Notes under the pieces: model-generated
The model's input: the letters and a program-made list of their open reading frames with translations, nothing else
What the model was told of the DNA's origin: nothing
The model's database searches: none
Program-made: the position numbers and the translations under genes
Shown: positions 1-64,000 of the stretch, piece after piece
Position numbering within the stretch: the first letter of the stretch is position 1
Layout: each line of letters opens with the position of its first letter
From: Thermanaerovibrio acidaminovorans DSM 6589
GTDB taxonomy: Bacteria > Synergistota > Synergistia > Synergistales > Synergistaceae
Assembly (NCBI RefSeq): GCF_000024905.1
Contig: NC_013522.1
Span: 558,001 to 622,000 of the forward strand
Direction of reading: 5' to 3'
DNA length: 64,000 nt

Positions 1-1000
1 CGCTGTAGAGGGCCACCACGTCCTGGAAGGCCCGGACCAGCCTGGAGTTCCTGAGCATGGTCGGGGCCCAGTGGGCGTCCCCCCTCATGGGCATGTCCTG
101 GACGGAGAAGATGGACCTGGGCGCCAGGGCCTGGACCCGGTCCTTGACATCCTGGAAGGTGTCCTCCGGTATCCAGCCGGAGAGGACGAACAGGCCGCTT
201 ATCTCCCCCCGCCCCTGGCACAGGTCGTATATGCGTTGCATGGTGTACACCCGGGAGAACAGTCTCTCGTAGTAGTCCCGGTTCTCGCTTAAGCGCCGCC
301 GGGACGCCCCCTTCAGGGCCTCCATGGCCCGCCTTACCTTGGATATCTGTTCCTCCAGTTGGTCCACCCCCAGGGGCAGAGGGGGGTACTCCTTGAAGTA
401 GATGGAGTTAAGTAGCTTCCTCATGTTGCCCTCGTACTCCGGGAAGGTCATCACCATGGCCCAGGTACGCCCCCCCTGGGAGCGGATCTCCCGGGCGATT
501 ATGGGGGACTCCTCGATGCTGTCCAGGAGCCGCTTGAAGTTCTCGTTGGAGGCGCTGCCCATGACCACCCGGAGGAACCTGGTCCCGGTCACGTCATCCA
601 CGGACCGCCCCGCCTCCTCGAGGGCGGAGGCTAGTATCAGTGACGCCTCCATGTGCTCCAGCCGGTCCTCCAGGGCCTCCAGCCTGTCCCGCCAGACCCT
701 GACGGTGGAGGTCACCCTCTCCACCTCCTCCCTCAACCGATCCAGTGAGAGGGACTGGTCCACCGTGACCGGGAAGGGCTCCGGCATCTCCTCCCCCGCG
801 GCGCTCCACAGGGAGGACAGTCCTGTGAGCAGCTCATCGTAGGGGTTGTCCCTCCGGGTGGTCACCTTGGCCCTTATGGACCCGTCGGATATGAGGTAGT
901 CCAGCGGCATGGGCTGGAAACCCCCGGAGAGCACCATCTCCCGGGCCACCAGCTCCATCTCCTCCTTGGGCCCCACGATGGTGAGGGCCAGCATCCTCAT
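1..1000 (-). CDS. atpI: V-type ATPase subunit I/a, N-terminal part (runs off the left edge)
   Basis: About 333 N-terminal residues are visible; the membrane half lies outside the window. Subunit I (a) is the stator subunit that links the peripheral stalks to the membrane rotor and forms the ion half-channels. The visible part is the cytoplasmic domain: a short alpha/beta start (MRMLALTIVGPKEEME), long charged coiled-coil stretches, and an ending that approaches the ALYS segment, which in this family precedes the conserved proline-rich motif. The ATG at 1000 overlaps the stop of subunit C in an ATGA, so the two are translationally coupled. It is identified by coiled-coil character, size and neighbours more than by catalytic residues. 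Confidence 0.85.
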   Translation of the reverse strand, partial: MRMLALTIVGPKEEMELVAREMVLSGGFQPMPLDYLISDGSIRAKVTTRRDNPYDELLTGLSSLWSAAGEEMPEPFPVTVDQSLSLDRLREEVERVTSTVRVWRDRLEALEDRLEHMEASLILASALEEAGRSVDDVTGTRFLRVVMGSASNENFKRLLDSIEESPIIAREIRSQGGRTWAMVMTFPEYEGNMRKLLNSIYFKEYPPLPLGVDQLEEQISKVRRAMEALKGASRRRLSENRDYYERLFSRVYTMQRIYDLCQGRGEISGLFVLSGWIPEDTFQDVKDRVQALAPRSIFSVQDMPMRGDAHWAPTMLRNSRLVRAFQDVVALYS

Positions 1001-2091
1001 CACTGCCACAGGGAATCCCCCCTCGCTATGAGAGGCCTCGAGAGGTACAGGGCGGCGCTCCGCCTGTCGTAGTCGTACCTCACGTCCTCGATGGCGGTTA
1101 TCAAGTCCTCCACCTCCAGCTCCCGGATGTAGATGTAGCAGAAGACGGACCCGAAGGAGGGGGGGGTGCGCCGCAGGATCCCCGCCGCCTTGATGAACAG
1201 GTGCCTCTTCAGGTTCCGCTCCAGTCCCATGTCGTCCCCCATCACCTTGGGGTTGAACACGTGTCCGTAGGGGGTCCGCTGGAGCTCTTCGGCGAAGGAG
1301 GAGGGCCTCTCCGCCTTCGCCAGGGCCCTAAGGAACCCCAGTTGCAACCGGTGCCGGTGGGGAAGTAGTTGCCCCATGATCTCCTCGGCGCCCATGGAGA
1401 GGATGAACCTGCCCCGGTAGATGGTGTACAGGTTGAAGAGGTCCCACCGCTCCCCCAGGAGGGGACCTATGTGGCGGCGGTCGTCACGATCGAGCCTCCC
1501 CAGGGCCTTGTAGAGGTTGCCCTCGGTGGTCAGGTCCAGCGCCATCTCCGCGTTGAAGAGGTCCCTTACCTCCCCCTCCTGGAGCCTTTGGAGGGGTTGC
1601 CTGAGGGGCTGGTGGTAGCAGGTGCCCTTGAGGGCCTCCAGCACCTCCTGGAAGGTGGAGGCGGAGACAAGCACCTCCAGCCGGACCCTGGAGAGGGGCA
1701 CCTGGAACATCCTCTCCACGCCGGGGGATGGGTCCCTTCGGCCCCAAAGGATCCGCCTCAGGACCGACTTGATGTTGTCCCCATCCTTCCGCCATCCCCA
1801 GTGGACCAGGAGGTCCCTCCTGGGTCCCGTGAGGCGCCCGATGAAGTCCCCGGTCTCGCTCAAGGGGATGTGCTTCAGGGCGCTCTCCAGGTCCTGGCGG
1901 TGGACCTCCCCCATTGGCAACTTGGAGAGGTGGTCCCGGTAGCCCTCGTGGTGGGACAGCCGTTGGGCTATATCATCCACCCCGTCGGCGTTGAGCACCT
2001 CCCACAGATCCTGGTCCCCCAGGAGGTTGGATAGCATAACCCGGGCCTTGACCCCGCAGGATATGCTCTCCCCCTTGGAGGCCAGTCTCAT
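1000..2091 (-). CDS. atpC: V-type ATPase subunit C (d)
   Basis: This 363-residue protein fits the usual size of V/A-ATPase subunit C, the funnel-shaped socket that couples the central stalk to the membrane c-ring. It is almost all helical, rich in Arg, Leu and Glu, with no signal peptide or membrane segment, as in the family. Its ATG at 2091 overlaps the stop of the preceding stalk gene, and its own stop overlaps the start of subunit I, so it sits in a tightly coupled operon. Sequence motifs in this family are weak, so the assignment rests on length, composition and position between stalk genes and subunit I. Confidence 0.85.
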   Translation of the reverse strand: MRLASKGESISCGVKARVMLSNLLGDQDLWEVLNADGVDDIAQRLSHHEGYRDHLSKLPMGEVHRQDLESALKHIPLSETGDFIGRLTGPRRDLLVHWGWRKDGDNIKSVLRRILWGRRDPSPGVERMFQVPLSRVRLEVLVSASTFQEVLEALKGTCYHQPLRQPLQRLQEGEVRDLFNAEMALDLTTEGNLYKALGRLDRDDRRHIGPLLGERWDLFNLYTIYRGRFILSMGAEEIMGQLLPHRHRLQLGFLRALAKAERPSSFAEELQRTPYGHVFNPKVMGDDMGLERNLKRHLFIKAAGILRRTPPSFGSVFCYIYIRELEVEDLITAIEDVRYDYDRRSAALYLSRPLIARGDSLWQ

Positions 2092-2432
2092 GCCCCCCTC
2101 CTCCCGCTCAAGAGGGCCTCCGCCTCCTCGAGGGCTATGGCGGACGCCACCCGACGGCCGTTCTCCTCGAAGGCCTTCCGCATCCTCTCCCTCCTGGCCC
2201 TGCCGTTGTTCAGGATCTCCTCCGCCTCCGCCTGGGCGGCCCGCTGGGCGTTATCGATCAGGGCCGCGGCCCTTTGCTTAGCGGCGGATATCCTCATGTC
2301 CCTCTGGCGCATGAACTCCTCCTGGCCCCGGGCGATCATGCTCTCCGCCTCGTCCCGGGCCTCCTGCACGATCCTCCTGGCCTCCCCGTCGGCCCCCAGG
2401 AGCACCGCCAGGGTCTCCTCAAGAGATATCAT
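2088..2432 (-). CDS. V-type ATPase peripheral stalk subunit (AtpH/G-like)
   Basis: The protein has 114 residues and is predicted to be one long alpha-helical coiled coil, rich in Ala, Glu and Arg, with regular heptad spacing from about residue 15 to 100. Peripheral stalk subunits of V/A-ATPases (H/G or F in Ntp naming) have this size and composition; they dimerise with subunit E and resist torque. It starts in an ATGA overlap with subunit D and ends in an ATGA overlap with subunit C. Subunit E is longer (about 190 residues), so H/G is the better match. Low complexity makes an exact name uncertain. Confidence 0.75.
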   Translation of the reverse strand: MISLEETLAVLLGADGEARRIVQEARDEAESMIARGQEEFMRQRDMRISAAKQRAAALIDNAQRAAQAEAEEILNNGRARRERMRKAFEENGRRVASAIALEEAEALLSGRRGA

Positions 2433-3055
2433 CTCCGTTCACCCCCCTGTCCCTCCTTGGCGGCCTTCATCCTCACAAAGTCCTCCCTATCCATCTCCTC
2501 CAGCGCATCGGATATGAACCGGGCCGCCTCCCGGTTGTAGGGGATTATCACCTTCTTCAGGGCGTTGACCCGCCGATGGGTCTTCTTTATCTGGACCGCC
2601 AGGCGGTAGACCGAGTTCTCCACCTCCGCCAGCCTGGCCACCAGGGCCAGGACCCGCCGGGCGTTAACGTACGCCCTGTCCATGGCGCACGAGGTCCCTA
2701 TGAGGGAGTAACTTGGGGATGGGGTCTCGTCGATGGGATCCACCTCGGGGATGTCGACCCCCATGATGGATCTGAGTCGGATGGTGATCTGGTCCGCAAT
2801 GGGCACCGAGTTGGCCAGTTCCTCCACCGTGTCTATGCCAAGCGACACGTTGGCCCGCTTTAACGAGTCGTACGCCTCCTCGAACAGGGCCTTCATCTCC
2901 GCCTGGACCTGTTTGGCCGCCTCCATGTGCCTCATCAGCTCCATCATGAGCACCTGCCGTTTGCGTTCCAGCAGGTCGTGTCCCTTCTTTGCCAGGTCCA
3001 GGACCCTTAGGACCTTCGATAGGTTGCCCCTTGTGGGTGCCATCTTGGAGCTCAT
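2429..3055 (-). CDS. atpD: V-type ATPase subunit D (central rotor shaft)
   Basis: The 208-residue protein begins with the family pattern APTRGNLSKVLRVLDLAKKG followed by HDLLERKRQVL, typical of V/A-ATPase subunit D, the coiled-coil rotor shaft inside the A3B3 head (comparable to F-type gamma). A second long helix, with MDREDFVRMK near the end, completes the antiparallel coiled coil. It is the first gene of the visible minus-strand operon, with a promoter at 3137-3165. In most V/A operons subunit D is last, after A and B, so the order here is unusual. Confidence 0.92.
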   Translation of the reverse strand: MSSKMAPTRGNLSKVLRVLDLAKKGHDLLERKRQVLMMELMRHMEAAKQVQAEMKALFEEAYDSLKRANVSLGIDTVEELANSVPIADQITIRLRSIMGVDIPEVDPIDETPSPSYSLIGTSCAMDRAYVNARRVLALVARLAEVENSVYRLAVQIKKTHRRVNALKKVIIPYNREAARFISDALEEMDREDFVRMKAAKEGQGGERR

Positions 3056-3136
3056 GGACTCAACCCCCTTGGCTTGTGAGGGGCTTTGAGAAGTCCCTTT
3101 TTTGTCTTATCCTTCGACGGTGGCGTTGACTAGCGG

Positions 3137-3165
3137 ATTCTACCGCCACCGGTAGCTTAAGACAA
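3137..3165 (-). promoter_or_regulatory. Promoter of the V-type ATPase operon
   Basis: On the minus strand, TTGTCT (3160-3165) and TAGAAT (3137-3142) are separated by exactly 17 bp, a good sigma-70 arrangement, about 80 bp before the subunit D start. The spacer holds an inverted repeat, CTACCG-CCAC-CGGTAG (3140-3155), that could be an operator shared with the divergent CobT-like gene. Confidence 0.6.
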
Positions 3166-3191
3166 TACCACGTCGACGAGGGAGGTATCGT

Positions 3192-4205
3192 GTGATGTTC
3201 TTTCTGTTCATAGGTGCCAGCGATCTGTGCAAGATCCCGGGGCTGTCCGCTGCGGGGGCCAATCCGGAGGTGATCCCGTTCACCGCCGCGGCGGACGCGG
3301 ACGTGGTCTACTTTGGAAGGCCCCGGGTGGTGGACGCGGTCCCGGTGGACCCCCAGGGGCATCCCACCCCCGCGCTGATCACCCGGGCGTGCCTTGAGCT
3401 GGCCGGTTTCCCCTTCGTCACCGTCCGTTGCGGGTCGTACCTCCCCCCCGCCTGCCCTCACCTGGACCTGGGGTGTGCCCCCGCCCAGGATCCGACCCAG
3501 GGGCCTGCGGTCCGGGATGCGGTGGACATCTTCGAAAGGGCCGCGGAGCTGGGCCGGTCCATGGGGGGGCTTGACACCTACGTGCTGGGCGAGTCGGTCC
3601 CGGGGGGCACCACCACTGCCCTCCTGGTGCTCAGGGCCCTGGGGGTAGAGGGCATGGTCTCCTCCGCCGGGCCGGTGAACCCCATAAGTCTCAAGGAGGA
3701 CCTCTGGCGGCGGGCCTCCACCCGGGCGGGGGCCTTTCTGGGCTCCCTTAAGGGGGACCCGCTCCGGGCGGTGATGGAGCTTGGGGACCCAATGCAGGCG
3801 GCGGTGGCGGGCTTCGTCTCCGGCCTGCCCTCCACCTCCCGGGTGGTCCTGGCGGGGGGTACCCAGATGCTGGCGGTGGCGGCGGTGCTGAGGGCCCTGG
3901 GACACCGGGGTCACCTCACGGTGGCCACCACCAAGTACGTGGCCATGGACCCCTCTTGCGCCTTCCTGCCCATGGCGGATCGGATAGGGGTGGAGGCCTA
4001 CTGGGCGCCCCTGGACTTCTCCGGGGCCCCCAGGGGCCTCGCGGACTACGAGAGGGGCTTCGTGAAGGAGGGGGTAGGGGCCGGTGGCGCGGTGTGGTAT
4101 GCGGTCCACAGGGGGGTGTCGGTGGAGGCGGTGTGCCGGAGGGTGGAGGGGATATACGCGGAGATGATGGGTTTGGAGGTGGAGGGAGAGGTTGAACCCC
4201 GTTAG
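3192..4205 (+). CDS. CobT-like nicotinate-nucleotide:dimethylbenzimidazole phosphoribosyltransferase (archaeal-type family)
   Basis: The 337-residue protein has the family signature VLGESVPGGTTTALLVLRALG near residues 130-150 and a second Gly-rich stretch, VVLAGGTQMLAVAAVLRALG, near residue 220. These are found in the CobT superfamily (TIGR00303 branch, common in archaea), which activates the lower-ligand base for cobalamin nucleotide-loop assembly. It starts at GTG 3192 or the adjacent ATG 3195, behind GGGAGG. It overlaps the start of a BtuC-type permease, followed by its ATPase, so the operon appears to combine corrinoid uptake and remodelling. The exact base substrate cannot be read from sequence. 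Confidence 0.8.
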   Translation: MMFFLFIGASDLCKIPGLSAAGANPEVIPFTAAADADVVYFGRPRVVDAVPVDPQGHPTPALITRACLELAGFPFVTVRCGSYLPPACPHLDLGCAPAQDPTQGPAVRDAVDIFERAAELGRSMGGLDTYVLGESVPGGTTTALLVLRALGVEGMVSSAGPVNPISLKEDLWRRASTRAGAFLGSLKGDPLRAVMELGDPMQAAVAGFVSGLPSTSRVVLAGGTQMLAVAAVLRALGHRGHLTVATTKYVAMDPSCAFLPMADRIGVEAYWAPLDFSGAPRGLADYERGFVKEGVGAGGAVWYAVHRGVSVEAVCRRVEGIYAEMMGLEVEGEVEPR

Positions 4206-5166
4206 GATGCGCTGCCTGGTTCTGTCCCTTTGCCTGGTGGTCCTGGCCCTGCTGGGCCTTCTGGCGGGGGCGGCGGTTGGGGACTGGAGCATGTCGTGGG
4301 GGGAGCTGGCGGACGCCATCCTCTCCGGCCCATCGTCGGAGCTTGGCGGCAGCTACGTGGTCTGGAACCTTAGGCTCCCCAGGACCCTCTGCGCCTTCCT
4401 GGCCGGGGCCTCCCTGTCGTGCGCCGGGGTCCTGTTCCAGGGGGTCTTGAGGAACCAGCTGGCGGAGCCCTACACCCTTGGGGTGGCATCCGGCGGCGCC
4501 TTCGGGGCGGCGATGTCCATCGCCCTGGGCCTTGGTGCCTCCGGCGGGGCTATGGTGGGTGCCGTGGGATCCCTGGGACTGGTGATGCTCTTAGGCCGCG
4601 GGGGTAGCGCCTCGGAGATGATCATGGCGGGGGTGGTGGTGAGCTCCCTCCTTAGCTCCGGCCTGGCCCTCATCAAGGCCCTGGTGGGGGAGAAGGTCTC
4701 CGCCATAGTCATATGGCTCATGGGCAGCTTCTCCGGAGCGGGGTGGTCTTCCACCGCCATATGCCTACTGGGTGCCTCCGCCTCCCTGGCTGCCGTCCTG
4801 CTGCTCTCCAAGGAGCTGGATATCTTCGCCTCCGGGGCGGACCCCACCAGCCTCGGGGTGAACGAGAGGGCGGTGAGGACCGTGGCCCTGTCGGCGGCCT
4901 CAATCTGCGCCGCCCTGGTGGTGGGCCAGTTCGGGATAATAGGGTTCCTGGGGCTTGTGTCCCCCCACGGGGCCCGATTGATCCTGGGCCCCGCCAACCT
5001 ACCGGTGGGGATCGTATCGTTTCTAGGGGGAGGGGTGCTCCTCATGTGGTCCGATCTGATCTGCCGGCTCCTGGGGGAGCTCCCGGTGGGGGTACTGACC
5101 AGCCTCATGGGGGGGCCGGTCTTCATCCTTTTGGTATGGAGGGGTTCCCGTGCCGCTGGTCCTTGA
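4192..5166 (+). CDS. FecCD/BtuC-type ABC transporter permease (probably corrinoid)
   Basis: The 324-residue protein is very hydrophobic, with about nine to ten membrane segments, as in BtuC/FhuB/FecCD permeases. Typical motifs are RLPRTLCAFLAGASLSCAGV near residue 60, GVASGGAFGAA near 100, and FLGLVSPHGARLI near 245, the loop that contacts the ATPase. The TTG at 4192 lies 6 bp after GGAGG; an ATG at 4207 is an alternative. It overlaps the CobT-like gene, and the ATPase gene overlaps its end, so all three are probably co-transcribed. Vitamin B12 or another corrinoid is the likely cargo by context. Siderophore transport is possible from the family alone. Confidence 0.85.
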   Translation: MNPVRMRCLVLSLCLVVLALLGLLAGAAVGDWSMSWGELADAILSGPSSELGGSYVVWNLRLPRTLCAFLAGASLSCAGVLFQGVLRNQLAEPYTLGVASGGAFGAAMSIALGLGASGGAMVGAVGSLGLVMLLGRGGSASEMIMAGVVVSSLLSSGLALIKALVGEKVSAIVIWLMGSFSGAGWSSTAICLLGASASLAAVLLLSKELDIFASGADPTSLGVNERAVRTVALSAASICAALVVGQFGIIGFLGLVSPHGARLILGPANLPVGIVSFLGGGVLLMWSDLICRLLGELPVGVLTSLMGGPVFILLVWRGSRAAGP

Positions 5167-5908
5167 TAACGTAACGGTTCGCCTGGGTGGCCGGGCGGTA
5201 GTGGACGGGGTGTCGGTGGAGGTGGGGGAGGGGATCACCGGCATCATAGGTCCCAACGGTAGCGGCAAGAGCTCCCTGATGAGGGCCTTGGGGGGAATGG
5301 TCCCCTTCGAGGGCCGCATAAGCCTGGATGGGGTGTCGTTGATGGACCGCAACCGGCGGGATTGGTTCAAACTGGTGTCCCTCATGCCCCAGTCGGTCCG
5401 GTTCGATCAGCCCTTCACGGTGAGGCAGGCGGTGCTCATGGGGCTCTACCCGCTCCTTGGACCCTTCAAGCCCTATGGAAGGCGGGAGGAGGCCATGGCC
5501 GATAGGGTCATCAGGGAGGTTGGCTTGGAGGACCTAGCGGACCGGAGGGTGTGGGACCTGTCGGGGGGTGAGGCGGCCCGGGTGGCCCTGGCCAGATCCA
5601 TGGCCCGGGATCCAAGGCTACTCCTGCTGGACGAGCCCACCGCCGCCCTGGATCCCCGGCACGCCATGGAGGTGATGGACCTGCTTGACCGGGGGTGGAG
5701 GGGGAGGTACGGGCTGGTGGTGCTCCACGACGTCAACCTGGCCATGAGCTGGTGTAGCCGGGTCCTGGTGATGAGGGGCGGCCGGGTCATCGCCTCCATG
5801 GACCGGGGCAGGCCGGACCTCAAGGCCCTGAGGGAGGCCTACCAGGTGGAGTTCGTCCGCCTCCAGGGGCCTAGGGGGACGGTGGCGGTCATGCCGGTCC
5901 GGTCATGA
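5150..5908 (+). CDS. ABC transporter ATP-binding protein (BtuD/FecE type)
   Basis: The protein has 252 residues, with Walker A GPNGSGKSS (about residue 35), a Q-loop in MPQSVRF, signature LSGGEAARVALAR (about 135), Walker B LLLLDEPTAALD (about 155) and the switch His in VVLHDVN. It energises import by the preceding permease. The GTG start at 5150 follows ATGGAGGGG and lies inside the permease end. No periplasmic binding protein gene lies in this cluster, so the solute receptor must be elsewhere. It ends 20 bp past the stop of the convergent truD, so the two genes overlap tail to tail at 5889-5908. Confidence 0.92.
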   Translation: MPLVLDNVTVRLGGRAVVDGVSVEVGEGITGIIGPNGSGKSSLMRALGGMVPFEGRISLDGVSLMDRNRRDWFKLVSLMPQSVRFDQPFTVRQAVLMGLYPLLGPFKPYGRREEAMADRVIREVGLEDLADRRVWDLSGGEAARVALARSMARDPRLLLLDEPTAALDPRHAMEVMDLLDRGWRGRYGLVVLHDVNLAMSWCSRVLVMRGGRVIASMDRGRPDLKALREAYQVEFVRLQGPRGTVAVMPVRS

Positions 5909-7046
5909 GGTGCCGGATTAACATGGTGGCGTAGGATCCCCTTGGAAGGGTGAACTCCAGCTCCACCTTGAAGCGTCCCGGCCGGTGTTCCACCATGGGC
6001 CCCGCCCTGAGGTCCCCGGGGGTCACCCAGGTGGGCCTTTCGAAGGAGCCGAAGTGGACGGATCTTATGAACCTTAGGTTGAAATCCGACCGCTTGACCC
6101 CCCGCTCCGCCAGGACCTGGTCCATGGCCCGTTCCACGTTCTCGTCCATGGGGGGCATCTTGTACGACGGGGTCGGGACCTTAAGGGGGTGTCCCTGGGG
6201 CCTTCGGGAGGGCATGAAGACCCTCCCGGCCCTTAATGGTACCCAGGTGCCATCCGGGCAGGCTTGGTGGATGAGCAGGCTGGCGGTGCAGTTCCAGAGG
6301 AACGACTGGTAGGCGGAGAAGAGCATGCTCAACGTGTCCCGGGGGATCAGCCTCAAAGCCCCCTTGAGGCCCCTCTTGGAGGAGTCCTGGGCCAGGGACT
6401 CCAATATCCGCCTCTCCAGGGGGGTAGAAGCCAGGGACAGGCACCGATCGAAGTCCCCCCACGCGCCTCTCAACTGGGACATCCTCTCCGAATGCTCCGG
6501 TGCCCCTTCCCATGGGGCCTCGGTCAGGAGCAGCCTGAGCGCCCCGTTCAGGTGTCCCTTCACCAGCCTCTCGGCAAACATCTCCCCCGATGTTGGCACG
6601 CTGCGGAACCGCTGGTCGTCGAAGTAGTTGGGGAAGCCCTCCCGGGGCAGAGAGGCCAACCTGGCCCTCACCGCCTCCGGGTCCTCCACCTCCCGGACGG
6701 TAATGCTGAAGCGGTTGCCCAGGATGTGGGAGGGGGATACGTGCTCCCGGGAGAAGCCCACGGGGGTCAGACGCAACCTGGCGTCCTGGGGGGGCCGGAG
6801 CTCCGTCGAGAGGTCGCAGGTGACGAACTGCTCCGTCACCGCCCTCCTGTCCTTCCTCCCCGCCGCCCGGATCCGGTGGACCGGGATGCGGTTTGCCCGG
6901 GCCAACGCCTCCAGGGCCTCCTGGGTCCCCAGGTCCCTCTTCCAGAGGGAGTAGACCCGGATGGGGCCCCGGCTGGAGAGGAAGCCCGGGACAAGCAGCT
7001 CCGTGACCTGGAAGTCCTCCGGGACGCTCTTCAGGGCGTAGGTCAT
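5889..7046 (-). CDS. truD: tRNA pseudouridine synthase D
   Basis: The 385-residue protein matches TruD, which makes pseudouridine 13 in the D-arm of some tRNAs. The signature GRKDRRAVTEQ near residue 60 carries the catalytic Asp. Further family features are the N-terminal PEDFQVTEL start, FPNYFDDQRF (NYFG/D-Q-RF motif) near residue 150, and YQSFLWNC near 250. Its ATG overlaps the feoB stop by ATGA, placing it last in the cheY-feoA-feoB-truD operon. TruD is patchily distributed in bacteria, so its link to iron uptake may be accidental. Confidence 0.95.
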   Translation of the reverse strand: MTYALKSVPEDFQVTELLVPGFLSSRGPIRVYSLWKRDLGTQEALEALARANRIPVHRIRAAGRKDRRAVTEQFVTCDLSTELRPPQDARLRLTPVGFSREHVSPSHILGNRFSITVREVEDPEAVRARLASLPREGFPNYFDDQRFRSVPTSGEMFAERLVKGHLNGALRLLLTEAPWEGAPEHSERMSQLRGAWGDFDRCLSLASTPLERRILESLAQDSSKRGLKGALRLIPRDTLSMLFSAYQSFLWNCTASLLIHQACPDGTWVPLRAGRVFMPSRRPQGHPLKVPTPSYKMPPMDENVERAMDQVLAERGVKRSDFNLRFIRSVHFGSFERPTWVTPGDLRAGPMVEHRPGRFKVELEFTLPRGSYATMLIRHLMTGPA

Positions 7047-8806
7047 AGGGGGAGGGCCCGGAGGATCAGGTTCATGGCGGTGCCCATGGCCACCGCGGAG
7101 GCCCCCATTATGGCGAGAGCCCTGGCGGTGTCCCTGGGGCCCAGCTCCCGGAGCAGGACGATGAAGGTGGCTATGCAGGGGAAGGTCATGGCCAGCACCG
7201 TGACCGCCACGGTCATCTGGTTAAGCGTCAGGTTCAGGGGCATCAGCATCCCCACCGCCACGTCCTTGCGGAACAGGCCCATCACGATGGGCCCCGCCGC
7301 CCCGGCTGGGAGGTCCATGAGGGTCCCGAGGCCGGGCCCGAGCAGCCGGGAGAGGAGGTCCATTACCCCAATGGCCTCCATCAGGTTCACTAGCAGGATG
7401 CCCCCCAGCACTAGTGGGGTGGCCTCCAGGATGAAGTCCATTACCCGAAGGCGCATCTTCACCCACAGGGCCGATGGGGAAGGGAGCCTGTAGGGGGGGA
7501 TCTCCACGATGAGCTCCGGGCTGAAGCCCGGCAGGGTCTTGTGGAGGATTCGGCCGATTATGACCCAGGAGGCCAGCAGGGCCAGGTACACGGTCCCCAT
7601 GTGCCAGGGGCTGTCCCCCAGGGCACCCACTATCATGGCTTGAAGGGAGGTGCAGGGCACCGCCACGGATATGAGGGTGGAGGCGATGAACCGCTCCCGC
7701 TTGGACTCCAGCACCCGGGTGGCCAGGATGCCCGGAACGTTGCATCCCAGCCCCAGCAGGGTGGGGATCACCGCGTAGCCGTGGACCCCCATCCGGTGGA
7801 GGAGGGCGTCGAAGAGCACCGCCAGCCTGGGCAGGTAGCCCACGTCCTCCAAGAGGCTCAATACCCCGTAGAAGGCGATTATGTAGGGGAGCACCATGGC
7901 GAACTCCACGTACAGGCCGGTGGTGAGTAGCCCGAAGCTGAGCTCGAAGTCGATGGCCCCGTTGAAGAGCTTGCCGATCAGGACGTCCCTGATCGGTCCC
8001 TCCCCCAGGGTGTGCGCCAGGGCCTCCAAGGGTCCCCTTAGGAGCTCGAAGGCGGGGTCGAAGACGTAGGATATGAGCCCCTCCCCCACCAGGCGCACCA
8101 GGTAGAAGCACAGCCCCAGGATGAGGATCCCTAGGATCCCCCCCGCCAAGGGGCTCACGCTCATGTCCTCCAGGGTGTCCAGCCAGGTGTGATGCCGGTG
8201 CTCCACCCGCTGGACGGAGGTCACGATGGCCCCTATCCTGCGCCACCGGTCCTCCTTGGAGGAGGGCTCGATGGGGGATCTGGCGGCCTCGTTCAGCCGG
8301 GAAAGAAGGTCCCTTATGCCCTGACCGGTGACCGCCACGGTGGGCACCACCGGGACTCCGAGGGCGGCCTCCAGGGCCCCCACATCTATGTTTATCCCCT
8401 TGTGTCTCGCCTCGTCCACCATGTTGAGCGCCACGATGGAGGGGATCCCCCGCTCCAGCACCTCAAGGGCCAGCACCAGGTTTCTCTCCAGCGCGGTGGC
8501 GTCCAGGACGATTATGGCCCTGTGGGCCCCCTCGTCCACGATGCGCCGGGCTATCTCCTCCGCCTCGTTTGTGGCGTTGAGGGTGTAGGCCCCTGGGACG
8601 TCGATGAGCCGGTAGGCCTCCCCGTCGCAGACCACGGTCCCCTCCAGGAAGCCCACGGTGGTGCCCGGGTAGTTGGAGGAGACCGCGTTGAGTCCCGTGA
8701 GGCGGGAGAAGATGGCGCTCTTGCCCACGTTGGGGTTGCCAATCAGCAGAAGGCGCCTAGCAGGCCCCTCGGGGGCCCCCTCCTTCAGCTCCCGGTGGCA
8801 ACTCAT
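7043..8806 (-). CDS. feoB: Ferrous iron transporter FeoB
   Basis: FeoB is a GTPase-coupled inner-membrane Fe(II) importer. The start at 8806 follows GAGGAGGT and overlaps the feoA stop; an upstream extension of the same frame lies inside feoA and is rejected. The product has 587 residues. The G domain shows GNPNVGKS (G1), NYPGTTV (G2), DVPGAYTLN (G3) and ALNMVDEARHK (G4). A helical spacer and about eight membrane segments follow, with GLGCNVPGILATRV, the conserved Cys-containing pore segment. At 587 residues it is shorter than many FeoB proteins (about 700 or more), mostly because the C-terminal cytoplasmic tail is missing. Confidence 0.95.
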   Translation of the reverse strand: MSCHRELKEGAPEGPARRLLLIGNPNVGKSAIFSRLTGLNAVSSNYPGTTVGFLEGTVVCDGEAYRLIDVPGAYTLNATNEAEEIARRIVDEGAHRAIIVLDATALERNLVLALEVLERGIPSIVALNMVDEARHKGINIDVGALEAALGVPVVPTVAVTGQGIRDLLSRLNEAARSPIEPSSKEDRWRRIGAIVTSVQRVEHRHHTWLDTLEDMSVSPLAGGILGILILGLCFYLVRLVGEGLISYVFDPAFELLRGPLEALAHTLGEGPIRDVLIGKLFNGAIDFELSFGLLTTGLYVEFAMVLPYIIAFYGVLSLLEDVGYLPRLAVLFDALLHRMGVHGYAVIPTLLGLGCNVPGILATRVLESKRERFIASTLISVAVPCTSLQAMIVGALGDSPWHMGTVYLALLASWVIIGRILHKTLPGFSPELIVEIPPYRLPSPSALWVKMRLRVMDFILEATPLVLGGILLVNLMEAIGVMDLLSRLLGPGLGTLMDLPAGAAGPIVMGLFRKDVAVGMLMPLNLTLNQMTVAVTVLAMTFPCIATFIVLLRELGPRDTARALAIMGASAVAMGTAMNLILRALPL

Positions 8807-9132
8807 AGACAGACCTCCTCGGATCCCCCCTGGAGGTTGGTGTCGACCGATATTCGGGCCGCTACCCCGTGCCCTATGGCCACCTGGCGGCCGTCCACGC
8901 AGACGGTGACGGGCCCGTGGAATGGCATGCCGGAGATCTTCTGTATCCTCTTGCCGGGCCTCAGCCCCAGGGCCTCGAGCCGTAGCGCCGCCTCCCCGCT
9001 GGGCATCCGTCTTATCACGCACCAGCCGCCGTCCTTGACTCTCAGTAGACTGACATCCATCGGAACATCGACTGCCTCCCCGTTAATCAGCAGCGTGTGA
9101 AGTGGACCCCCTGGGAGCGCCGATCCCCCCAT
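8803..9132 (-). CDS. feoA: FeoA-domain protein
   Basis: The 109-residue product carries an SH3-like FeoA domain, from about residue 35 to 105, with GEAALRLEALGLRPGKRIQK and GPVTVCVDGRQVAIGHGVA. FeoA binds FeoB in the cytoplasm and is needed for Fe(II) uptake. The ATG at 9132 follows GAGAGGA with 7-8 bp spacing, giving about 30 residues before the domain. A later ATG (MDVSLL) would give the more usual length of about 80 residues but has poorer spacing. It is translationally coupled to feoB (ATGA). Confidence 0.88.
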   Translation of the reverse strand: MGGSALPGGPLHTLLINGEAVDVPMDVSLLRVKDGGWCVIRRMPSGEAALRLEALGLRPGKRIQKISGMPFHGPVTVCVDGRQVAIGHGVAARISVDTNLQGGSEEVCL

Positions 9133-9149
9133 GGTTCGATCCTCTCAGC

Positions 9150-9512
9150 CTAGCCCTCCAGGGCCTTGTCTATGGCGGTCAGGACCTGTTCCTCCTGGAA
9201 GGGCTTTACGATGAAGCCCTTGACCCCTATGGAATTGGCCCTCTCTACGCTCTCCCTGGTTCCCATGGCGGAGACCATTAGGATCCGGGCGTCCGGGTGG
9301 TTCTCCTTTATCCTCTGGGCCGCGTCGAGACCGCTCAGGAAAGGCATGGTTATGTCAAGGGTGACTAGGTCCGGGTGGAGCATGGTATAGAGGTAGACCG
9401 CATCCCTGCCGTTGTCCGCCTCCCCGACCACCTCGTGTCCTCCCTTCTCCAACATCTTCCTCAAGACCAGTCTCATGAACTCCGCATCGTCGGCTATCAT
9501 TATTCGGGCCAA
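9150..9512 (-). CDS. CheY-like single-domain response regulator
   Basis: The 120-residue protein is a lone receiver domain. It has the acidic pair in IMIADDAEF, a phospho-acceptor Asp in LVTLDITMPFLSG, the Thr/Ser position in MVSAMG, and Lys in FIVKPFQEEQ. TTG at 9512 is preferred because AGGAGGT lies 7 bp upstream, giving LARIMIADD at the N-terminus and the normal CheY length. It lies 17 bp upstream of feoA on the same strand, so it probably heads the feo operon. Such proteins relay signals in chemotaxis or phosphorelays; the partner kinase is not in the immediate neighbourhood. Confidence 0.92.
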   Translation of the reverse strand: MARIMIADDAEFMRLVLRKMLEKGGHEVVGEADNGRDAVYLYTMLHPDLVTLDITMPFLSGLDAAQRIKENHPDARILMVSAMGTRESVERANSIGVKGFIVKPFQEEQVLTAIDKALEG

Positions 9513-9656
9513 ACGGTGCACCTCCTCTGCGGAAGTGGATGACGTTATCAAGTCCTTCGATTCATTTTAACACCCCTGGGCTCATGGAGGGGCACTTGGG
9601 CTAAAATAGTTTCGCCCCATTGGGACACTGGAGACGTAACCTTAGGAGGAGTGCGA

Positions 9657-10748
9657 ATGCTTCACTGCGGAATAATAGGCCTTCCCCTGAGCGGGAAGAC
9701 CACCATCTTCAACGTGATAACCCGGGCGGGGGCGGAGGTCAAGCCCTACGCGGGGGGCAAGACGGATCCCAACCGGGCGGTGGTGCCCGTGCCGGATCGG
9801 CGCTTCGACGCCCTGGCGGAGCACCACAACCCCAAGAAGAGGACCCCGGCACAGGTGGAGTTCGTTGACCTGGCGGGCCTTTCCAGGGACGCCAGCAAGG
9901 GGGCGGGGCTAGGGAACTCGTTCCTGTCCTTCGTGGCCGAGGCGGATGCGTTACTACACGTGGTGAGGGGCTTCTCGAACCCATCGGTGGAGCACCCGGA
10001 GGGATCGGTGGACGCCCTGAGGGACTACAAGATAATCAACCTGGAGCTGGTGTATCGGGATCTGGGGGTAATAGAGAACCGGCTCTCCCGCTTGGGGGCC
10101 AAGAAGAAGCTGACCCCGGAGGAGCAGGTGGAGCGGGAGCTGCTGGAGCGCTGCCAGGAGTCCCTGCTGTCGGAGGTCCCGATAGGCAAGATGGGCCTGT
10201 CGGCGGATGAGCTGAGGCTCCTTAGGGGTTTCGCGTTCCTCTCCGCCAAGCCTCAGATGGTGGTTCTCAACCTGGACGAGACCCAGCGGGGGCCCCAGGA
10301 CGTGAAGGGCGGGGCGGAGCTGGCGGAGGAGCTGGGGAGCGAGGTGCCCCTGGTCTGCGCCTACGGCCAGCTGGAGATGGACCTGCTGGATCTCTCCCCC
10401 GAGGAGGCCCAGGAGTTCACCCGGGACCTGAACATATCGGAGCCTGGCCGGGAGCGCATAATAAGCGGCGCCTACTCCCTGCTGGGGCTTATAAGCTTCT
10501 TCACCTGCGGGCCCGACGAGGTCAGGGCCTGGACGTTGAAGGACGGGGCCAGCGCGGTGGACGCCGCCGGGGCCATCCACTCGGACCTGGCCAGGGGCTT
10601 TATAAAGGCCCAGGTGGTCTCCTACGAGGACTACGCGTCTCACGGCTTCTCCATCACCGCCTGCCGGGAGGCGGGATGTCTGCGCCTGGAGGGAAAGGAC
10701 TATAGGGTTAAGGACGGGGACGTGATAGAGATAAGGTTCAACGTTTAG
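9657..10748 (+). CDS. ychF: Redox-regulated ATPase/GTPase YchF (Obg family)
   Basis: The 363-residue product has the YchF/Ola1 architecture. There is a G domain with GLPLSGKTT (P-loop), FVDLAGLSRDASKGAGLGN (switch II) and VVLNLDE, where the family has an NxxE in place of NKxD, which favours ATP over GTP. A coiled-coil insert spans about residues 130-200, and a C-terminal TGS domain ends in YRVKDGDVIEIRFNV. The ATG at 9657 is 7 bp after AGGAGG; the GTG at 9651 lies in the ribosome binding site. YchF binds ribosomes and is involved in stress responses. It stands alone here. Confidence 0.95.
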   Translation: MLHCGIIGLPLSGKTTIFNVITRAGAEVKPYAGGKTDPNRAVVPVPDRRFDALAEHHNPKKRTPAQVEFVDLAGLSRDASKGAGLGNSFLSFVAEADALLHVVRGFSNPSVEHPEGSVDALRDYKIINLELVYRDLGVIENRLSRLGAKKKLTPEEQVERELLERCQESLLSEVPIGKMGLSADELRLLRGFAFLSAKPQMVVLNLDETQRGPQDVKGGAELAEELGSEVPLVCAYGQLEMDLLDLSPEEAQEFTRDLNISEPGRERIISGAYSLLGLISFFTCGPDEVRAWTLKDGASAVDAAGAIHSDLARGFIKAQVVSYEDYASHGFSITACREAGCLRLEGKDYRVKDGDVIEIRFNV

Positions 10749-10784
10749 CTCCGGACCTTTGGGTTTAGATAGGGGGGGATTGAG

Positions 10785-11786
10785 TTGAGGCTGACGGATC
10801 CGGTGTGTATAAAGGGTTTCAAACTGCCCAATCGACTGGTGGCGTCGCCGGTGGCGTCCGCCACCGCATCGGTCGAGGGGGGCCCCACGGAGGCCACGTT
10901 CCGGCGGGTGGAGGCCATCCTGTCCTCCCGGGCGGGGCTGGTGGTGATGGAGCATCACGCGGTACATCCCTGGGGGAGGGTGAGGCGGAGCCAGATGATG
11001 CTCCACTCGGACCAGATGGTGCCCCTGCACCGTCCCCTGGCGGAGATGATCCGGGAAGCCGGATCGGTGCCGTTGGTCCAGCTCAACCACGGGGGCAGTG
11101 CCATAGCGGAGGCGGATCTTATGGACCTGCCGGATTTCCGATGCGTGGCCCCCTCGGCGGTGCCCCATCCCGCCAAGGATGGCCGGGTGGTGCCCCGGGA
11201 GATGACACCGGAGGAGATATCGGAGCTGCCGTCCCTTTTCGCCGCCGCGTTCGAGCGGGGCCACCAGGCGGGCTACTGCGGTGTGCAGGTCCACGCCTGC
11301 CATGGCTACCTGCTGGGTCAGTTCCTGAGCCCCATCACCAACCGCAGGACCGATCGCTACGGGGGGGACCTGAGGAACCGGGCCAGGGTGTTGCTTGAGG
11401 TGGTGGAGGCCCTGGCTGAGCGGGCGGGGGACTCCATCCTGGCGGTTAGGCTGGGGGTGGCGGACTTCTTCCCCGGCGATGATCCCCGGGGGCTTACACC
11501 GGAGGAGTCATGCTGGGTGGCCCGGGAGCTGGCGGCCCTGGGGGTGGACCTGATAGGCGTGTCGGGTAACCTTTGCGGTCCCGATGCCCCGCAGGGGTTC
11601 GACCCCTACTCGAAGTTGATAATGGAGGCTGTGGGGGATAGGTGCCTGGTGGAGTGCACCGGAATGGTTCGTAGCGCTGAGAGGGCCCAGACCATGCTCT
11701 CCTCCCGGGTCTGCCACCTGGTTGGGGTGGCCCGTCCGCTTCTTTCGGATCCGTCCTCCCTGGCCGGGTGGGTGGTGGGATCATGA
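10785..11786 (+). CDS. NADH:flavin oxidoreductase, Old Yellow Enzyme family (single domain)
   Basis: The 333-residue TIM-barrel flavoprotein shows GFKLPNRLVASP at the N-terminus, QLNHGG near residue 105, and GVQVHACHGYLLGQFLSP followed by NRRTDRYGG, a strong OYE signature near residues 165-190. These segments bind FMN and the enone or other substrate. It lacks the C-terminal FeS/NAD domains of 2,4-dienoyl-CoA reductase, so it is the short ene-reductase form. It starts with TTG behind GGGGGGATTGAG. The next gene begins in its stop (ATGA), making an operon with a DppA-like protein and a ROK kinase. The substrate is unknown. Confidence 0.9.
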   Translation: MRLTDPVCIKGFKLPNRLVASPVASATASVEGGPTEATFRRVEAILSSRAGLVVMEHHAVHPWGRVRRSQMMLHSDQMVPLHRPLAEMIREAGSVPLVQLNHGGSAIAEADLMDLPDFRCVAPSAVPHPAKDGRVVPREMTPEEISELPSLFAAAFERGHQAGYCGVQVHACHGYLLGQFLSPITNRRTDRYGGDLRNRARVLLEVVEALAERAGDSILAVRLGVADFFPGDDPRGLTPEESCWVARELAALGVDLIGVSGNLCGPDAPQGFDPYSKLIMEAVGDRCLVECTGMVRSAERAQTMLSSRVCHLVGVARPLLSDPSSLAGWVVGS

Positions 11787-12556
11787 GGTTGCTCGTCTCC
11801 GTGAGGCCCGAGGGGTTTCCGGTATGGGACGTGAGATCACCGGATCTGGTGGTGGGGTCCTACGTGGAGCCCCTGTGCGAGATGCTGTCCTATGGTGATC
11901 ACCAGGTGATGGTTCATGACCCCTTCGATCTGATTGACGATCGATCCCTGTTGGGCCGCTGTTCCGTGGTGAGGAGCCGGGTCCCCTTGATATCCCTCCT
12001 CCACGTGTTGGCCCAGTGCGATGGGGCCATGCTGTTGGGGTACCCCGCCATGTGGGGGGCCGAGAAGGGGGCCCTCCCCAGGGAGGGGATGGGTAAGGTG
12101 AGCGCCCTGTGGGTCAACGGCAGGAGGGTGGGCCCCCTGGGGCTGGATGCCATGTCGTGCTCGTTCCTGGGGGTGCCGGTCATGATGGTGGCGGGGGACG
12201 ACTTCCTGTGCCACGAGGCGGAGGCCCTATTCGAAGGGCCTAGGCCGGTGACTTGCGAGATCAAGTCCTCCCTCGGGGCGGACTCCTTCGTAGCCCTGGC
12301 GGGCGGTGCCGGGGCCCTTATGGACGGGGCCAAGATGTCCCTCCTGGGGGTGGCCGATGGGACGCTCCCCTCCGTCGGGGGGCTGGAGGGGGATGTGCTG
12401 GTCAGGATAAGCCTGTCCAGCCCGTCCCTGGCGGATGCGGTGAGCCTGATACCCTCGAGCCGGAGGACCGGTCCGATGGACGTGTCCTTCACCGCCCAGG
12501 ACCCCTTCGAGATGAGGCGGTTCGTGGCCACCGCCCTGTCGTTGATCGGGGGGTGA
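11783..12556 (+). CDS. DppA-like (peptidase M55 fold) protein lacking metal ligands
   Basis: The 257-residue protein aligns with D-aminopeptidase DppA over most of its length. Clear landmarks are SVRPEG (family SVDMEG), LLGYPAMWG (family LGYHA), and VNGRRVGPLGLDAMSCSFLG followed by VPVMMVAGDD (family INxxPVGExGLNA, then VPVxxVxGDD). By recalled alignment with Bacillus DppA, the first metal Asp is Arg8, the NDSH His is Phe, the GYH His is Pro, the GELG Glu is Pro, and the catalytic HS pair is missing; only Glu10 remains. It is therefore unlikely to be a zinc peptidase. The ATG at 11783 overlaps the upstream oxidoreductase stop. Its function is unknown. Confidence 0.75.
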   Translation: MRLLVSVRPEGFPVWDVRSPDLVVGSYVEPLCEMLSYGDHQVMVHDPFDLIDDRSLLGRCSVVRSRVPLISLLHVLAQCDGAMLLGYPAMWGAEKGALPREGMGKVSALWVNGRRVGPLGLDAMSCSFLGVPVMMVAGDDFLCHEAEALFEGPRPVTCEIKSSLGADSFVALAGGAGALMDGAKMSLLGVADGTLPSVGGLEGDVLVRISLSSPSLADAVSLIPSSRRTGPMDVSFTAQDPFEMRRFVATALSLIGG

Positions 12557-12560
12557 CCTC

Positions 12561-13451
12561 TTGGAGTGCTCGCTTCGCATCGCGGTTGACGTTGGGGGCC
12601 ACACGGTGACCGTTGGGTTGGTGGATGCCGGGTCCTTCCAGGTTCTGGGCCACGTGAGCCATCCCACACCGGAGGGGGGTAGTGTGGCCCCGTTGGCGCG
12701 GTTGATCCGCCGGGAGGCTTCGAGGCTCTGCGGGGATGCGGGGGTATCGATTCCGGACCAGGTGCGCATGGCGGTGCCGGGGATGCTGTCCCGGGAGAGG
12801 GACCGGATCCTCAAGGCCCCCAACGTGCCGGGGCTGGACGGGGTCTGGCTTCGGCAGGTGCGCTCCGCCTTGGAGGGGGAGATGGGCGGCCCAGTCCGGG
12901 TGCTCTGGGAGAACGACGCCAACTGCTACGCCCTGGGGGAGTGGGCCAGGGGGGTGGCCCGGGGGATGGGGGACCTGGTCCTCTTTACGCTGGGGACCGG
13001 CATTGGGTGCGGGATCATCCTGGGCGGCAGGCTCCTGATCGGTAGCCGTGGCATGGCGGGGGAGGCGGGGCATCTGGTGGTCCGGGACGGTGGGCGTTGC
13101 GGATGCGGCGGCGTGGGGCACCTGGAGGCCCATTCCGGCACCGGGGCGGTGGAGGCCCTGGGGGGCGGGGACTTCAGGTCCCTTTGGGAGGAGTTCAGGG
13201 CTGGGGTTAGCCGTACCGAGGTGGAGTCCTTCCTGGACGGCCTGGCCCGGGGGATGGCGTCGGTTTTTCATCTGCTGGACCCCCAGGCGGTGGTGCTGGG
13301 CGGCGGCGCATCTCGGGCGGAGGGGCTACTCGAGGAGCTGCTCCCCCGGATGGGGGCGTACCTTGCGGAGCCCTTCCGGGGGAGCGTGAGGGTGCTCATA
13401 TCCCAGCTGGGGGACCTGGCCCCCCTGATCGGCGCGGCGGCGTTGGGCTGA
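12561..13451 (+). CDS. ROK-family sugar kinase / glucokinase-like
   Basis: The 296-residue protein has the ROK ATPase fold: IAVDVGGHTVTVGLVD (phosphate 1 loop), WENDANCYALGEW with the catalytic Asp, LGTGIGCGIILGGRL (phosphate 2) and VVLGGGASRAEG (adenosine loop). The sugar-binding EAGH is present (GEAGHLVV). The structural zinc motif, usually CxCGxxGCxE, reads CGCGGVGHLE, so the third Cys is His, which could still bind zinc. The start is TTG 12561 after GGGGGGTG, 4 bp past the DppA-like gene. The sugar could be glucose, N-acetylglucosamine or N-acetylmannosamine; sequence alone does not decide. Confidence 0.88.
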   Translation: MECSLRIAVDVGGHTVTVGLVDAGSFQVLGHVSHPTPEGGSVAPLARLIRREASRLCGDAGVSIPDQVRMAVPGMLSRERDRILKAPNVPGLDGVWLRQVRSALEGEMGGPVRVLWENDANCYALGEWARGVARGMGDLVLFTLGTGIGCGIILGGRLLIGSRGMAGEAGHLVVRDGGRCGCGGVGHLEAHSGTGAVEALGGGDFRSLWEEFRAGVSRTEVESFLDGLARGMASVFHLLDPQAVVLGGGASRAEGLLEELLPRMGAYLAEPFRGSVRVLISQLGDLAPLIGAAALG

Positions 13452-13452
13452 A

Positions 13453-14337
13453 TCAGAGGCTCTTCCAGGCCTTGAAGCCCCTGCCTAGGACCTCCGAGGC
13501 CTCGGATATGACCATGAAGGCCTTGGGGTCCACCTGGGCCACGAAGCGCTTCAGGTCCATGGCCTGCTTGGGGGTCAGCAGGCACATCAGGGTGGGCCGA
13601 TCCTCCCCCGAGTAGCCCCCCTTGCCCAGGAGCTCCGTGACGCCCCGGTTCATCTCCTCGATGATGAACCGGCTTATGGTCTTGTGCTCCCTGGAGACTA
13701 CAAAGACCAGCCTACGCCGGTCGAAGCTGCTGAGCACGTTGTCGGTCACCACCCCGTTGGCGTAGACGCTCACCAGGCCGAACAGGGCTCCCTCTATGCC
13801 CACCACCAGGGCGGATAGGGCGAGGATCACCAGGTTGATGTAGAAGGAGTACTTGCCCACCTCGACCCCCAGCCTCTTCCGGAGCACCATGACGATGATG
13901 TCGGTGCCCCCCAGGGAGGCGCCGCACCGGAAGACGATGCCGCCCCCTATGCCCTTTATGACCCCCGCCAGTATGGCCACCAGCATGGTGTCATCGATGA
14001 CCGGATGGGGCAGGCTCTCCGCCAGCTTTAGAAGCACCGTCAGCAGTGCCACCCCGTAGGTGGTGAGTATCACGAACCTTGGGGACAGCTCCCTCCAGCT
14101 CCAGATGAGCAGCGCCACGTTGCCCAGCCCCACCACCCAGGCGGGAGAGAGGCCGAAGGCGTACTTGCCCAGCACCGCCAGGCCGGTGAGCCCCGAGTCT
14201 GGCAACTTATAGGGCACCGTGAGCCCCATTATGCCCAGGGTTATTATGATGCAGCCTATGGTTATGGTGCCGATGGCCCTCAGCTCCTGCTTAATCACCG
14301 CGGTCAGCCTAAGGCCCTGCCATTTCACGTTGCTCAT
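13453..14337 (-). CDS. YitT family membrane protein (DUF161 + DUF2179)
   Basis: The 294-residue product has five to six N-terminal membrane segments, with LPDSGLTGLAVLGKYAFG and FRCGASLGGTDIIVMVLRK as family signatures. A cytoplasmic DUF2179 domain follows from about residue 205 to 290 (FVVSREHKTISRFIIEEMNR, GVTELLGKGGYSG). YitT proteins are widespread integral membrane proteins of unsettled function. The start ATG 14337 follows GGGGGTG; a longer N-terminus is possible but lacks a good ribosome site. Its stop lies 1 bp beyond the stop of the convergent ROK gene. Confidence 0.9.
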   Translation of the reverse strand: MSNVKWQGLRLTAVIKQELRAIGTITIGCIIITLGIMGLTVPYKLPDSGLTGLAVLGKYAFGLSPAWVVGLGNVALLIWSWRELSPRFVILTTYGVALLTVLLKLAESLPHPVIDDTMLVAILAGVIKGIGGGIVFRCGASLGGTDIIVMVLRKRLGVEVGKYSFYINLVILALSALVVGIEGALFGLVSVYANGVVTDNVLSSFDRRRLVFVVSREHKTISRFIIEEMNRGVTELLGKGGYSGEDRPTLMCLLTPKQAMDLKRFVAQVDPKAFMVISEASEVLGRGFKAWKSL

Positions 14338-14471
14338 GGTTTCACCCCCATTGGAATCGATTTGAGCGATGGATCCGGGCGTCACCCTAAATTATACTAG
14401 TATGGAACGGTGGGTGGCCGATGGTGGTAAAATTGGTCCCAGCGTCAAAGAACGGAGGAGGGTGTTTAGGT

Positions 14472-14909
14472 ATGGCCATGCCGATGCAGATAAGCCTTGA
14501 GGAGGTTCTCTCCATGTTGCTGGCCCGGGTTGACTCCCTGGCCATAAACGATGAGAACAACAAGACCAAGTTCAACATAGTCCTCCGGGTCCTCTACAAG
14601 AAGGGGATCGTCACCGACCAGGACATCCTGGACTCGGTGAGGGAGGAGCACCGGATGCTCAAGGAGCTGGGTCTAATCAACGGGGACCCGCCGGAGGACA
14701 TGGTGAAGGCCATGGCGGAGGGGATCCTCCAGTGGGTCAAGGGGGACGTGGAGGCCCTCAAGAGGAGCCTCAAGGAGTACGAGCGCAAGCTCCAGGAGTA
14801 CGCCGCCCAGGAGGCCAAGAAGCCCAGCATAGCGGTGGCCTCCTCGAACGTGCTCCAGCAGCTGGACAAGATGGGGGGCCCCAAGGGGGGCGGGAAGCTG
14901 ATCATATAG
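14472..14909 (+). CDS. Uncharacterised small protein, possible coiled coil
   Basis: I do not recognise this 145-residue protein. It is soluble and charged. Residues 10-60 look helical (SLEEVLSMLLARVDSLAIND), residues 75-115 look like an amphipathic coiled coil (LKRSLKEYERKLQEYAAQEA), and the C-terminus is Gly/Lys-rich with a hydrophobic end (KGGGKLII). The start ATG 14472 has GGAGGAGGG about 10 bp upstream. It is transcribed divergently from the YitT gene and convergently with the universal stress gene. Codon use matches its neighbours, so it is probably a real, lineage-specific gene. Confidence 0.75.
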   Translation: MAMPMQISLEEVLSMLLARVDSLAINDENNKTKFNIVLRVLYKKGIVTDQDILDSVREEHRMLKELGLINGDPPEDMVKAMAEGILQWVKGDVEALKRSLKEYERKLQEYAAQEAKKPSIAVASSNVLQQLDKMGGPKGGGKLII

Positions 14910-14968
14910 GCCAGGTCTGGGGCCCAGGGGAGGGATTCCCATGGGCCCCAGGGGCCTTCATGCGGGGC

Positions 14969-15421
14969 CTATATGGGCTCGTGCCCCGGCCGGTAGATCA
15001 GGACAGAGCAGGGAGCGTACCGGGCCACCTTGCTGGCGGTGCTCCCCACGATGATGTTCTCCAGGGCGCTGTGCCCCTTGTAGCCCAGGACGATGAGGTC
15101 CATGCTCTCCTTCTTGGCGTACTCGATGATCTGCTCCCCCGGCTCGCCGAACAGGATCTCCACCTTGTGGGGAGGCAACTCCTGGTAACCCCCCTGCTCT
15201 TGGGCCTTCTTGAGGTAGTAGCTCAGCTTCTTCTGAGCGATCTCCTGGACCTCCTGGTTGATCTCCGGAGGGAGCCAGGGCTCGTAGCCCCGCCAGATGT
15301 AGGGGATCACGTGGAGGAACGTGGCCTCGATGTCCAGCCTCTTGGAGAGCGAGACGCCGTATCGCACCACCGATTCACCCAGCTTGCTAAGGTCCACTGC
15401 CACCAGCATCTTCTTCGGCAT
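14969..15421 (-). CDS. Universal stress protein (UspA family)
   Basis: The 150-residue product begins KKMLVAVDLSKLGESVVRYG and ends with the ATP-binding type motif GYKGHSALENIIVGSTASKV, the GxxG-x9-GSxxxxV pattern of ATP-binding Usp proteins. It is a cytoplasmic alpha/beta protein that forms dimers and is usually induced by starvation or stress. The ATG at 15421 follows GGAAGGGGTG; an upstream extension is rejected. It is divergent from comB, with a 66-bp gap. Confidence 0.93.
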   Translation of the reverse strand: MPKKMLVAVDLSKLGESVVRYGVSLSKRLDIEATFLHVIPYIWRGYEPWLPPEINQEVQEIAQKKLSYYLKKAQEQGGYQELPPHKVEILFGEPGEQIIEYAKKESMDLIVLGYKGHSALENIIVGSTASKVARYAPCSVLIYRPGHEPI

Positions 15422-15487
15422 GTTGATCACCCCTTCCGTGAAGTCCATGTCCCTTGATCGCATTTTATCACATTGGAGTGATGTCCA

Positions 15488-16216
15488 GTGTCCTTGAGGG
15501 TGGAGCTCTTCCCCGTGCCCTCCCGTGTGGAGGGTATCTTTGAAGGTTGCTTCGTGGTGGACATGTTGAGGGCCACCACCCAGATATCGGTGCTGCTGGA
15601 GATGGGGTGCCGGGAGATCCGGCTGGTGTCCCGGGTGGAGGATGCAAGGGCCTTGAGGGGGGCCCTCGGGGATACTTGGGCCCTTTTGGGGGAGAGGGGA
15701 GGGGTGCCGCCGGAGGGGTTCGACGGGGGCAACTCCCCCTGGGAGGTCCTATCCGCCGGGGAGGCGCCATTGAGGGTGGTTATGTGCACCACCAACGGCA
15801 CCGGGGCGTTGGTCAGGGCCCTGGAGGTGGGGGCCAGGGCATACCCCTTCTGCATGAGGAACCTGTCCGCCGCGGCCCTCAGGGTCCTGTCCCATCGAGG
15901 TTCCGTGGCGGTGGTGTGTGCCGGTCACGAGGGGGAATCTTCCTACGAGGACCTGGTCTGCGCCGGGGGGCTGTTGGACCGGGTGATCCGGCTGGATCCC
16001 CTGGTGGAGCTGTCGGATAGGGCCCGGGGGGCGTTGGAGCTATATCGTAGCGTGGCGGGGGACGTCAGGGGGGCCATCCTGGAGGGCTCCAGCCACGCCA
16101 GGTACCTGGTGGAGCTGGGCTTCGGGGCCGACCTGGACGTGGCGTGTCTTGTGGACGCCACGGAGGTGGTGTGCCCCGCGGAGGCGGCTGAGTGGGGAGG
16201 GGTCATAAGGCGATAG
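15488..16216 (+). CDS. comB: ComB-family 2-phosphosulfolactate phosphatase
   Basis: The 242-residue protein matches the ComB family: VVDMLRATTQISVLLEMGCR (family VVIDVLRATTT), FDGGNSPWE (GNSP motif) and VVMCTTNGTGALVRAL (TTNGT motif). ComB is an Mg-dependent acid phosphatase that turns 2-phosphosulfolactate into sulfolactate on the coenzyme M route in methanogens; many bacteria carry homologues of unsettled role. GTG 15488 is the start, after TTGGAG. No ComA or ComC neighbour is present, so the function may be sulfolactate metabolism or an unrelated phosphatase activity. Confidence 0.85.
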   Translation: MSLRVELFPVPSRVEGIFEGCFVVDMLRATTQISVLLEMGCREIRLVSRVEDARALRGALGDTWALLGERGGVPPEGFDGGNSPWEVLSAGEAPLRVVMCTTNGTGALVRALEVGARAYPFCMRNLSAAALRVLSHRGSVAVVCAGHEGESSYEDLVCAGGLLDRVIRLDPLVELSDRARGALELYRSVAGDVRGAILEGSSHARYLVELGFGADLDVACLVDATEVVCPAEAAEWGGVIRR

Positions 16217-16218
16217 GG

Positions 16219-16249
16219 GACCGAAGGGGGCCTTGGGCCCCCTTCGGTC
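16219..16249. terminator. 14-bp perfect hairpin between convergent genes
   Basis: The arms 16219-16232 and 16236-16249 are perfectly complementary, with a 3-nt loop, between the stops of comB and the convergent SYLF gene. There is no T-run on either side, so it may end or protect both transcripts rather than act as a classic intrinsic terminator. Confidence 0.65.
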
Positions 16250-16258
16250 GGGGAGGAT

Positions 16259-16960
16259 CTAGCGGGGTCTCGATACCTCCCGCAGGACCTTCAGAAGTGG
16301 GGCCATCTTGGAGCCCGAGGCCCGATGGGACAGGATCTCCTGCACCGACATCTTCCTTCCCCAGTAGGCCCGGTTGGTGTCGTGCTCGGTGGATATCACC
16401 GCCCCCTCCAGGGATAGGCCGGCGAAGAGGCCCTTTGACATGGAGTAGCTGTAGATGGAGGCCTTGAGGCTGGAGTCGGTGCCCGCCTCGGCCCTGCGTC
16501 CCACCGGTCCCGCCGCCACCGCCACGTCGGCCCCCAGGGTTATCTTGTCCCCCTCGAAGGCCTCTATGCCCGGGCGGTTGTTGATCACCAGCACCAGGGC
16601 AGTGGACTGGACCCCTATCTGGAGGCCCCAGGAGAGCCCCGCCACGTTTACGAAGCTGGGGCCGTACCAGCGGTCCGTGTGGGGGTCGTGGCGGAGGAGG
16701 ATCCCCTCCCCGTACTTGCCCCCGATGCCGAGTCCCGCCTTCACCACCGAGGGGAATATGGCCACCCCGTGGCTGGACCTCAGCAGGTCCCTCATGGTGT
16801 CCGAGTCCCTCTCCCGGCTCATCTCCCGGACGGCCCTGGCGCAGTCCCTGATGCGCCCCTCGGTGGAGGCCCAGGACTGGCAAGGCAGGGTGATGGCCAT
16901 GAGGCATATTATCGCCGCAAGGAGCAGTTTTATCGTCGATCTAGGCTTGGTGGATCTCAA
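16259..16960 (-). CDS. Exported SYLF-domain (Ysc84/DUF500) lipid-binding protein
   Basis: The 233-residue protein has a signal peptide (basic start, hydrophobic core LLLAAIICLMAITL, cut near SWAST) and a SYLF domain. Typical motifs are GVAIFPSVVKAGLGIGGKYGEG, YGPSFVNVAGLSWGLQIGVQ and SYSMSKGLFAGLSLEG. SYLF domains bind phosphoinositides and acidic lipids in eukaryotes; bacterial versions are periplasmic and poorly characterised. It starts at TTG 16960, 7 bp after GGGGGG, 34 bp downstream of glgC, so it may be the last gene of the glycogen operon. Confidence 0.88.
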   Translation of the reverse strand: MRSTKPRSTIKLLLAAIICLMAITLPCQSWASTEGRIRDCARAVREMSRERDSDTMRDLLRSSHGVAIFPSVVKAGLGIGGKYGEGILLRHDPHTDRWYGPSFVNVAGLSWGLQIGVQSTALVLVINNRPGIEAFEGDKITLGADVAVAAGPVGRRAEAGTDSSLKASIYSYSMSKGLFAGLSLEGAVISTEHDTNRAYWGRKMSVQEILSHRASGSKMAPLLKVLREVSRPR

Positions 16961-16994
16961 TCGAATTCCCCCCTGATTTTATTCATGTTGCGGC

Positions 16995-18284
16995 TCACAG
17001 GGCGCTCAAGGGATCGTCCCCGTCCTGGGGGAGCCCAAGGGTGCGCCGGAGCTGTATCTTGGGCATGCCCAGCACCACCACCCCCGATTCGGGGTCCACG
17101 TGGTACCTTTCCCGGTCCACGTCGTGGTTGTAGCCTATGACGGTGTTCGGAGGGATCACGTTGTAAGCGTCCAGGATGACCCGTCGGAGCTTGCAGTTCT
17201 CCCCTATGACCACCCCCTGTCCGACGATGCACTCCTCGAGAACCGCCCCGGCGTTTATCACGCAGTTCCGGGATAGCACCGACCGGTGGACTATGGCCCC
17301 CAGTACCCGGCTGCCCTCGGCCCTCAGGGTCCCCACCACCGAGCAGCCCTGTCCCTTGTCCGGGTAGGTGAAGCCCGGGGGGTCCGAGTAGGAGACGGTC
17401 CTTATGGGCCATAGGGGGTTGTAGAGGGTGAGGTCCGAAGGGTGCTGGAGCAGGTCCATGTGGGCCTCGTGGTAGGCCTTTATGGTGCCCACGTCCTTCC
17501 AGTAGGGGCGGTCTATCCCGGGGAGCACGTTGCTCTTGAAGTCGTAGGCCATGACCCGGCAGCGGGAGTATATCCTGGGGAGGATGTCCTTGCCAAAGTC
17601 GTGGGAGCTGGACTCCATGGAGCTGTCCTCGATTATGGCCTCCTCCAGCACGTGACGTTCGAAGATGTAGTTCCCCATGGAGACGTAGCTGAAGCCCGGC
17701 TTGCCGGGGATCTCCGGGGGATTCTTGGGCTTCTCCACGAAGCTTACTACCCTGCCCGAGGGGTCCGTGTCCATGCATCCGAAGGCGTGGGCTTCCGAGG
17801 ATGGGACTGTGTTGGCCGCTATGGTGACGTCCGCCTTGGTGTCCACGTGGAACTGGAGCATCTGCTCTATGTCCATCTTGTAGATGTGGTCCGCGGCGAA
17901 GATGCACACCCTGTCCGCGTCGAAGAGGGTGATGAGGTGCAGGTTCTGGTAGACCGCATCGGCGGTTCCCTGGTACCACCTCTCGCCGGTCCACATCTGG
18001 GCTGGGACCGCGGTTATGAAGTAGTCCCGGCCTCTGAGTGCATTGCCGAACTGCCAGCCCTGTTCGATGTGCTCGTTGAGGGATTGGCTTTTGAACTGGA
18101 CCAGGCAGTAGATGGAGAAGAGCCCGCTGTTGACCATGTTGGAAAGGGCGAAGTCGATTATCCGGTACTTGGCTGCGAAGGGTACCGCTGGCTTCGCCCT
18201 GTAGCGGGTAAGGGGCATAAGTCTCTCTCCCTTTCCCCCCGCCAGAACTATCCCTAACACCCGGCCGTATTTGCCAAATATCAA
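16995..18284 (-). CDS. glgC: Glucose-1-phosphate adenylyltransferase
   Basis: The 429-residue protein makes ADP-glucose from glucose-1-phosphate and ATP, the first committed glycogen step. The nucleotidyltransferase domain shows IVLAGGKGERLMPLT and KPAVPFAAKYRIIDFALSN, WYQGTADAVYQN, and FAADHIYKMD with the metal Asp. The C-terminal left-handed beta-helix carries SVLSRNCVINAGAVLEE-type hexapeptide repeats. TTG 18284 is the start, 7 bp after GGGGGG. It lies 44 bp downstream of glgA in the GH57-glgP-glgA-glgC operon. Confidence 0.97.
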   Translation of the reverse strand: MIFGKYGRVLGIVLAGGKGERLMPLTRYRAKPAVPFAAKYRIIDFALSNMVNSGLFSIYCLVQFKSQSLNEHIEQGWQFGNALRGRDYFITAVPAQMWTGERWYQGTADAVYQNLHLITLFDADRVCIFAADHIYKMDIEQMLQFHVDTKADVTIAANTVPSSEAHAFGCMDTDPSGRVVSFVEKPKNPPEIPGKPGFSYVSMGNYIFERHVLEEAIIEDSSMESSSHDFGKDILPRIYSRCRVMAYDFKSNVLPGIDRPYWKDVGTIKAYHEAHMDLLQHPSDLTLYNPLWPIRTVSYSDPPGFTYPDKGQGCSVVGTLRAEGSRVLGAIVHRSVLSRNCVINAGAVLEECIVGQGVVIGENCKLRRVILDAYNVIPPNTVIGYNHDVDRERYHVDPESGVVVLGMPKIQLRRTLGLPQDGDDPLSAL

Positions 18285-18328
18285 AGCCCATCCCCCCGAT
18301 CAGAATCGGTTTTGATAGTAATCCACGG

Positions 18329-19801
18329 CTAGGCTAGCCGTCCCATCAGGTCCATGTATATCTCCCTATAGGAGGATGCGGAGCTTTTCCAGGAGAAGTC
18401 GGACGTCATGCAGTTCCTCATGATGTTTAGCCGTCTGTTGATGTCCGTAACGGCCCCGATGGCCCGCCGTAGGGCCCTCATCATCTCCTCCGGCGAGTAG
18501 TCGATGAAAAGGAACCCGGTGCCGTCCTGGGCCCCGTCCGCGTCGATCACCGTGTCGGCGATGCCGCCGGTGGCCCTGGCCACCGGGATGGTGCCGTAGG
18601 CCATGGCGATCAGCTGGGATAGTCCGCAGGGCTCGAAGAGGGACGGCATGAGCAACAGGTCGGATCCCGCGTAGATCCGGTGGGAGAGCTCCTCGTCGAA
18701 GGCGGTGGAGGCCCATATCCTGTCCGGGTGCTTACGGGCCTCGGACAGGACCCGCTCCTGGAAGAGGGGGTGTCCGGATCCCAAGATCAGCAGCTTGACC
18801 GGTTCCAGCATGAGCCTGTCCATGGCCCCCAGGATGAGGTCTATCCCCTTCTGCTCCACCAGCCGGCCCACGAAGCAGACCAGCACCTCTCCCCGGTCCT
18901 CCCACCCGGCCATCTTGAACAGGTCCTCCCGGCAGGTCCACTTGCCGGAGATGTCCTGGACGGTGTAGTTGGCCGCTATGACCCGGTCGGTGGCGGGATT
19001 CCACACCGAGTAGTCCACCCCGTTTAGTATCCCCTTGAGCTTGTCCCGGTGGGCGTACAGGACCCCATCAAGCCCCATCCCCCCCTCCTTTGTCTGGATG
19101 TCCCAGGAGTAGCGGGGGCTCACGGTGGTCACGTAGTCGCTGGCCATGATGGCCCCCTTGAGGAGGTTCACGTGACCGTAGAACTCCATGCCGTCGATGG
19201 AGAAGCTGTTCTTGTTGAAGCCCCAGCCGTCCATGCCCGCGGGGGAGACGATCCCCTGGTGGGCCAGGTTGTGGATGGTGAGCACCGTCTCGTAGCTTCC
19301 GCTGCACCGGTGGTAGTGCCTGTGCCATTTGAGCAGCGAGGCGGCGGTGGAGGCGGGCCAGTCGTGCAGGTGGAGCACCTGGGGCCTCCAGCCGGTGGCG
19401 TCCCCGATCTCGAGCCCCGCGGCACCCAGGAACACGAAGGGCATGGCGGTCTCGCAGGTGAGTGCCTTGGGGTACACCTCCAGGTCCCCGAAGAGCTCCG
19501 GCTGGTCCAGGATGTAGGTCTTGACCCCTCCCACCTCGGTCCTCAAGAGCCCGGCGGAGTAGACTCGCCAATTGAGGGCCACGTGGATCCGGGCCTTGCA
19601 GCGGGTCACCTTGAGGCCCATCTGGTTGGCCCGGTCCATGAGGCCCTTGAAGTTGGGGATGAGGACTCGGCAGTCGCACCCCAATTCGTTGAGCGCCCTG
19701 GGCAGGGACCCCACCACGTCCCCCAGGCCCCCCATCTTCACCAGGGGGGACATCTCGGGGGTTACGTGAAGGATCCGGGGTTTCTTAATAGCCTCCGCCA
19801 T
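18329..19801 (-). CDS. glgA: Glycogen synthase (ADP-glucose, GT5)
   Basis: The 490-residue GT-B glycosyltransferase elongates alpha-1,4-glucan from ADP-glucose. It has the N-terminal KMGGLGDVVGSLPRAL (KxGGL ADP-glucose motif), LHLHDWPAS, ILNGVDYSVWNP, and the C-terminal CFVGRLVEQKGIDLI and MPSLFEPCGLSQLIAMAYGT with the conserved Glu. The ATG at 19801 immediately follows the glgP stop, indicating co-transcription and possibly coupling. Length is normal for bacterial GlgA. Confidence 0.97.
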   Translation of the reverse strand: MAEAIKKPRILHVTPEMSPLVKMGGLGDVVGSLPRALNELGCDCRVLIPNFKGLMDRANQMGLKVTRCKARIHVALNWRVYSAGLLRTEVGGVKTYILDQPELFGDLEVYPKALTCETAMPFVFLGAAGLEIGDATGWRPQVLHLHDWPASTAASLLKWHRHYHRCSGSYETVLTIHNLAHQGIVSPAGMDGWGFNKNSFSIDGMEFYGHVNLLKGAIMASDYVTTVSPRYSWDIQTKEGGMGLDGVLYAHRDKLKGILNGVDYSVWNPATDRVIAANYTVQDISGKWTCREDLFKMAGWEDRGEVLVCFVGRLVEQKGIDLILGAMDRLMLEPVKLLILGSGHPLFQERVLSEARKHPDRIWASTAFDEELSHRIYAGSDLLLMPSLFEPCGLSQLIAMAYGTIPVARATGGIADTVIDADGAQDGTGFLFIDYSPEEMMRALRRAIGAVTDINRRLNIMRNCMTSDFSWKSSASSYREIYMDLMGRLA

Positions 19802-19802
19802 T

Positions 19803-21539
19803 TTAGAGTCCCCGGAACACCACGCCGTAGGCCTTCTCGCAGTACTCCTTAACCACCCGGTGGGTGTTGAAGTAGCTGGCGTTGAGGGCGATGGCGTGCT
19901 TCATCATCCATATCCACTTCTCCCTGTGCTGGTAGTAGGTGGGTATTACCTTGTCCTCCAGCTTGTTGTACAGGTCCATCGCGTCCTGCATCTCGTCGTA
20001 CTCCACCAGCTCCGCCTCCTCCGGGTCGGGGCCGATGGACCAGCCGGTCACGTCCTCCACCCAGCCCTCGATCCACCATCCGTCCAGGACGGAGAAGTTC
20101 ATGACCCCGTTGTGGGTGCACTTCATTCCGCTGGTGCCCGAGGCCTCCCTGGGTCGCCGGGGGTTGTTGAGCCACAGGTCCACCCCGGAGGTTAGCAGGC
20201 TCGCCAGGGACATGTCGTAGTTCTCCAGGAAGACTATGGGGACCGCGGAGCCGATCTCCTTGGCCATCTGGTGGATCCTCTTGATCATGGCCTTGCCGGG
20301 CTCGTCGTGGGGGTGGGCCTTGCCGGCGAATATGAACTGCACCTGGCCGGAGCATACGTCGATTAGCCGCTTCACGTCCGAGAACAGCAGGTCCGCCCTC
20401 TTGTAGGCTGCGGCCCGCCGGGCGAAGCCGATGGTGAGCACGTCCGCATCCAGCTCCCGGCCGGTCTCCTCCAGGACCCGGGCGAGCAGCTTCATCTTGG
20501 CCGCCTGGTGGGCCTTCCAGACCTCCTCGTCGGGTAGCTGCAGGGCCTGGATCAGGCGGCTCGGGTCGTTCCTCCAGCCGGCTATGTACCGGTCGTAGAG
20601 CTTCGCGAAGCCCGGACAGGTCCAGGTGGTGGAGTGTACCCCGTTGGTGACCGCGTCTATGTTGGCGGAGTTGAACATGTTGCGGCTGACCTCCGCGTGC
20701 TTTATGGACACCGCGTTGGTGTACCGGCTGTACCTGAGCCCCAGCTCGGTCATGGATACCCCCTCGGGGCCCATCATGCGCTTTATGTGGTGGACGAACA
20801 CCGGGTCCATCACCTTGTCGATCAGCTCATACGAGAAATGGTCGTGCCCGGCGGGGACCGGCGTGTGGGTAGTGAAGATCACCTTGTCCCGGATCTTGTC
20901 GTAGTCCTCGTAGCCCTGCTCCCTCAGGAGCTCCAGGGTTATGAAGCCCGCATGTCCCTCGTTGAGGTGGAAGGTCTTTATGTTCCTGTAGCCCAGGTCC
21001 CGGAGCATGCGAAGCCCTCCAACCCCCAGGATCAGCTCCTGGCAGAGCCTGTATCGCTGGTCCCCCCCGTAGAGGTGCCAGGTGAGGTTCCTGTCCGCCG
21101 GGGCGTTGCTCTCGAAGTCCGTGTCAAGGAAGTATATGGGGAGCGGGTAGCCCGACTGCCCTACGTAGTCGTAGACCCAGGCCCTGACTTTGACGGGTCT
21201 CCCCTCCAGCATGACGGATATCTCGTTGGGCAGGAGGGTCAGGTACTCCTCAGGCTTCCACTCCACCGGGCTCTCCCGCTGATATCCCTCCTGATCCACG
21301 TGTTGGATGAAGTAGCCCTTGCGATAGAGCAGGGTCACCGCCGCCATGGGCACCCCCAGGTCCGCGGCGCTCTTTATTATGTCCCCCGCCAGGACCCCAA
21401 GGCCGCCGGAGTATGTGGGTATCTCGGGCCTTATGGCTATCTCCATGGAGAAATAGGCCACGGACCTGAAGACCGGGTCGTGCTCCAATGTCTTGAGCAT
21501 CGAGTTGCCTATGTTGTCCCCGTAGGTCATTATGGTCAT
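19803..21539 (-). CDS. glgP: Alpha-glucan (glycogen/maltodextrin) phosphorylase, short type
   Basis: The 578-residue protein is the short archaeal/Thermotoga-type phosphorylase (GT35), which releases glucose-1-phosphate. The PLP-lysine region is EASGTSGMKCTHNGVMNFSV, and other landmarks are YSGGLGVLAGDIIKSAADLG and FHLNEGHAGFITLELL. It lacks the long N-terminal regulatory region of mammalian and E. coli types. ATG 21539 follows GGGAGGT with 8-bp spacing. It lies between the GH57 enzyme and GlgA, so synthesis and breakdown of glycogen appear to share one transcript. Confidence 0.95.
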   Translation of the reverse strand: MTIMTYGDNIGNSMLKTLEHDPVFRSVAYFSMEIAIRPEIPTYSGGLGVLAGDIIKSAADLGVPMAAVTLLYRKGYFIQHVDQEGYQRESPVEWKPEEYLTLLPNEISVMLEGRPVKVRAWVYDYVGQSGYPLPIYFLDTDFESNAPADRNLTWHLYGGDQRYRLCQELILGVGGLRMLRDLGYRNIKTFHLNEGHAGFITLELLREQGYEDYDKIRDKVIFTTHTPVPAGHDHFSYELIDKVMDPVFVHHIKRMMGPEGVSMTELGLRYSRYTNAVSIKHAEVSRNMFNSANIDAVTNGVHSTTWTCPGFAKLYDRYIAGWRNDPSRLIQALQLPDEEVWKAHQAAKMKLLARVLEETGRELDADVLTIGFARRAAAYKRADLLFSDVKRLIDVCSGQVQFIFAGKAHPHDEPGKAMIKRIHQMAKEIGSAVPIVFLENYDMSLASLLTSGVDLWLNNPRRPREASGTSGMKCTHNGVMNFSVLDGWWIEGWVEDVTGWSIGPDPEEAELVEYDEMQDAMDLYNKLEDKVIPTYYQHREKWIWMMKHAIALNASYFNTHRVVKEYCEKAYGVVFRGL

Positions 21540-21575
21540 TCCATCGCACCTCCCGTTGTGGTGTGGGTTACTCTG

Positions 21576-23948
21576 CTAGTCACCCGGCATGGCGAACCCC
21601 AGCTCCCTAGCTAGCTCTATCCAGCCCGGGCCTGGCCTCTCCTCTGAGGATTCCAGCTTCCGCCAGACCTCGTTCTGCAGACGCCAGGGGTTGATGGGGA
21701 TCTTCAGCTCCCGGCAGCGCCTCAAGGCCTCGATGACGTCCCGTAACCTGTCCTCTTCCGAGTTGCCGGTCCTCACGGACCTTACCAGGTCGTGAAGGGC
21801 GGACGCCACCGATGGGGCAAGTATATCTAGCCTGGGCTTGAGCCCCATGTCCGACGCCTCCTCGAGGATCCGTCCCAGCGGGGAGGATGGTCCCACCAGC
21901 ATAATGGGATCCGCCCCTTTGGAAAGTTCCTCGATTTGACGACGCATCACCAGGTCCGCGGAGGCGGATATGAGGGGCGGAAGCGGCAGCCCCAGATCCC
22001 CCAGCTGGGATATGAGCCGCCGGTTGTCTTCCAGTATGTCCCGGGCGGTTTCGAAGTAGCCGTCCTCCACCTCCCGGGCCCTCATAACCCCCAGCTCCGC
22101 CCTCTCGTCCTCGGGCAACACCTCCGGTCCCAGGGGACCTATGGGGAACTGACGCCGCAGGGTGTCGCTGAAGGCTATTATATCCTGCCTTATAAAATCT
22201 TTTATTAACTTTGCCTGGTCCACCTGGGAGGGGCTGAGCCAGCATCGGTCATCCAGGCCGCCGGTGGAGATCACCGCCCCCGATCCGGACCAGGTGGTCC
22301 CGGTCCGCTGGTCCGTGACGGTCACCTCCCCCACCTTCAGGGTGATGCCCCCCGAGGACTCCTGCCGGAGGCGGGTGGAGCAGAAGGTGGAGTAGAAGGA
22401 GCCGGACCTTTTCGCCAGGAGGGATGAGGCGGCCATGTCCTTGAGGCTTCGCCTCCTGGGGAACACGGTCTTCTCGAGCACCTCCAGGGCGTTTGGCAGG
22501 TCCCGTTGGTTCCCCTCCGCGGTCTTCAGGATCGAGTAGAAGTCCCCGGAGGGGTCCACCCCGGTGGCCTCCCGGGTCAGCTCCAGGGCCCTCTCCGCGT
22601 AGGATAGGATCTGTCGGGTCTCTATTCCCGCCACGTCGTTGAAGAACCAGCCGCAGGAGGTGTACATGAACATCCTCATCCTCTGGGCCTCCAGAAGGGA
22701 CAGCACCTCCACGCCCCGTTCGGGGCTCAGCCCCGGCAGGACCTCCCGGAGGAACTCCTGCCGCTTCCTCAGGGGGGAGTGCCGCTCGTCCCGGACGTCC
22801 AGCAGGGCCTTTGCGAAGAGGTCCCTCAGCTCCCAGGGGTCCATCAGGTCCCGGATCCGGTCCTCGTAGACCTGGTCGATTCGGTCCCGTAAGTGGTCCA
22901 GCGCCTCCCTTAATGGGCCCCTCCACCTCTGGTGCCACCCCACCTGGCCGCCGGTGTGGCATCCGCAGTCGCTCCGCCACCTCTCTATCCCGTGGGCGCA
23001 GGACCAGGAGGTGTTCTCCGCCACCTGACACTCCCAGGTGGGAGGGTGGGCCCTAAGGAAGGCGGCGGGGTTGGTTATGAAGACCTCCCGCCTCTCGGAT
23101 ATCAGCTGGAAGGCCCTGGCCAGGGCCATCTCGCCGAACCGGTGGTGGTGGCCGTAGGTCTCCCCATCGGTGGCTATGGCGATGAGCCTGGGCTCGTCGT
23201 CCCGGGGCAGAAGGTCCATCAGGTGGTGGGCGAACCGGTCCCCGTTGTCCAGGAGGCCTCCGAAGGCGATGGCCTGGGAGGTGCCCCCGTGGTAGAAGAT
23301 CACGTCCAGGTGCCTGCCGGATGGCAGGTGCTGCCTGTAGGGCCTGGTAACGTCCAATCCGATCCCCCCGGGGGTGCCCATCCAGGCCCCGTCCCCCATG
23401 GGGCGCACCGCGGCGCACTGGTGGGGCGCCAGGATGGTGAACTGGATCCCGTTCCTGGCCAACTCCTCCAACGTGGCAAGGTTCACCGCCGTCTCGGGGA
23501 GCCACATCCCCAGCGGTGCCCTCCCGAACCGGGCCTTGAAGTCCTGGATCCCCCATATGACCTGGGTCCTCCGGTCCCGGTGGTTGGCCAGGGGCATTAT
23601 CATGTGGTTGTAGCACTGGGCCATGGCGTTCCCGCACCCCAGGGACCGCTCGGATGTCCGGTCCGCCTCGCAGATGTGGTATTCCAGGATGGGATCCTTC
23701 CTGAAGATCCAGCGATGAAGGGTGGGGCCTATGTTGAAGCTCATGTGGAGGTAGTTGTTCACCACGTGCACTATCTTCCCCGAGGGGTCCACCAGCCTGG
23801 CTGCCCTGTTGGGCCGGTAGCACTCGTCGGTTATCCGGCTGTTCCAATCATGGGACGGGGCTGCAGTGGGATCCAGCAGGACCTCCTCGAGCCAAGGGTC
23901 CTCCCTGGGGGGTTGATAGAAGTGGGCGTGGACGCAGATTCCTCTCAA
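21576..23948 (-). CDS. Glycoside hydrolase family 57 protein with DUF3536 C-terminus
   Basis: The product has about 790 residues. The N-terminal GH57 barrel shows ICVHAHFYQPPREDPW and a candidate nucleophile Glu in GMWLPETAV, followed by IAIATDGETYGHHHRFGEMA. The C-terminal half matches the DUF3536 type found in glycogen gene clusters. GH57 enzymes include amylases, branching enzymes and amylopullulanases; here it probably trims or branches glycogen. TTG 23948 has GGAGGTGG 8 bp upstream; GTG 23960 is an alternative. It is the first gene of the glg operon, and a TATAAT lies just upstream. Confidence 0.9.
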   Translation of the reverse strand: MRGICVHAHFYQPPREDPWLEEVLLDPTAAPSHDWNSRITDECYRPNRAARLVDPSGKIVHVVNNYLHMSFNIGPTLHRWIFRKDPILEYHICEADRTSERSLGCGNAMAQCYNHMIMPLANHRDRRTQVIWGIQDFKARFGRAPLGMWLPETAVNLATLEELARNGIQFTILAPHQCAAVRPMGDGAWMGTPGGIGLDVTRPYRQHLPSGRHLDVIFYHGGTSQAIAFGGLLDNGDRFAHHLMDLLPRDDEPRLIAIATDGETYGHHHRFGEMALARAFQLISERREVFITNPAAFLRAHPPTWECQVAENTSWSCAHGIERWRSDCGCHTGGQVGWHQRWRGPLREALDHLRDRIDQVYEDRIRDLMDPWELRDLFAKALLDVRDERHSPLRKRQEFLREVLPGLSPERGVEVLSLLEAQRMRMFMYTSCGWFFNDVAGIETRQILSYAERALELTREATGVDPSGDFYSILKTAEGNQRDLPNALEVLEKTVFPRRRSLKDMAASSLLAKRSGSFYSTFCSTRLRQESSGGITLKVGEVTVTDQRTGTTWSGSGAVISTGGLDDRCWLSPSQVDQAKLIKDFIRQDIIAFSDTLRRQFPIGPLGPEVLPEDERAELGVMRAREVEDGYFETARDILEDNRRLISQLGDLGLPLPPLISASADLVMRRQIEELSKGADPIMLVGPSSPLGRILEEASDMGLKPRLDILAPSVASALHDLVRSVRTGNSEEDRLRDVIEALRRCRELKIPINPWRLQNEVWRKLESSEERPGPGWIELARELGFAMPGD

Positions 23949-23979
23949 TGGTGTTTCCACCTCCCCTCCTTGCAGCTAC

Positions 23980-23985
23980 ATTATA
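23980..23985 (-). promoter_or_regulatory. Minus-10 box of the glycogen operon
   Basis: On the minus strand TATAAT lies about 30 bp upstream of the likely TTG start of the GH57 gene. The -35 region is weak (CAGACC at 17 bp). It is a perfect -10 match in an otherwise GC-rich gap, so it is probably the operon promoter. Confidence 0.5.
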
Positions 23986-24054
23986 ACCTGGTTCCCTTTC
24001 CTGGTCTGCAGGGACGCTGAAAGATTCAAAAGTCTATTCCTAGGGGTGATACGA

Positions 24055-24612
24055 TTGCTGGACGACCTTTCCCACCACTTTCTGGACATCGCGGAGAACG
24101 GGGTAAACGCCGGGGCCCGGACGGTGGAGCTGGGGCTTCACGCGGACAGCGGTTTGGACGTTCTGAGGATTAGGGTGCGGGACGACGGAAGGGGCATGTC
24201 CCCCGAGGTGGTCAGTAGGGCGGTTGACCCCTTCTATACCACCAGGACCACCCGGAGGGTGGGGCTGGGGCTCCCGTTCCTGAAGCAGTCGGCGGAGCTG
24301 TGCGATGGGGCCTTCCGTATAGACTCCAAGGTGGGGGAGGGGACCCTCACCGAGGCCTCCTTCCGGCTAAGCCACATAGACAGGCCCCCCATAGGGGACC
24401 TGGGGAGCACCATGATGGTCCTCCTGTCGGGGCACCCGGAGGTCCGCTGGCGCCTAGAGGTGGATGTGGACGGCAGGATCTTCACCTTCGACTCTCGGGA
24501 GGTGCTGGAGGTGCTGGAGGACCCGGAGCTCTTCAAGACCCCGGACGTGTGTCTTTGGGTCCGGGACACGGTCCGCCAGGGGGTTGAGGAGGTGCTCGGG
24601 GGGCTGATCTGA
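24055..24612 (+). CDS. Stand-alone histidine-kinase-type ATPase (HATPase_c) protein
   Basis: The protein has about 185 residues: only the GHKL ATPase domain plus a short C-terminal region, with no sensor or His-bearing DHp domain. N-box: LDIAENGVNAGARTVEL; G1: VRDDGRGMSPE; F-box and G2 region: FYTTRTTRRVGLGLPFLKQ. All ATP-binding boxes look intact. TTG 24055 is chosen because AGGGGTG lies 6 bp upstream; GTG 24046 is possible. Similar proteins sit beside [FeFe]-hydrogenase genes in many anaerobes, but no hydrogenase is here. It could phosphorylate or bind a partner directly, as anti-sigma kinases do; this is not established. Confidence 0.85.
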   Translation: MLDDLSHHFLDIAENGVNAGARTVELGLHADSGLDVLRIRVRDDGRGMSPEVVSRAVDPFYTTRTTRRVGLGLPFLKQSAELCDGAFRIDSKVGEGTLTEASFRLSHIDRPPIGDLGSTMMVLLSGHPEVRWRLEVDVDGRIFTFDSREVLEVLEDPELFKTPDVCLWVRDTVRQGVEEVLGGLI

Positions 24613-24622
24613 TCCCCCGCCC

Positions 24623-24651
24623 TTGCGCGTCCGGCGCCTTCAAAATAAAAT
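24623..24651 (+). promoter_or_regulatory. Promoter of the 6S RNA candidate
   Basis: TTGCGC (24623-24628) and TAAAAT (24646-24651) are 17 bp apart in a short AT-rich patch, placing the start site near 24658, just before the closing stem of the structured RNA. Confidence 0.65.
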
Positions 24652-24657
24652 ATTACT

Positions 24658-24849
24658 CAAGGTAGCCCTGTGGTGTTCGTGGAAGGGGTGTAGTGTCTTG
24701 AGCCAACACTTTGTACACCCGCCGGGGCCTTCTCCGTTCCGGTGATGACAGCCCTCGTTGGCAGTCTGATTCCAAGGTTTGGGGGGCCCCAAGATTTTAG
24801 GAAGCGGGTCAAGGCCTTCCCCTCACGGCATTGCGGGGTTAACCTTTTT
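24658..24849 (+). ncRNA. ssrS: 6S RNA candidate
   Basis: A transcript of about 180-190 nt is predicted between the HATPase and HAD genes. Its ends form a long closing stem: 24666-24688 pairs with about 24815-24838 through roughly 20 base pairs, interrupted by a bulged C and a bulged AA. Many pairs are G-U, which would be A-C mismatches on the other strand, so the plus strand is the RNA. The 5' half contains CUUGAGCCAACAC after the closing stem, resembling CCUGAGCCGAUA of proteobacterial 6S RNA. A good promoter precedes it and a T5 tract (24845-24849) follows. 6S RNA binds sigma-70 RNA polymerase in stationary phase. Confidence 0.62.
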
Positions 24850-24897
24850 CTGCGTTCCCGCCCGGACGTCCCGTAGAACAGGGGGTGTGTGGCCTTG

Positions 24898-25854
24898 ATG
24901 ATAGATCCCCCCTTCTGGCATCCCGCCCATTGTTCCGCCTTCATATTCGACTGGGATGGGGTCCTGGTGGATGGGCCCCTGGACTTCTCCCCCCTGAGGG
25001 ATAGGTACTTCGGGGGCCGCAGGGTAATGCTCCTGGAGGAGGCGGAGAGGATGGAGGAGCCGCTCCGAAGCCGCTTCCTCGCTGATCTGGAGGACCTGGA
25101 GGTCTCCGGGGCATCCTCCTGCGTTCCCGTGGACGGGGCGTTGGACCTGATAGCCCACCTGGAGTCCCGGGGAATCCCCTGGGCGGTGGTCTCCCGAAAC
25201 TGCCGAAGGGCCATGGAGGCGGCGTCCCTGGCCGCCCGGGTCCCGTTGCCGGAGGTCACCCTGTCCAGGGACGATTTCCACCCCCCGAAGCCCGATCCGG
25301 CCCCCTTGCTTCATGCGGCTAGATTGCTTGGCACCCAGCCCCACGAGTGTGCCTTCGTTGGCGACTTCGTATACGATCTCCTGGGGGGCCGCAGGGCACG
25401 CATGAGGTCGATCCTGGTGAACCGGCTGGAGGAGAAGTGGCTTCCCCTGGCAGATCTGTCCCTTCCAACCCTTAGGGACCTCCTAGCGGTCCTGGGAGAT
25501 CCCACCCCGCTGGTGCCCTGGGAGTACTCTTCCCTCGCCAGGTCCGTAGGCGAGGAGGAGCTCAAACGCCGATTCGTCACCGTGGCCCTGGTGGAGGCTC
25601 GTCCCGGCTTCTGGGAGGACGCCTTCCTAGCCGCCTCTCTGGGGTGCGGCGGGTTCGTTACCTTGGACCTGGAGGTGGATGCCTCCATGTGGGCCCTGTC
25701 CCCATCGATGCCGGTTGGGGCCCTGGGGAGACCGCTGGGGGAGGTGTTGGGGGCAGCCCTTCGGGAGACCTTTCCGTTGGTGCGGGTCCTGGATGACTGG
25801 CCTGACCCGGTCCCCGTGACGGATCTCCTGGTGAGGTGGACCCATGGAGGATAG
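24898..25854 (+). CDS. HAD-superfamily hydrolase with extra C-terminal domain
   Basis: The product has about 318 residues. The N-terminal 200 form a HAD phosphatase: FIFDWDGVLVDG (motif I, DxD), VVSRN (motif II), PPKPDP (motif III Lys) and FVGDFVYDLLGGRRA (motif IV). The remaining 110 or so residues, including RFVTVALVEARPGFWEDAF, resemble no domain I know. Start candidates are ATG 24898, TTG 24895 and GTG 24889 behind GGGGGTG. Its last codons overlap the rarA start, so the two are coupled. HAD enzymes with such motifs dephosphorylate small sugars or nucleotides; the substrate is unknown. Confidence 0.85.
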   Translation: MIDPPFWHPAHCSAFIFDWDGVLVDGPLDFSPLRDRYFGGRRVMLLEEAERMEEPLRSRFLADLEDLEVSGASSCVPVDGALDLIAHLESRGIPWAVVSRNCRRAMEAASLAARVPLPEVTLSRDDFHPPKPDPAPLLHAARLLGTQPHECAFVGDFVYDLLGGRRARMRSILVNRLEEKWLPLADLSLPTLRDLLAVLGDPTPLVPWEYSSLARSVGEEELKRRFVTVALVEARPGFWEDAFLAASLGCGGFVTLDLEVDASMWALSPSMPVGALGRPLGEVLGAALRETFPLVRVLDDWPDPVPVTDLLVRWTHGG

Positions 25855-27109
25855 ACCCAGCCTGATGACCCCCCTGCCGGAGCGCATGAGACCCAGAAGC
25901 CTGGATGAGTACGTGGGGCAGGAGCACCTCCTGGGGGAGGGGGGGCCGTTGAGGCTGCTCATCTCCTCCAACTCACTGAGGAGCTGCATCCTCTACGGGC
26001 CTCCGGGGGTGGGGAAGACCACCTTGGTGAGGCTCATGGCCACCACCACCGGCCGGGAGCTCCTGGAGATCAACGCGGTCACCTCCAAGCTGTCGGACCT
26101 CAGGGCCCTGGCGGACAGGGCCGCCTCCCTCACCTCCATGGGGTTCGAGCCCCCCATAGCGTTCGTGGATGAGATCTACCACTTCAACTCCCAGCAGCAG
26201 AACGTGCTGTTGCCCTTCGTCGAGTCCGGCCAGATGGTCCTGGTGGGCACCACCACCGAGAACCCCTGGTTTGAGGTGAACAAGACCCTGCTCTCCCGGA
26301 TGCTGGTATACGAGCTGAAGCCCCTGGAGGACCGGCACGTGATCCAGGTGCTGGTAAGGGCTCTGGAGGATTTCGACCGGGGGCTTGGGCGGCTTGGGCT
26401 GTCCGTCACCGATGATGCCCTGGCCGCCCTGGCGGCCTCGTCCCAGGGGGACCTGAGACAGGCCCTGGTGAGGCTGGAGACCGTGGCCTCCGCGGTGGCC
26501 GCCTCCGGTGGGCGGGTCATGGGGGAGGAACAGGTGGCCGCCTTTGCGGGAAGGGCGTTTAAGAGATATGATAGAAAAGCGGACCAGCATTACGGGGTCA
26601 TATCCGCCTTCATAAAGAGCGTCAGGGGTTCCGACCCGGACGCGGCGGTGTACTGGCTCGCCAGGATGTTGGAGTCCGGGGAAGATCCCCGGTTCATAGC
26701 CCGGCGGATATGCATCCTTGCCGCCGAGGAGGTGGGCCTGGCGGACCCCATGGCGCTGGTGGTGGCCCAGGCGGCGGCGTCCGCCTTCGACCGGGTTGGC
26801 CTGCCTGAGGGGGACATGATCCTGGCGGAGGCGGCGCTGTACATAGCCGCCGCCCCCAAGAGCAACCGGGTCTACCGGGCCATAAGGGACGCCCGGGAGG
26901 CGGTGGCCAAGGGGGACGTGCTGGAGGTGCCGGAGCACCTGTTGCCCGGGAGCCCCAACTACCGCTATCCCCATGACTCCCCCTCCGGGTGGGTTCCGTC
27001 CTCTTACCTTCCGGAGCCCCGGCGGTTCTATCGTCCCTCCGACAGGGGAGGCGAGCTCAAAATAAGGGATCGGCTGAGGCGCCTTTGGCGGCGCTTCAGC
27101 GAAGGCTGA
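25844..27109 (+). CDS. rarA: Replication-associated recombination protein RarA (MgsA)
   Basis: The 421-residue clamp-loader-like AAA+ ATPase acts at stalled replication forks. It begins PLPERMRPRSLDEYVGQEHL and has Walker A GPPGVGKTT, Walker B AFVDEIYHFNSQQQN (family FVDEIHRFNKAQQD, with Tyr for His and Ser-Gln for Lys-Ala), sensor 1 GTTTENP and Arg finger region LLSRMLVYEL. The C-terminal tetramerisation domain includes KRYDRKADQHYGVISAFIKS and GSDPDAAVYWLARML. It overlaps the HAD gene and is followed 17 bp later by the hybrid signalling gene. Confidence 0.95.
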   Translation: MEDRPSLMTPLPERMRPRSLDEYVGQEHLLGEGGPLRLLISSNSLRSCILYGPPGVGKTTLVRLMATTTGRELLEINAVTSKLSDLRALADRAASLTSMGFEPPIAFVDEIYHFNSQQQNVLLPFVESGQMVLVGTTTENPWFEVNKTLLSRMLVYELKPLEDRHVIQVLVRALEDFDRGLGRLGLSVTDDALAALAASSQGDLRQALVRLETVASAVAASGGRVMGEEQVAAFAGRAFKRYDRKADQHYGVISAFIKSVRGSDPDAAVYWLARMLESGEDPRFIARRICILAAEEVGLADPMALVVAQAAASAFDRVGLPEGDMILAEAALYIAAAPKSNRVYRAIRDAREAVAKGDVLEVPEHLLPGSPNYRYPHDSPSGWVPSSYLPEPRRFYRPSDRGGELKIRDRLRRLWRRFSEG

Positions 27110-27126
27110 TAAGGGGGGTGACGTCT

Positions 27127-28839
27127 TTGGACAACTCCATGCTCAAGTCCCTCATGCACAGCGTTAAGACCGCCATCTCCGAGAGGGACCTCATAAGGGC
27201 CTTCCTGGAGGGCATGTGCGAGATAATGGGCAGTACCGCCTCCGCCGTATGGTTCAACGACGGGGAGGACCAGGCCTTCTTCTTCAACGATGGAGTCGTC
27301 AAGTCCCTGAGAGACTTCGGGTCCGATGAGGCCCACCGGCTCTGGCTTTACCTCAAGTCCATAGAGTCCCCCAGCGATGCCCCGGCGGTGAGGGACGGAA
27401 GCAACCCCCTGTGCTTCCCCGGCTGGAGCTGCCTCGACCGGGGTGCGCTGGCCCCCTTCAGGGGCAGGGATCTGTCCGGTTGGCTAGGGGTTTTTGGCCG
27501 GGATGACAACTACACCTCCTCGGATCTAATGGCCATGTGGCTCCTGGGGGACGTCTTCTCCCTTTCCATGGAGGTATTGAAGGGGCGGAGCCGCCTTGGG
27601 GAGATAGAGCAGTGGGGCCACTACCTGAGGACCCCCCTTTGGACCATGAGTCTGGCCCTGGAGGACCTCAAGGAGAGCTACTCCCCCCAGAGCGCCTCCC
27701 TGGCGTTCGGTGCCGCCCGGGTGCTGGCCTCCCAGATAGACACGTTCCTCTGCGAGATAGAGCTGGAGTCCCAGCGCTTCGGCTCCATGATCCCCTTGAG
27801 CGAGGCCCTGGAGTCCCTGGGATCCCTTGGTCAGGGGTGGAACCGGATGGAGGGGCGGGAGTTCGAGCTGGAGGTCCAGGGGGATGACCCGGGGAGGTAC
27901 CTCATCAAGTACGGGGCCCTTCAGGCCCTTATGGGGGCTCTCAACATGTACTACGTGGACCGGATGGCCCGTAAGGTGAGCGTGGGACTCGCCATCGAGG
28001 AGGGATCCGCCATGGTCATGGTGGAGGCCTGGTCCCTATCCCAGGGGGCCACCGACTCCCTCCGCCGGGTGGTGGAATACCTGGCGGAGAGGTACCTGGA
28101 GGGGGTTAAGTTCTTCTCCTCCGTGGGCGCTGAGGGGGTTGAGATGTCCATAAAGGTCCAGCCCGTCAGGTCCCCGGGGATCAGTACCCTGGATCGGCCC
28201 CCCAAGGTGCTGGTGGTGGACGACTCCCTGGTGAGCCGCAAGTCCCTGTCCATGATGCTGGAAAAGATGGGCGTCCAGGTCTTCAGCGCCGCCGACGGGC
28301 TGGAGGCCTTGGAGGTGGCCATGAGGGAGGACCCGGACCTGGTCTTCATGGACCTGCTGATGCCCAGGATGGGGGGGGTGGAGGCGGCGTCGAAGCTACG
28401 GGAGATGGGATTTGGCAAGCCCATACTGGCCCTTACCGCCGGCGGCGAGTCGGACCTGGTGGGGGCCTTAGAGGCGGGCATGGACGAGACCCTCTTCAAG
28501 CCCATCTCGGCCAACCTGCTGATGGACGTGATATCCCAGTGGACCGGTTGGAACCCGGAGGGGCGGGGGGATGACCAGATCACCGCCAGGGCCCGGGAGG
28601 ACTTCCTGGAGGAGGTGGACCAGCTGGCGTCCCTGCTGGTGGGTGCCATCGACCGGGGGGATCTGGAGGAGGCGGCCAAGCTGGCCCACCGGATCAAGGG
28701 GGACTCGGCCCTCGGGGGCTTCATGGAGCTCTCTCAGATGATGGGGCAGCTGGAGGGGGACATCAGGACCGGGGCGGACCTCTCCCGTCACCGGGACTAC
28801 CTGGCGTCGGACCTTCGAAGCAGGCTCATGACCCGGTAG
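27127..28839 (+). CDS. Hybrid signalling protein: degenerate histidine kinase + receiver + HPt
   Basis: The product has about 570 residues. Residues 1-150 look GAF-like. A recognisable H-box, QWGHYLRTPLWTMSLAL, has His at about 165. The region that should be the ATPase domain (about 235-350) lacks clear N, G1 and G2 boxes. Then follow a receiver (about 360-480: KVLVVDDS, LVFMDLLMP, FKPIS) and an HPt domain (about 500-570: LAHRIKGDSALGG, His near 521). It may take phosphate from another kinase and pass it between receiver and HPt. TTG 27127 follows GGGGGGTG; the frame opens earlier inside rarA but without a ribosome site. Confidence 0.85.
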   Translation: MDNSMLKSLMHSVKTAISERDLIRAFLEGMCEIMGSTASAVWFNDGEDQAFFFNDGVVKSLRDFGSDEAHRLWLYLKSIESPSDAPAVRDGSNPLCFPGWSCLDRGALAPFRGRDLSGWLGVFGRDDNYTSSDLMAMWLLGDVFSLSMEVLKGRSRLGEIEQWGHYLRTPLWTMSLALEDLKESYSPQSASLAFGAARVLASQIDTFLCEIELESQRFGSMIPLSEALESLGSLGQGWNRMEGREFELEVQGDDPGRYLIKYGALQALMGALNMYYVDRMARKVSVGLAIEEGSAMVMVEAWSLSQGATDSLRRVVEYLAERYLEGVKFFSSVGAEGVEMSIKVQPVRSPGISTLDRPPKVLVVDDSLVSRKSLSMMLEKMGVQVFSAADGLEALEVAMREDPDLVFMDLLMPRMGGVEAASKLREMGFGKPILALTAGGESDLVGALEAGMDETLFKPISANLLMDVISQWTGWNPEGRGDDQITARAREDFLEEVDQLASLLVGAIDRGDLEEAAKLAHRIKGDSALGGFMELSQMMGQLEGDIRTGADLSRHRDYLASDLRSRLMTR

Positions 28840-29585
28840 GCCCCCATGCCCACCCACTCCCGGAGGCCAAGGCAGGTCTCGCTCATGGATAGGGGAAGGA
28901 AGGAAATGGGGTCCATGGGGGACCTGTCGGTCAGCCTCCCCGCCTGATGGGGGTATACATCGAAGCCCTTCAGCACCGCCCGGGCGGTCATGATGGCCCG
29001 GGGCATGTGGAAGGAGCTGGTGACGATCACCACATTCCGCCTGTTCAGCCGCCTCAGTATGGGCAGGGCGTTCACCAGGTTCTCCCAGGTGGTGCGAGAG
29101 CGGCCTTCCCGGTAGACCTGGGTGGCCCCCATGTCCATGAGTGTCTGGGCCATGAGGTTGGCCTCCGACGCCTCCGGGTCCGGGTCTAACCTTGGGTTGC
29201 CTCCGCAGCAGACTATGGGCCAGCCGGTGTCCCTATGTAGCTGGAGGGCTTTCAGCACCCGGACGGAGGTGTAGTTGCCCAGCTGGTAGGGTTTGAGGTC
29301 TCGGTCGTACCGGACCCCGCCGCCTAAGAGGACGATGACCCCGTCGTCGGTGGGAAGCGGGTGGGATTCGTACATGTCCTCCAGGGGGCCGGTGATGAGC
29401 CGGGCGGACCAGTCGCAGGAGGCGGAGTAGATGGCGATCCCGGTGGCCAGACAGGCCAGGAGGAGGCCCCATCGTCGGGGCTGCCTGAGGCAGCAAAGGG
29501 CCATCAGGAGGCACGCCAGGACGAAGATGCCAGGGGGCACCGCCAGCGCCCCCGCCAGCTTATAGAGGAAGAACAGGGTGGACAA
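28797..29585 (-). CDS. YdcF/SanA family protein (DUF218), membrane-anchored
   Basis: The 262-residue protein has two N-terminal membrane segments (about residues 7-30 and 38-58) and a DUF218 domain with DGVIVLLGGGV, PIVCCGGNPRLD, SRTTWENLVNA and VVIVTSSFHMPRA. The family includes ElyC and SanA, linked to cell-envelope integrity and lipid carrier metabolism. The active site faces the outside or periplasm. Its 3' end overlaps the 3' end of the convergent hybrid gene by 43 bp. It is the last gene of the GntR-EamA-YdcF group. Confidence 0.9.
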   Translation of the reverse strand: MSTLFFLYKLAGALAVPPGIFVLACLLMALCCLRQPRRWGLLLACLATGIAIYSASCDWSARLITGPLEDMYESHPLPTDDGVIVLLGGGVRYDRDLKPYQLGNYTSVRVLKALQLHRDTGWPIVCCGGNPRLDPDPEASEANLMAQTLMDMGATQVYREGRSRTTWENLVNALPILRRLNRRNVVIVTSSFHMPRAIMTARAVLKGFDVYPHQAGRLTDRSPMDPISFLPLSMSETCLGLREWVGMGAYRVMSLLRRSDAR

Positions 29586-29615
29586 TGGGGTCGAACACCT
29601 GCCTGTCTTTTGGGA

Positions 29616-30497
29616 TTAGAGGGACATCACCGTGACTCCCCCCACCACCAGGGCTATGCCTAGGGTCTTGCGTAGCGTCAGGGGCTCCCGCAGGACCACG
29701 GTGGCGAAGAGGGCCGCCAGGAACGGTCTGGCACACGCCAGGCAGGTGGCCAGCGCCACCGATATGTGACGGAGGCTGTAGGAGAAGAGCAGGTTGCCTA
29801 TGGTGAGCCCCATGGCGCCTGCCACCGCCATTTCCAGCACGTCCCTGTAGCTCAATTCCCGAAGGTCCAAGACCTCCCGGGGATTCTTGAGGAGGAAGAC
29901 CGCCACTGACCCCAGGGTCACCCCTATGGATCGCCACAGCTCCAGCTTGGCCACGTCCATCCTTCCGATGAGGACCTTGTTGGTGACCACCCCGACGCTC
30001 CAGCACACCATGGTGGCCAGGGCCAGCAGTAGCCCCATCCTAAGCTCCCTGGGGGAGTCGGTCCCCTGGGCCTTGTTGAGCAGGAACAGCCCCCCCAGCG
30101 TCAGGAGGACCGACAGGACGATCGAGGGTCCCAGGGGCTCTCCGATGAAGACGTGGGACATCACCAGGGCCACGATGGGGAAGGAGGATGTGACCGGCAC
30201 CCCTATGGAGACCCCCAGCTTGTGTAGTGCTCCGAAGTAACACAGGTCTCCCACCACCAACCATGCGATGGAGGAGGACCAGATGACCCCCAAGAGGCTC
30301 AGGCTTGGGGGGGTGAGGACCGAGGTACCGCCGGTCAGCAGGGCGTAGAGGGCGGCGCTGACTATGTAGCCCAGGCACCTCAGCGCCCCAAGTCCCGTGT
30401 AGGACACCTTCTCGATGCCCCTCCGGTAGAGCACCGGCGCCATGGCCCACACGGCGGCGGCGCTGAGCGCAAGTCCCATGCCGACCAGGGTCCCCAT
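29616..30497 (-). CDS. EamA-family (DMT) transporter
   Basis: The 293-residue product has ten predicted membrane helices in two EamA repeats (about 1-140 and 150-290), typical of drug/metabolite exporters. Motifs include SSSIAWLVVGDLCYFGALHK, VTSSFPIVALVMSHVFIGE in the first repeat and the matching ACARPFLAALFATVVLREPL in the second. The ATG at 30497 is 3 bp after the stop of the GntR regulator, so the regulator probably controls it. The substrate is unknown; amino acid or metabolite export is usual. Confidence 0.9.
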   Translation of the reverse strand: MGTLVGMGLALSAAAVWAMAPVLYRRGIEKVSYTGLGALRCLGYIVSAALYALLTGGTSVLTPPSLSLLGVIWSSSIAWLVVGDLCYFGALHKLGVSIGVPVTSSFPIVALVMSHVFIGEPLGPSIVLSVLLTLGGLFLLNKAQGTDSPRELRMGLLLALATMVCWSVGVVTNKVLIGRMDVAKLELWRSIGVTLGSVAVFLLKNPREVLDLRELSYRDVLEMAVAGAMGLTIGNLLFSYSLRHISVALATCLACARPFLAALFATVVLREPLTLRKTLGIALVVGGVTVMSL

Positions 30498-30500
30498 GGC

Positions 30501-31160
30501 CTATCCCTTCGACATGATGTATCCCGTTAGGGATGCCACCGCGTTCTTGAGGTGCCTCCTGAGCCTCTCCTTGGCCATCTCCACGTTGCCCTCCAGGATG
30601 GCATCTATGAGGGCCACGTGCTCTTCCGATGAGCGCTTGAGGGGGACCCCCTCCACCGAGTAGTGCCTGCAGAGCTGGATCAGGTCGTTGACGTTGTGGA
30701 GCACCGTCTCCAGGAAGCCGTTCCCCGATTGGACGCTTATGAAGGAGTGAAACTCCCGGTCCCTCTCCAGGTACTGCTGGCTAGTCCACCCGGGTCCCAC
30801 GGACAGGAACATGTCCCTGTAGCGGAGCAGCTCCTCCCTTGGGGGGGAGGGACAGATCTTCTCAAGCGCAAGCCCCTCCAGGGCGACCCGGATCTCGTAA
30901 AGGTCCTCCGCCTCCTTTGGGGTGGGCAGGGCCACAAAGGCCCCCTTGCGGGGTACCAGTTTGACCAGACCGGTTTGGGCCAGTTGCCGGATAGCCTCCC
31001 TTATGGGGGTCCTGGATACCTCCAGCTGCTGAGACAAGTCGAACTCCGACAGCTTCTCGCCGGGTGGTATGAGACCGTTGACTATGGCGTCCTTTATCTT
31101 GTCGTAGACTATCTGCCTGAGATCCCGGTTCCTAGCGGGGGAAAGGGGATGATCCTTCAT
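30501..31160 (-). CDS. GntR-family regulator (FadR/FCD type)
   Basis: The 219-residue regulator has an N-terminal winged helix (QIVYDKIKDAIVNGLIPPGE, LSEFDLSQQLEVSRTPIREA, about residues 12-75) and an all-helical FCD ligand-binding domain (about 85-210). FCD regulators usually sense organic acids or related carboxylates through a metal site of His and Asp residues. It is co-transcribed with the EamA transporter and probably controls it and itself. The 100 bp upstream are AT-rich and probably hold the promoter and operator. Confidence 0.93.
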   Translation of the reverse strand: MKDHPLSPARNRDLRQIVYDKIKDAIVNGLIPPGEKLSEFDLSQQLEVSRTPIREAIRQLAQTGLVKLVPRKGAFVALPTPKEAEDLYEIRVALEGLALEKICPSPPREELLRYRDMFLSVGPGWTSQQYLERDREFHSFISVQSGNGFLETVLHNVNDLIQLCRHYSVEGVPLKRSSEEHVALIDAILEGNVEMAKERLRRHLKNAVASLTGYIMSKG

Positions 31161-31260
31161 TGGCCCGCCTCCTTAGCGATGGCTCTCCTTCAGAATGACG
31201 AATCCTTTATACATTATTTTATTACGAGGATGCCGGACATCTCAACCGTTTCAACTCAAG

Positions 31261-31773
31261 TTAGCACCTCTCCCTGCAGAGCCCGTCCACCCATAGCGAT
31301 AGGGCGTAGATGGCGTCCGACAGCCTGTTCAGGTACACGTACTGGGCTTCGGTGATCTCTCCCCGGCGGTAGAGCCCCACCGCCACCCGCTCGGCCCGGC
31401 GGGCCACCGTTCGGGCCACGTGAAGGGCCGCGCCGCTCACCGAGTCGCCGGGTCGGACGAACCGGAAGGGGCCCCGGTGTTCCGAGGTGACCTTGTCCAC
31501 TATCTCCTCCAGGAGGGCCGTGTCCGGCTCCGGCAGGTCATCGCACTTGGCGAGGCTACCCATGGCGTAGGACATGTTCTCCTCAAGCTTTAAGAGCCAC
31601 TGGGCCACCTCGTCGAAGGGGCAGGTGGCCCTGGCCATGCCCACGTGGGCCTGGCACTCGTCCACGGTGCCGTACAGCTCCACCAGGGGGTGATCCTTGG
31701 GCACCCGCTGGCCGTTGCAGAGGGAGGTCTCACCCCTGTCCCCGCCCTTGGTGGTTATTATCAGGTCCGGCAT
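31261..31773 (-). CDS. Corrinoid adenosyltransferase, PduO type
   Basis: The 170-residue enzyme transfers adenosyl from ATP to cob(I)alamin or cob(I)inamide. Family landmarks are the N-terminal ATP loop TTKGGDRGETSLCNGQRV, ELYGTVDECQAHVG, RPGDSVSGAALHVARTVAR and C-terminal YLNRLSDAIYALSLWVDG. The first loop reads TKGGDRGET rather than TKTGDxGxT. It is the last gene of the minus-strand corrinoid operon, 10 bp after the DUF2703-like gene. Confidence 0.93.
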   Translation of the reverse strand: MPDLIITTKGGDRGETSLCNGQRVPKDHPLVELYGTVDECQAHVGMARATCPFDEVAQWLLKLEENMSYAMGSLAKCDDLPEPDTALLEEIVDKVTSEHRGPFRFVRPGDSVSGAALHVARTVARRAERVAVGLYRRGEITEAQYVYLNRLSDAIYALSLWVDGLCRERC

Positions 31774-31783
31774 GGGGTGTCCC

Positions 31784-32215
31784 CTAGTGGCAACAACCGC
31801 AGGAGCCGCACTGGTGGTGTCCCCCCAGGAGCTTCATGGAGGCCCGGATCAGCCCGTCCATTATGAGCCCCGTGGGGACCTCCTGAAACTTGGCCCCTTC
31901 CTTGGCCCCTTCCATCACTATGGCCCTGCAGCTTCCCCCGTCATCGCAGGGGAGCATCTCCACCTCTAGCCCCAGCAGGGACTCCAGGGACGTCTCGTCC
32001 ATCTCCCCCGGGGACTCCAGGGTGATTAGGTTGTGCATCGTTCGGTTCTCGGTGGAGTCCTCCATCTCCCGGTGCTCGGCGGATATCTCGATTCCCAGGG
32101 CGGCGAACTTGGGGGCCATCCGCTCCAGCACGTGGAGCAGGTTCTCCCGGGTCCTCTTGAAACATCCGCAGTCTCCGTCGCCGATACCGTAGTGGGCCAC
32201 CACTATGCTTGCCAT
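31784..32215 (-). CDS. DUF2703-like protein with Cys/His-rich tail
   Basis: The 143-residue protein shows the DUF2703 pattern: a Cys-rich N-terminal segment (GDCGCFKRTRENLLHVLER), a middle MDETSLESLLGLEVEMLPCD, and CRAIVMEGAKEGAKFQEVP. It ends in a metal-binding-like tail, LLGGHHQCGSCGCCH. ATG 32215 has GGGGGG 6 bp upstream; a longer N-terminus overlaps the previous gene and is rejected. It lies between the threonine-phosphate decarboxylase and the adenosyltransferase in a corrinoid operon, suggesting a role in cobalt, corrinoid or thiol handling. That is context only. Confidence 0.75.
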   Translation of the reverse strand: MASIVVAHYGIGDGDCGCFKRTRENLLHVLERMAPKFAALGIEISAEHREMEDSTENRTMHNLITLESPGEMDETSLESLLGLEVEMLPCDDGGSCRAIVMEGAKEGAKFQEVPTGLIMDGLIRASMKLLGGHHQCGSCGCCH

Positions 32216-32246
32216 GCCCATCCCCCCGTTTAGGATTTTTAAGTGT

Positions 32247-33320
32247 TTATATCCCATACTCAAGGTCCTTGTCCATGAGGGCCCGCAGGGCATCCTCCAG
32301 GGCGTTGAACAGGGCCCTGTTGCTCCTCCTGTCCTTAACCGCCAGCCTGGCGTGATCATCCCCAAGGCCGAAGGACCTGCAGGTGCGGATAAGGATGCGT
32401 CTTTTGAGGAGCTCCTTCGCCAGGGCCCAGGCGGGCACCGGGCACCTGGTGAGGATGAAGTTGGAGTCTCCCTCCACCGGCTGGAAGCCGAGTCGCCGGA
32501 GGTTCCTCATCATGTACTTCCTCTCCTTGGCCAGCCTGTGTCTGGAATCGGATATGAACGGTTCCGGGTTCTCGCAGCACCAGGTGGCGAAGGCCTCTCC
32601 CGCGCAGTTGATGGGCCAGGGCTGAAGGCAATGCCTGATCCGGGCCACCGCGTCCGGGTGCCCCAGTGCGGCCCCTATCCGGAGTCCCGGGGCGGAGAAG
32701 TCCTTGGTGAAGGCCCTGAGGATCAGCAGGTTGCCCCTGGGCAGGTGTTCGATCGCCGAGGGGGCCGGGGGCCAGGTTAGGTTGACGAAGCACTCGTCCA
32801 CCATGAGGATGGCGCCTTGGCGGGAACAGAGCTCCAGGACCTGCTCCATCTCCTCCTGGGTCCAGACCCTTCCGGTGGGGTTGTTGGGCTGGCAGATAAC
32901 CAGCAGGTCCCCATGGGACAAGGTGCTCTCTAGGTCCCCCAGGGAGGGAGCGAAGTTGGGGGCCACCAGGGGGATCTCCCGGGTTGGGACACGCAACCTC
33001 TCCCCCCACTGCCGGTACTCGCCGAAGGTGGGGGAGAAGGTGACGATCCTTCCGGGCCTAAAGGCCATGATGGCCGCCCCCATCACGTCGCTGGCCCCGT
33101 TGCCGAAGCAGACCGCGGATTCGTCGATTCCGAGCCATCGGGCGAAGGCCCTGCGAAGCCTAGCCTGCTCCCTGTCAGGGTATATATGGGTGTAGGACAG
33201 GGCCTCCCTAGCGGCCTTCACTGCCCCCTTAGGGGGGCCGAAAGGGTTGACGTTGCTGGAGAAATCCAGCACTTCCTTGGGGTCCAGGTGGAGCCATCGG
33301 ACCAGGCCTCCGTGGATCAA
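32247..33320 (-). CDS. cobD: L-threonine-O-3-phosphate decarboxylase-like PLP enzyme (CobD)
   Basis: The 357-residue fold-type I PLP enzyme resembles histidinol-phosphate aminotransferase. Features are FSSNVNPFGPPKG at the N-terminus, FGNGASDVMGAAI, VICQPNNPTGRVW, ILMVDECFVNL, and the PLP Lys in AFTKDFSAPGLRIG. In cobalamin biosynthesis CobD makes (R)-1-aminopropan-2-ol phosphate, the linker used by CbiB. It overlaps the cbiB stop by 4 bp, which strongly favours CobD over HisC. Confidence 0.9.
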   Translation of the reverse strand: MIHGGLVRWLHLDPKEVLDFSSNVNPFGPPKGAVKAAREALSYTHIYPDREQARLRRAFARWLGIDESAVCFGNGASDVMGAAIMAFRPGRIVTFSPTFGEYRQWGERLRVPTREIPLVAPNFAPSLGDLESTLSHGDLLVICQPNNPTGRVWTQEEMEQVLELCSRQGAILMVDECFVNLTWPPAPSAIEHLPRGNLLILRAFTKDFSAPGLRIGAALGHPDAVARIRHCLQPWPINCAGEAFATWCCENPEPFISDSRHRLAKERKYMMRNLRRLGFQPVEGDSNFILTRCPVPAWALAKELLKRRILIRTCRSFGLGDDHARLAVKDRRSNRALFNALEDALRALMDKDLEYGI

Positions 33321-34252
33321 AGGGACATCAGCCCTCCGATCCCCAGGGAGACAAGGGCAGATATCATGTACGAGACCCAGTATATGGAGATCGCCCGCTC
33401 CAGGTGCTCCACCTCAGGGGATGGGCCCTTGCCCATGATAGGGTTGAGGGACCACTGGCCGGAGTAGCTGGTCTGCCCCCCCAGGGTTACCCCCAGTGCG
33501 TGGGCGAAGGCGCTGATGGGCCATCCTGAGTTGGGGCTCTCGTCCTTGGGGGCATCCTCCTTGGCCCCCTCCCAGGCGTCCTTGAAGTTACCCCCCATTA
33601 TCTGCCCCGCAGCGGCCACCACAAGGGCGGACATCCTGGAGGGGAGGAAGTTGAGCAGGTCGTCCAGCCTGGCGGAGGCACTTCCGAAGTCCGAGTACCT
33701 CTCGTCCCGGTAGCCCACCATGGCGTCCAGGGTGTTGACCACCCGGTGGATCCAGGCCAGCACCGGACCTCCCAGGGCGCCGTAGAGGAGGGTGGACGTC
33801 ACCGCGTCGGAGAAGTTCTCCGCCAGGGTCTCGATGGCGGACCGGACCAGGTAGCCCTGGTCCATCCCCTCCACGTCCCGGCTCACGATGAATTTAAGTC
33901 CCTCCGCAGCACCGTCTAGATCACGAGACCTGAGATGGGACAGCACCCGGGTCACCTCCGTTGCCAGGCTCTTGCCCCCCAGGCAGAAGTAGATGGTGAT
34001 GGCCCCGCCGAGCCAGCCGAGCCGGAGCACCTGGAGGATCTCCAGGAACACCATCAGGGGAAGCACGGCGGCCAAGAGGGTGACGGCCAGGAAGATGCCC
34101 CCCTGGACCTTGGGGTTCACCGGGAGGGAGCGGCATGCGGACTCCACCCTCTCGGCCAACATGCCCACCAGCCGCACGGGATGGAACCTCCACTGGGGAT
34201 CGCCTACAGCCAGATCCATGGCCACCGCCAGGGCCAACGTCAAGGGCAACAT
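33317..34252 (-). CDS. cbiB: Adenosylcobinamide-phosphate synthase CbiB
   Basis: The 311-residue membrane protein attaches the aminopropanol side chain to adenosylcobyric acid. CbiB signatures are MDLAVGDPQWRFHPVRLVG at the N-terminus, RSAIETLAENFSDAVTSTLL, IHRVVNTLDAMVGYRDERY, DDLLNFLPSRM and ESPNSGWPISAFAHALGV. ATG 34252 follows GGAGGT; a longer open frame upstream has no ribosome site. It heads the operon cbiB-cobD-DUF2703-pduO. No corrin-ring synthesis genes are nearby, consistent with salvage of incomplete corrinoids. Confidence 0.95.
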   Translation of the reverse strand: MLPLTLALAVAMDLAVGDPQWRFHPVRLVGMLAERVESACRSLPVNPKVQGGIFLAVTLLAAVLPLMVFLEILQVLRLGWLGGAITIYFCLGGKSLATEVTRVLSHLRSRDLDGAAEGLKFIVSRDVEGMDQGYLVRSAIETLAENFSDAVTSTLLYGALGGPVLAWIHRVVNTLDAMVGYRDERYSDFGSASARLDDLLNFLPSRMSALVVAAAGQIMGGNFKDAWEGAKEDAPKDESPNSGWPISAFAHALGVTLGGQTSYSGQWSLNPIMGKGPSPEVEHLERAISIYWVSYMISALVSLGIGGLMSL

Positions 34253-34802
34253 TTGAGCACCTCCGAAGTCTTCCCGGGAGTCTCCCGAGGGGTTGATCGA
34301 GCCTACGGATCTCATTCTACAACAGCGGGTTAGAGATCGCGGTATTCGCCCCTTTATGACCGCTCGAACCCCGAAGGAACCCTTGCGGATCCGGTCCTCC
34401 GATCCCGCCCGTGTCCTGGCGGATCCTAATTGTACGCTCCTGCCGGGAATCAACTCTAACGTGATCGAAATAACTAAGCGGATAGAGCACTTGCCTCCTG
34501 GGGGGCAAGGCCGACTAAGATCCACTCCTGCTTATCTGGCGCAACGGGCCCCCATTTGGGTCGGTAGCCTGGTGATGCTTCCCCCGGGGCTTTAGGTGGG
34601 GGCAGTAGGGGATCCGATTCATGGCGGGGCCCGAGGAGAGGATGTCGCCTTCGACTTCCTGGATGGGATGGGAAGCACGCATCCGGTTCGAGGGGACTTA
34701 TTCGAGAGGACTCAATGGTCTCCGCATGAAACCTTCTGGAGAGCAGAACATCGTGGGTGCGAGTTTGGCTTGTTTCGTGCCGGCGGGGAACCTTCCTGGG
34801 AG
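34253..34802. other. Long intergenic region without a recognised gene
   Basis: About 550 bp separate cbiB from the terminator of tRNA-Leu. No frame here has coding character or a ribosome site. The sequence is less GC-biased than its neighbours and holds small repeats: GCGGATCC at 34385 and 34419, and TTCGAGGGGACT/TTCGAGAGGACT at 34687 and 34701. A strong hairpin on the plus strand (34488-34508, CTTGCC...GGCAAG) resembles the anticodon arm of a tRNA. No B12-riboswitch box, tmRNA or RNase P core was found. It could be the cbiB leader, an unknown RNA, or decayed tRNA-type sequence. Confidence 0.5.
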
Positions 34803-34838
34803 AAAAAAAGGGACCCCCTGTGCTCCGCGGAGGCCCCT
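34803..34838 (-). terminator. Intrinsic terminator of tRNA-Leu
   Basis: On the minus strand a 10-bp stem (34829-34838 with 34809-34818, one G-T pair counted) is followed by seven T (34803-34809), about 10 nt after the tRNA CCA end. Confidence 0.8.
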
Positions 34839-34846
34839 GGTTAAAC

Positions 34847-34932
34847 TGGTGCCGGGGGGGGGACTCGAACCCCCACGTGGTCGCCCACGGCGGATTTTGA
34901 GTCCGCTGCGTCTGCCATTCCGCCACCCCGGC
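34847..34932 (-). tRNA. tRNA-Leu (anticodon CAA)
   Basis: An 86-nt tRNA with a 7-bp acceptor stem GCCGGGG/CCCCGGC, discriminator A and encoded CCA. The anticodon stem is GCGGA/TCCGC and the loop CTCAAAA gives anticodon CAA, reading TTG. A long variable arm follows, and the T-arm is GGGGGTTCGAGTCCCCC. The class II shape and A73 agree with leucine. Confidence 0.97.
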
Positions 34933-34947
34933 GCTGAAACGAGGATA

Positions 34948-34976
34948 TAAATACCACAGGATCCACCTCCTGTCCA
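34948..34976 (-). promoter_or_regulatory. Promoter of tRNA-Leu
   Basis: On the minus strand TGGACA (34971-34976) and TATTTA (34948-34953) are separated by 17 bp, with the predicted start about 9 nt before the mature 5' end of the tRNA. Confidence 0.65.
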
Positions 34977-35136
34977 GATAGTTGGTTCGAATTTCGTTGG
35001 CAGGTTGACGTTATAGTAAGGGGAGAGTGGAAGGGGCTGAAGTTGGGCGGCCTGCTCTACACTGGTGCATCCCCCGATCGGGAGACGAACCTGCTAAACG
35101 TGTCCGCCGGGTACGACCTGTTAATGGCGTCTAGCA

Positions 35137-35163
35137 GGGGCCCCCGGATCTTACGGGGGCCCC
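35137..35163. terminator. 10-bp hairpin after the chemoreceptor gene
   Basis: GGGGCCCCCG (35137-35146) and CGGGGGCCCC (35154-35163) form a perfect stem with a 7-nt loop, 20 bp after the receptor stop. No T-run follows on the minus strand, so it may be a weak or factor-assisted terminator. Confidence 0.55.
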
Positions 35164-35183
35164 CTCGGTCATCTGACTCTACC

Positions 35184-37256
35184 CTACCTACCGTCTTTCA
35201 GGTGCAGCTGGGAGGACTGGTACCTGAACTTGGCGATCAGGGCCTTGAGCTGCTCCGCCGTGTGGCTCAGCGCCTGGGCCTCCTGGGCCACCGCCTCGCT
35301 GGCCTTGGCGGTCTCCTCGCTGGAGTGACGGATCATCTCCACCGAGTTCACCACGTTTATGGTACCCTGGGTGGCGTTGTCTATCCCCTGGGCTATCTCC
35401 TGCGCCGCCGCCGCCTGCTCCTCCGACGTGGCGGCTATGTTCTGCATGGCGTCGTTTATGACCCGGATCTGGCCCAGCACCTCCGCCAGCTTCCCCTGGG
35501 CCTCGTGGGCCCGGCGCACCGTGTCGTCCATGGACCTCTGGGACTGCTCCGTGGCCCTCAAGGACTCCTCCGTGTTGGCCTGCAGGGGGGCTATCAGGTC
35601 CTCCACCTCCTTGGCCGCCTGGGCGGACTCCTCCGCCAGCTTCCGGACCTCCTCCGCAACAACCGCGAAGCCCCGGCCCGCCTCGCCCGCCCGGGCGGCC
35701 TCGATGGCGGCGTTCAGCGCCAGCAGGTTCGTCTGGTCCGCTATGGACCTTATGGTGGCCACGAAGCCCGATATGGACGCCACCGAGTCCGCCACCTTCT
35801 GGATCCTCTCGAAGGTCCGCTTGGACTCGTCCCCCACGTGGGTTATGGCCTTCACCACCTCCTCCACCTGCCTGACCGTCTGCTCCGACAGGTGGGACAT
35901 CTTGGAGGCCGCCTCGGCCCCGTCGGTGGCGGAGTTGGCCGCCTGCTGGGCTCCGCTGGAGACCTCCTCGATCCCCGCGTTGGTCTCCTGCAGGGAGGCG
36001 GAGTTGGACTCCATGAGGGACGCCACCTGGTCCACCGAGGCCTTTATCTCCTCCACGGAGGCCACGGACTCCTCCGAGAGGGCCGCCAGGTTCTCCGCCG
36101 CGGCGGCGGTCCTGTCCGACTGGGAGGCTATGTCGGATATGGCCTGTCTCAGGGTCTCCTTGAGGACCAGGGCGCTCTGGGCCATGAGGCCGATCTCGGT
36201 GCGGTGGTGCCCCACCTCCCTCAGCCACTGGTCGTTCTGGTCCTGGGTGAGGTCCAGCTGTCCCAGCTTCTTGAGGGAGTCGGTGATCCTCTTGACGGGG
36301 GCCACCACGCTCCTGGAGAGGCCGTAGAGCATGGCGCCCACCAGGATGAGGGTCACGAGCCCCAGGAGCAGCTGTCGGATGGCCAGGCTCCTTACCATGG
36401 CGTTGAGGTCCGAGGCGGGGAAGACCACGCCCAGGACGAAGCCGGACCTGGTGGGGGAGAAGAAGGTCCTCCTGAGCTCACCCTGGAAGGAGTAGTCCAC
36501 GAAGCCCGGGGAGCCGGAGATCATCTTCCGCCCCGCCTCCGCCAGCTCGGGGGTGATTAGGCCGCTGGGCTTGGTGATGTTCTCCTTCATGATCATCTCC
36601 GACTTTGGATGACATATCATGTTGCCCTCCCGGTCCAGGAGGAAGCCGTAGCCCTTGCCGAAGACCTTGTAGGAGGTGATCATGTCGGATAGGGTCTTGA
36701 GGTCCACGTCGATCCCCGCCACGCCCAGGAGCTTGCCCGAGGTGGACTTCACCGGGGTGGCCACGGTGATGACTAGCCCGCCGGTGTTGGCGTCCACGTA
36801 TGGGGCGGTAAGTATGACCTTATCCTCCTGCACCGCCTGGATGTACCAGGGGCGCTTCCTTGCGTCGTAGTCCGGTTTCTCCACCCAGTCGCCGCCGGTC
36901 CCCACCTTGCCGGTGGACTCAAGGCCCACGTACATCTCAAGGACGTTCAGTTCCTTCGCCGAAGCTTTGAAGTACCGGGCCATGACGGACTCCAGGTCGT
37001 CGTCGGTGACCGCCTGTCCGGTCTCCAACAGCTCCGCGGTGCCGCTGGCGATGCCCAGCGTCAGCGTCTTTAGCTGGCTGAAGTACTGGTCCACCTGGTT
37101 GGCGTTGTTGGCGATCATCTCCATCCCCAGGGTGTTAACCTGGTCGTTCAGGATGGAGTGGCTCTGGAGGGCCACCATGGCCACCATGAGCCCCAACAGG
37201 ACTGTGACCCCAATCCCAAGCAACGTCAGCTTCTTGGCTATCGACAAGTCCCTCAT
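35184..37256 (-). CDS. Methyl-accepting chemotaxis protein (dCache sensor)
   Basis: The 690-residue transmembrane receptor has a first membrane helix at about 10-33. A large periplasmic double-Cache domain (about 40-310) includes [20 protein letters not shown] and [14 protein letters not shown] second membrane helix ([19 protein letters not shown], about 315-335), a HAMP segment and a cytoplasmic signalling domain follow. The conserved hairpin tip reads [20 protein letters not shown] then [23 protein letters not shown] 37256 follows GGGAGG with 7-bp spacing. dCache domains often bind amino acids. No CheR/CheB pentapeptide tether is present at the C-terminus. Confidence 0.95.
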
Positions 37257-37454
37257 ATCCACGCCTCCCGGTACGGTAAGATGACTGCGGCCAGAATTAT
37301 ATACCCAAATCCGGCCCACTTATGTGGTTAAACTCCCGTGGATTTCAGCGTTAAGGCTGGGGGCGTTAGGTTGGGAACTGGGATTCGGTCCATCGAATGC
37401 GAACCTTTGGGCGGAAGGGGCCCCGTCATGGTGCTGTCCGGGGCCCCATTTAGT

Positions 37455-38804
37455 CTAGCGGCTTTTCAGCTTCCTTACCGCTGCCCGGATGGCGGACACC
37501 TCGCTGCCCACCCGGGCGGCCATCTCCTTCAGCGGATTTTCAGCCTCCTTGGCCATCTCCACGGGCCAGCCCGCGGTCTCGAGGATCTCCTCCGGCTTGA
37601 GACGGTAGATCTCCGCCACCTCCGCCAGAGTCTGGCTCCCCTTTATCTCCTCCGGGTTAGGCGCCTTGGCGTCACGAGATGTCTCACGAGCCTTTAGGTA
37701 AGCTCCCACCTTGGCCTTCACCGCCTCGTCATCCACCCCCTCCATCCTCTTGAGGGGCACGTCCCTGGGGGAGTCGGGGCTGATCCCTGCGGCGTTCATG
37801 AACTCCTCCACCGGGAGGGCCACCTTGGAGGCCGCCTCCTCTACGGTCATCCAGCCGAATATCCCCTCCGCCGGGTCCGCCTTGGCCTCCAGGGATGTGG
37901 GGGAGAAGGTCCGCCAGCCGCCGGATACCTTGGCCACCCCGTAGGCCCCCAGGAACAGCCCAAGGCCAATGATGCCCACCGCAAGGGGGGACAGCTTCCT
38001 CCCAAGGGCCCTGAAGTCCAGCGCCCCCTTCGCGGGGCAGGACTCCACGCATTCACCGCAGGATATGCAGTCCCCATTGGACAGCCTGCCGGCGGTGGAC
38101 ACCGTTATCCCCATGGGACACGCTCTGTCGCAGGCTCCGCAGTTCACACACCTGTCCGGGTGTCTCTCCACCCGGGTCAGGCTCAGCTTCTGCAGGATCC
38201 AAAGCCCGCCCCCAAGGGGGCACAGGTAGCGGCAGAAGAACCGGGATATTCCCATGCCCGCCAGGATCACCAAGAGGGCCAGGACCGCGAAGCCCCACGG
38301 GTTGGCGGCGATCTCGTCCAGGCCGCCACCAAGGTGGGCCCAGGCGACCCATGGGTCGTAGGGCCTGAACACCAGGGTGCCCGTGGCCCAGGATCCCGCC
38401 AGCACCACCCCCAAGATCAGAAGCTTCACGTGCCTGGCCGTGTGGGGGATGCGCCTCTGATCCACCTTGAACCCAAGCCTCCTGCCCAGGGCCCCCGCTG
38501 CCTCCCCAAGGGCCCCCAAGGGACATATCCAGCCGCAGAAGGTCCTCCCCAGGAGCAGCGTGGACGCCGCCACGGTGCCGAAGAGCAAGAGGGAGCTCAT
38601 GGCCACCCGCCGGAGGAACGTCCCGTGCTTGAGGTATGAGTACAGGCTCTCCAGCCCCCCGAAGGGGCACAGGGCATCCACCGGCGGGACCCCCGATGGG
38701 CCACCCCCCACCACCTGATGCCGGTAAGCCACGTAGGTCATGAATCCGAGGAACCCCGCAAGGGATGCGTACCTCAAGTACCTGCCCAATTTGCCTTCTC
38801 TCAT
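37455..38804 (-). CDS. NapH-like membrane protein with 4Fe-4S clusters and a long C-terminal domain
   Basis: The 449-residue product has four to five membrane segments, two CxxxCP motifs facing the same side (FCGWICPLG, FCRYLCPLG), and two ferredoxin-type 4Fe-4S sites (CVNCGACDRACPMG and CISCGECVESCPAKG, about residues 220-265). A further membrane helix (about 280-300) leads to roughly 140 C-terminal residues of unknown role, including two repeats with similar MTVEEAASK/LAEVAEIYR starts. NapH/CcoG-type proteins carry electrons from quinol or ferredoxin. ATG 38804 has GGGGGG 6 bp upstream. It stands alone, so its partner is unknown. Confidence 0.88.
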   Translation of the reverse strand: MREGKLGRYLRYASLAGFLGFMTYVAYRHQVVGGGPSGVPPVDALCPFGGLESLYSYLKHGTFLRRVAMSSLLLFGTVAASTLLLGRTFCGWICPLGALGEAAGALGRRLGFKVDQRRIPHTARHVKLLILGVVLAGSWATGTLVFRPYDPWVAWAHLGGGLDEIAANPWGFAVLALLVILAGMGISRFFCRYLCPLGGGLWILQKLSLTRVERHPDRCVNCGACDRACPMGITVSTAGRLSNGDCISCGECVESCPAKGALDFRALGRKLSPLAVGIIGLGLFLGAYGVAKVSGGWRTFSPTSLEAKADPAEGIFGWMTVEEAASKVALPVEEFMNAAGISPDSPRDVPLKRMEGVDDEAVKAKVGAYLKARETSRDAKAPNPEEIKGSQTLAEVAEIYRLKPEEILETAGWPVEMAKEAENPLKEMAARVGSEVSAIRAAVRKLKSR

Positions 38805-38931
38805 GTCCATCCCCCCATACGTTTTATGAGGCTATGATATTACCTTGAAGGGGGGCGAACAGGGTCAAACCCCCAACGGGCCCTTAAGCTAAATTACCTA
38901 TCTTGTCTTGATGCGGTGGGGAATGGGGTTG

Positions 38932-39819
38932 TTAGAGCCTTCCCATGGCCCCCTCCACCTCTTCCCGGGTGGGCATGGAGGGCTGGGCCCCCGCCTTGAG
39001 ACACGCCAGGGAGCCGGCGGTGACCCCGAACCGGACCGCCTCCTCCATGGAGTGCCCCTCGGAGATCATCACCGCAAAGGCCCCCATGAAGGCGTCCCCC
39101 GCTCCGGTGGAGTCCACCACCTCCACCCTGGAGGCCTCAACCGAGCCGCTGGACTCGACGGAGAGGAACCTTGCCCCCCGGGAGCCCATGGTGAGCACCA
39201 CCCCCTTGACGCCCAAGCCCAGAAGACGCCCCATGGACAGGTCCGGATCGTCCGTCCCCCCGAGCTGGGTCAGCTCCACCTGGTTTAGCACCAGATAGTC
39301 CACTAAGCCTATGACCTCATCCGGCAGGGGCTTGAGGGGGGAGGGGTTGAGGAACGTGAGGCAACCCATGTCCCTGGCCATGCGGAGGCCCCGGGATACG
39401 GTATCAACCGGTATCTCCAGCTGGAACACCGCGGAGGTGGCGTCCTTGAAGTGGTCCTCCTGGAGGTCCCAGGGCTTCAGGTCCAGGTTCGCCCCGGGGG
39501 CCACTATTATGGCGTTGTCATCCCCGAAGACCGTCACCTGGGCAACCCCTGTGTGGCCCCCGGACCTTCCCACCATGGCGTGGATGCCCTCCCTCAGGAG
39601 GCTCTCCACCAGCCGGTCACCGAAGGGATCGTTGCCCACCTTCCCCACCATCCTGACCGAGGCCCCCATCCTGGCGCAGGCCACCGCCTGGTTGCCCCCC
39701 TTGCCCCCCTCGGCGGTGGAGAATACCCCCCCGGTCAGGGTCTCCCCCCTCATGGGGAGCCTCTCCGCCCTCATCACCATGTCCAAGTTCAACGACCCTA
39801 CCACCGTGATTCTAGCCAT
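38932..39819 (-). CDS. rbsK: Ribokinase
   Basis: The 295-residue PfkB-family sugar kinase has VGSLNLDMVMRAERLPMRGE at the start, GGKGGNQAVACARMG (sugar-binding), and VVDSTGAGDAFMGAFA (anion hole with catalytic Asp). It phosphorylates ribose to ribose-5-phosphate. It is divergent from a LacI regulator and next to nucleoside uptake and hydrolase genes, so its ribose probably comes from nucleosides. ATG 39819 has GGAAGTGAT upstream. A minus-strand promoter, TTGTCA-N17-CATGAT, lies in the shared gap. Confidence 0.93.
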   Translation of the reverse strand: MARITVVGSLNLDMVMRAERLPMRGETLTGGVFSTAEGGKGGNQAVACARMGASVRMVGKVGNDPFGDRLVESLLREGIHAMVGRSGGHTGVAQVTVFGDDNAIIVAPGANLDLKPWDLQEDHFKDATSAVFQLEIPVDTVSRGLRMARDMGCLTFLNPSPLKPLPDEVIGLVDYLVLNQVELTQLGGTDDPDLSMGRLLGLGVKGVVLTMGSRGARFLSVESSGSVEASRVEVVDSTGAGDAFMGAFAVMISEGHSMEEAVRFGVTAGSLACLKAGAQPSMPTREEVEGAMGRL

Positions 39820-39869
39820 GGGGATCACTTCCTTAATAAAGGATGACATCATGAAGTTGCAGAAGTTTG

Positions 39870-39899
39870 TTGACAAGCCCTCCGGGGAGAAAGTAACAT
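39870..39899 (+). promoter_or_regulatory. Promoter of the LacI-family gene
   Basis: TTGACA (39870-39875) and TAACAT (39894-39899) are 18 bp apart, directly before the 26-bp palindrome, 65 bp upstream of the regulator start. The divergent ribokinase promoter overlaps this region. Confidence 0.6.
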
Positions 39900-39902
39900 G
39901 CC

Positions 39903-39928
39903 CGCAAAGGGTTGCGCAATCCTTTGCG
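39903..39928. promoter_or_regulatory. 26-bp palindromic operator
   Basis: CGCAAAGG, G, TTGCGCAA, T, CCTTTGCG forms a 26-bp inverted repeat with only one mismatched pair and a central CG, as in LacI-family operators. It sits just after the -10 box of the regulator gene and upstream of ribokinase, so the regulator probably controls itself and ribokinase. Confidence 0.7.
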
Positions 39929-39963
39929 CTAAGATTTGGCCATAGGCTGGGGGGCTTGGTATC

Positions 39964-40977
39964 ATGGTGACCATGAAGGACGTGGCGCTTCTGGCGGGCG
40001 TTTCGGTGTCCACCGTGTCCCACGTTCTCAACGGCACCAGGAACGTGGCCCCCGAGACCAGGGACCGGGTGATGAGGGCGGTGGACGCCCTGGGCTACCG
40101 ACCCAACATGATGGCCCGGGGGCTCAGGCGCAAGGGGATATTCCTCCTTGGGCTGGTGGTGCCCGACGCCACCAACCCCTACTTCGCCGAGGTGGCCCGG
40201 GCGGTGGAGGACCGGTGCTACGAGAGGGGGTTCTCCCTCATGGTGGCCAGCTCCGGTGGGATCCCCGAGCGGGAGGCCCGGGCGGTGGAGGCCATGGGGC
40301 TTCACCGGGTTGGGGGCATCATCATGGTCGGGCTGGGCTTCCCGGAGGAGCAGGCCCGGATCCTGTCGGGGCTGGAGATCCCGGTGGTGATGGTGGATCG
40401 CAAGATAGGTGACCTCCCGGTGGACTCGATCCAGTCCGACAACGTTGGAGGGGGGCGGATGGCGGCCCGGCACCTGCTGGACCTGGGGCACCGGAGGATT
40501 GGGTGCGTGACCGGTCCCATGGGGTTGGGTCCCAGCGAGGACAGGCTAAGGGGTTTCATGGAGGAGATCGAAGAGGCCCGGGTGGACCGGTCATGGGTGT
40601 CCGTGATCCATGGGGATTTCGGCTGCGAGTCCGGATATCGGGCTGCCAGGGGGATGCTGTCCCGGCCGGACAGGCCCACCGCCATATTCGCCATGAACGA
40701 CCTGATGGCCCTGGGGGTTATGGGGGCCGCAAGGGATGCGGGGCTCTCGGTGCCATCGGACCTCTCGGTGGTGGGCTTCGACGGCATATCAATGGGGCGC
40801 TTCTTCGTCCCATCGCTCACCACCGTGGCCCAACCCATAGCGTCCATGGGGCACGGGGCGGTGGACAGGATCGTGGACAGGATGATGGGGGATGTGGAAG
40901 GTGAGATAATGGCCCGGATCCTTCCTTGTTCCCTGATCCAGAGGGGGTCCTCGGCCCCGCTGGGGTGCGGCGGATAG
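39964..40977 (+). CDS. LacI-family transcriptional regulator
   Basis: The 337-residue protein has an N-terminal helix-turn-helix with hinge (MKDVALLAGVSVSTVSHVLN, about residues 4-50) and a periplasmic-binding-protein-type sensor domain (GLVVPDATNPYFAEVARAVE, VVMVDRKIG, AIFAMNDLMALGVMGAARDA, VVGFDGISMG). ATG 39964 follows a G-rich ribosome site. Placed between ribokinase and the nucleoside ABC operon, it probably senses ribose or a nucleoside and represses both directions. The ligand cannot be read from sequence. Confidence 0.93.
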   Translation: MVTMKDVALLAGVSVSTVSHVLNGTRNVAPETRDRVMRAVDALGYRPNMMARGLRRKGIFLLGLVVPDATNPYFAEVARAVEDRCYERGFSLMVASSGGIPEREARAVEAMGLHRVGGIIMVGLGFPEEQARILSGLEIPVVMVDRKIGDLPVDSIQSDNVGGGRMAARHLLDLGHRRIGCVTGPMGLGPSEDRLRGFMEEIEEARVDRSWVSVIHGDFGCESGYRAARGMLSRPDRPTAIFAMNDLMALGVMGAARDAGLSVPSDLSVVGFDGISMGRFFVPSLTTVAQPIASMGHGAVDRIVDRMMGDVEGEIMARILPCSLIQRGSSAPLGCGG

Positions 40978-41002
40978 AGAGACGTTCTAGAATGGGGGTG
41001 GT

Positions 41003-41014
41003 ATCCTCGAGGAT
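41003..41014. promoter_or_regulatory. 12-bp palindrome before the nucleoside uptake operon
   Basis: ATCCTCGAGGAT is a perfect palindrome with a central CG, about 80 bp upstream of the binding-protein gene. It could be a regulator site, but differs from the 26-bp palindrome at 39903. Confidence 0.3.
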
Positions 41015-41093
41015 CTCAGCGCGTGGCCGGCTGGGGTAGGCCGGGTCCGGTTCTGAAGGTGTTGGGTTAGCTCTGAGTGACTAGAGAAGGGAG

Positions 41094-42137
41094 ATGTTGA
41101 GTTTGAAGAGGAAACTCATCTGCGCTCTGATGGTGGCGTGTCTGGCGCTGGTCATGGCGCTGCCCGCCATGGCGGCCAACAAGCCCATGAAGGTGGCCCT
41201 GATCCTCTCCGGGTTCCTGGGGGACAAGTCCTTCAACGACTCGGCCCATCAGGGATTGCTGCGGGCTAAGAAGGACTTCGGCATAGACCTCAAGGTCTTG
41301 GAGTCCAAGAACCCCGCCGACTGGGAGGCCAACCTGCTCTCCATGGCCTCCGCCAAGTACGATCTGATCGTAGGCTCCAGCACCCAGATAGCGGAGCTCA
41401 TCAAGAAGCATGCCGCCTCCTTCCCGGATGTCAAGTTTGGCGTCATAGACGGGGCGGTCAAGGCTCCCAACGTCATGTCCATAATCTTCGCCCAGAACGA
41501 GGGCTCCTTCCTGGCCGGCGCCGCCGCCGCCATGTTCACCACCAAGACCAACATCCCCGGCGTCAACGACAAGAAGATCATCGGCTGGGTGGGCGGCATG
41601 GACATCCCGGTCCTTCAGGACTTCCTCACCGGCTACAAGCAGGGGGCCAAGTACATCGACCCCTCCGTCAAGGTGCTGGTCTCCTTCGCGGGTAGCTTCA
41701 GCGATCCCCTCAAGGGCAAGGAGCTGGCCATGGCCCAGTTCGAGCAGGGGGCGGACATCGTCATGAACGTGGCCTCCACCACCGGCAACGGCATCCTGGA
41801 GGCCGCCAAGGAGAAGGGGCGCTACGCCATCGGGGTCGACATGGACCAGGACGGCATATACCCGGGCCACATCCTGACCTCCATGATCAAGCGGGTTGAC
41901 GTGGCCACCTACAAGCTGGTCAAGGACGTGAAGGAGAACAAGTTCAAGGGCAACACGGTAATCGAGATGGGCGTGGCGGACGGCGGGGTGGGCCTCACCG
42001 ACATGTCGGTCATGAAGAAGGCCCTGGGCAACAAGTTCCCCAACGACATCCTGGTCAAGATCAAGCAGCTCACCGCGGACATCAGGTCCGGCAAGATAAA
42101 GGTGGAGCAGTACAAGGGCTTCCAGCGGGGCATCTAA
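41094..42137 (+). CDS. BMP-family ABC transporter substrate-binding protein (nucleosides)
   Basis: The 347-residue protein has a signal peptide (KRKLICALMVACLALVMALP, cut near AMAAN) and no lipobox Cys. The BMP/PnrA domain shows VALILSGFLGDKSFNDSAHQG, DLIVGSSTQIAEL, GSFLAGAAAAM, DIVMNVASTTGNGILEAAKE and YAIGVDMDQDG. Members bind purine and pyrimidine nucleosides. ATG 41094 directly follows GGGAG; TTG 41103 (KRKLIC start) has better spacing and may be the true start. It is the first gene of the importer operon. Confidence 0.93.
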   Translation: MLSLKRKLICALMVACLALVMALPAMAANKPMKVALILSGFLGDKSFNDSAHQGLLRAKKDFGIDLKVLESKNPADWEANLLSMASAKYDLIVGSSTQIAELIKKHAASFPDVKFGVIDGAVKAPNVMSIIFAQNEGSFLAGAAAAMFTTKTNIPGVNDKKIIGWVGGMDIPVLQDFLTGYKQGAKYIDPSVKVLVSFAGSFSDPLKGKELAMAQFEQGADIVMNVASTTGNGILEAAKEKGRYAIGVDMDQDGIYPGHILTSMIKRVDVATYKLVKDVKENKFKGNTVIEMGVADGGVGLTDMSVMKKALGNKFPNDILVKIKQLTADIRSGKIKVEQYKGFQRGI

Positions 42138-42151
42138 CCTCCCGCTGCGGA

Positions 42152-42177
42152 GGGGCGGGCTGAAGTCCGCCCCTTTT
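42152..42177 (+). terminator. Hairpin with T4 between binding protein and ATPase genes
   Basis: GGGGCGG (42152-42158) and CCGCCCC (42167-42173) form a stem followed by TTTT. It lies inside the operon and probably causes partial termination, raising binding-protein mRNA over transporter mRNA. Confidence 0.6.
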
Positions 42178-42203
42178 AATCTTGCCCCCATGGGGCTTAA
42201 GGG

Positions 42204-43739
42204 GTGTCTCAAAGTCCGATGGAACCCATAGTTCTGATGAAGGACATAGTCAAGGACTTCCCGGGCGTGAGGGCGGTTGACGGGGGCTTCTTCGACCTGA
42301 TGCCCGGGGAGGCCCACGCCCTCATAGGGGAGAACGGGGCGGGGAAGTCCACGTTGATGAAGATCCTCTACGGGGTTTACCAGCCCGACTCGGGGGTCAT
42401 TACCGTGAAGGGGGAGACGTTTCCCCACCAGAGCCCCGGCGAGGCCATATCCCGGGGGATAGGTATGGTTCACCAGGAGTTCATGCTCGTTCAGCAGCTC
42501 ACCGTCCTGGAGAACGTGATCCTCGGCTTCGAGCCCCGGGTGGGCATGGGCAAGATAGACTTCAAGGCGGCGGAGGAGAGGATCTCCGCCATAATGGACG
42601 GCTACGGCCTCAAGGTGGACCTGAGGAAGAAGGTCAACGACATATCGGTGGGGGAGGCCCAGCGGGTGGAGATAGTGAAGGCCCTCTACCGGGGGGCGGA
42701 GGTGCTCATCCTGGACGAGCCCACAGCGGTGCTCACCCCTCAGGAGGCGGAGGGGCTGTTCCAGGTGATAAGGTCCCTCACCAGCCTTGGCAAGTCGGTG
42801 ATATTCATATCCCACAAGCTGAACGAGGTAATGGAGGTGGCGTCCCGGGTTACGGTGATGCGCCAGGGCCGCCACATAGGAACCGTTGAAAAGTCCGCCA
42901 CTTCGATCCCGGAGCTGGCCCGCCTGATGGTGGGACGGGACGTGTTCCTTGGGGTCCAGCGGTCCGGATCCGCCAAGGCGGGGGATGTGGCGTTGGAGGT
43001 AAGGGACATATACGTTCCAAGTAGCACCGAGCACTCCAAGATCCGGGGGGTATCCTTCCAGGTGAGGAGGTCCGAGATCCTGGGCATCGCCGGGGTGGAC
43101 GGGAACGGTCAGAGCGAGCTGGCGGAGGCTATAGCGGGCCTGAGGCCCGTGGAGCGGGGCCAGGTGATCATAGACGGGGTCCAGGTTCAGAACCTTACCC
43201 CTCTCCAGGTCCGCCAGGCGGGGCTTGCCCACATCCCGGAGGACCGGAACACCCGGGGGCTCAACAGGACCATGACGGTGAAGGAGAACCTGGCGGGGCT
43301 GGCGTTCCGCAAGCCCCCCATATCCAAGGGGCTGGCCATAGTGGAGGGGGCCCTCAAGGAGTTCGCCGAGAGACTCATATCCGCCTTCGACGTGAGGCCC
43401 CCACTGGCGGACGCCCCGGTCACGGGCTTCTCGGGGGGCAACGCCCAGAAGATAGTGGTGGCCCGGGAGGTGGACTCCAACCCCAAGGTGCTTCTGGCCT
43501 GCCAGCCCACCCGGGGGGTGGACATAGGCTCCATAGAGAACATCCGCAAGGAGCTGGTTAAGGTGAGGGACAGGGGCACCGCCATAGTCCTCATATCCGC
43601 GGACCTGGAGGAGATCTTGTCCCTGTCGGACAGGATAGCGGTCATGTACGAGGGACGCATAACCGGCATAATCGACGCGGACGAGGCGGACGAGGAGCGG
43701 CTTGGGCTCCTCATGACTGGAGGTGCCGTCAATGGGTAG
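42204..43739 (+). CDS. Nucleoside ABC importer ATP-binding protein (two ATPase domains)
   Basis: The 511-residue protein has two ABC domains. The first has Walker A GENGAGKST, signature VSVGEAQ-like ISVGEAQRVEIVKALYRGA and Walker B VLILDEPTAVLTP. The second has GVDGNGQSE in place of Walker A, FSGGNAQKIVVAREV as signature, and LLACQPTRGVDIGS in place of the Walker B Glu region, as usual in the RbsA/YufO family. GTG 42204 or ATG 42219 may be the start. It powers uptake with the two permeases that follow. Confidence 0.93.
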   Translation: MSQSPMEPIVLMKDIVKDFPGVRAVDGGFFDLMPGEAHALIGENGAGKSTLMKILYGVYQPDSGVITVKGETFPHQSPGEAISRGIGMVHQEFMLVQQLTVLENVILGFEPRVGMGKIDFKAAEERISAIMDGYGLKVDLRKKVNDISVGEAQRVEIVKALYRGAEVLILDEPTAVLTPQEAEGLFQVIRSLTSLGKSVIFISHKLNEVMEVASRVTVMRQGRHIGTVEKSATSIPELARLMVGRDVFLGVQRSGSAKAGDVALEVRDIYVPSSTEHSKIRGVSFQVRRSEILGIAGVDGNGQSELAEAIAGLRPVERGQVIIDGVQVQNLTPLQVRQAGLAHIPEDRNTRGLNRTMTVKENLAGLAFRKPPISKGLAIVEGALKEFAERLISAFDVRPPLADAPVTGFSGGNAQKIVVAREVDSNPKVLLACQPTRGVDIGSIENIRKELVKVRDRGTAIVLISADLEEILSLSDRIAVMYEGRITGIIDADEADEERLGLLMTGGAVNG

Positions 43740-44754
43740 GTACTTGAACGGTCTGCTCACCGCCGCCCTTGCCTTGGGGATCGGGGCGGCGGCCATAGCC
43801 CTGATGGGGCAGAGCCCGGTGGAGGCCTACGTGGAGCTCCTGAAGGGGGCCTTCGTGGGCAAGTTCAACCTGGGAGGGACCCTGGAGAAGTTCGTTCCCC
43901 TACTCCTGACCGCCCTGGCCTTTGCGGTTGCCTCCAAGGCTTCGGTGTTCAACGTGGGCGTCGAGGGGGAGCTCTACCTGGGGGCCATGGCGGCCGCCTG
44001 GGTGGCGCTGAGCGTGAAGTCCGTCCCGGCCCCGATCCACCTGCTCCTCTGCTTCGGCGCCGCCATCCTGGCCGGGGGGCTTTGGGCCGCCATACCCGGG
44101 GCCCTCAAGGCCCACTACGGGGTCAACGAGGTCTGCGTCACCATCCTGGCCAACTACGTGGCCATATTCTTCACCTCCTACCTGGTGAACTACCCCCTGT
44201 CCTCTGGCCTGGGGGCGCCCCAGACCACACCGGTGCCGGATCACCTGATGCTTAGCCGGATTATGCCCCCCAGCATGGCCAACAGCGGCCTCTTCATAGC
44301 CCTCGCCATCCTGGTGGGCACCTACTGGGTGGTCCACAAGAGCACCCTGGGGTACCGGCTCCGGGCGGTGGGGGAGAACCGGCACTACGCGGAGCACGTG
44401 GGGATAGACGCCAAGGCCACCATGCTATGGGCTATGGTGGCCAGCGGGGCCTTCGGGGGCATAGCGGGGGCCATCCAGGTCCTGGGGGTCTTCGGCTGCT
44501 TCGTGGACAACTTCTCCCCCGGACTCGCCTTCGACGGCATGCTGGCGTCCCTTATAGCCCGGAACGACATAAGGCTCATACCCATACTCTCCTTCTTCCT
44601 GGCGGCCCTCAAGGCGGGGGCCCTGGGCATGGAGAGGTTCACCGGGGTTCCCAAGGCCCTGGTTGACACCGTCATAGCCCTCTTCATCCTTTTGGCCTCC
44701 ATGGAGGGGCTCTTCAAGTTCAAGATGGGCTCCAGGCCCGCTAGGAGGGGTTGA
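43732..44754 (+). CDS. Nucleoside ABC importer permease 1
   Basis: The 340-residue membrane protein has about nine to ten helices of the BPD_transp_2 family (RbsC/YufP type). Landmarks are ALAFAVASKASVFNVGVEGE, AHYGVNEVCVTILANYVAIF and GYRLRAVGENRHYAEHVGID, the last being the coupling loop with the ATPase. ATG 43732 is 7 bp after GGAGGT, overlapping the ATPase gene end. It pairs with the next gene to form the heterodimeric pore. Confidence 0.93.
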   Translation: MGRYLNGLLTAALALGIGAAAIALMGQSPVEAYVELLKGAFVGKFNLGGTLEKFVPLLLTALAFAVASKASVFNVGVEGELYLGAMAAAWVALSVKSVPAPIHLLLCFGAAILAGGLWAAIPGALKAHYGVNEVCVTILANYVAIFFTSYLVNYPLSSGLGAPQTTPVPDHLMLSRIMPPSMANSGLFIALAILVGTYWVVHKSTLGYRLRAVGENRHYAEHVGIDAKATMLWAMVASGAFGGIAGAIQVLGVFGCFVDNFSPGLAFDGMLASLIARNDIRLIPILSFFLAALKAGALGMERFTGVPKALVDTVIALFILLASMEGLFKFKMGSRPARRG

Positions 44755-44759
44755 GAACC

Positions 44760-45728
44760 ATGATCGAATCTCTGGGGGACCTGATGGATAACCTATCCCT
44801 GGTGGTGGACTACACGCTGATCCGGTCCACCATAAGATCCTCCATGCCCATAATCTACGCCGCCATGGCGTGCGTCATCACCCAGCAGGCGGACATCCTC
44901 AACATAGGGGTGGAGGGGATCATGCTCTGCGGGGCCTTTGCTGCCGTGGCGGTCAGCTACTTCTCCGGAAGCTGGCTCCTGGCGCTTGGCGCCTCGGTCC
45001 TGGTGGGGATCCTGTTGGCGGCCTTCATGGCGGTGGCCCACATAAAGTACAAGTCCGACATCTTCGTGGCCGGCATGGGGATAAACATGTTCGCCCTGGC
45101 CATAACCAAGCTACTGCTCAACAAGATGCTCAACGAGTCCGGGTCCTTCATGAGCCCCGACATAGTCCCAATGCCGAGGATAGACGTCCCCGTCCTGGCC
45201 TCCAACGACGTGCTCAACAGCCTCTTCAACAACTATTCGATAATGGAGCCCCTGGGCTTCGTCCTGGTGTTGGTCCTTCAGTACCTGCTCTACCGCACCA
45301 TATGGGGTTTGAGGCTCCGCTGCGTGGGCATGAACCCGAAGGCGGCGGAGACCGCGGGCATAAGGGTGGACCTTCGGAAGTTCGAGGTGATGATCTACTC
45401 GGGGATCATCGGTGGGGTGGCGGGGGCCTACCTTTCCCTGGGCTACAGCAGGGTCTTCGCGGAGAACATGACCAACGGCCGGGGCTTCATGGGGGTGGCC
45501 GCCATGCTCTTCGGTGGCGGTGACCCCATCAAGAGCATGCTGGGCTGCTTCATCTTCGGCCTGGCGGACTCCATCGGGGCCCGGCTCCAGACCTTCGGCT
45601 TCCCCTCTCAGTTCATTCTCATGATACCCTACATAGCCACCGCATCCATCCTGAGCCTGGCCATGTACAGGAAGCTCAAGAGGGAGCGGGTCGCCATGAG
45701 TGCCGTAGCGGAGCCCCAAAAGGAGTGA
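44760..45728 (+). CDS. Nucleoside ABC importer permease 2
   Basis: The 322-residue membrane protein is of the YufQ type, with MACVITQQADILNIGVEGIM, VAGMGINMFALAITKLLLNK and WGLRLRCVGMNPKAAETAGI (coupling loop). ATG 44760 has AGGAGGGG 9 bp upstream; the first permease ends at 44754. It is immediately followed by the nucleoside hydrolase, so uptake and cleavage are linked. Confidence 0.93.
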   Translation: MIESLGDLMDNLSLVVDYTLIRSTIRSSMPIIYAAMACVITQQADILNIGVEGIMLCGAFAAVAVSYFSGSWLLALGASVLVGILLAAFMAVAHIKYKSDIFVAGMGINMFALAITKLLLNKMLNESGSFMSPDIVPMPRIDVPVLASNDVLNSLFNNYSIMEPLGFVLVLVLQYLLYRTIWGLRLRCVGMNPKAAETAGIRVDLRKFEVMIYSGIIGGVAGAYLSLGYSRVFAENMTNGRGFMGVAAMLFGGGDPIKSMLGCFIFGLADSIGARLQTFGFPSQFILMIPYIATASILSLAMYRKLKRERVAMSAVAEPQKE

Positions 45729-45733
45729 TGGAT

Positions 45734-46669
45734 TTGGCAAAGGAGAAGGTGATCTTGGATATGGACCCGGGGCACGACGACGCGGTGGCCATGATGATGG
45801 CCGCGTCGCACCCGTCCCTGGAGATCAAGGCCATAACGGTGGTGGCAGGGAACCAGACCCTGGAGAAGACGGTTAGGAACGCCCTCAACGTGGCGTCGGT
45901 GCTGAACCTGAAGGGGGTACCCATCGCGGCGGGCATGTCCCGCCCCATGGTGAGGGAGCAGGTGATAGCGGACGACATCCACGGGGAGACCGGACTGGAC
46001 GGTCCGGTCTTCGAGGAGCACGATCTCCAGCGGGATCCAAGGCACGGGGTGGACCTCATCATCGAGACCCTACTGGCCTCCGACGGGGACGTGAGCATCC
46101 TGCCCACCGGGCCGCTCACCAACGTGGCCATGGCCATGCGCAAGGACCCCAGGATAGTGTCCAAGATAAAGCGAATCGTGCTGATGGGGGGATCCTACCA
46201 GCTGGGCAACGTGACCCCCGCGGCGGAGTTCAACATCTACGCGGACCCCGAGGCGGCCCACGTGGTGTTCTCCTCCGGGGTGCCGATAGTGATGATGGGA
46301 CTGGATCTCACCCGACAGGTCCGGTGCACCCGGCAGGTTATAGACCGCATGGGGGCCATCGGCAACCGGGTCTCCAAGCTCTTCGTGGATCTCATGGAGT
46401 TCTTCTCCAAGACCCAGGAGGAGGTCTTCGGGTGGGATGCGCCCCCCCTTCACGATCCCACCACCGTGGCCTACGTGATAGACCCCTCCATCTTCGTAAC
46501 CAAGCCGATGAGGGTGGACGTGGAGCTGAGGGGTGATCACACCTACGGGAGGACATGCTGCGACTACTTCGGGGTCACCAAGCGGGAGCCCAACGCGGAG
46601 GTGGCCACAACCCTTGACCTGGACCGCTTCTGGGACCTGCTGGAGGATTGTCTCAGGCGCTACTCGTGA
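45734..46669 (+). CDS. Inosine-uridine preferring nucleoside hydrolase
   Basis: The 311-residue enzyme hydrolyses nucleosides to base and ribose. The calcium-binding Asp cluster is KVILDMDPGHDDAVAMMMA; further signatures are LPTGPLTNVAMAMRKDP, VLMGGSYQLGNVTPAAEFNI and HDPTTVAYVIDPSIF. TTG 45734 is preferred because AGGAG lies 8 bp upstream; ATG 45728 is too close. It ends the uptake operon. The released ribose can be used by the divergent ribokinase. Confidence 0.93.
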   Translation: MAKEKVILDMDPGHDDAVAMMMAASHPSLEIKAITVVAGNQTLEKTVRNALNVASVLNLKGVPIAAGMSRPMVREQVIADDIHGETGLDGPVFEEHDLQRDPRHGVDLIIETLLASDGDVSILPTGPLTNVAMAMRKDPRIVSKIKRIVLMGGSYQLGNVTPAAEFNIYADPEAAHVVFSSGVPIVMMGLDLTRQVRCTRQVIDRMGAIGNRVSKLFVDLMEFFSKTQEEVFGWDAPPLHDPTTVAYVIDPSIFVTKPMRVDVELRGDHTYGRTCCDYFGVTKREPNAEVATTLDLDRFWDLLEDCLRRYS

Positions 46670-46681
46670 TCCAGATCGATC

Positions 46682-46720
46682 CGAAGGGGCCCGGGTATCC
46701 GACCCCGGGCCCCTTCGTTT
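46682..46720 (+). terminator. Strong terminator of the nucleoside operon (also faces pdxT)
   Basis: A perfect 14-bp stem (46682-46695 with 46704-46717) with an 8-nt loop is followed by TTT, between the convergent ends of the nucleoside hydrolase and pdxT. The pdxT stop begins within its right flank. Confidence 0.8.
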
Positions 46721-47285
46721 ACCTGGACGCCATGTCCAGGAAGAGTCGGTGGACCTCCTGGTTTTGGGTCAGCTCCGGGTGGAAGGAGCAGATGAGGCAC
46801 CTGCCCCAGCTCATCAGCACCGGTTGTCCTGAGCTCACCCCCAGCACCGAAGCCCCCTCCTGGGGGCTCAGCCTTGGAGCCCGGATGAATACCCCCGGTA
46901 TCTGGCGTCCGTCCCACAGGGTCACCGGTTGGCAGAAGCTGTCCACCTGGGCGCCGTAGTGATTCCGCTCCGCCTCAGCGGGGAAGACCCCGAGGAGCCC
47001 CTCCGGTGGATCGTTGGTGACCCTCTGGCAGGCCAGGATGGCCCCCGCGCAGGTGCCCATGAGGGCCAGTTCGCCCGCCATGATCCTATCCCTTATGGGA
47101 TCCACAAGGCCGGTCTGGACCAGGAATCGGCCGATTACGGTGCTCTCCCCGCCGGGGATCACCACCCCGGACAGCCCCTCCATGTCCGCTTTGCCCCTGA
47201 CCGGCACCGCCTCGGCTCCCAGCTTCCCTAGGGCCTCCATGTGCTCCCTGAAGGCCCCCTGAAAGGCCAGCACCCCTACCCTCAT
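46719..47285 (-). CDS. pdxT: Pyridoxal 5'-phosphate synthase, glutaminase subunit
   Basis: The 188-residue class I glutamine amidotransferase supplies ammonia to PdxS. It starts RVGVLAFQGAFREHMEALGK and has VVIPGGESTVIGRFL, the nucleophile Cys in LMGTCAGAILACQ, and the His/Glu pair in LICSFHPELTQN. ATG 47285 follows the pdxS stop by 3 bp. It forms a complex with PdxS, making PLP from ribose-5-phosphate, glyceraldehyde-3-phosphate and glutamine. Confidence 0.97.
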   Translation of the reverse strand: MRVGVLAFQGAFREHMEALGKLGAEAVPVRGKADMEGLSGVVIPGGESTVIGRFLVQTGLVDPIRDRIMAGELALMGTCAGAILACQRVTNDPPEGLLGVFPAEAERNHYGAQVDSFCQPVTLWDGRQIPGVFIRAPRLSPQEGASVLGVSSGQPVLMSWGRCLICSFHPELTQNQEVHRLFLDMASR

Positions 47286-47288
47286 GGC

Positions 47289-48173
47289 TCACCAACCCCG
47301 GGTCTGAAGCAGGCTCCCCTGGTCCATGGAGCTAACGCATATGCCCCGCATGGCCTCCCCCAGCCCCTCGGAGACCCGGGCCACCAGGTCCCAGTCCTGG
47401 TGGTGGGCCACCGCCTGGACGATGGCCCTGGCCCTATCGAAGGGGTTCTCGCTCTTGAATATGCCGCTTCCCACGAAGACCCCGTCGCACCCCAGGTTCA
47501 TCATGAGCGCCGCGTCGGCGGGGGTGGCTATCCCTCCGGCGGCGAAGTTCACCACCGAGAGGTGTCCCATCTCCGCGCAGATCTCCAGTAGCTCCCGGGG
47601 CACCCGGTGACGCTGGGCCAGCTGGTCCAGTTCGTGCCCCGACATGCCCTTGAGGGCCTCTATCTCCCGGTTCACGGTCTTCACGTGCCTCACCGCCTCG
47701 GACACGTCCCCGGTGCCCGCCTCCCCCTTGGTCCTTATCATGGCGGCTCCCTCCCGGATCCTCCGGAGCGCCTCCCCCAGGTCCCGGGCGCCGCACACGA
47801 AGGGGACCTTGAACTGGTGCTTGTCTATGTGGGCCTCGTGGTCCGCCGGGGTGAGCACCTCGCTCTCGTCGATGAAGTCCACCTTAAGGGCCTCCAGAAT
47901 CCGGGCCTCGGCGAAGTGGCCTATCCGGGCCTTGGCCATCACCGGGATGGACACCGCCTCCTGGATCTCCCTGACCTTGCTGGGGTCCGCCATCCTGGCC
48001 ACCCCACCCTGTTGGCGGATCTCCGCCGGCACCCTCTCCAGGGCCATTACCGCGCAGGCCCCCGCCTCCTGGGCGATCCGAGCCTGCTCTGCGGTGGTGA
48101 CGTCCATTATGACGCCCCCCACCAGCATCCTGGCCAGGCCGTCCTTCAGCTTCCAATCATCACCCTTAAACAT
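47289..48173 (-). CDS. pdxS: Pyridoxal 5'-phosphate synthase, PdxS subunit
   Basis: The 294-residue TIM-barrel lyase is highly conserved: [75 protein letters not shown] and [20 protein letters not shown]. The Lys in MAKARIGH is one of the catalytic lysines. It forms the PLP synthase with PdxT. A 13-bp hairpin (48216-48255) lies between it and the upstream cysK. Confidence 0.98.
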
Positions 48174-48215
48174 GGGAAGATCCCCCCTTTGAACTTGTCC
48201 CTGGGAGGATACAAC

Positions 48216-48255
48216 GTTCCCCCCCGGTGGCCCATGACCATGACCGGGGGGGAAC
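48216..48255. terminator. 13-bp hairpin between cysK and pdxS
   Basis: GTTCCCCCCCGGT (48216-48228) and its exact complement (48243-48255) form a strong stem with a 14-nt loop. No long T-run follows on the minus strand, so it may end cysK transcripts weakly or sit in the pdxS leader. Confidence 0.6.
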
Positions 48256-48316
48256 CTAAGATTTCTGGAACGGCACAGTTTGAGTTAACCTTAGATTGCA
48301 ACTGTGCTCATGGGCC

Positions 48317-49222
48317 TCATCCCTGGTAGTCGAAGATGGGGGTGCTGAAGTACCTCTCCCCCCGATCGCCGAAGATGACCACGATGTTGCCCGACTCCAT
48401 GGTCTTGGCCAGCTCCTGGGCGGCGTGGAGGGTTGCCCCGGAGGACATGCCCGCCATGATGCCCTCCTTGGCGGATATGGACCTGGCGCCGGCGATGGCG
48501 TCGTCCCGGCTCACGTCGATGATCCCCGCCAGCAGGCTCCTGTCCGCGATGAGGGGCTGGTAGGCCTCGGAACGGTGCTTGAGCCCGTCGATGCCCCCTG
48601 TGTTGGGCATGGGTTCCACCCCGTACACCTTGGCGGATACCCCCTTGTCCACGAAGGCCTTGGCCACCCCCATGAGGCAGCCGCCGGTGCCGAAGCCCGC
48701 CACGAAGGCGTCCACCTTCTCCCCATGCTGGTGGAGCTGCTCTATGATCTCTATCCCGGTGCCCCTCCGATGGGCCTCCACGTTGTCCCGGTTCTCGTTC
48801 TGGTTAACGTAGAAGCAGTCCGGATGCTCCTTGGCGTAGGCCATGGCGGACAGGATGTGGCTGTCCGGGTCGTCCTTGGTGGTCAGCACCAGGTCCGCCC
48901 CCCAGTACTTGAGGATCTTCCTCCGCTCGATGGTCTTGGCCTCGGACATGAAGATCTTGAGCTTGTATCCCTTCACCGCCGCCACCATCCCGAGGGCTAT
49001 GCCGGTGTTGCCGCTGGTGGCCTCCACCAGGGTCATCCCGGGCTTGAGCTCCCCCCTGGCCTCGGCCCCCTCCACCATGGACAGGGCCACCCGGTCCTTC
49101 AGTGAGCCGCTGGGATTCAACATCTCCAGCTTGGCCCATATCTTGACCTTCGGGTTGGTGGACGAGTTCCTCAACAAGACCAGCGGGGTGTTGCCCACGT
49201 GGGCCAGTATGCCTTCTCTCAC
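48317..49222 (-). CDS. cysK: Cysteine synthase (O-acetylserine sulfhydrylase)
   Basis: The 301-residue PLP enzyme makes cysteine from O-acetylserine and sulfide. It has ILAHVGNTPLVLL, the PLP Lys in LEMLNPSGSLKDRVALSMV, VEATSGNTGIALGMVAAVKG (phosphate and substrate loop), and VAGFGTGGCLMGVAKAFVD. GTG 49222 is the start, with AGGAGG 8 bp upstream; an in-frame upstream extension is rejected. Confidence 0.96.
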   Translation of the reverse strand: MREGILAHVGNTPLVLLRNSSTNPKVKIWAKLEMLNPSGSLKDRVALSMVEGAEARGELKPGMTLVEATSGNTGIALGMVAAVKGYKLKIFMSEAKTIERRKILKYWGADLVLTTKDDPDSHILSAMAYAKEHPDCFYVNQNENRDNVEAHRRGTGIEIIEQLHQHGEKVDAFVAGFGTGGCLMGVAKAFVDKGVSAKVYGVEPMPNTGGIDGLKHRSEAYQPLIADRSLLAGIIDVSRDDAIAGARSISAKEGIMAGMSSGATLHAAQELAKTMESGNIVVIFGDRGERYFSTPIFDYQG

Positions 49223-49257
49223 TTCGCACTCCTCCTTATGGGCGTTTAACCCTAAGG

Positions 49258-49286
49258 ATTTTGCTTCCAAGGGGGGGATATGTCAA
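49258..49286 (-). promoter_or_regulatory. Promoter of cysK
   Basis: On the minus strand TTGACA (49281-49286) and CAAAAT (49258-49263) are separated by 17 bp, about 35 bp before the cysK start. Confidence 0.7.
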
Positions 49287-49346
49287 TAAACCGGCGGGGA
49301 TAAAAATAAAGGTCATCAGTGATGATGAGTGGTGCGCTGGACCGCT

Positions 49347-49375
49347 TTGACACCTTGACGCTTCTGGTGTACACT
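49347..49375 (+). promoter_or_regulatory. Promoter of the proC leader RNA
   Basis: A consensus TTGACA (49347-49352), 17-bp spacer and TACACT (49370-49375) point rightwards, with a start site near 49382, 209 bp before proC. Confidence 0.75.
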
Positions 49376-49381
49376 TCGGCC

Positions 49382-49570
49382 CATATCGGCCGGGAGGTGA
49401 GATGTTGAGTCGCATTGGGATGGCGAGCTTCGTTAACCCGCTCCCTAGCCCGGGGGTCCTTTGCCCCCCGGACAGGTTCCCCTTTGCGCCCTCAGCCCAG
49501 CCTTGAAACCGGTTCTCAGTTGAGTGGAGCATGGAGGGGTCGTCCGCCGGGGCGGCCCCTCATATTTTTT
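49382..49570 (+). ncRNA. Structured leader RNA upstream of proC
   Basis: A transcript of about 190 nt runs from the consensus promoter to a terminator only a few bases before the proC ribosome site. It contains a GGGAG...CTCCC element (about 49394-49448) with inner GGG/CCC and CGA/TCG pairs, a CCGGGGG/CCCCCGG hairpin (about 49458-49482), and then the terminator. No ORF with a ribosome site lies within. I recognise no riboswitch class or T-box consensus. It may be a transcription attenuator for proC or an independent small RNA. Confidence 0.5.
49534..49570 (+). terminator. Intrinsic terminator just upstream of proC
   Basis: GAGGGG (49534-49539) pairs with CCCCTC (49556-49561), with an inner CCGC/GCGG stem and a bulged TCGT, followed by six T (49565-49570). 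The proC ribosome site begins 5-6 nt later, an arrangement typical of attenuators. Confidence 0.75.
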
Positions 49571-49590
49571 CACTGGGGAGGGGTTTTCGA

Positions 49591-50436
49591 ATGGACAGGA
49601 GAAGGTTGAAGGTGGCCATACTTGGGGCGGGCACCATAGGCGGGGCGGTGGCCATGGCCTTGTCCCCCCACTTTGACGTCTGCGCCACCCGGAGGAGGGG
49701 CTCCATAGCCCCCGGGCTGATCGAGGCGGGTGTGGAGGAGGCCCCCTCCAATCGGGAGGCGGCCGGGTGGGCGGACCTGGTGATCCTGTCGGTGAAGCCC
49801 AAGCAGGTGATGCCGGTGCTGGAGGAGATATCTTCCGTGGAGGGACCCAGGCTTCTGATCTCCCTGGCGGCCGCCATGCCCACCTGGATACTCGAGAGGA
49901 TATGTCACATTCCGGTGATAAGGGCCATGACCAACACCGCCTGTCGGATAAGGCGGGGCTACACGGTCTACGCCAACGGCAGGGGGGTCTCCCAGGCGGA
50001 GGAGGACCTGGCCCGGGACGTGTTCAGGTCCATGGGGAGCTTCGACCGGGTGGACGAGCAGCACCTGGACGTCCTGACCGCTATGGCGGGGAGCGGTCCC
50101 GCCTACATATACACCGTGCTGGAGGCCATGATCCTGGGGGCCCTGAAGGTGGGGCTCCCCAGGGACATAGCCCTCAAGGCGGCGGCTCACACCGCCATAG
50201 GGGCCTCCTGCCTCCTTCTGGACTCGGGGGACCACCCGGCGGAACTGCGGGACCAGGTGATAACCCCCGGCGGGGTCACCATAGAGGGCCTCTACGAGCT
50301 GGAGGAGGGCCGGGTCAGGACCGCCTTCATGCGGGCGGTCTTTGCCGCCTCCGCCAAGGCGGTGGAGCTGGCGGAGACGGTTAGAGGGCAGGCGGAGGTC
50401 CGGGACTCGGTTGAAAACCCCAGGGGAGTCAATTAA
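49591..50436 (+). CDS. proC: Pyrroline-5-carboxylate reductase
   Basis: The 281-residue NAD(P)H enzyme carries out the last step of proline synthesis. The Rossmann start is LKVAILGAGTIGGAVAMALS; other signatures are VILSVKPKQVMPVLEEI, IRAMTNTACRIRRGY, and the C-terminal MAGSGPAYIYTVLEAMILGA and DQVITPGGVTIEGLYELEEG. ATG 49591 follows GGGGAGGGG; an in-frame upstream extension runs through the terminator and is rejected. Expression probably depends on the leader RNA before it. Confidence 0.97.
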   Translation: MDRRRLKVAILGAGTIGGAVAMALSPHFDVCATRRRGSIAPGLIEAGVEEAPSNREAAGWADLVILSVKPKQVMPVLEEISSVEGPRLLISLAAAMPTWILERICHIPVIRAMTNTACRIRRGYTVYANGRGVSQAEEDLARDVFRSMGSFDRVDEQHLDVLTAMAGSGPAYIYTVLEAMILGALKVGLPRDIALKAAAHTAIGASCLLLDSGDHPAELRDQVITPGGVTIEGLYELEEGRVRTAFMRAVFAASAKAVELAETVRGQAEVRDSVENPRGVN

Positions 50437-50479
50437 ACTAACCTTAGAAATTTTTCACTTGAGAGAGGGGTGGTGCGCT

Positions 50480-51205
50480 TTGTCTCAGATGGATGGGCTG
50501 GACAGGTCAAAGGTGCTGGCCTCCGCGGTCCTAGGGGTGTGCCTGGTGGTGTCCGCCTTCGTGTTGGGGATGGCGGCGGACCGGATCAAGGGCAGCGAGA
50601 GGTACGTTACGGTCAAGGGGTTCTCGGAGATGGAAGTCCGGGCGGACCTGGCGGTGTGGCCCATAATGTTCAAGGTGTCCGCCAACGACCTGGGCACCCT
50701 GCAGCGGCTCAACGATAGGGCCAAGGGGGAGATAAAGGCCTTTCTGACCTCCATGGGCTTCTCGCCCCAGGAGATATCCGAGGCGCCCCCCCAGATAACG
50801 GACCTGAAGACCCAGTTCGCGGTGGATCAGGGGATGAGGATAGAGGAGCGCTACGTGTCCCAGAGCTACGTGACCTTGAGGACCGGCCAGGTGGACAAGG
50901 TCAAGGTGGCCATGGAGAGGGCTGGGGATCTGGTCAGCAAGGGGGTGGTGCTCTCCCAGGAGTATGGGGTGATGCCGGAGTTCATCTTCACCAAGCTGGA
51001 CTCCATAAAGCCCAAGATGGTGGCGGAGGCCACGGTTAGCGCCCGGCGCGCGGCGGAGCAGTTCGCCAGCGACTCCCAGAGCCGGCTTGGGGGGATAAGG
51101 CGGGCGGAGCAGGGTTACTTCAGCATCGAGGACAGGGACAAGGGCTCCCCGGACTACAAGCGGGTGCGGGTGGTTACCACCGTCCAGTACTACCTGGAGA
51201 ACTGA
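50480..51205 (+). CDS. SIMPL-domain (DUF541) protein, membrane-anchored
   Basis: The 241-residue protein has an uncleaved signal anchor (about residues 11-32: VLASAVLGVCLVVSAFVLGM) followed by a SIMPL/DUF541 domain, with ERYVTVKGFSEMEVRADLAV, SPQEISEAPPQITDLK, a middle repeat and VRVVTTVQYYLEN. The family includes BP26 and YggE, which form periplasmic oligomers; roles proposed include oxidative-stress protection. TTG 50480 has GAGGGGTGG 7 bp upstream. It may be co-transcribed with proC, 43 bp upstream. Confidence 0.88.
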   Translation: MSQMDGLDRSKVLASAVLGVCLVVSAFVLGMAADRIKGSERYVTVKGFSEMEVRADLAVWPIMFKVSANDLGTLQRLNDRAKGEIKAFLTSMGFSPQEISEAPPQITDLKTQFAVDQGMRIEERYVSQSYVTLRTGQVDKVKVAMERAGDLVSKGVVLSQEYGVMPEFIFTKLDSIKPKMVAEATVSARRAAEQFASDSQSRLGGIRRAEQGYFSIEDRDKGSPDYKRVRVVTTVQYYLEN

Positions 51206-51240
51206 TCCGCCCCCCTTAAGCGGACGATGGTGCCTGGCCC

Positions 51241-52302
51241 TCAGCCATCCAGAAGGGCCAGGCACTCCACGTGGTCCGTCCAGGGGAAGAAGTCGTAGGG
51301 GATGATCTTCCTGCACCGGTACCCCCGGGCCTCCAGCATGTCCAGGTCCCTATTTAATGTCCCCGCGGAGCAGGACAGGTACGCCAGCCGGCGGACCTTG
51401 GTGGTCCCCAGCAGGTCCACCACCTCCGCCTCCAGGCCGGACCTTGGGGGGTTGACGTAGGCCAGCCGCTGGTTCTCCTGGAAGCGGGACATGAACAGGC
51501 CTATCTGGGGGGTCCGCTGGGCACAGGTCCCCTGGAGGAGCTTCGATGATGGGCTATTGAGCTTAGCCATGCGAAGCGCCAGGCCGGATATCTCCACCCC
51601 AAGGGTCTCGGCCCCGGCGGAGGAAAGGGCCCTCAGGGACACCCCGTCTCCGCAGTAGAGGTCCGCCGCCCCTAATCCCACCCCGGGGGATAGGAACCTC
51701 ACCGCCTCGTCGATGGAGTCCCGGTGGAGCTCCGGGATCTGCTGGGTGAACGACCAGGGGCCGTAGAAGGTACCCAGGTCCCCCAGGGACCTCTCCTCCC
51801 CCCAAAGTAGCCGCCACTCCCCCCGGGAGAATATCCTCCTGCCCGCCACCGGGTTTGCGTGTCCCCATATGCCCCGGCACCCCGCCTGGGCCACCTTGCT
51901 CCACTCGATATCCAGGTGGGGCACCCCCCTTGACTTGAAGACCAGGGCCACCTGGGCGAAGGTTACCGCCACGAAGGCCAAGGGAAGCTCCGGGGGTAGC
52001 GACTCCGACAGTAGCCTCAGCGTCCGGTTCACCCGTTGGGACTGCACCGGGCAGTCCTCCAGGGGTATCAGCCGGTCCTGCCGCATCATGCCGAACCTCC
52101 AGCGGCGATCCACCACCGCCGCGTGGAGCCGGACCCTCTCCCGGTACCCCCAAAGGCGGTCTGGCCCCGGGGTCCTTATGGGGGATATGAGCCCCGTCCT
52201 CCCGGGCAGGGCCCTTCCGAGCCATTCCTCCTTCAGCCTCAGGCCCTCCTGGTAGGTCAGGTGGATGTACCTGCAGCCCCTGCAGTCCGGTGCGCACCTC
52301 AT
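51241..52302 (-). CDS. 23S rRNA/tRNA (uracil-5-)-methyltransferase family protein (RlmD/RumA type)
   Basis: The 353-residue protein has N-terminal Cys residues (CAPDCRGCRYIHLTYQEGL), fitting the 4Fe-4S site of this family, though only three closely spaced Cys are seen. The C-terminal methyltransferase domain has GLGAADLYCGDGVSLRALSS (SAM binding), AYVNPPRSGLE (family DPPRxG, Asp replaced by Asn) and YLSCSAGTLNRDLDML with the catalytic Cys. It lacks the N-terminal TRAM domain of RumA. ATG 52302 overlaps the upstream channel gene (ATGA). The target uridine cannot be told. Confidence 0.85.
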   Translation of the reverse strand: MRCAPDCRGCRYIHLTYQEGLRLKEEWLGRALPGRTGLISPIRTPGPDRLWGYRERVRLHAAVVDRRWRFGMMRQDRLIPLEDCPVQSQRVNRTLRLLSESLPPELPLAFVAVTFAQVALVFKSRGVPHLDIEWSKVAQAGCRGIWGHANPVAGRRIFSRGEWRLLWGEERSLGDLGTFYGPWSFTQQIPELHRDSIDEAVRFLSPGVGLGAADLYCGDGVSLRALSSAGAETLGVEISGLALRMAKLNSPSSKLLQGTCAQRTPQIGLFMSRFQENQRLAYVNPPRSGLEAEVVDLLGTTKVRRLAYLSCSAGTLNRDLDMLEARGYRCRKIIPYDFFPWTDHVECLALLDG

Positions 52303-52934
52303 GACCTCTTGGGCCTCCCGGATGGAAGGTGCAGGTCCATGAAGATGCCCATTAGGCGGCATAGGGTGGTAACCCCCATGCAGACGTACATGGCCCAGTG
52401 ATCCCCCATGATGGACCTGGCGGGGATGAAGACCAGGCTCCCCAGGATGGCGGCGGAGGCGTAGACCTCCCGTCGGAAGATCAATGGGGGGGTGCCGGAC
52501 AGCACGTCCCTCAGTATGCCGCCCCCCACAGCGGTTATCACCCCCAGGGCCACCACTGTGAAGGTGCTCTGGAACCCCATGCTCACCGCCATCATGGATC
52601 CCCCGGCGGCGAAGGCCCCGAGCCCTATGGCGTCCAGCACCGCCACCGTCCTGTCCGCCTTGAGAACCGGGATGGGGCGGCCGAAGACCGCCAGGGAGGT
52701 CACTATGGCCAGGACGCAGTACCCCGGGTATCGGATCGCCAGGGGGGGAAGGTTCCCGGAGAGCACGTCCCGGGTTATCCCCCCGCCAACGGCGGTGATG
52801 AGCCCCAGCACCACCACGCCGAAGATGTCGAACCCCTTCCTTACCCCGGTGAACGCCCCGGAGGCGGCGAAGGCAAGGGTCCCCATGACTTCAAAGGTCC
52901 TCCACAGGGTGCCGCTGAAGTCCCAAAGGTCCAT
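52299..52934 (-). CDS. TRIC/YicG-family (UPF0126) membrane protein
   Basis: The 211-residue protein has seven membrane helices in two internal repeats, each with a glycine-rich GGGITRDVLSGNLPPL / GGGILRDVLSGTPPLIF motif, the hallmark of bacterial trimeric intracellular cation (TRIC) channel homologues. ATG 52934 follows GGGGGAAGA. It is translationally coupled to the downstream methyltransferase; the pairing looks fortuitous. Potassium or another monovalent cation is the likely ion. Confidence 0.9.
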   Translation of the reverse strand: MDLWDFSGTLWRTFEVMGTLAFAASGAFTGVRKGFDIFGVVVLGLITAVGGGITRDVLSGNLPPLAIRYPGYCVLAIVTSLAVFGRPIPVLKADRTVAVLDAIGLGAFAAGGSMMAVSMGFQSTFTVVALGVITAVGGGILRDVLSGTPPLIFRREVYASAAILGSLVFIPARSIMGDHWAMYVCMGVTTLCRLMGIFMDLHLPSGRPKRS

Positions 52935-53028
52935 GATCGTCTTCCCCCTTAATTTCGTCCGCTGAAGTTTATCATAAAATGGAGCCAAGTTTTAGGCGCC
53001 CCTGGTGGCGGCCCGGAGGTGTTTACTC

Positions 53029-54225
53029 ATGAGCGAGCAGGTGTGCATCTTCGTGAACGATGAGCTGGTTTGGGCCCTTGGGGGCGGAAGGGTAGTGGGA
53101 TCCCCCGGACCGGGGAGTAGGGAGGAGAGGTACCTGGGACCCTACGTGGCCCTCCCCGGGGACTTCAACGGGCATGCCCACCCGGAGCAGTCCCTGTACG
53201 TGAACCTGGTGGAGGAGGGGTGGGACCTGGGTACCTGGTGCAGGAGGACCATATACGCCCACAGCGTCCACATGACGCCGGAGCTCATCTACCTCGGGTG
53301 CCTCAGGGCCTTCGGGAGGATGCTGCTCAACGGGATCACCTCCGTAGCGGTCTCGTTCTACTGCCACAACCGGATGGGCAACGGCCTGGACCGGGAGGTC
53401 ATAAGGGCCGCCCTGGACGCGGGGATCAGGATCATGTTCGGCCGGATGAACTACGACGTGGTCTCCCCCGATGCCTACCCGGAGAAGAGGGCCTCCCAGG
53501 AGTCCTACAACGAGGGGACCGCCTATGAGGGACACCTCATCTCCCTGATGGAGGAGTTCCGGGGATTTGAGGGGGTTGACGTAGTCCCGTCCCTTCACAG
53601 CTTCCACGCCAACACCCTGGAGGGGATCGCCAAGGGGATGGAGCTGGCGGCGGAGATGTCCGCCCCCCTTCAGTTCCATCTCTCGGAGGATCCCCAGGAC
53701 GTGGACATATGCCTGGACCTTTACGGGGAGCGACCGGTCTTCGTCCTGGCTAGGCTCATGGAGAGGGCGGGCCCGGTGCGGCTGTTGCTGTCTGACGCCA
53801 TATGGCTGGACCGGGCGGAGAAGGAGATGTTGAGGGAGATGGGGGCCTCGGTGGTCTTCAACCCAAGGATGAACCGGAGGATGGGGGTCGGAACCGCTGA
53901 CTTCCGAGGCATCATCGATAGGGGCATACCGGTCTACCTGGGCACCGACGGAGAGGCCAGCAACTACGGCCTGAGCGTGGAGGAGGAGAGGCGATTCCTC
54001 CGGGAGGAGTTCGAATGCGAGGTGGAGCCCATCCCCTTCTGCCTTCCCTCCGGGGTGGTGGGTTCATCGGAGGTGGGGGCCTTCGGTGACGTGAAGGTCC
54101 TGAGGGACGGGGCGGTGGAGGACGTCTTCGTGGGGGGCAGGAAGGTGGTATCCCAGGGTAGGCTACTCACCGTGGACCTGGACGAGGTGTGTGATAGGAT
54201 AGCCCGGTTGACCGTCCTCTGGTGA
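53029..54225 (+). CDS. Amidohydrolase-family protein (deaminase-like) with altered active site
   Basis: The 398-residue TIM-barrel enzyme resembles S-adenosylhomocysteine/guanine-type deaminases. The metal HxH is His49-x-His51 (NGHAHPEQS), the third metal His is His217 (FHLSED), and the metal Asp is Asp307 (LGTDGEASN). The position that normally carries the proton-shuttle His in the HxxxWL motif is Asp256 (LLSDAIWLD). This may change the reaction or abolish deamination. ATG 53029 follows GGAGGT with 8-bp spacing. It lies 47 bp before a thioesterase gene on the same strand. The substrate is unknown. Confidence 0.83.
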   Translation: MSEQVCIFVNDELVWALGGGRVVGSPGPGSREERYLGPYVALPGDFNGHAHPEQSLYVNLVEEGWDLGTWCRRTIYAHSVHMTPELIYLGCLRAFGRMLLNGITSVAVSFYCHNRMGNGLDREVIRAALDAGIRIMFGRMNYDVVSPDAYPEKRASQESYNEGTAYEGHLISLMEEFRGFEGVDVVPSLHSFHANTLEGIAKGMELAAEMSAPLQFHLSEDPQDVDICLDLYGERPVFVLARLMERAGPVRLLLSDAIWLDRAEKEMLREMGASVVFNPRMNRRMGVGTADFRGIIDRGIPVYLGTDGEASNYGLSVEEERRFLREEFECEVEPIPFCLPSGVVGSSEVGAFGDVKVLRDGAVEDVFVGGRKVVSQGRLLTVDLDEVCDRIARLTVLW

Positions 54226-54272
54226 TCTCATGTGATAAAATATCGGAATAAACAACAAGGGGGTGACATAAA

Positions 54273-54680
54273 ATGGACTTCAACGAGCTGTTCCCGGTGG
54301 GGACTTACAGGCGGATGGTGAAGAAGGTCTCCGTGTCCGACACGGTGACCAACAGGTCCAAGGCCTTGGAGGAGTTCATGTCCACCGCCGCCTTTCTGGA
54401 GACCATGACCCAGCTGGCGGTGGAGATCCTGGATCACAAGCTCCCGGAGGGGTTTGTTTCCGTGGGGGTGAGGTCCGAGGTTCATAACTTGGCTCCCGCG
54501 GTGCTGGGGGACGATGTGACCTTCACGGTGACGGTGGACCGGGTGGAGGGTAATCGGGTGGTCCTCTCCATGAAGGCGGACGATCCCCACGGCCCGGTTG
54601 CCACCGGACTTCAGGAGCGGGTGGTGGTGAGCACCGATTTGCTCGAGAAGAGGGTGTGGGAGCGCTTTGGAGGAAGGTGA
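54273..54680 (+). CDS. FlK-like hot-dog thioesterase
   Basis: The 135-residue single hot-dog domain resembles fluoroacetyl-CoA thioesterase FlK and its many uncharacterised relatives: FMSTAAFLETMTQLAVEIL helix, LPEGFVSVGVRSEVHNLAPA with a His, and VLSMKADDPHGPVATGLQER. The usual catalytic Glu of the helix may be Glu in FLETM; alignment is uncertain. ATG 54273 follows AAGGGGGTGA. It acts on short acyl-CoA in the cytoplasm. It may share a transcript with the amidohydrolase. Confidence 0.83.
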   Translation: MDFNELFPVGTYRRMVKKVSVSDTVTNRSKALEEFMSTAAFLETMTQLAVEILDHKLPEGFVSVGVRSEVHNLAPAVLGDDVTFTVTVDRVEGNRVVLSMKADDPHGPVATGLQERVVVSTDLLEKRVWERFGGR

Positions 54681-54720
54681 GGTCCCGGGGGGCCAGATGA
54701 TCATGCCTTGCGGTAGCGGA

Positions 54721-54745
54721 CGAGGGGGGCCTTAGGCCCCCCTCG
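54721..54745. terminator. 11-bp hairpin between convergent genes
   Basis: CGAGGGGGGCC (54721-54731) and its complement (54735-54745) form a perfect stem with a TTA loop, between the thioesterase and the convergent transporter gene. It can serve both directions. Confidence 0.7.
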
Positions 54746-54747
54746 AG

Positions 54748-56280
54748 TCATCTCCATCCTCTCATCATCTGTTCGTGGTGACGTTGCTTCTCCCGATCCT
54801 GGATGGAGAACTTCCTCTCCGCCCACTTGGACAGCCTCACGAATGGGAGCCCCAGGAGCAGGTATATGATGGCCACCATGATCCCGGTTCCGAAGTAGTC
54901 GTAGTAGGTGGCGGCGATCTGTCCGTAGGCCTTGGTGAGGTCCACCATGGTTATTATGGAGACCAGGGAGGAGTCCTTGAGCAGGGATATAAAGTCGTTG
55001 GTGACCGGGGGGATCACCACCCGGAACGCCTGGGGGACCACCACGTGCCTCAATGCCTGCCAGCGGGTCATGGAGAGGGCCAGGGCCGCCTCCATCTGTC
55101 CCCTTGGCACCGCCAGGAGCCCCGCCCTGTAGTTCTCCGCCTCGTAGGCGGCGTAGTTCATCCCCAGCCCGATGACCCCCGCCATGAAGGGGGAGAGCTT
55201 GATCCCCACGTTGGGTAGCCCGTAGAAGATGAAGAAGAGCTGGATCAGCACCGGGGTCCCCCGGATGGCCTCGATGTATCCCAGCGCCAGGGTGGAGGCC
55301 CACCGGGGGCCGAAGACCCTCATGATGGCCAGCACGAACCCGAACGCCATGGCCAGCAACATGGCGCATATGGACACCTTCAGGGTCACCGTCGCCGCCT
55401 GGCCGAAGGTGGGGAGGAAGCTCACGTAGCGCCTCACCCGGTCCGCCAAGGACAGCCGGGGCTTGTGGGCCTCCGCCCAGTCGTTGTAGGCGTAGGGGGG
55501 CGACTTGGGAGGGGAGAAATCGTTCCACTCCTTGGCCATCACCGGGTTCCATAGGTTCCACTTGTCGTATATGCGCCGCAGCTCCCCCGAGTCCCGGAGC
55601 TTCATGAGGGCGGCGTTTATCTCCTTGAGGAGCTCCCTGTCCTCCTTCCGGACCGCTATGGCGTAGGTCATGGACCCCACCGGCTCGCCCACGAACTTGA
55701 CCCCCGGGTTGAACCCGGCGGAGTACATGGCTATGGGGGCGTCGAAGAGGGTGGCGTCCAGTCGCCCGTTCATCAGGTCGTCGTAGGCGTTGGGCTCCAC
55801 TATGTATGTCCTTATGTCCCTGCAGCCCAGATCCTTGAGCATGAAGTAGGCGTAGGACTGCTTTAGGGTCCCCACCGTCTTGTCCTTCAGGTCCTCAAAG
55901 GACCTTATTTCCCGGTTCTCCCTCCGGACCGCTATCTGCAGGTAGGTGTGGTAGTAGGGGATGGAGAAGGCCACCTCCTGTTCGTGTTCCGGCGTAACCT
56001 CCAGGCCGTTTATGGCCACGTCGTAGAGCCGCCGGTTGAGCCCCGGTATCAGGTTGTCCCAGCTGTTGTTGACGAAGACCGGTTTGCGGCCCATCTCTCG
56101 GGCCACCGCCTCGATTATGTCCACCTCGAAGCCTATGAGCCGGTCCACGTTATTTGGGTCGTTGAACATGAAGGGGACCCCCCCCTCGGAGTCGCCCGCC
56201 CAGCGGAGCACCCTCTCCTCCCCGAAGGCCAGGGATGCGAGGGAGAGGAGCAGGGCTATGGTGAGGATGAGCTTCCGCAT
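54748..56280 (-). CDS. Fused substrate-binding protein and permease of a polar amino-acid ABC importer
   Basis: The 510-residue protein starts with a signal sequence (RKLILTIALLLSLASLAFG). A binding-protein domain (about 20-255) has LRWAGDSEGGVPFMFND, GFEVDIIEAVAREMG and DLMNGRLDATLFDAP. A His/Glu/Gln/Arg-type permease domain (about 300-500) has GYIEAIRGTPVLIQLFFIFY, GLGMNYAAYEAENYRAGLLA and FISLLKDSSLVSII. The fusion means one polypeptide per half-transporter. ATG 56280 follows GAGGGGG; the open frame upstream overlaps the ATPase gene and is rejected. Cargo is probably a basic or polar amino acid. Confidence 0.93.
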   Translation of the reverse strand: MRKLILTIALLLSLASLAFGEERVLRWAGDSEGGVPFMFNDPNNVDRLIGFEVDIIEAVAREMGRKPVFVNNSWDNLIPGLNRRLYDVAINGLEVTPEHEQEVAFSIPYYHTYLQIAVRRENREIRSFEDLKDKTVGTLKQSYAYFMLKDLGCRDIRTYIVEPNAYDDLMNGRLDATLFDAPIAMYSAGFNPGVKFVGEPVGSMTYAIAVRKEDRELLKEINAALMKLRDSGELRRIYDKWNLWNPVMAKEWNDFSPPKSPPYAYNDWAEAHKPRLSLADRVRRYVSFLPTFGQAATVTLKVSICAMLLAMAFGFVLAIMRVFGPRWASTLALGYIEAIRGTPVLIQLFFIFYGLPNVGIKLSPFMAGVIGLGMNYAAYEAENYRAGLLAVPRGQMEAALALSMTRWQALRHVVVPQAFRVVIPPVTNDFISLLKDSSLVSIITMVDLTKAYGQIAATYYDYFGTGIMVAIIYLLLGLPFVRLSKWAERKFSIQDREKQRHHEQMMRGWR

Positions 56281-56282
56281 GG

Positions 56283-57068
56283 CTAGACCCCCTCTCCCAC
56301 CAGGTGTCTCAGGAACTCCCTGGTGCGGTCGTTCCTGGGGTTCGTGAAGAGGACCTCCCCATCGTCTATCTCCACGATCTCTCCCTTGTCCATGAAAACC
56401 ACGTAGTCCGACGCCTCCCGGGCGAAGCGCATCTCGTGGGTGACTATGATCTGGGTCATCCCCTCCGCGTCCAGGTCCTTCATGACCTGAAGGACCTCCC
56501 CCACCAGCTCCGGGTCCAGGGCTGATGTGGGCTCGTCGTAGAGCATCACCCGGGGGCTCATGGCCAGCGCCCGGGCGATGGCGGCCCGCTGGGTCTGCCC
56601 TCCCGATAGGGTGGAGGGGTACCGGTTGATCCGGTCCCCCAGGCCCACCTTGCGTAGGAGCTCCACCGCTCGGGCCTCGGCGGCCTCCCGGGGCTCCTTC
56701 TTCACCACCATGGGGGCCAGCATAACGTTCTCCAGCACCGTCTTGTGGGGGAACAGGGTGAAGGACTGGAAGACCATGCCCACCTCTTTGCGGATCTCGT
56801 GGGCCTTGGCCAGGGTCTCCTTCCCGTACCCCTTCTCGGTCCCGTCCCTCTCCAGGGTGTGGCCGCAGACGGTGAGGCGGCCGCTGTCCATGATCTCCAG
56901 GCAGTTCAGGCACCGAAGGAGCGTGGACTTGCCGCAACCCGAGGGACCTATGATGGACACCAGGTCCCCCTCCCTTATGGTGAGGCTAACGTTCCTGAGG
57001 ACCTCACCGTCCTCGAATCCCTTGCAGAGGTTCTCCACCATCACCAGGGGCTGAGCCTTCTGATTCAT
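56283..57068 (-). CDS. Polar amino-acid ABC transporter ATP-binding protein (GlnQ type)
   Basis: The 261-residue ATPase has Walker A GPSGCGKST, Q-loop MVFQSFTLFPHKTVLENV, signature LSGGQTQRAAIARALA, Walker B VMLYDEPTSALDPEL and switch His IIVTHEMRFA, all typical of polar amino-acid transporters. It lies 6 bp after the decarboxylase and 2 bp before the fused binding protein-permease, so the three form an operon. Confidence 0.95.
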   Translation of the reverse strand: MNQKAQPLVMVENLCKGFEDGEVLRNVSLTIREGDLVSIIGPSGCGKSTLLRCLNCLEIMDSGRLTVCGHTLERDGTEKGYGKETLAKAHEIRKEVGMVFQSFTLFPHKTVLENVMLAPMVVKKEPREAAEARAVELLRKVGLGDRINRYPSTLSGGQTQRAAIARALAMSPRVMLYDEPTSALDPELVGEVLQVMKDLDAEGMTQIIVTHEMRFAREASDYVVFMDKGEIVEIDDGEVLFTNPRNDRTREFLRHLVGEGV

Positions 57069-57074
57069 CTCCCG

Positions 57075-58253
57075 CTAGCCCTCGAATATGTAGGTCTTGA
57101 TGGGGGGGAACCCGTTGAAGTTGACCGAGCAGTAGCTGGCGGTGTAGGCCCCGGCGGAGAGGAAGTAGACCCGGTCACCCTCGGAGAGGCTCACCGGCAG
57201 CTCGTACTTGAAGTGCTCGTACAGGATGTCCACGCTGTCGCAGGTGGGACCCGCCAGGATGGTCTTCTGGCTCGGCCCCCGGCGGTCCACGTATATGGGG
57301 TACTTTATGGCCTCGTCCAAGGTCTCTATGAGCCCCCCGAACTTGCCCGCATCAAGGTAGACCCAGCTGTATGGGTTGGTCTGGGACTTCTTGGAGATCA
57401 TGACCACCTCGGAGACCAGGACCCCCGCGTCCCCCACCATGCCCCTGCCGGGCTCGATCCATATCTCCGGCAGTTTCTCCCCGAAGTCCTCCTTTAGGAA
57501 GCGAAGTATCTCCGAGGCGTAGAGCGAAAGGGGGGCGGTGGGCTCCAGGTACTGGGCGGGGAGTCCCCCCCCCAGGTTTATCATCTTGAGATCCACGTTG
57601 AACTCCCTGGCGGAGTCGAACAGGTACTTGCAGGTGGAGATCAGGAACCCCCACTGGCCGATGTCCCTCTGCTGGGACCCCACGTGGAAGGAGAGCCCGT
57701 AGGGCTCCACCGGTAGCCGGGTGGAGAGGCCTATGAGCCTGTATATGGAGTCCGGGTGGGTGCCGAACTTCCTGGACAGGGGCCAATCGGCGCCGCTACA
57801 GTCCGAGAGTATCCGGTAGAAGACCTTGGATCCCGGGGCGTTCTCCGCTATCTTCCGCAGGTCCGACTCGCAGTCGGTGGCGAAGACCCGGACCCCCTTG
57901 GAGTAGGCGTATGCCACGTCCCGGGCCTTCTTTATGGTGTTGCCGTAGCTTATCCGCTCCGGCTCCACACCCAGCCGGAGTAGCTGGTCAAGCTCGTATA
58001 TGGACGCCACGTCGAAGCAACTGCCCCGTTTGGACAGCTCCCGGATGATCTCGTCGTGAGGGTTTGCCTTCACGGCGTAGTAGCACTTTGCGAAGCCCAT
58101 CTCACGGTCTATCTCCTGGTACCGTTCGATGACCTTTGACATGTCCATCACGAGACACGGGGTCTCCTTCTGGCTTGCGAAGGCCTTGATCCTCTCGAAC
58201 CTGTCCGGATGGAAATACCTGTCAAGGTCGAAAGCGTAGATGGGTGTCCTCAA
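57075..58253 (-). CDS. Ornithine/lysine/arginine-type decarboxylase (alanine racemase fold)
   Basis: The 392-residue group IV PLP decarboxylase is shared by ornithine and related decarboxylases. The PLP Lys lies in CYYAVKANPHDEII; other features are LGGGLPAQY, EPGRGMVGDAGVLVSEVVMI and the catalytic Cys in AGPTCDSVDILYEHF. TTG 58253 is the start, with AGAGAGGG upstream; a longer frame begins earlier without support. Being first in an operon with a polar amino-acid importer suggests that it decarboxylates the imported amino acid (ornithine, lysine or arginine). Which one cannot be told. Confidence 0.9.
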   Translation of the reverse strand: MRTPIYAFDLDRYFHPDRFERIKAFASQKETPCLVMDMSKVIERYQEIDREMGFAKCYYAVKANPHDEIIRELSKRGSCFDVASIYELDQLLRLGVEPERISYGNTIKKARDVAYAYSKGVRVFATDCESDLRKIAENAPGSKVFYRILSDCSGADWPLSRKFGTHPDSIYRLIGLSTRLPVEPYGLSFHVGSQQRDIGQWGFLISTCKYLFDSAREFNVDLKMINLGGGLPAQYLEPTAPLSLYASEILRFLKEDFGEKLPEIWIEPGRGMVGDAGVLVSEVVMISKKSQTNPYSWVYLDAGKFGGLIETLDEAIKYPIYVDRRGPSQKTILAGPTCDSVDILYEHFKYELPVSLSEGDRVYFLSAGAYTASYCSVNFNGFPPIKTYIFEG

Positions 58254-58411
58254 ATTTCCCTCTCTCCTCCCCTTTTTTATGTGCCTTGCCGGTTGGGCAC
58301 TGATGAAGTTTAATGGTATATCCCCCGATGGGCAATCCCACCGAGTGGTATATTTATTGAATCGAGGCCCCCGGGGCCGGGACAATCAGCCAGTGGGAGG
58401 GTGTGTGAGCC

Positions 58412-58651
58412 ATGAGCCGAGCCTTCGTTAGGGAAGAGGACGAGGACCTTCTGAACCAGAGGTACGACGAGGCCTACGTCAAGAAGCGTTCCGAGTGGCT
58501 TAGGATCCAGCGGAAGAAGCTGGCGTTCCTCACCTCCGACCCAAAGGCGGAGGAGATAGACCCCAAGACGAGGGAGAGGTGGATAGAGCAGACCCGGGAG
58601 GACATAGAGCGCACCCAGGAGGAGCTACGCCGCCTGGGTGCGCTGGAGTAG
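58412..58651 (+). CDS. Small uncharacterised helical protein
   Basis: The 79-residue, highly charged protein is predicted to be nearly all helix, with many Arg/Glu/Lys residues in coiled-coil-like order (KTRERWIEQTREDIERTQEE). I do not recognise it. ATG 58412 follows GGGAGGGTGTG. Its 3' end lies 7 bp from the convergent YkuD gene. Codon use fits the genome, so it is probably real. Confidence 0.65.
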   Translation: MSRAFVREEDEDLLNQRYDEAYVKKRSEWLRIQRKKLAFLTSDPKAEEIDPKTRERWIEQTREDIERTQEELRRLGALE

Positions 58652-58658
58652 GGAGCAC

Positions 58659-59345
58659 CTAGAGGTAGTCCCTCTCCACCGAATCGTCCTTGGGAACCTG
58701 CGGGGCCGCTGGGGGCGAATCCTCCGGGGCCCCGCCCTTATCGTTCGCCCGGTTGGACGGACCCGCCACCGATGGCTTGGAGGGGGCGGAGGCCCTGTCC
58801 CCGTCGGACGCCTTGGGCTTGGAGGGTGATCCATCGCCCTTGGTTATCCATATCCTGGTCCCCTTCCCTATGTAGGTCACCAGGGTCTCGATGTCCCGGT
58901 TCCTCATCCGTATGCAACCGTGGGTGACCCTCTTCCCGATGGAGGATGGGCTGTTGGTGCCGTGGATGGCAATCTGCCAAGGGTTGTAGAAGGAGATCAG
59001 CTTGCTGCCGTAGACCCCCTTCTGGGGCTCCCCGGGCTCGTTGAACCAGGAGGGGTCGAAGACCATGTTCCTGGCATCCTGGACGATCCGGCGAACCTTG
59101 AAGACCCCCTCGGGGGTTATGAGGTCCAGCCGGTCCTTCTTCACGTCCCCCTTGCCACGGCCTATGGCCACCGGGAAGGACTTCACCTGCTCCTCCCCCT
59201 TCATCAGGTAGAGCCTAAGCTTCGACTTGTCTATCTTGATCCAGTACTCGTCCTTCTCCGGCGTGAAGGGGATGGAGGCCCCCAGGGACGGGGTGGACCA
59301 CAGGGCCACGGTGAGCGCCAACACCAGCAGGACGATCCTCTTCAA
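58659..59345 (-). CDS. L,D-transpeptidase (YkuD domain), exported
   Basis: The 228-residue protein has a signal peptide (KRIVLLVLALTVALWSTPSL, cut near LGASI) and a YkuD domain at about residues 30-165, with YWIKIDKSKLRLYLMKGEE, IAIHGTNSPSSIG and the catalytic GKRVTHGCIRMRN (His and Cys). The C-terminal 60 residues are a Ser/Pro/Lys-rich tail of low complexity. It forms 3-3 peptidoglycan cross-links or attaches proteins to the wall, in the periplasm. A -10 box TATAAT lies upstream at 59383-59388 on the minus strand. Confidence 0.93.
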   Translation of the reverse strand: MKRIVLLVLALTVALWSTPSLGASIPFTPEKDEYWIKIDKSKLRLYLMKGEEQVKSFPVAIGRGKGDVKKDRLDLITPEGVFKVRRIVQDARNMVFDPSWFNEPGEPQKGVYGSKLISFYNPWQIAIHGTNSPSSIGKRVTHGCIRMRNRDIETLVTYIGKGTRIWITKGDGSPSKPKASDGDRASAPSKPSVAGPSNRANDKGGAPEDSPPAAPQVPKDDSVERDYL

Positions 59346-59426
59346 ATTGGGCCCTCCCTTCCACCTGAGCGTTTGGCTGAGAATTATAGCATCTTTCCCC
59401 TTTTTGGCTTATAGTAGCATAATGGG

Positions 59427-59444
59427 GGCCGGGGCATCCCGGCC
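59427..59444. other. Small hairpin upstream of spoVS
   Basis: GGCCGGG/CCCGGCC (59427-59433 and 59438-59444), loop GCAT, lies in the 140-bp gap between ykuD and spoVS. It may be part of the spoVS leader; no T-run follows. Confidence 0.4.
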
Positions 59445-59525
59445 AGTTGGGTGTTGCGATCGCTGGATTGGTCTCGGCTGGCGGCGCGCGTCGTCATATC
59501 CATCAACTCAAGGGAGGGGAAGCAC

Positions 59526-59786
59526 ATGGAAGTTCTTAAGGTCTCCGGCAACTCCCAGCCTAAGGCGGTGGCTGGCGCCATAGCGGCGGTCCTTCGGGAG
59601 TCGGGTTCCGTGGAGGTCCAGGCGGTTGGGGCCGGGGCGGTCAACCAGGCGGTCAAGTCCATCGCCATAGCCAGGGGGTACGTGGCCCCCAACGGGATCG
59701 ACCTGATCTGCATTCCCGCCTTCGCAAGGATAGAGATCGACGACGAGGAGAGGACCGCCATAAAGTTCCTCCTGGAATCCCGCTGA
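59526..59786 (+). CDS. spoVS: Stage V sporulation protein S (SpoVS) family protein
   Basis: The 86-residue protein matches SpoVS along its whole length: VLKVSGNSQPKAVAGAIAAV, QAVGAGAVNQAVKSIAIARG and IDLICIPAFARIEIDDEERT. The fold is Alba-like and may bind nucleic acid. Such proteins are common in non-sporulating lineages too. ATG 59526 follows GGGAGGGGAAG. A perfect hairpin follows the gene. Confidence 0.95.
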   Translation: MEVLKVSGNSQPKAVAGAIAAVLRESGSVEVQAVGAGAVNQAVKSIAIARGYVAPNGIDLICIPAFARIEIDDEERTAIKFLLESR

Positions 59787-59826
59787 CCCGTGGTCTTGGC
59801 CCTGGGCGTAAGCCATCCGGAAAGAT

Positions 59827-59850
59827 AGGGAGCCCCCCAGGGGGCTCCCT
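59827..59850. terminator. Hairpin after spoVS
   Basis: AGGGAGCCCCC (59827-59837) and GGGGGCTCCCT (59840-59850) form a perfect 11-bp stem 40 bp after spoVS. A T-containing stretch (TTCGTCTTTTC) follows, consistent with a terminator. Confidence 0.7.
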
Positions 59851-59894
59851 TCGTCTTTTCGGGGTTTTCTCTTGACCGGTTTGCCCCGCGGCCC

Positions 59895-60209
59895 TCACGG
59901 ATAGGCCTCGCGAAGGATGGACCTCAGCTTCTCCGGGGTCATGGAGGCGTACACCTTACCTCGGAACTCCACCACCGGCGGTTGGGAACAGGCCCCGAGG
60001 CAGGAGCTTCTCCTGACGGTGACGCTGTGGGTCAGGTTCATCTCCTCCACCACCCTTACGGCGATATCGTAGAAGGACTTGTCACACGCCTTGCAGACCA
60101 AGAGGTTCTCGGCCCCCAGGGCGGCGCGGGTTCCCCCCAACGGGGCCGTAACGGCCACCAGTAGCGCCAGGGCCAATGCCAGGCGGAGAAATCGTTTTCC
60201 CCCTCTCAT
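59895..60209 (-). CDS. Exported thioredoxin-like [2Fe-2S] ferredoxin-type protein
   Basis: The 104-residue protein has a clear N-terminal signal peptide (RFLRLALALALLVAVTAPLG, cut near RAALGA). The mature part, about 70 residues, has CKACDKSFYD, SSCLGACSQPP and FRGKVYASMTPEKLRSIL, the four-Cys pattern of thioredoxin-fold 2Fe-2S ferredoxins (NuoE-like). These proteins are normally cytoplasmic, so export is unusual. ATG 60209 follows AGGGGG with 8-bp spacing. No partner oxidoreductase is near. Confidence 0.85.
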   Translation of the reverse strand: MRGGKRFLRLALALALLVAVTAPLGGTRAALGAENLLVCKACDKSFYDIAVRVVEEMNLTHSVTVRRSSCLGACSQPPVVEFRGKVYASMTPEKLRSILREAYP

Positions 60210-60243
60210 GCTCATCACCCCCTAAGTTTTCATCCCGTTGCCG

Positions 60244-60272
60244 ATTATATATGGCTGGCCCCGGGGTGTAAT
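60244..60272 (-). promoter_or_regulatory. Promoter of the exported ferredoxin gene
   Basis: On the minus strand ATTACA (60267-60272) and TATAAT (60244-60249) are 17 bp apart, about 35 bp upstream of the ferredoxin start. Confidence 0.55.
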
Positions 60273-60281
60273 TGGTAAAAT
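60273..60281 (+). promoter_or_regulatory. Extended -10 promoter of the hisS leader
   Basis: TTGGTAAAAT holds TG-N-TAAAAT, an extended -10 element with no good -35; the start site would be near 60288. Confidence 0.4.
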
Positions 60282-60287
60282 CTACCC

Positions 60288-60452
60288 CGGAAGGGTTGGC
60301 TTAAATGCGTATCTTACGAGCCACTTCCCCTTAAGGGACCGGAGGCTGGCCACGGACCCGATTGGCCCCTAGAGCGGTTGCAATAGGGCCCAGGATTTTA
60401 GTAATATACCAGGATAAGCCTGTGTGGATGGGGCGCTGTGTGCCCCATTTTT
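60288..60452 (+). ncRNA. Structured leader RNA upstream of hisS
   Basis: The 165-nt region before hisS has base-pairing features on the plus strand: GGCTTA (60299-60304) complements TAAGCC (60414-60419), closing a multi-branched region with internal GGCCCC/GGGCC and CCCTTAAGGG stems. It ends in a terminator 23 nt before the hisS ribosome site. I see no T-box sequence or leader peptide with His codons. It may regulate hisS by attenuation or be an independent small RNA. Confidence 0.4.
60428..60452 (+). terminator. Intrinsic terminator upstream of hisS
   Basis: ATGGGGC (60428-60434) and GCCCCAT (60442-60448) form a stem with a 7-nt loop, followed by TTTTT and an AT-rich stretch. HisS starts 34 nt later. 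Confidence 0.75.
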
Positions 60453-60485
60453 ATTATAATTTTTCAAATATTTGGGGGGATTGCG

Positions 60486-61757
60486 ATGGAACCCATAAGG
60501 GCTCCCAGGGGCACCAAGGACGTGATGCCCGACGAGTCTTGGAAGTGGGCGTACGTCATGTCCGTCTTCCGGGGGGTGGCGGATGACTTCGGCTACCGGG
60601 AGGTTCACCTTCCCATCTTCGAGCACACGGAGCTTTTCTGTCGGGGCATAGGGGACACCACCGACGTGGTGGAGAAGGAGATGTACACCTTCACTGACCG
60701 AGGGGGTAGGAGCATAACCTTAAGGCCGGAGCTCACCGCGTCGATGGTGAGGGCCTACCTGGAGCACGACCTTAGGAACCAGCAGCAGCCGGTGAAGCTC
60801 TGGAGCGTGGGTCCCATGTTTCGCTACGAGCGTCCTCAGAAGGGGCGCTACCGCCAGTTCTGGCAGGTGGACGTGGAGGCCTTGGGTTCCCAGGATCCCA
60901 TGGTGGACCTGGAGGTCATAGGCTTCTCCCTGGAGCTCTACCGGAGGCTGGGGCTCTCCAACCTGGAGGTGGTGCTCAACTCCGTGGGTTGTCCCAAGTG
61001 CAGGCCGGTGCACAGGAAGGCCCTGACTGACTTCCTGGGGGCCAAGCTGGACGGGCTCTGTGAGACCTGCCGGGGCAGGTTTCACCGGAACCCCTTGAGG
61101 ATCCTGGACTGCAAGAACCCGGACTGCAAGGCCCTCACCGAGGATGCCCCCGCCATGACGGACCACCTGTGCGACGAGTGCCGGGATCACTTCCACGCGT
61201 TGCTCAAGGGGCTGGACGCGGCGGGGGCGGTGGTAAAGCTGGACAAGCGGCTGGTTAGGGGGTTGGACTACTACACCAAGACCGCCTACGAGATCCTCTC
61301 CGGCGACCTGGGGGCCCAGAACGCAGTATGTGGCGGGGGCCGGTACGACCACCTGGCGGAGGCCATAGGGGGGCCCTTCGTCCCCGGGGTGGGCTTCGCC
61401 TCCGGGGTGGAGCGGATCGTGATAACCATGGAGAGCCAGGGGTGCTCCTTCGGCCAGGAGCCCTCCATCGACGCCTTCGTGGTGACCGCCTCGCCGGAGA
61501 TGAACGTGCGGCTCGCCGCCTCGGCGCTCCTCAAGGGGCTGAGGGCCCTGGGGGTCCGGTCGGACATGGACTACTCGGGCAAGTCCTTCAAGGCCCAGAT
61601 GAAGCTGGCCTCCCAGAGGAACGCCCCCTGGGTCTGCATAATCGGGGATGAGGAGCTCTTGAGGTCGGTGGTCACCCTTAAGGATATGGGCTCCGGTGAG
61701 CAGACCCAGGTGCCCCTGGGGGATTCGGCGGAGATAGCCAAGCGGGTTAGGGGGTAG
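60486..61757 (+). CDS. hisS: Histidyl-tRNA synthetase
   Basis: The 423-residue class II synthetase begins IRAPRGTKDVMPDESWKWAY. It has motif 2 SVGPMFRYERPQKGRYRQFW, the His-A site LVRGLDYYTKTAYEI and motif 3 GVGFASGVERIVI. A C-terminal anticodon-binding domain spans about residues 330-420. ATG 60486 follows GGGGGGATTGCG. aspS follows 7 bp later, so the two synthetases form an operon. Confidence 0.97.
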   Translation: MEPIRAPRGTKDVMPDESWKWAYVMSVFRGVADDFGYREVHLPIFEHTELFCRGIGDTTDVVEKEMYTFTDRGGRSITLRPELTASMVRAYLEHDLRNQQQPVKLWSVGPMFRYERPQKGRYRQFWQVDVEALGSQDPMVDLEVIGFSLELYRRLGLSNLEVVLNSVGCPKCRPVHRKALTDFLGAKLDGLCETCRGRFHRNPLRILDCKNPDCKALTEDAPAMTDHLCDECRDHFHALLKGLDAAGAVVKLDKRLVRGLDYYTKTAYEILSGDLGAQNAVCGGGRYDHLAEAIGGPFVPGVGFASGVERIVITMESQGCSFGQEPSIDAFVVTASPEMNVRLAASALLKGLRALGVRSDMDYSGKSFKAQMKLASQRNAPWVCIIGDEELLRSVVTLKDMGSGEQTQVPLGDSAEIAKRVRG

Positions 61758-61764
61758 TTTAGAT

Positions 61765-63564
61765 ATGGAGGTTTCCAGCCAGTTCTTCTCTGAGCGTTGG
61801 AAGAGGTCGGTCAAGTGCGGCCTGGTGGACCTCTCTATGGCGGGCAGCCAGGTGGTCCTGAACGGATGGCTTCGCCGCCGCAGGGACCTGGGGGGGATCA
61901 TATTCCTGGAGCTCTGGGATCACACCGGTGCCGTCCAGGTGGTTATAAACCCCGAGGTGGCCCCGGAGGCTCACGACAGGGCCAAGGAGGTCCGGAGCGA
62001 GTACGTGATGGCCATTCGCGGCTCCGTTCAGCGGAGGCCCCAGGGGACCGAGAACCCGGACATGCCCACCGGCCAGGTGGAGGTGGTGGCCCAGGACATA
62101 CTGGTGCTCTCCCCGTCCAAGCCGTTGCCCTTCGAGATAGGGGAGGCGGATCGGGTGGACGAGAACCTCCGGCTCCGATACCGGTTCCTGGACCTGAGGC
62201 GGGAGAGGATGCAGCATAACCTGAGGGTTAGGAGCGCCGCCGCCCAGTTCACCCGGAACTACCTGGTCCAGAACGGGTTCCTTGAGGTGGAGACTCCCAT
62301 GCTCACCAAGTCCACCCCCGAGGGGGCCAGGGACTTCCTGGTGCCCAGCCGGGTGAACCCGGGCAAGTTCTTCGCCTTGCCCCAGTCGCCCCAGATATTC
62401 AAGCAGATACTGATGGTCTCCGGCTGTGACCGCTACTTCCAGATAGTCAAGTGTTTCCGGGACGAGGACCTGAGGGCGGACAGGCAGCCGGAGTTTACCC
62501 AGGTGGACCTGGAGATGAGCTTCATCACCGAGGAGGACGTGTTCTCCCTGCTGGAGGGCTACATGAGGGGCCTCTTCAAGGAGATCCTGGGGGAGGAGAT
62601 ACCCACCCCATTCCGCAGGATCACCTGGCGGGAGGCCATGGACCTCTACGGTAGCGACAAGCCGGACCTTCGGATCCCGGAGGCCATGGTGGACCTGACG
62701 GAGGTCATGGGCTTCGAGGGGTCTCCCCTCCAGGAGGTCAAGGAGTCCGGCGGGGTGGTCAAGGGGCTTAGGCTGCCCGGCGGGGCCAAGCTATCCCGGA
62801 AGGAGGTCTCCAACCTGGAGGCCAGGGCGGTTGAGCTGGGGGCTCGGGGCCTGGCGGTGATCCAGCGCAACGGGGAGGCCCTAAAGGGTCCCTTCGTGAA
62901 GATCATGGACGAGGCCGCCAGGGCCAGGCTAATTGAGGCGTCGAACCTGGGTGACGGGGACGCGGTCCTCATCCTGGCTGACCGGTCCTGGAGGACCGCC
63001 TGCGAGGTCCTTGGGGCATTGAGGCTCGAGGTCTTCCGGTCCATGGGGCTGGTGGAGGAGGGCTGGCGCTTCCTCTGGGTGGTGGACTTCCCCCTTTTCG
63101 AGTGGGACCAGGAGGAGGGCCGGTACGTGTCGGTGCACCACCCCTTCACTTCCCCCAAGGAGGAGGACCTTGATCTGATGGAGAGGGACCCCGGATCGGT
63201 CCGGTCCAGGGCCTACGACCTGGTGCTCAACGGAAGCGAGGTGGGGGGAGGGTCCATAAGGATCCACCACCCGGTGGTTCAGGAGCGGGTCTTCAAGGCC
63301 CTTGGCTTCGAGGAGGAGCAGCTGAGGGACCGGTTCGGCTTCCTGTTGGATGCCCTATCCTACGGTACCCCGCCTCACGGGGGGCTTGCCCTTGGCTTCG
63401 ACCGGCTCACCATGATGCTCTGCGGCGCCAGGTCCATAAGGGAGGTAATGGCGTTCCCCAAGACCCAGAGGGCCCAGTGCCTACTGTCCGGGGCCCCGTC
63501 CCAGGTGGACAGGTCCCAGCTGGACGAGCTCTTCATAGCCAGCACCGCGGAGGAGGCCCAGTAG
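61765..63564 (+). CDS. aspS: Aspartyl-tRNA synthetase (bacterial type)
   Basis: The 599-residue class IIb synthetase has an N-terminal OB-fold anticodon domain (VVLNGWLRRRRDLGGIIFLE), a catalytic core with TPMLTKSTPEGARDFLVPSR, motif 2 IVKCFRDEDLRADRQPEFTQ, a GAD insertion (about 290-410) and motif 3 GGLALGFDRLTMML. The insertion domain marks the bacterial type; whether it also charges tRNA-Asn cannot be decided here. It is in an operon with hisS. Confidence 0.97.
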   Translation: MEVSSQFFSERWKRSVKCGLVDLSMAGSQVVLNGWLRRRRDLGGIIFLELWDHTGAVQVVINPEVAPEAHDRAKEVRSEYVMAIRGSVQRRPQGTENPDMPTGQVEVVAQDILVLSPSKPLPFEIGEADRVDENLRLRYRFLDLRRERMQHNLRVRSAAAQFTRNYLVQNGFLEVETPMLTKSTPEGARDFLVPSRVNPGKFFALPQSPQIFKQILMVSGCDRYFQIVKCFRDEDLRADRQPEFTQVDLEMSFITEEDVFSLLEGYMRGLFKEILGEEIPTPFRRITWREAMDLYGSDKPDLRIPEAMVDLTEVMGFEGSPLQEVKESGGVVKGLRLPGGAKLSRKEVSNLEARAVELGARGLAVIQRNGEALKGPFVKIMDEAARARLIEASNLGDGDAVLILADRSWRTACEVLGALRLEVFRSMGLVEEGWRFLWVVDFPLFEWDQEEGRYVSVHHPFTSPKEEDLDLMERDPGSVRSRAYDLVLNGSEVGGGSIRIHHPVVQERVFKALGFEEEQLRDRFGFLLDALSYGTPPHGGLALGFDRLTMMLCGARSIREVMAFPKTQRAQCLLSGAPSQVDRSQLDELFIASTAEEAQ

Positions 63565-63601
63565 GTACGACCCTTAAACCCCATTAGGGAGGTGTCTTAC
63601 G

Positions 63602-64000
63602 GTGCTTAAGGTGAGGTTCCTTGGACACGCGGCTTTTCACTTGGAGGGGGACGGGTTCAGCGCCCTGGTGGATCCGTTCTTGAGTGGCAACCCCGCATGT
63701 GCCGGGGCGGAGGGGATAGAGCCCCAGTGGATATTCGTCACCCACGGCCATGGGGATCACCTGGGTGACACGGTGTCCATCGCCAAGAGGACCGGGGCCA
63801 CGGTGGTGTGCAACTACGAGCTCTCCCTGATCCTGGGTAGGCAGGGGGTCAACACCATGGGGATGTACTTCGCCGGCAGGACCCAGATGCCCTTCGGGAC
63901 CGTGAGGATGGTGAAGGCCCTTCACGGCTCCGGGGTGGTGGAGGGGGACCGGGTGCTCTACGGAGGGCTGGCGTGCGGGTTCGTGATAGAGGCCTGTGGC
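63602..64000 (+). CDS. UPF0173 metal-dependent hydrolase, N-terminal part (runs off the right edge)
   Basis: About 133 residues are visible of a metallo-beta-lactamase fold hydrolase: VRFLGHAAFHLEGDG, ALVDPFLSGNP and the metal motif VTHGHGDHLGD (HxHxDH), followed by NYELSLILGRQGVNTMGM as in UPF0173 proteins. GTG 63602 is the start, after GGGAGG. It follows aspS by 37 bp. The substrate of the family is unknown. Confidence 0.88.
   Translation, partial: MLKVRFLGHAAFHLEGDGFSALVDPFLSGNPACAGAEGIEPQWIFVTHGHGDHLGDTVSIAKRTGATVVCNYELSLILGRQGVNTMGMYFAGRTQMPFGTVRMVKALHGSGVVEGDRVLYGGLACGFVIEACG

Follow-up and report, generated by a model that had tools for sequence, protein, structure and literature searches.

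What decides whether transcripts initiated upstream of proC in Thermanaerovibrio acidaminovorans DSM 6589 continue into the gene? The region in question lies in a 64,000 nt stretch of contig NC_013522.1 (forward strand positions 558,001–622,000; hereafter the window, to which all coordinates refer). An initial annotation, made from the letters alone, described a consensus promoter, a leader of about 190 nt with several hairpins, and an intrinsic terminator directly before proC, and read this layout as an attenuator or riboswitch of no recognised class.

A promoter, a leader and a terminator precede proC

The described promoter, ~190 nt leader and terminator are real, and could be located in the sequence as follows.

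49347–49375, + strand: promoter, TTGACA (49347–49352) and TACACT (49370–49375) with a 17-nt spacer, read from the sequence
49534–49570, + strand: intrinsic terminator (strands 3:4), with a stem of 12 pairs at 49534–49561 and a T-run at 49565–49570
49591–50436, + strand: proC, pyrroline-5-carboxylate reductase (ATG at 49591; TIGR00112), the proposed regulated gene

The promoter matches the consensus at 10 of 12 positions (the region has two such sites, whereas shuffles predict 0.2), and its position predicts a transcript start at ~49382. The terminator is modelled at −24.9 kcal/mol, and 4 bases separate the end of its T-run from the ribosome site of proC (GGGGAGGGG, 49575–49583). The proC product scores 223.9 bits against the TIGR00112 cut-off of 196.75, and also carries the P5CR dimerisation domain. 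The 5' neighbour of the leader is a cysteine-synthase-like gene on the minus strand (GTG at 49222) with its own promoter-like site; since this gene is divergent, the terminator serves only proC-bound transcripts, rather than marking the end of another gene. On the other side, 52 bases 3' of proC and on the same strand, lies a gene for a SIMPL-domain (DUF541) protein (50489–51205, + strand). Given this spacing and orientation it may be cotranscribed with proC, and hence fall under the same control.

The overall folding energy of the leader is unexceptional (z −1.46; 17 of 200 shuffles are equally good). As this lies within the shuffled range, the several hairpins alone prove nothing; the evidence comes from relatives.

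Related proC leaders share a proline-rich open reading frame

Comparison of the proC leaders across relatives revealed an element that is absent from the initial annotation: a short, Pro-rich ORF.

49392–49399, + strand: leader ribosome site GGGAGGTG, read from the sequence; comparable sites occur in relatives
49402–49506, + strand: leader peptide ORF of 34 codons, MLSRIGMASFVNPLPSPGVLCPPDRFPFAPSAQP, with eight Pro codons; counterparts occur in 11 other Synergistales proC leaders
49438–49452, + strand: putative control codons, i.e., the first Pro cluster at codons 13, 15 and 17 (CCG CTC CCT AGC CCG), assigned from the stalling model

In the window, the ORF runs from ATG 49402 to TGA 49504–49506, behind its ribosome site. 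The same layout—promoter, Pro-rich ORF of 28–35 codons, terminator, proC—is common to 12 proC genes from 12 genomes, all of them Synergistales, in four families and eight genera. A TTGAC[ATG]-17-TANNNT promoter is present in 12 of 12 leaders, with the expected start 19–49 nt 5' of the leader ORF. The 11 counterparts of the window peptide are listed below by genome (G000 is the window's genome; G001 and G002 belong to the same genus).

G001: MKAAFDWSGFQMIPSPGSPWGSPEGCPLPVLGLRI (TTG start, chosen for the preceding GGAGGGG site)
G002: MTLCSWSAFQAIPSPGSPWGSPGGCPLPVLGLEV (TTG start, chosen for the preceding GGAGGGG site)
G006: MAQHLRRLPSPCLPRPQAIFARGWSVLS
G045: MARTFIINTNPSPCPSVVPGRCVFREGLVLS
G054: MAYVTRNTNPCPCPTVMPGRCIFRGGLVLS
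G050: MAGCFRTVHTINPCVPPVVGHRSARSGPPVS
G059: MSLKRRFDMALPCYPCPASRFPGVSRPCPGA
G067: MILNRRFDMALPCSPRPVSKHPGGGRPCPGA
G184: MRNTFIRISRSNPCVPPCTGKNCRRKGLVVS (GTG start)
G181: MQVSVRRTTRPNPCIPPRSRKSLSREGTVLS
G187: MIDILKRTARPNPCVPPRTRRNISREGLVMS

It is the architecture, and not the nucleotide sequence, that is conserved beside proC. A DNA search with the window leader in 60 relatives, two of the same genus included, matches only the leader itself, so nucleotide conservation fails even within the genus, while the order of promoter, ORF, terminator and proC persists. Reading of Acetomicrobium, of families f2, f5 and f8, and of part of f6 found a close proC but no such leader. A covariance model built from nine relatives (R1) recovers the leaders of G006 and of families f6, f7 and f10, together with two more of the same type (L185 and L191), neither used in building the model, at contig edges that cut off proC. 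R1 misses the leaders of G000–G002, including the window's own; common descent with the other families is therefore argued from architecture. The G000–G002 leaders may be strongly diverged or independently evolved, and we favour divergence, given that they agree with the others in position, promoter, length of the ORF and a Pro cluster at codons 9–19. A search with R1 for Pro leaders of genes other than proC turned up no convincing Pro-only case.

Taken by itself, the Pro codon count does not exceed what base composition would yield (264 of 5000 shuffles for the window leader); the Pro excess over shuffled codons is not significant in most leaders, many relatives being unremarkable. More telling is which residues persist. 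Four close pairs of leaders agree at 20 of 20 Pro residues but at only 62 of 101 others (Fisher p 1.8e-4), and outside the Pro codons the sequence changes rapidly. Pro conservation alone is no proof of coding, because pairing of C-rich RNA could also keep CC dinucleotides. In favour of the ORF, TGTCCTG at its end is kept as nucleotides although families f7 and f10 read it in different frames, and each frame remains open and contains Pro codons.

In several families a Cys codon, either TGC or TGT, follows or neighbours a conserved Pro (P-C-x-P, PSPC; ORFs of G006, G045, G054, G050, G059, G067, G181, G184 and G187). That the divergent neighbour in the window is cysteine-synthase-like is, alongside these Cys codons in relatives, probably a coincidence.

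Ribosome position is predicted to select between two folds

Two further structures were obtained from folding, in addition to the terminator.

49450–49471, + strand: predicted strands 1:2 hairpin, 49450–49456 pairing with 49465–49471
49467–49551, + strand: modelled antiterminator (strands 2:3), 49467–49502 pairing with 49511–49551 when the ribosome is stalled at the first Pro codons

In the model, the ribosome covers 13 nt, beginning with the first base of the A-site codon, upstream sequence is omitted, and the 3' arm of the terminator is as yet unmade; the energies depend on this assumed footprint. The predicted 1:2 hairpin is expected while strand 1 is free of the ribosome. When the ribosome sits on the early Pro codons, the 5' arm of the terminator is taken up into the modelled antiterminator, paired to the 3' part of the ORF and the bases just after it; moving the ribosome to the stop codon abolishes this pairing. 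On paper, the antiterminator and terminator folds are mutually exclusive. In a scan of ribosome positions along the window leader, the modelled sequestration of the terminator arm is strongest in the region of the first Pro cluster, at about −18 kcal/mol for codons 14–18, weakening to about −12 at earlier codons and −6 to −9 at later ones.

Across the set, 10 of 12 leaders in the stalled state sequester the 5' arm of the terminator more strongly than dinucleotide shuffles do (mean z −1.06; the G050 and G184 leaders show no sequestration beyond chance), and none sequesters it more when the ribosome is at the stop codon. For the window leader alone the effect is modest (11 of 300 shuffles). The sequestration peak coincides with the first three Pro codons more closely than in nearly all circular shifts (2 of 5000 as good for the 12 leaders, 35 of 5000 with one leader per lineage), a choice of codons made post hoc, after the window profile; over all Pro codons the same test is weaker (97 of 5000 and 493 of 5000, respectively).

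Covariation in proC upstream regions, a check suggested with the initial annotation, gave a divided outcome. The terminator stem covaries among nine relatives, with changes on both sides in 6 of 11 pairs (0 of 500 shuffles). Strands 1:2 and 2:3 differ in register from lineage to lineage, so column-wise covariation could not be demonstrated for them.

The leader as a probable proline attenuator

We propose that the proC leader is very probably a ribosome-mediated (trp-type) transcription attenuator that reads charged tRNA-Pro. The genomes display the parts and the conservation of their arrangement; from these we infer translation of the leader ORF, stalling of the ribosome, and a response to proline. 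Four features of such attenuators are found here: (i) a promoter and an intrinsic terminator in a 5' leader before a gene, (ii) a short ORF, conserved among relatives, with a ribosome site and several codons for the amino acid of the pathway, (iii) exclusive folds set by ribosome position, in this case modelled, and significant over the set while modest singly, and (iv) a downstream gene, proC, that belongs to proline synthesis.

The proposed sequence of events is as follows. RNA polymerase would start at ~49382, followed by a ribosome translating the 34-codon leader peptide. The leader would comprise four strands: strand 1 holds the control codons and pairs with strand 2 when there is no stalled ribosome, strands 2 and 3 make the antiterminator, and strands 3 and 4 the terminator. 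If Pro-tRNA is plentiful, the ribosome would reach the stop codon (49504–49506) and cover strand 2, the terminator (49534–49561) would form, and transcription would end near 49570. If Pro-tRNA is scarce, the ribosome would halt on the Pro codons at positions 13–17, breaking the 1:2 hairpin; the freed strand 2 would pair with the 5' arm of the terminator, permitting read-through into proC.

Alternative explanations

The best-surviving rival, though still an unlikely one, is a nascent-peptide arrest element, in which PSPG/PSPC or NPCxPP motifs, sometimes with Pro-Pro, stall the ribosome in answer to something other than low Pro-tRNA (e.g., the activity of EF-P or the supply of Cys). Either P-[SC]-P-[CG] or NPC[VI]PP is found repeatedly in different lineages, several families have Pro-Cys pairs, and prolines are described as intrinsically slow to translate (PMC8129111); on the other hand, the non-Pro peptide sequence varies widely, even between close pairs, and the target is a proline gene itself. 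In a related version, to which we give a similarly small chance, the conserved P-[SC]-P-[CG]/NPCxPP core would act as an arrest peptide responsive to proline, so that stalling would be tuned by the nascent chain as well as by empty Pro codons. If so, proC would gain a sensor of the translation of proline-rich sequences, e.g., via EF-P or a second, Cys input.

A metabolite-binding riboswitch or other structured RNA that senses proline or a related compound directly, the ORF being incidental, is more improbable again. The leader, terminator and gene order would suit it and the modelled structures are stable, but the undetectable nucleotide conservation in the 60 relatives and the unexceptional folding energy do not, and what conservation there is lies in the Pro codons and terminator. 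Nor does Rfam offer a match: a search of the leader with Rfam 15 at gathering and permissive (E up to 10) thresholds returned only chance hits far below cut-off. The T-box covariance model likewise gave no hit at E up to 10, in line with the original statement that T-box and common riboswitch boxes were not found. Of the initial choice between attenuator and riboswitch, the attenuator is the half that is supported, with a translated Pro-rich leader peptide as the most likely sensor. The remark that no known class was recognised overlooked leader-peptide attenuators, which are a known class.

A promoter with a strong terminator can also mark a small RNA gene, but that 49382–49570 is a stand-alone RNA (or an unregulated terminator) with proC reached by mere readthrough is the least credible explanation of all, as the Pro-rich-ORF arrangement recurs before proC in genomes with otherwise unalike leaders, no other Rfam small RNA fits the leader (no match at gathering score, so the unrelated small RNA family envisaged at the outset did not appear), and 6S RNA, the obvious candidate by size, is located elsewhere. 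6S RNA (RF00013) had been considered for the leader on account of length and terminator, and was rejected: the only match in the genome is at window positions 24662–24843. This 6S RNA gene (+ strand) scores 44.2 bits against the Rfam cut-off of 46.4, and scores are similar in most relatives; lying just below the threshold, 6S RNA is missed by the Rfam cut-off here.

Proline synthesis and known attenuators

In 15 genomes (G000 and 14 Synergistota), neither proB nor proA is found above curated cut-offs, in a search that 12 of 14 control genomes pass. Ornithine aminotransferase scores above cut-off in G000, G001, G002, G006 and G045. Proline is probably made from ornithine via pyrroline-5-carboxylate, with proC probably the only dedicated proline gene; the failure to find proA and proB, together with the presence of ornithine aminotransferase, makes proC a plausible control point. 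Genomes without the leader also lack proA and proB, so this lack does not explain the distribution of the leader.

The proposed proC attenuator shares with those of trp, his, leu, thr and phe a short ORF that is translated, has many codons for the amino acid of the pathway and lies directly before a biosynthetic gene, as well as a competing antiterminator and terminator. It differs in its amino acid (proline), its target (proC), its phylum (Synergistota), and in having a spaced P-x-P-x-P rather than a long run. None of the trp, his, leu, thr or phe leader families of Rfam matches the proC leader. T-box riboswitches on proline genes of Firmicutes sense tRNA-Pro charging and act by antitermination. 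A T-box binds the tRNA directly, whereas in the proC leader the proposed sensor is a translated ORF. In Salmonella, the Pro-codon leader ORFs mgtP and mgtL raise downstream transcription as Pro-tRNA charging falls (PMC3641672). These resemble the proC leader in being rich in Pro codons, but their targets, mgtCBR and mgtA, serve Mg2+ transport and virulence rather than proline synthesis, and the sequences are unrelated. Comparative genomics has predicted leader-peptide attenuators for hisS/hisZ in Firmicutes (PMC2965389) and for trp, ilv and cys in Actinobacteria (PMC1262725). The logic is the same; these studies do not cover Synergistota, and proline goes unmentioned in their main text. Structured-RNA surveys (PMC8632094) and work on histidine regulation in Synergistetes (PMC9413887) contain nothing on the proC leader. 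A literature search for proC/proBA leader peptides or attenuation in Synergistota returned no report; as most subscription journals lay outside its scope, this absence is weak evidence. The mechanism is a known one, and the target (proline synthesis) and phylum (Synergistota) are apparently new. The proposed proC attenuator would extend leader-peptide attenuation to both, and offers a specific, testable account of proC control in bacteria in which proA and proB seem to be missing and ornithine is the probable source of proline.

Tyr-rich leaders before a transporter gene

The R1 search for Pro leaders beyond proC also brought up a second type of leader. In about ten genomes, a Tyr-rich leader ORF (e.g., MPLAVGNVYNYYYAYSYPRCHNASGLLVFSAKPDLA, L194) and a terminator precede a sodium:solute symporter-like gene. 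These leaders (L193 to L198, L200, L202, L214 and L215) belong to family f1 relatives and not to the window's genome, G000, in which the sodium:solute symporter-like transporter was not found. The Tyr-rich leader is likely a tyrosine attenuator of the transporter. In G006, the symporter leader takes a Pro/Tyr form (L211).
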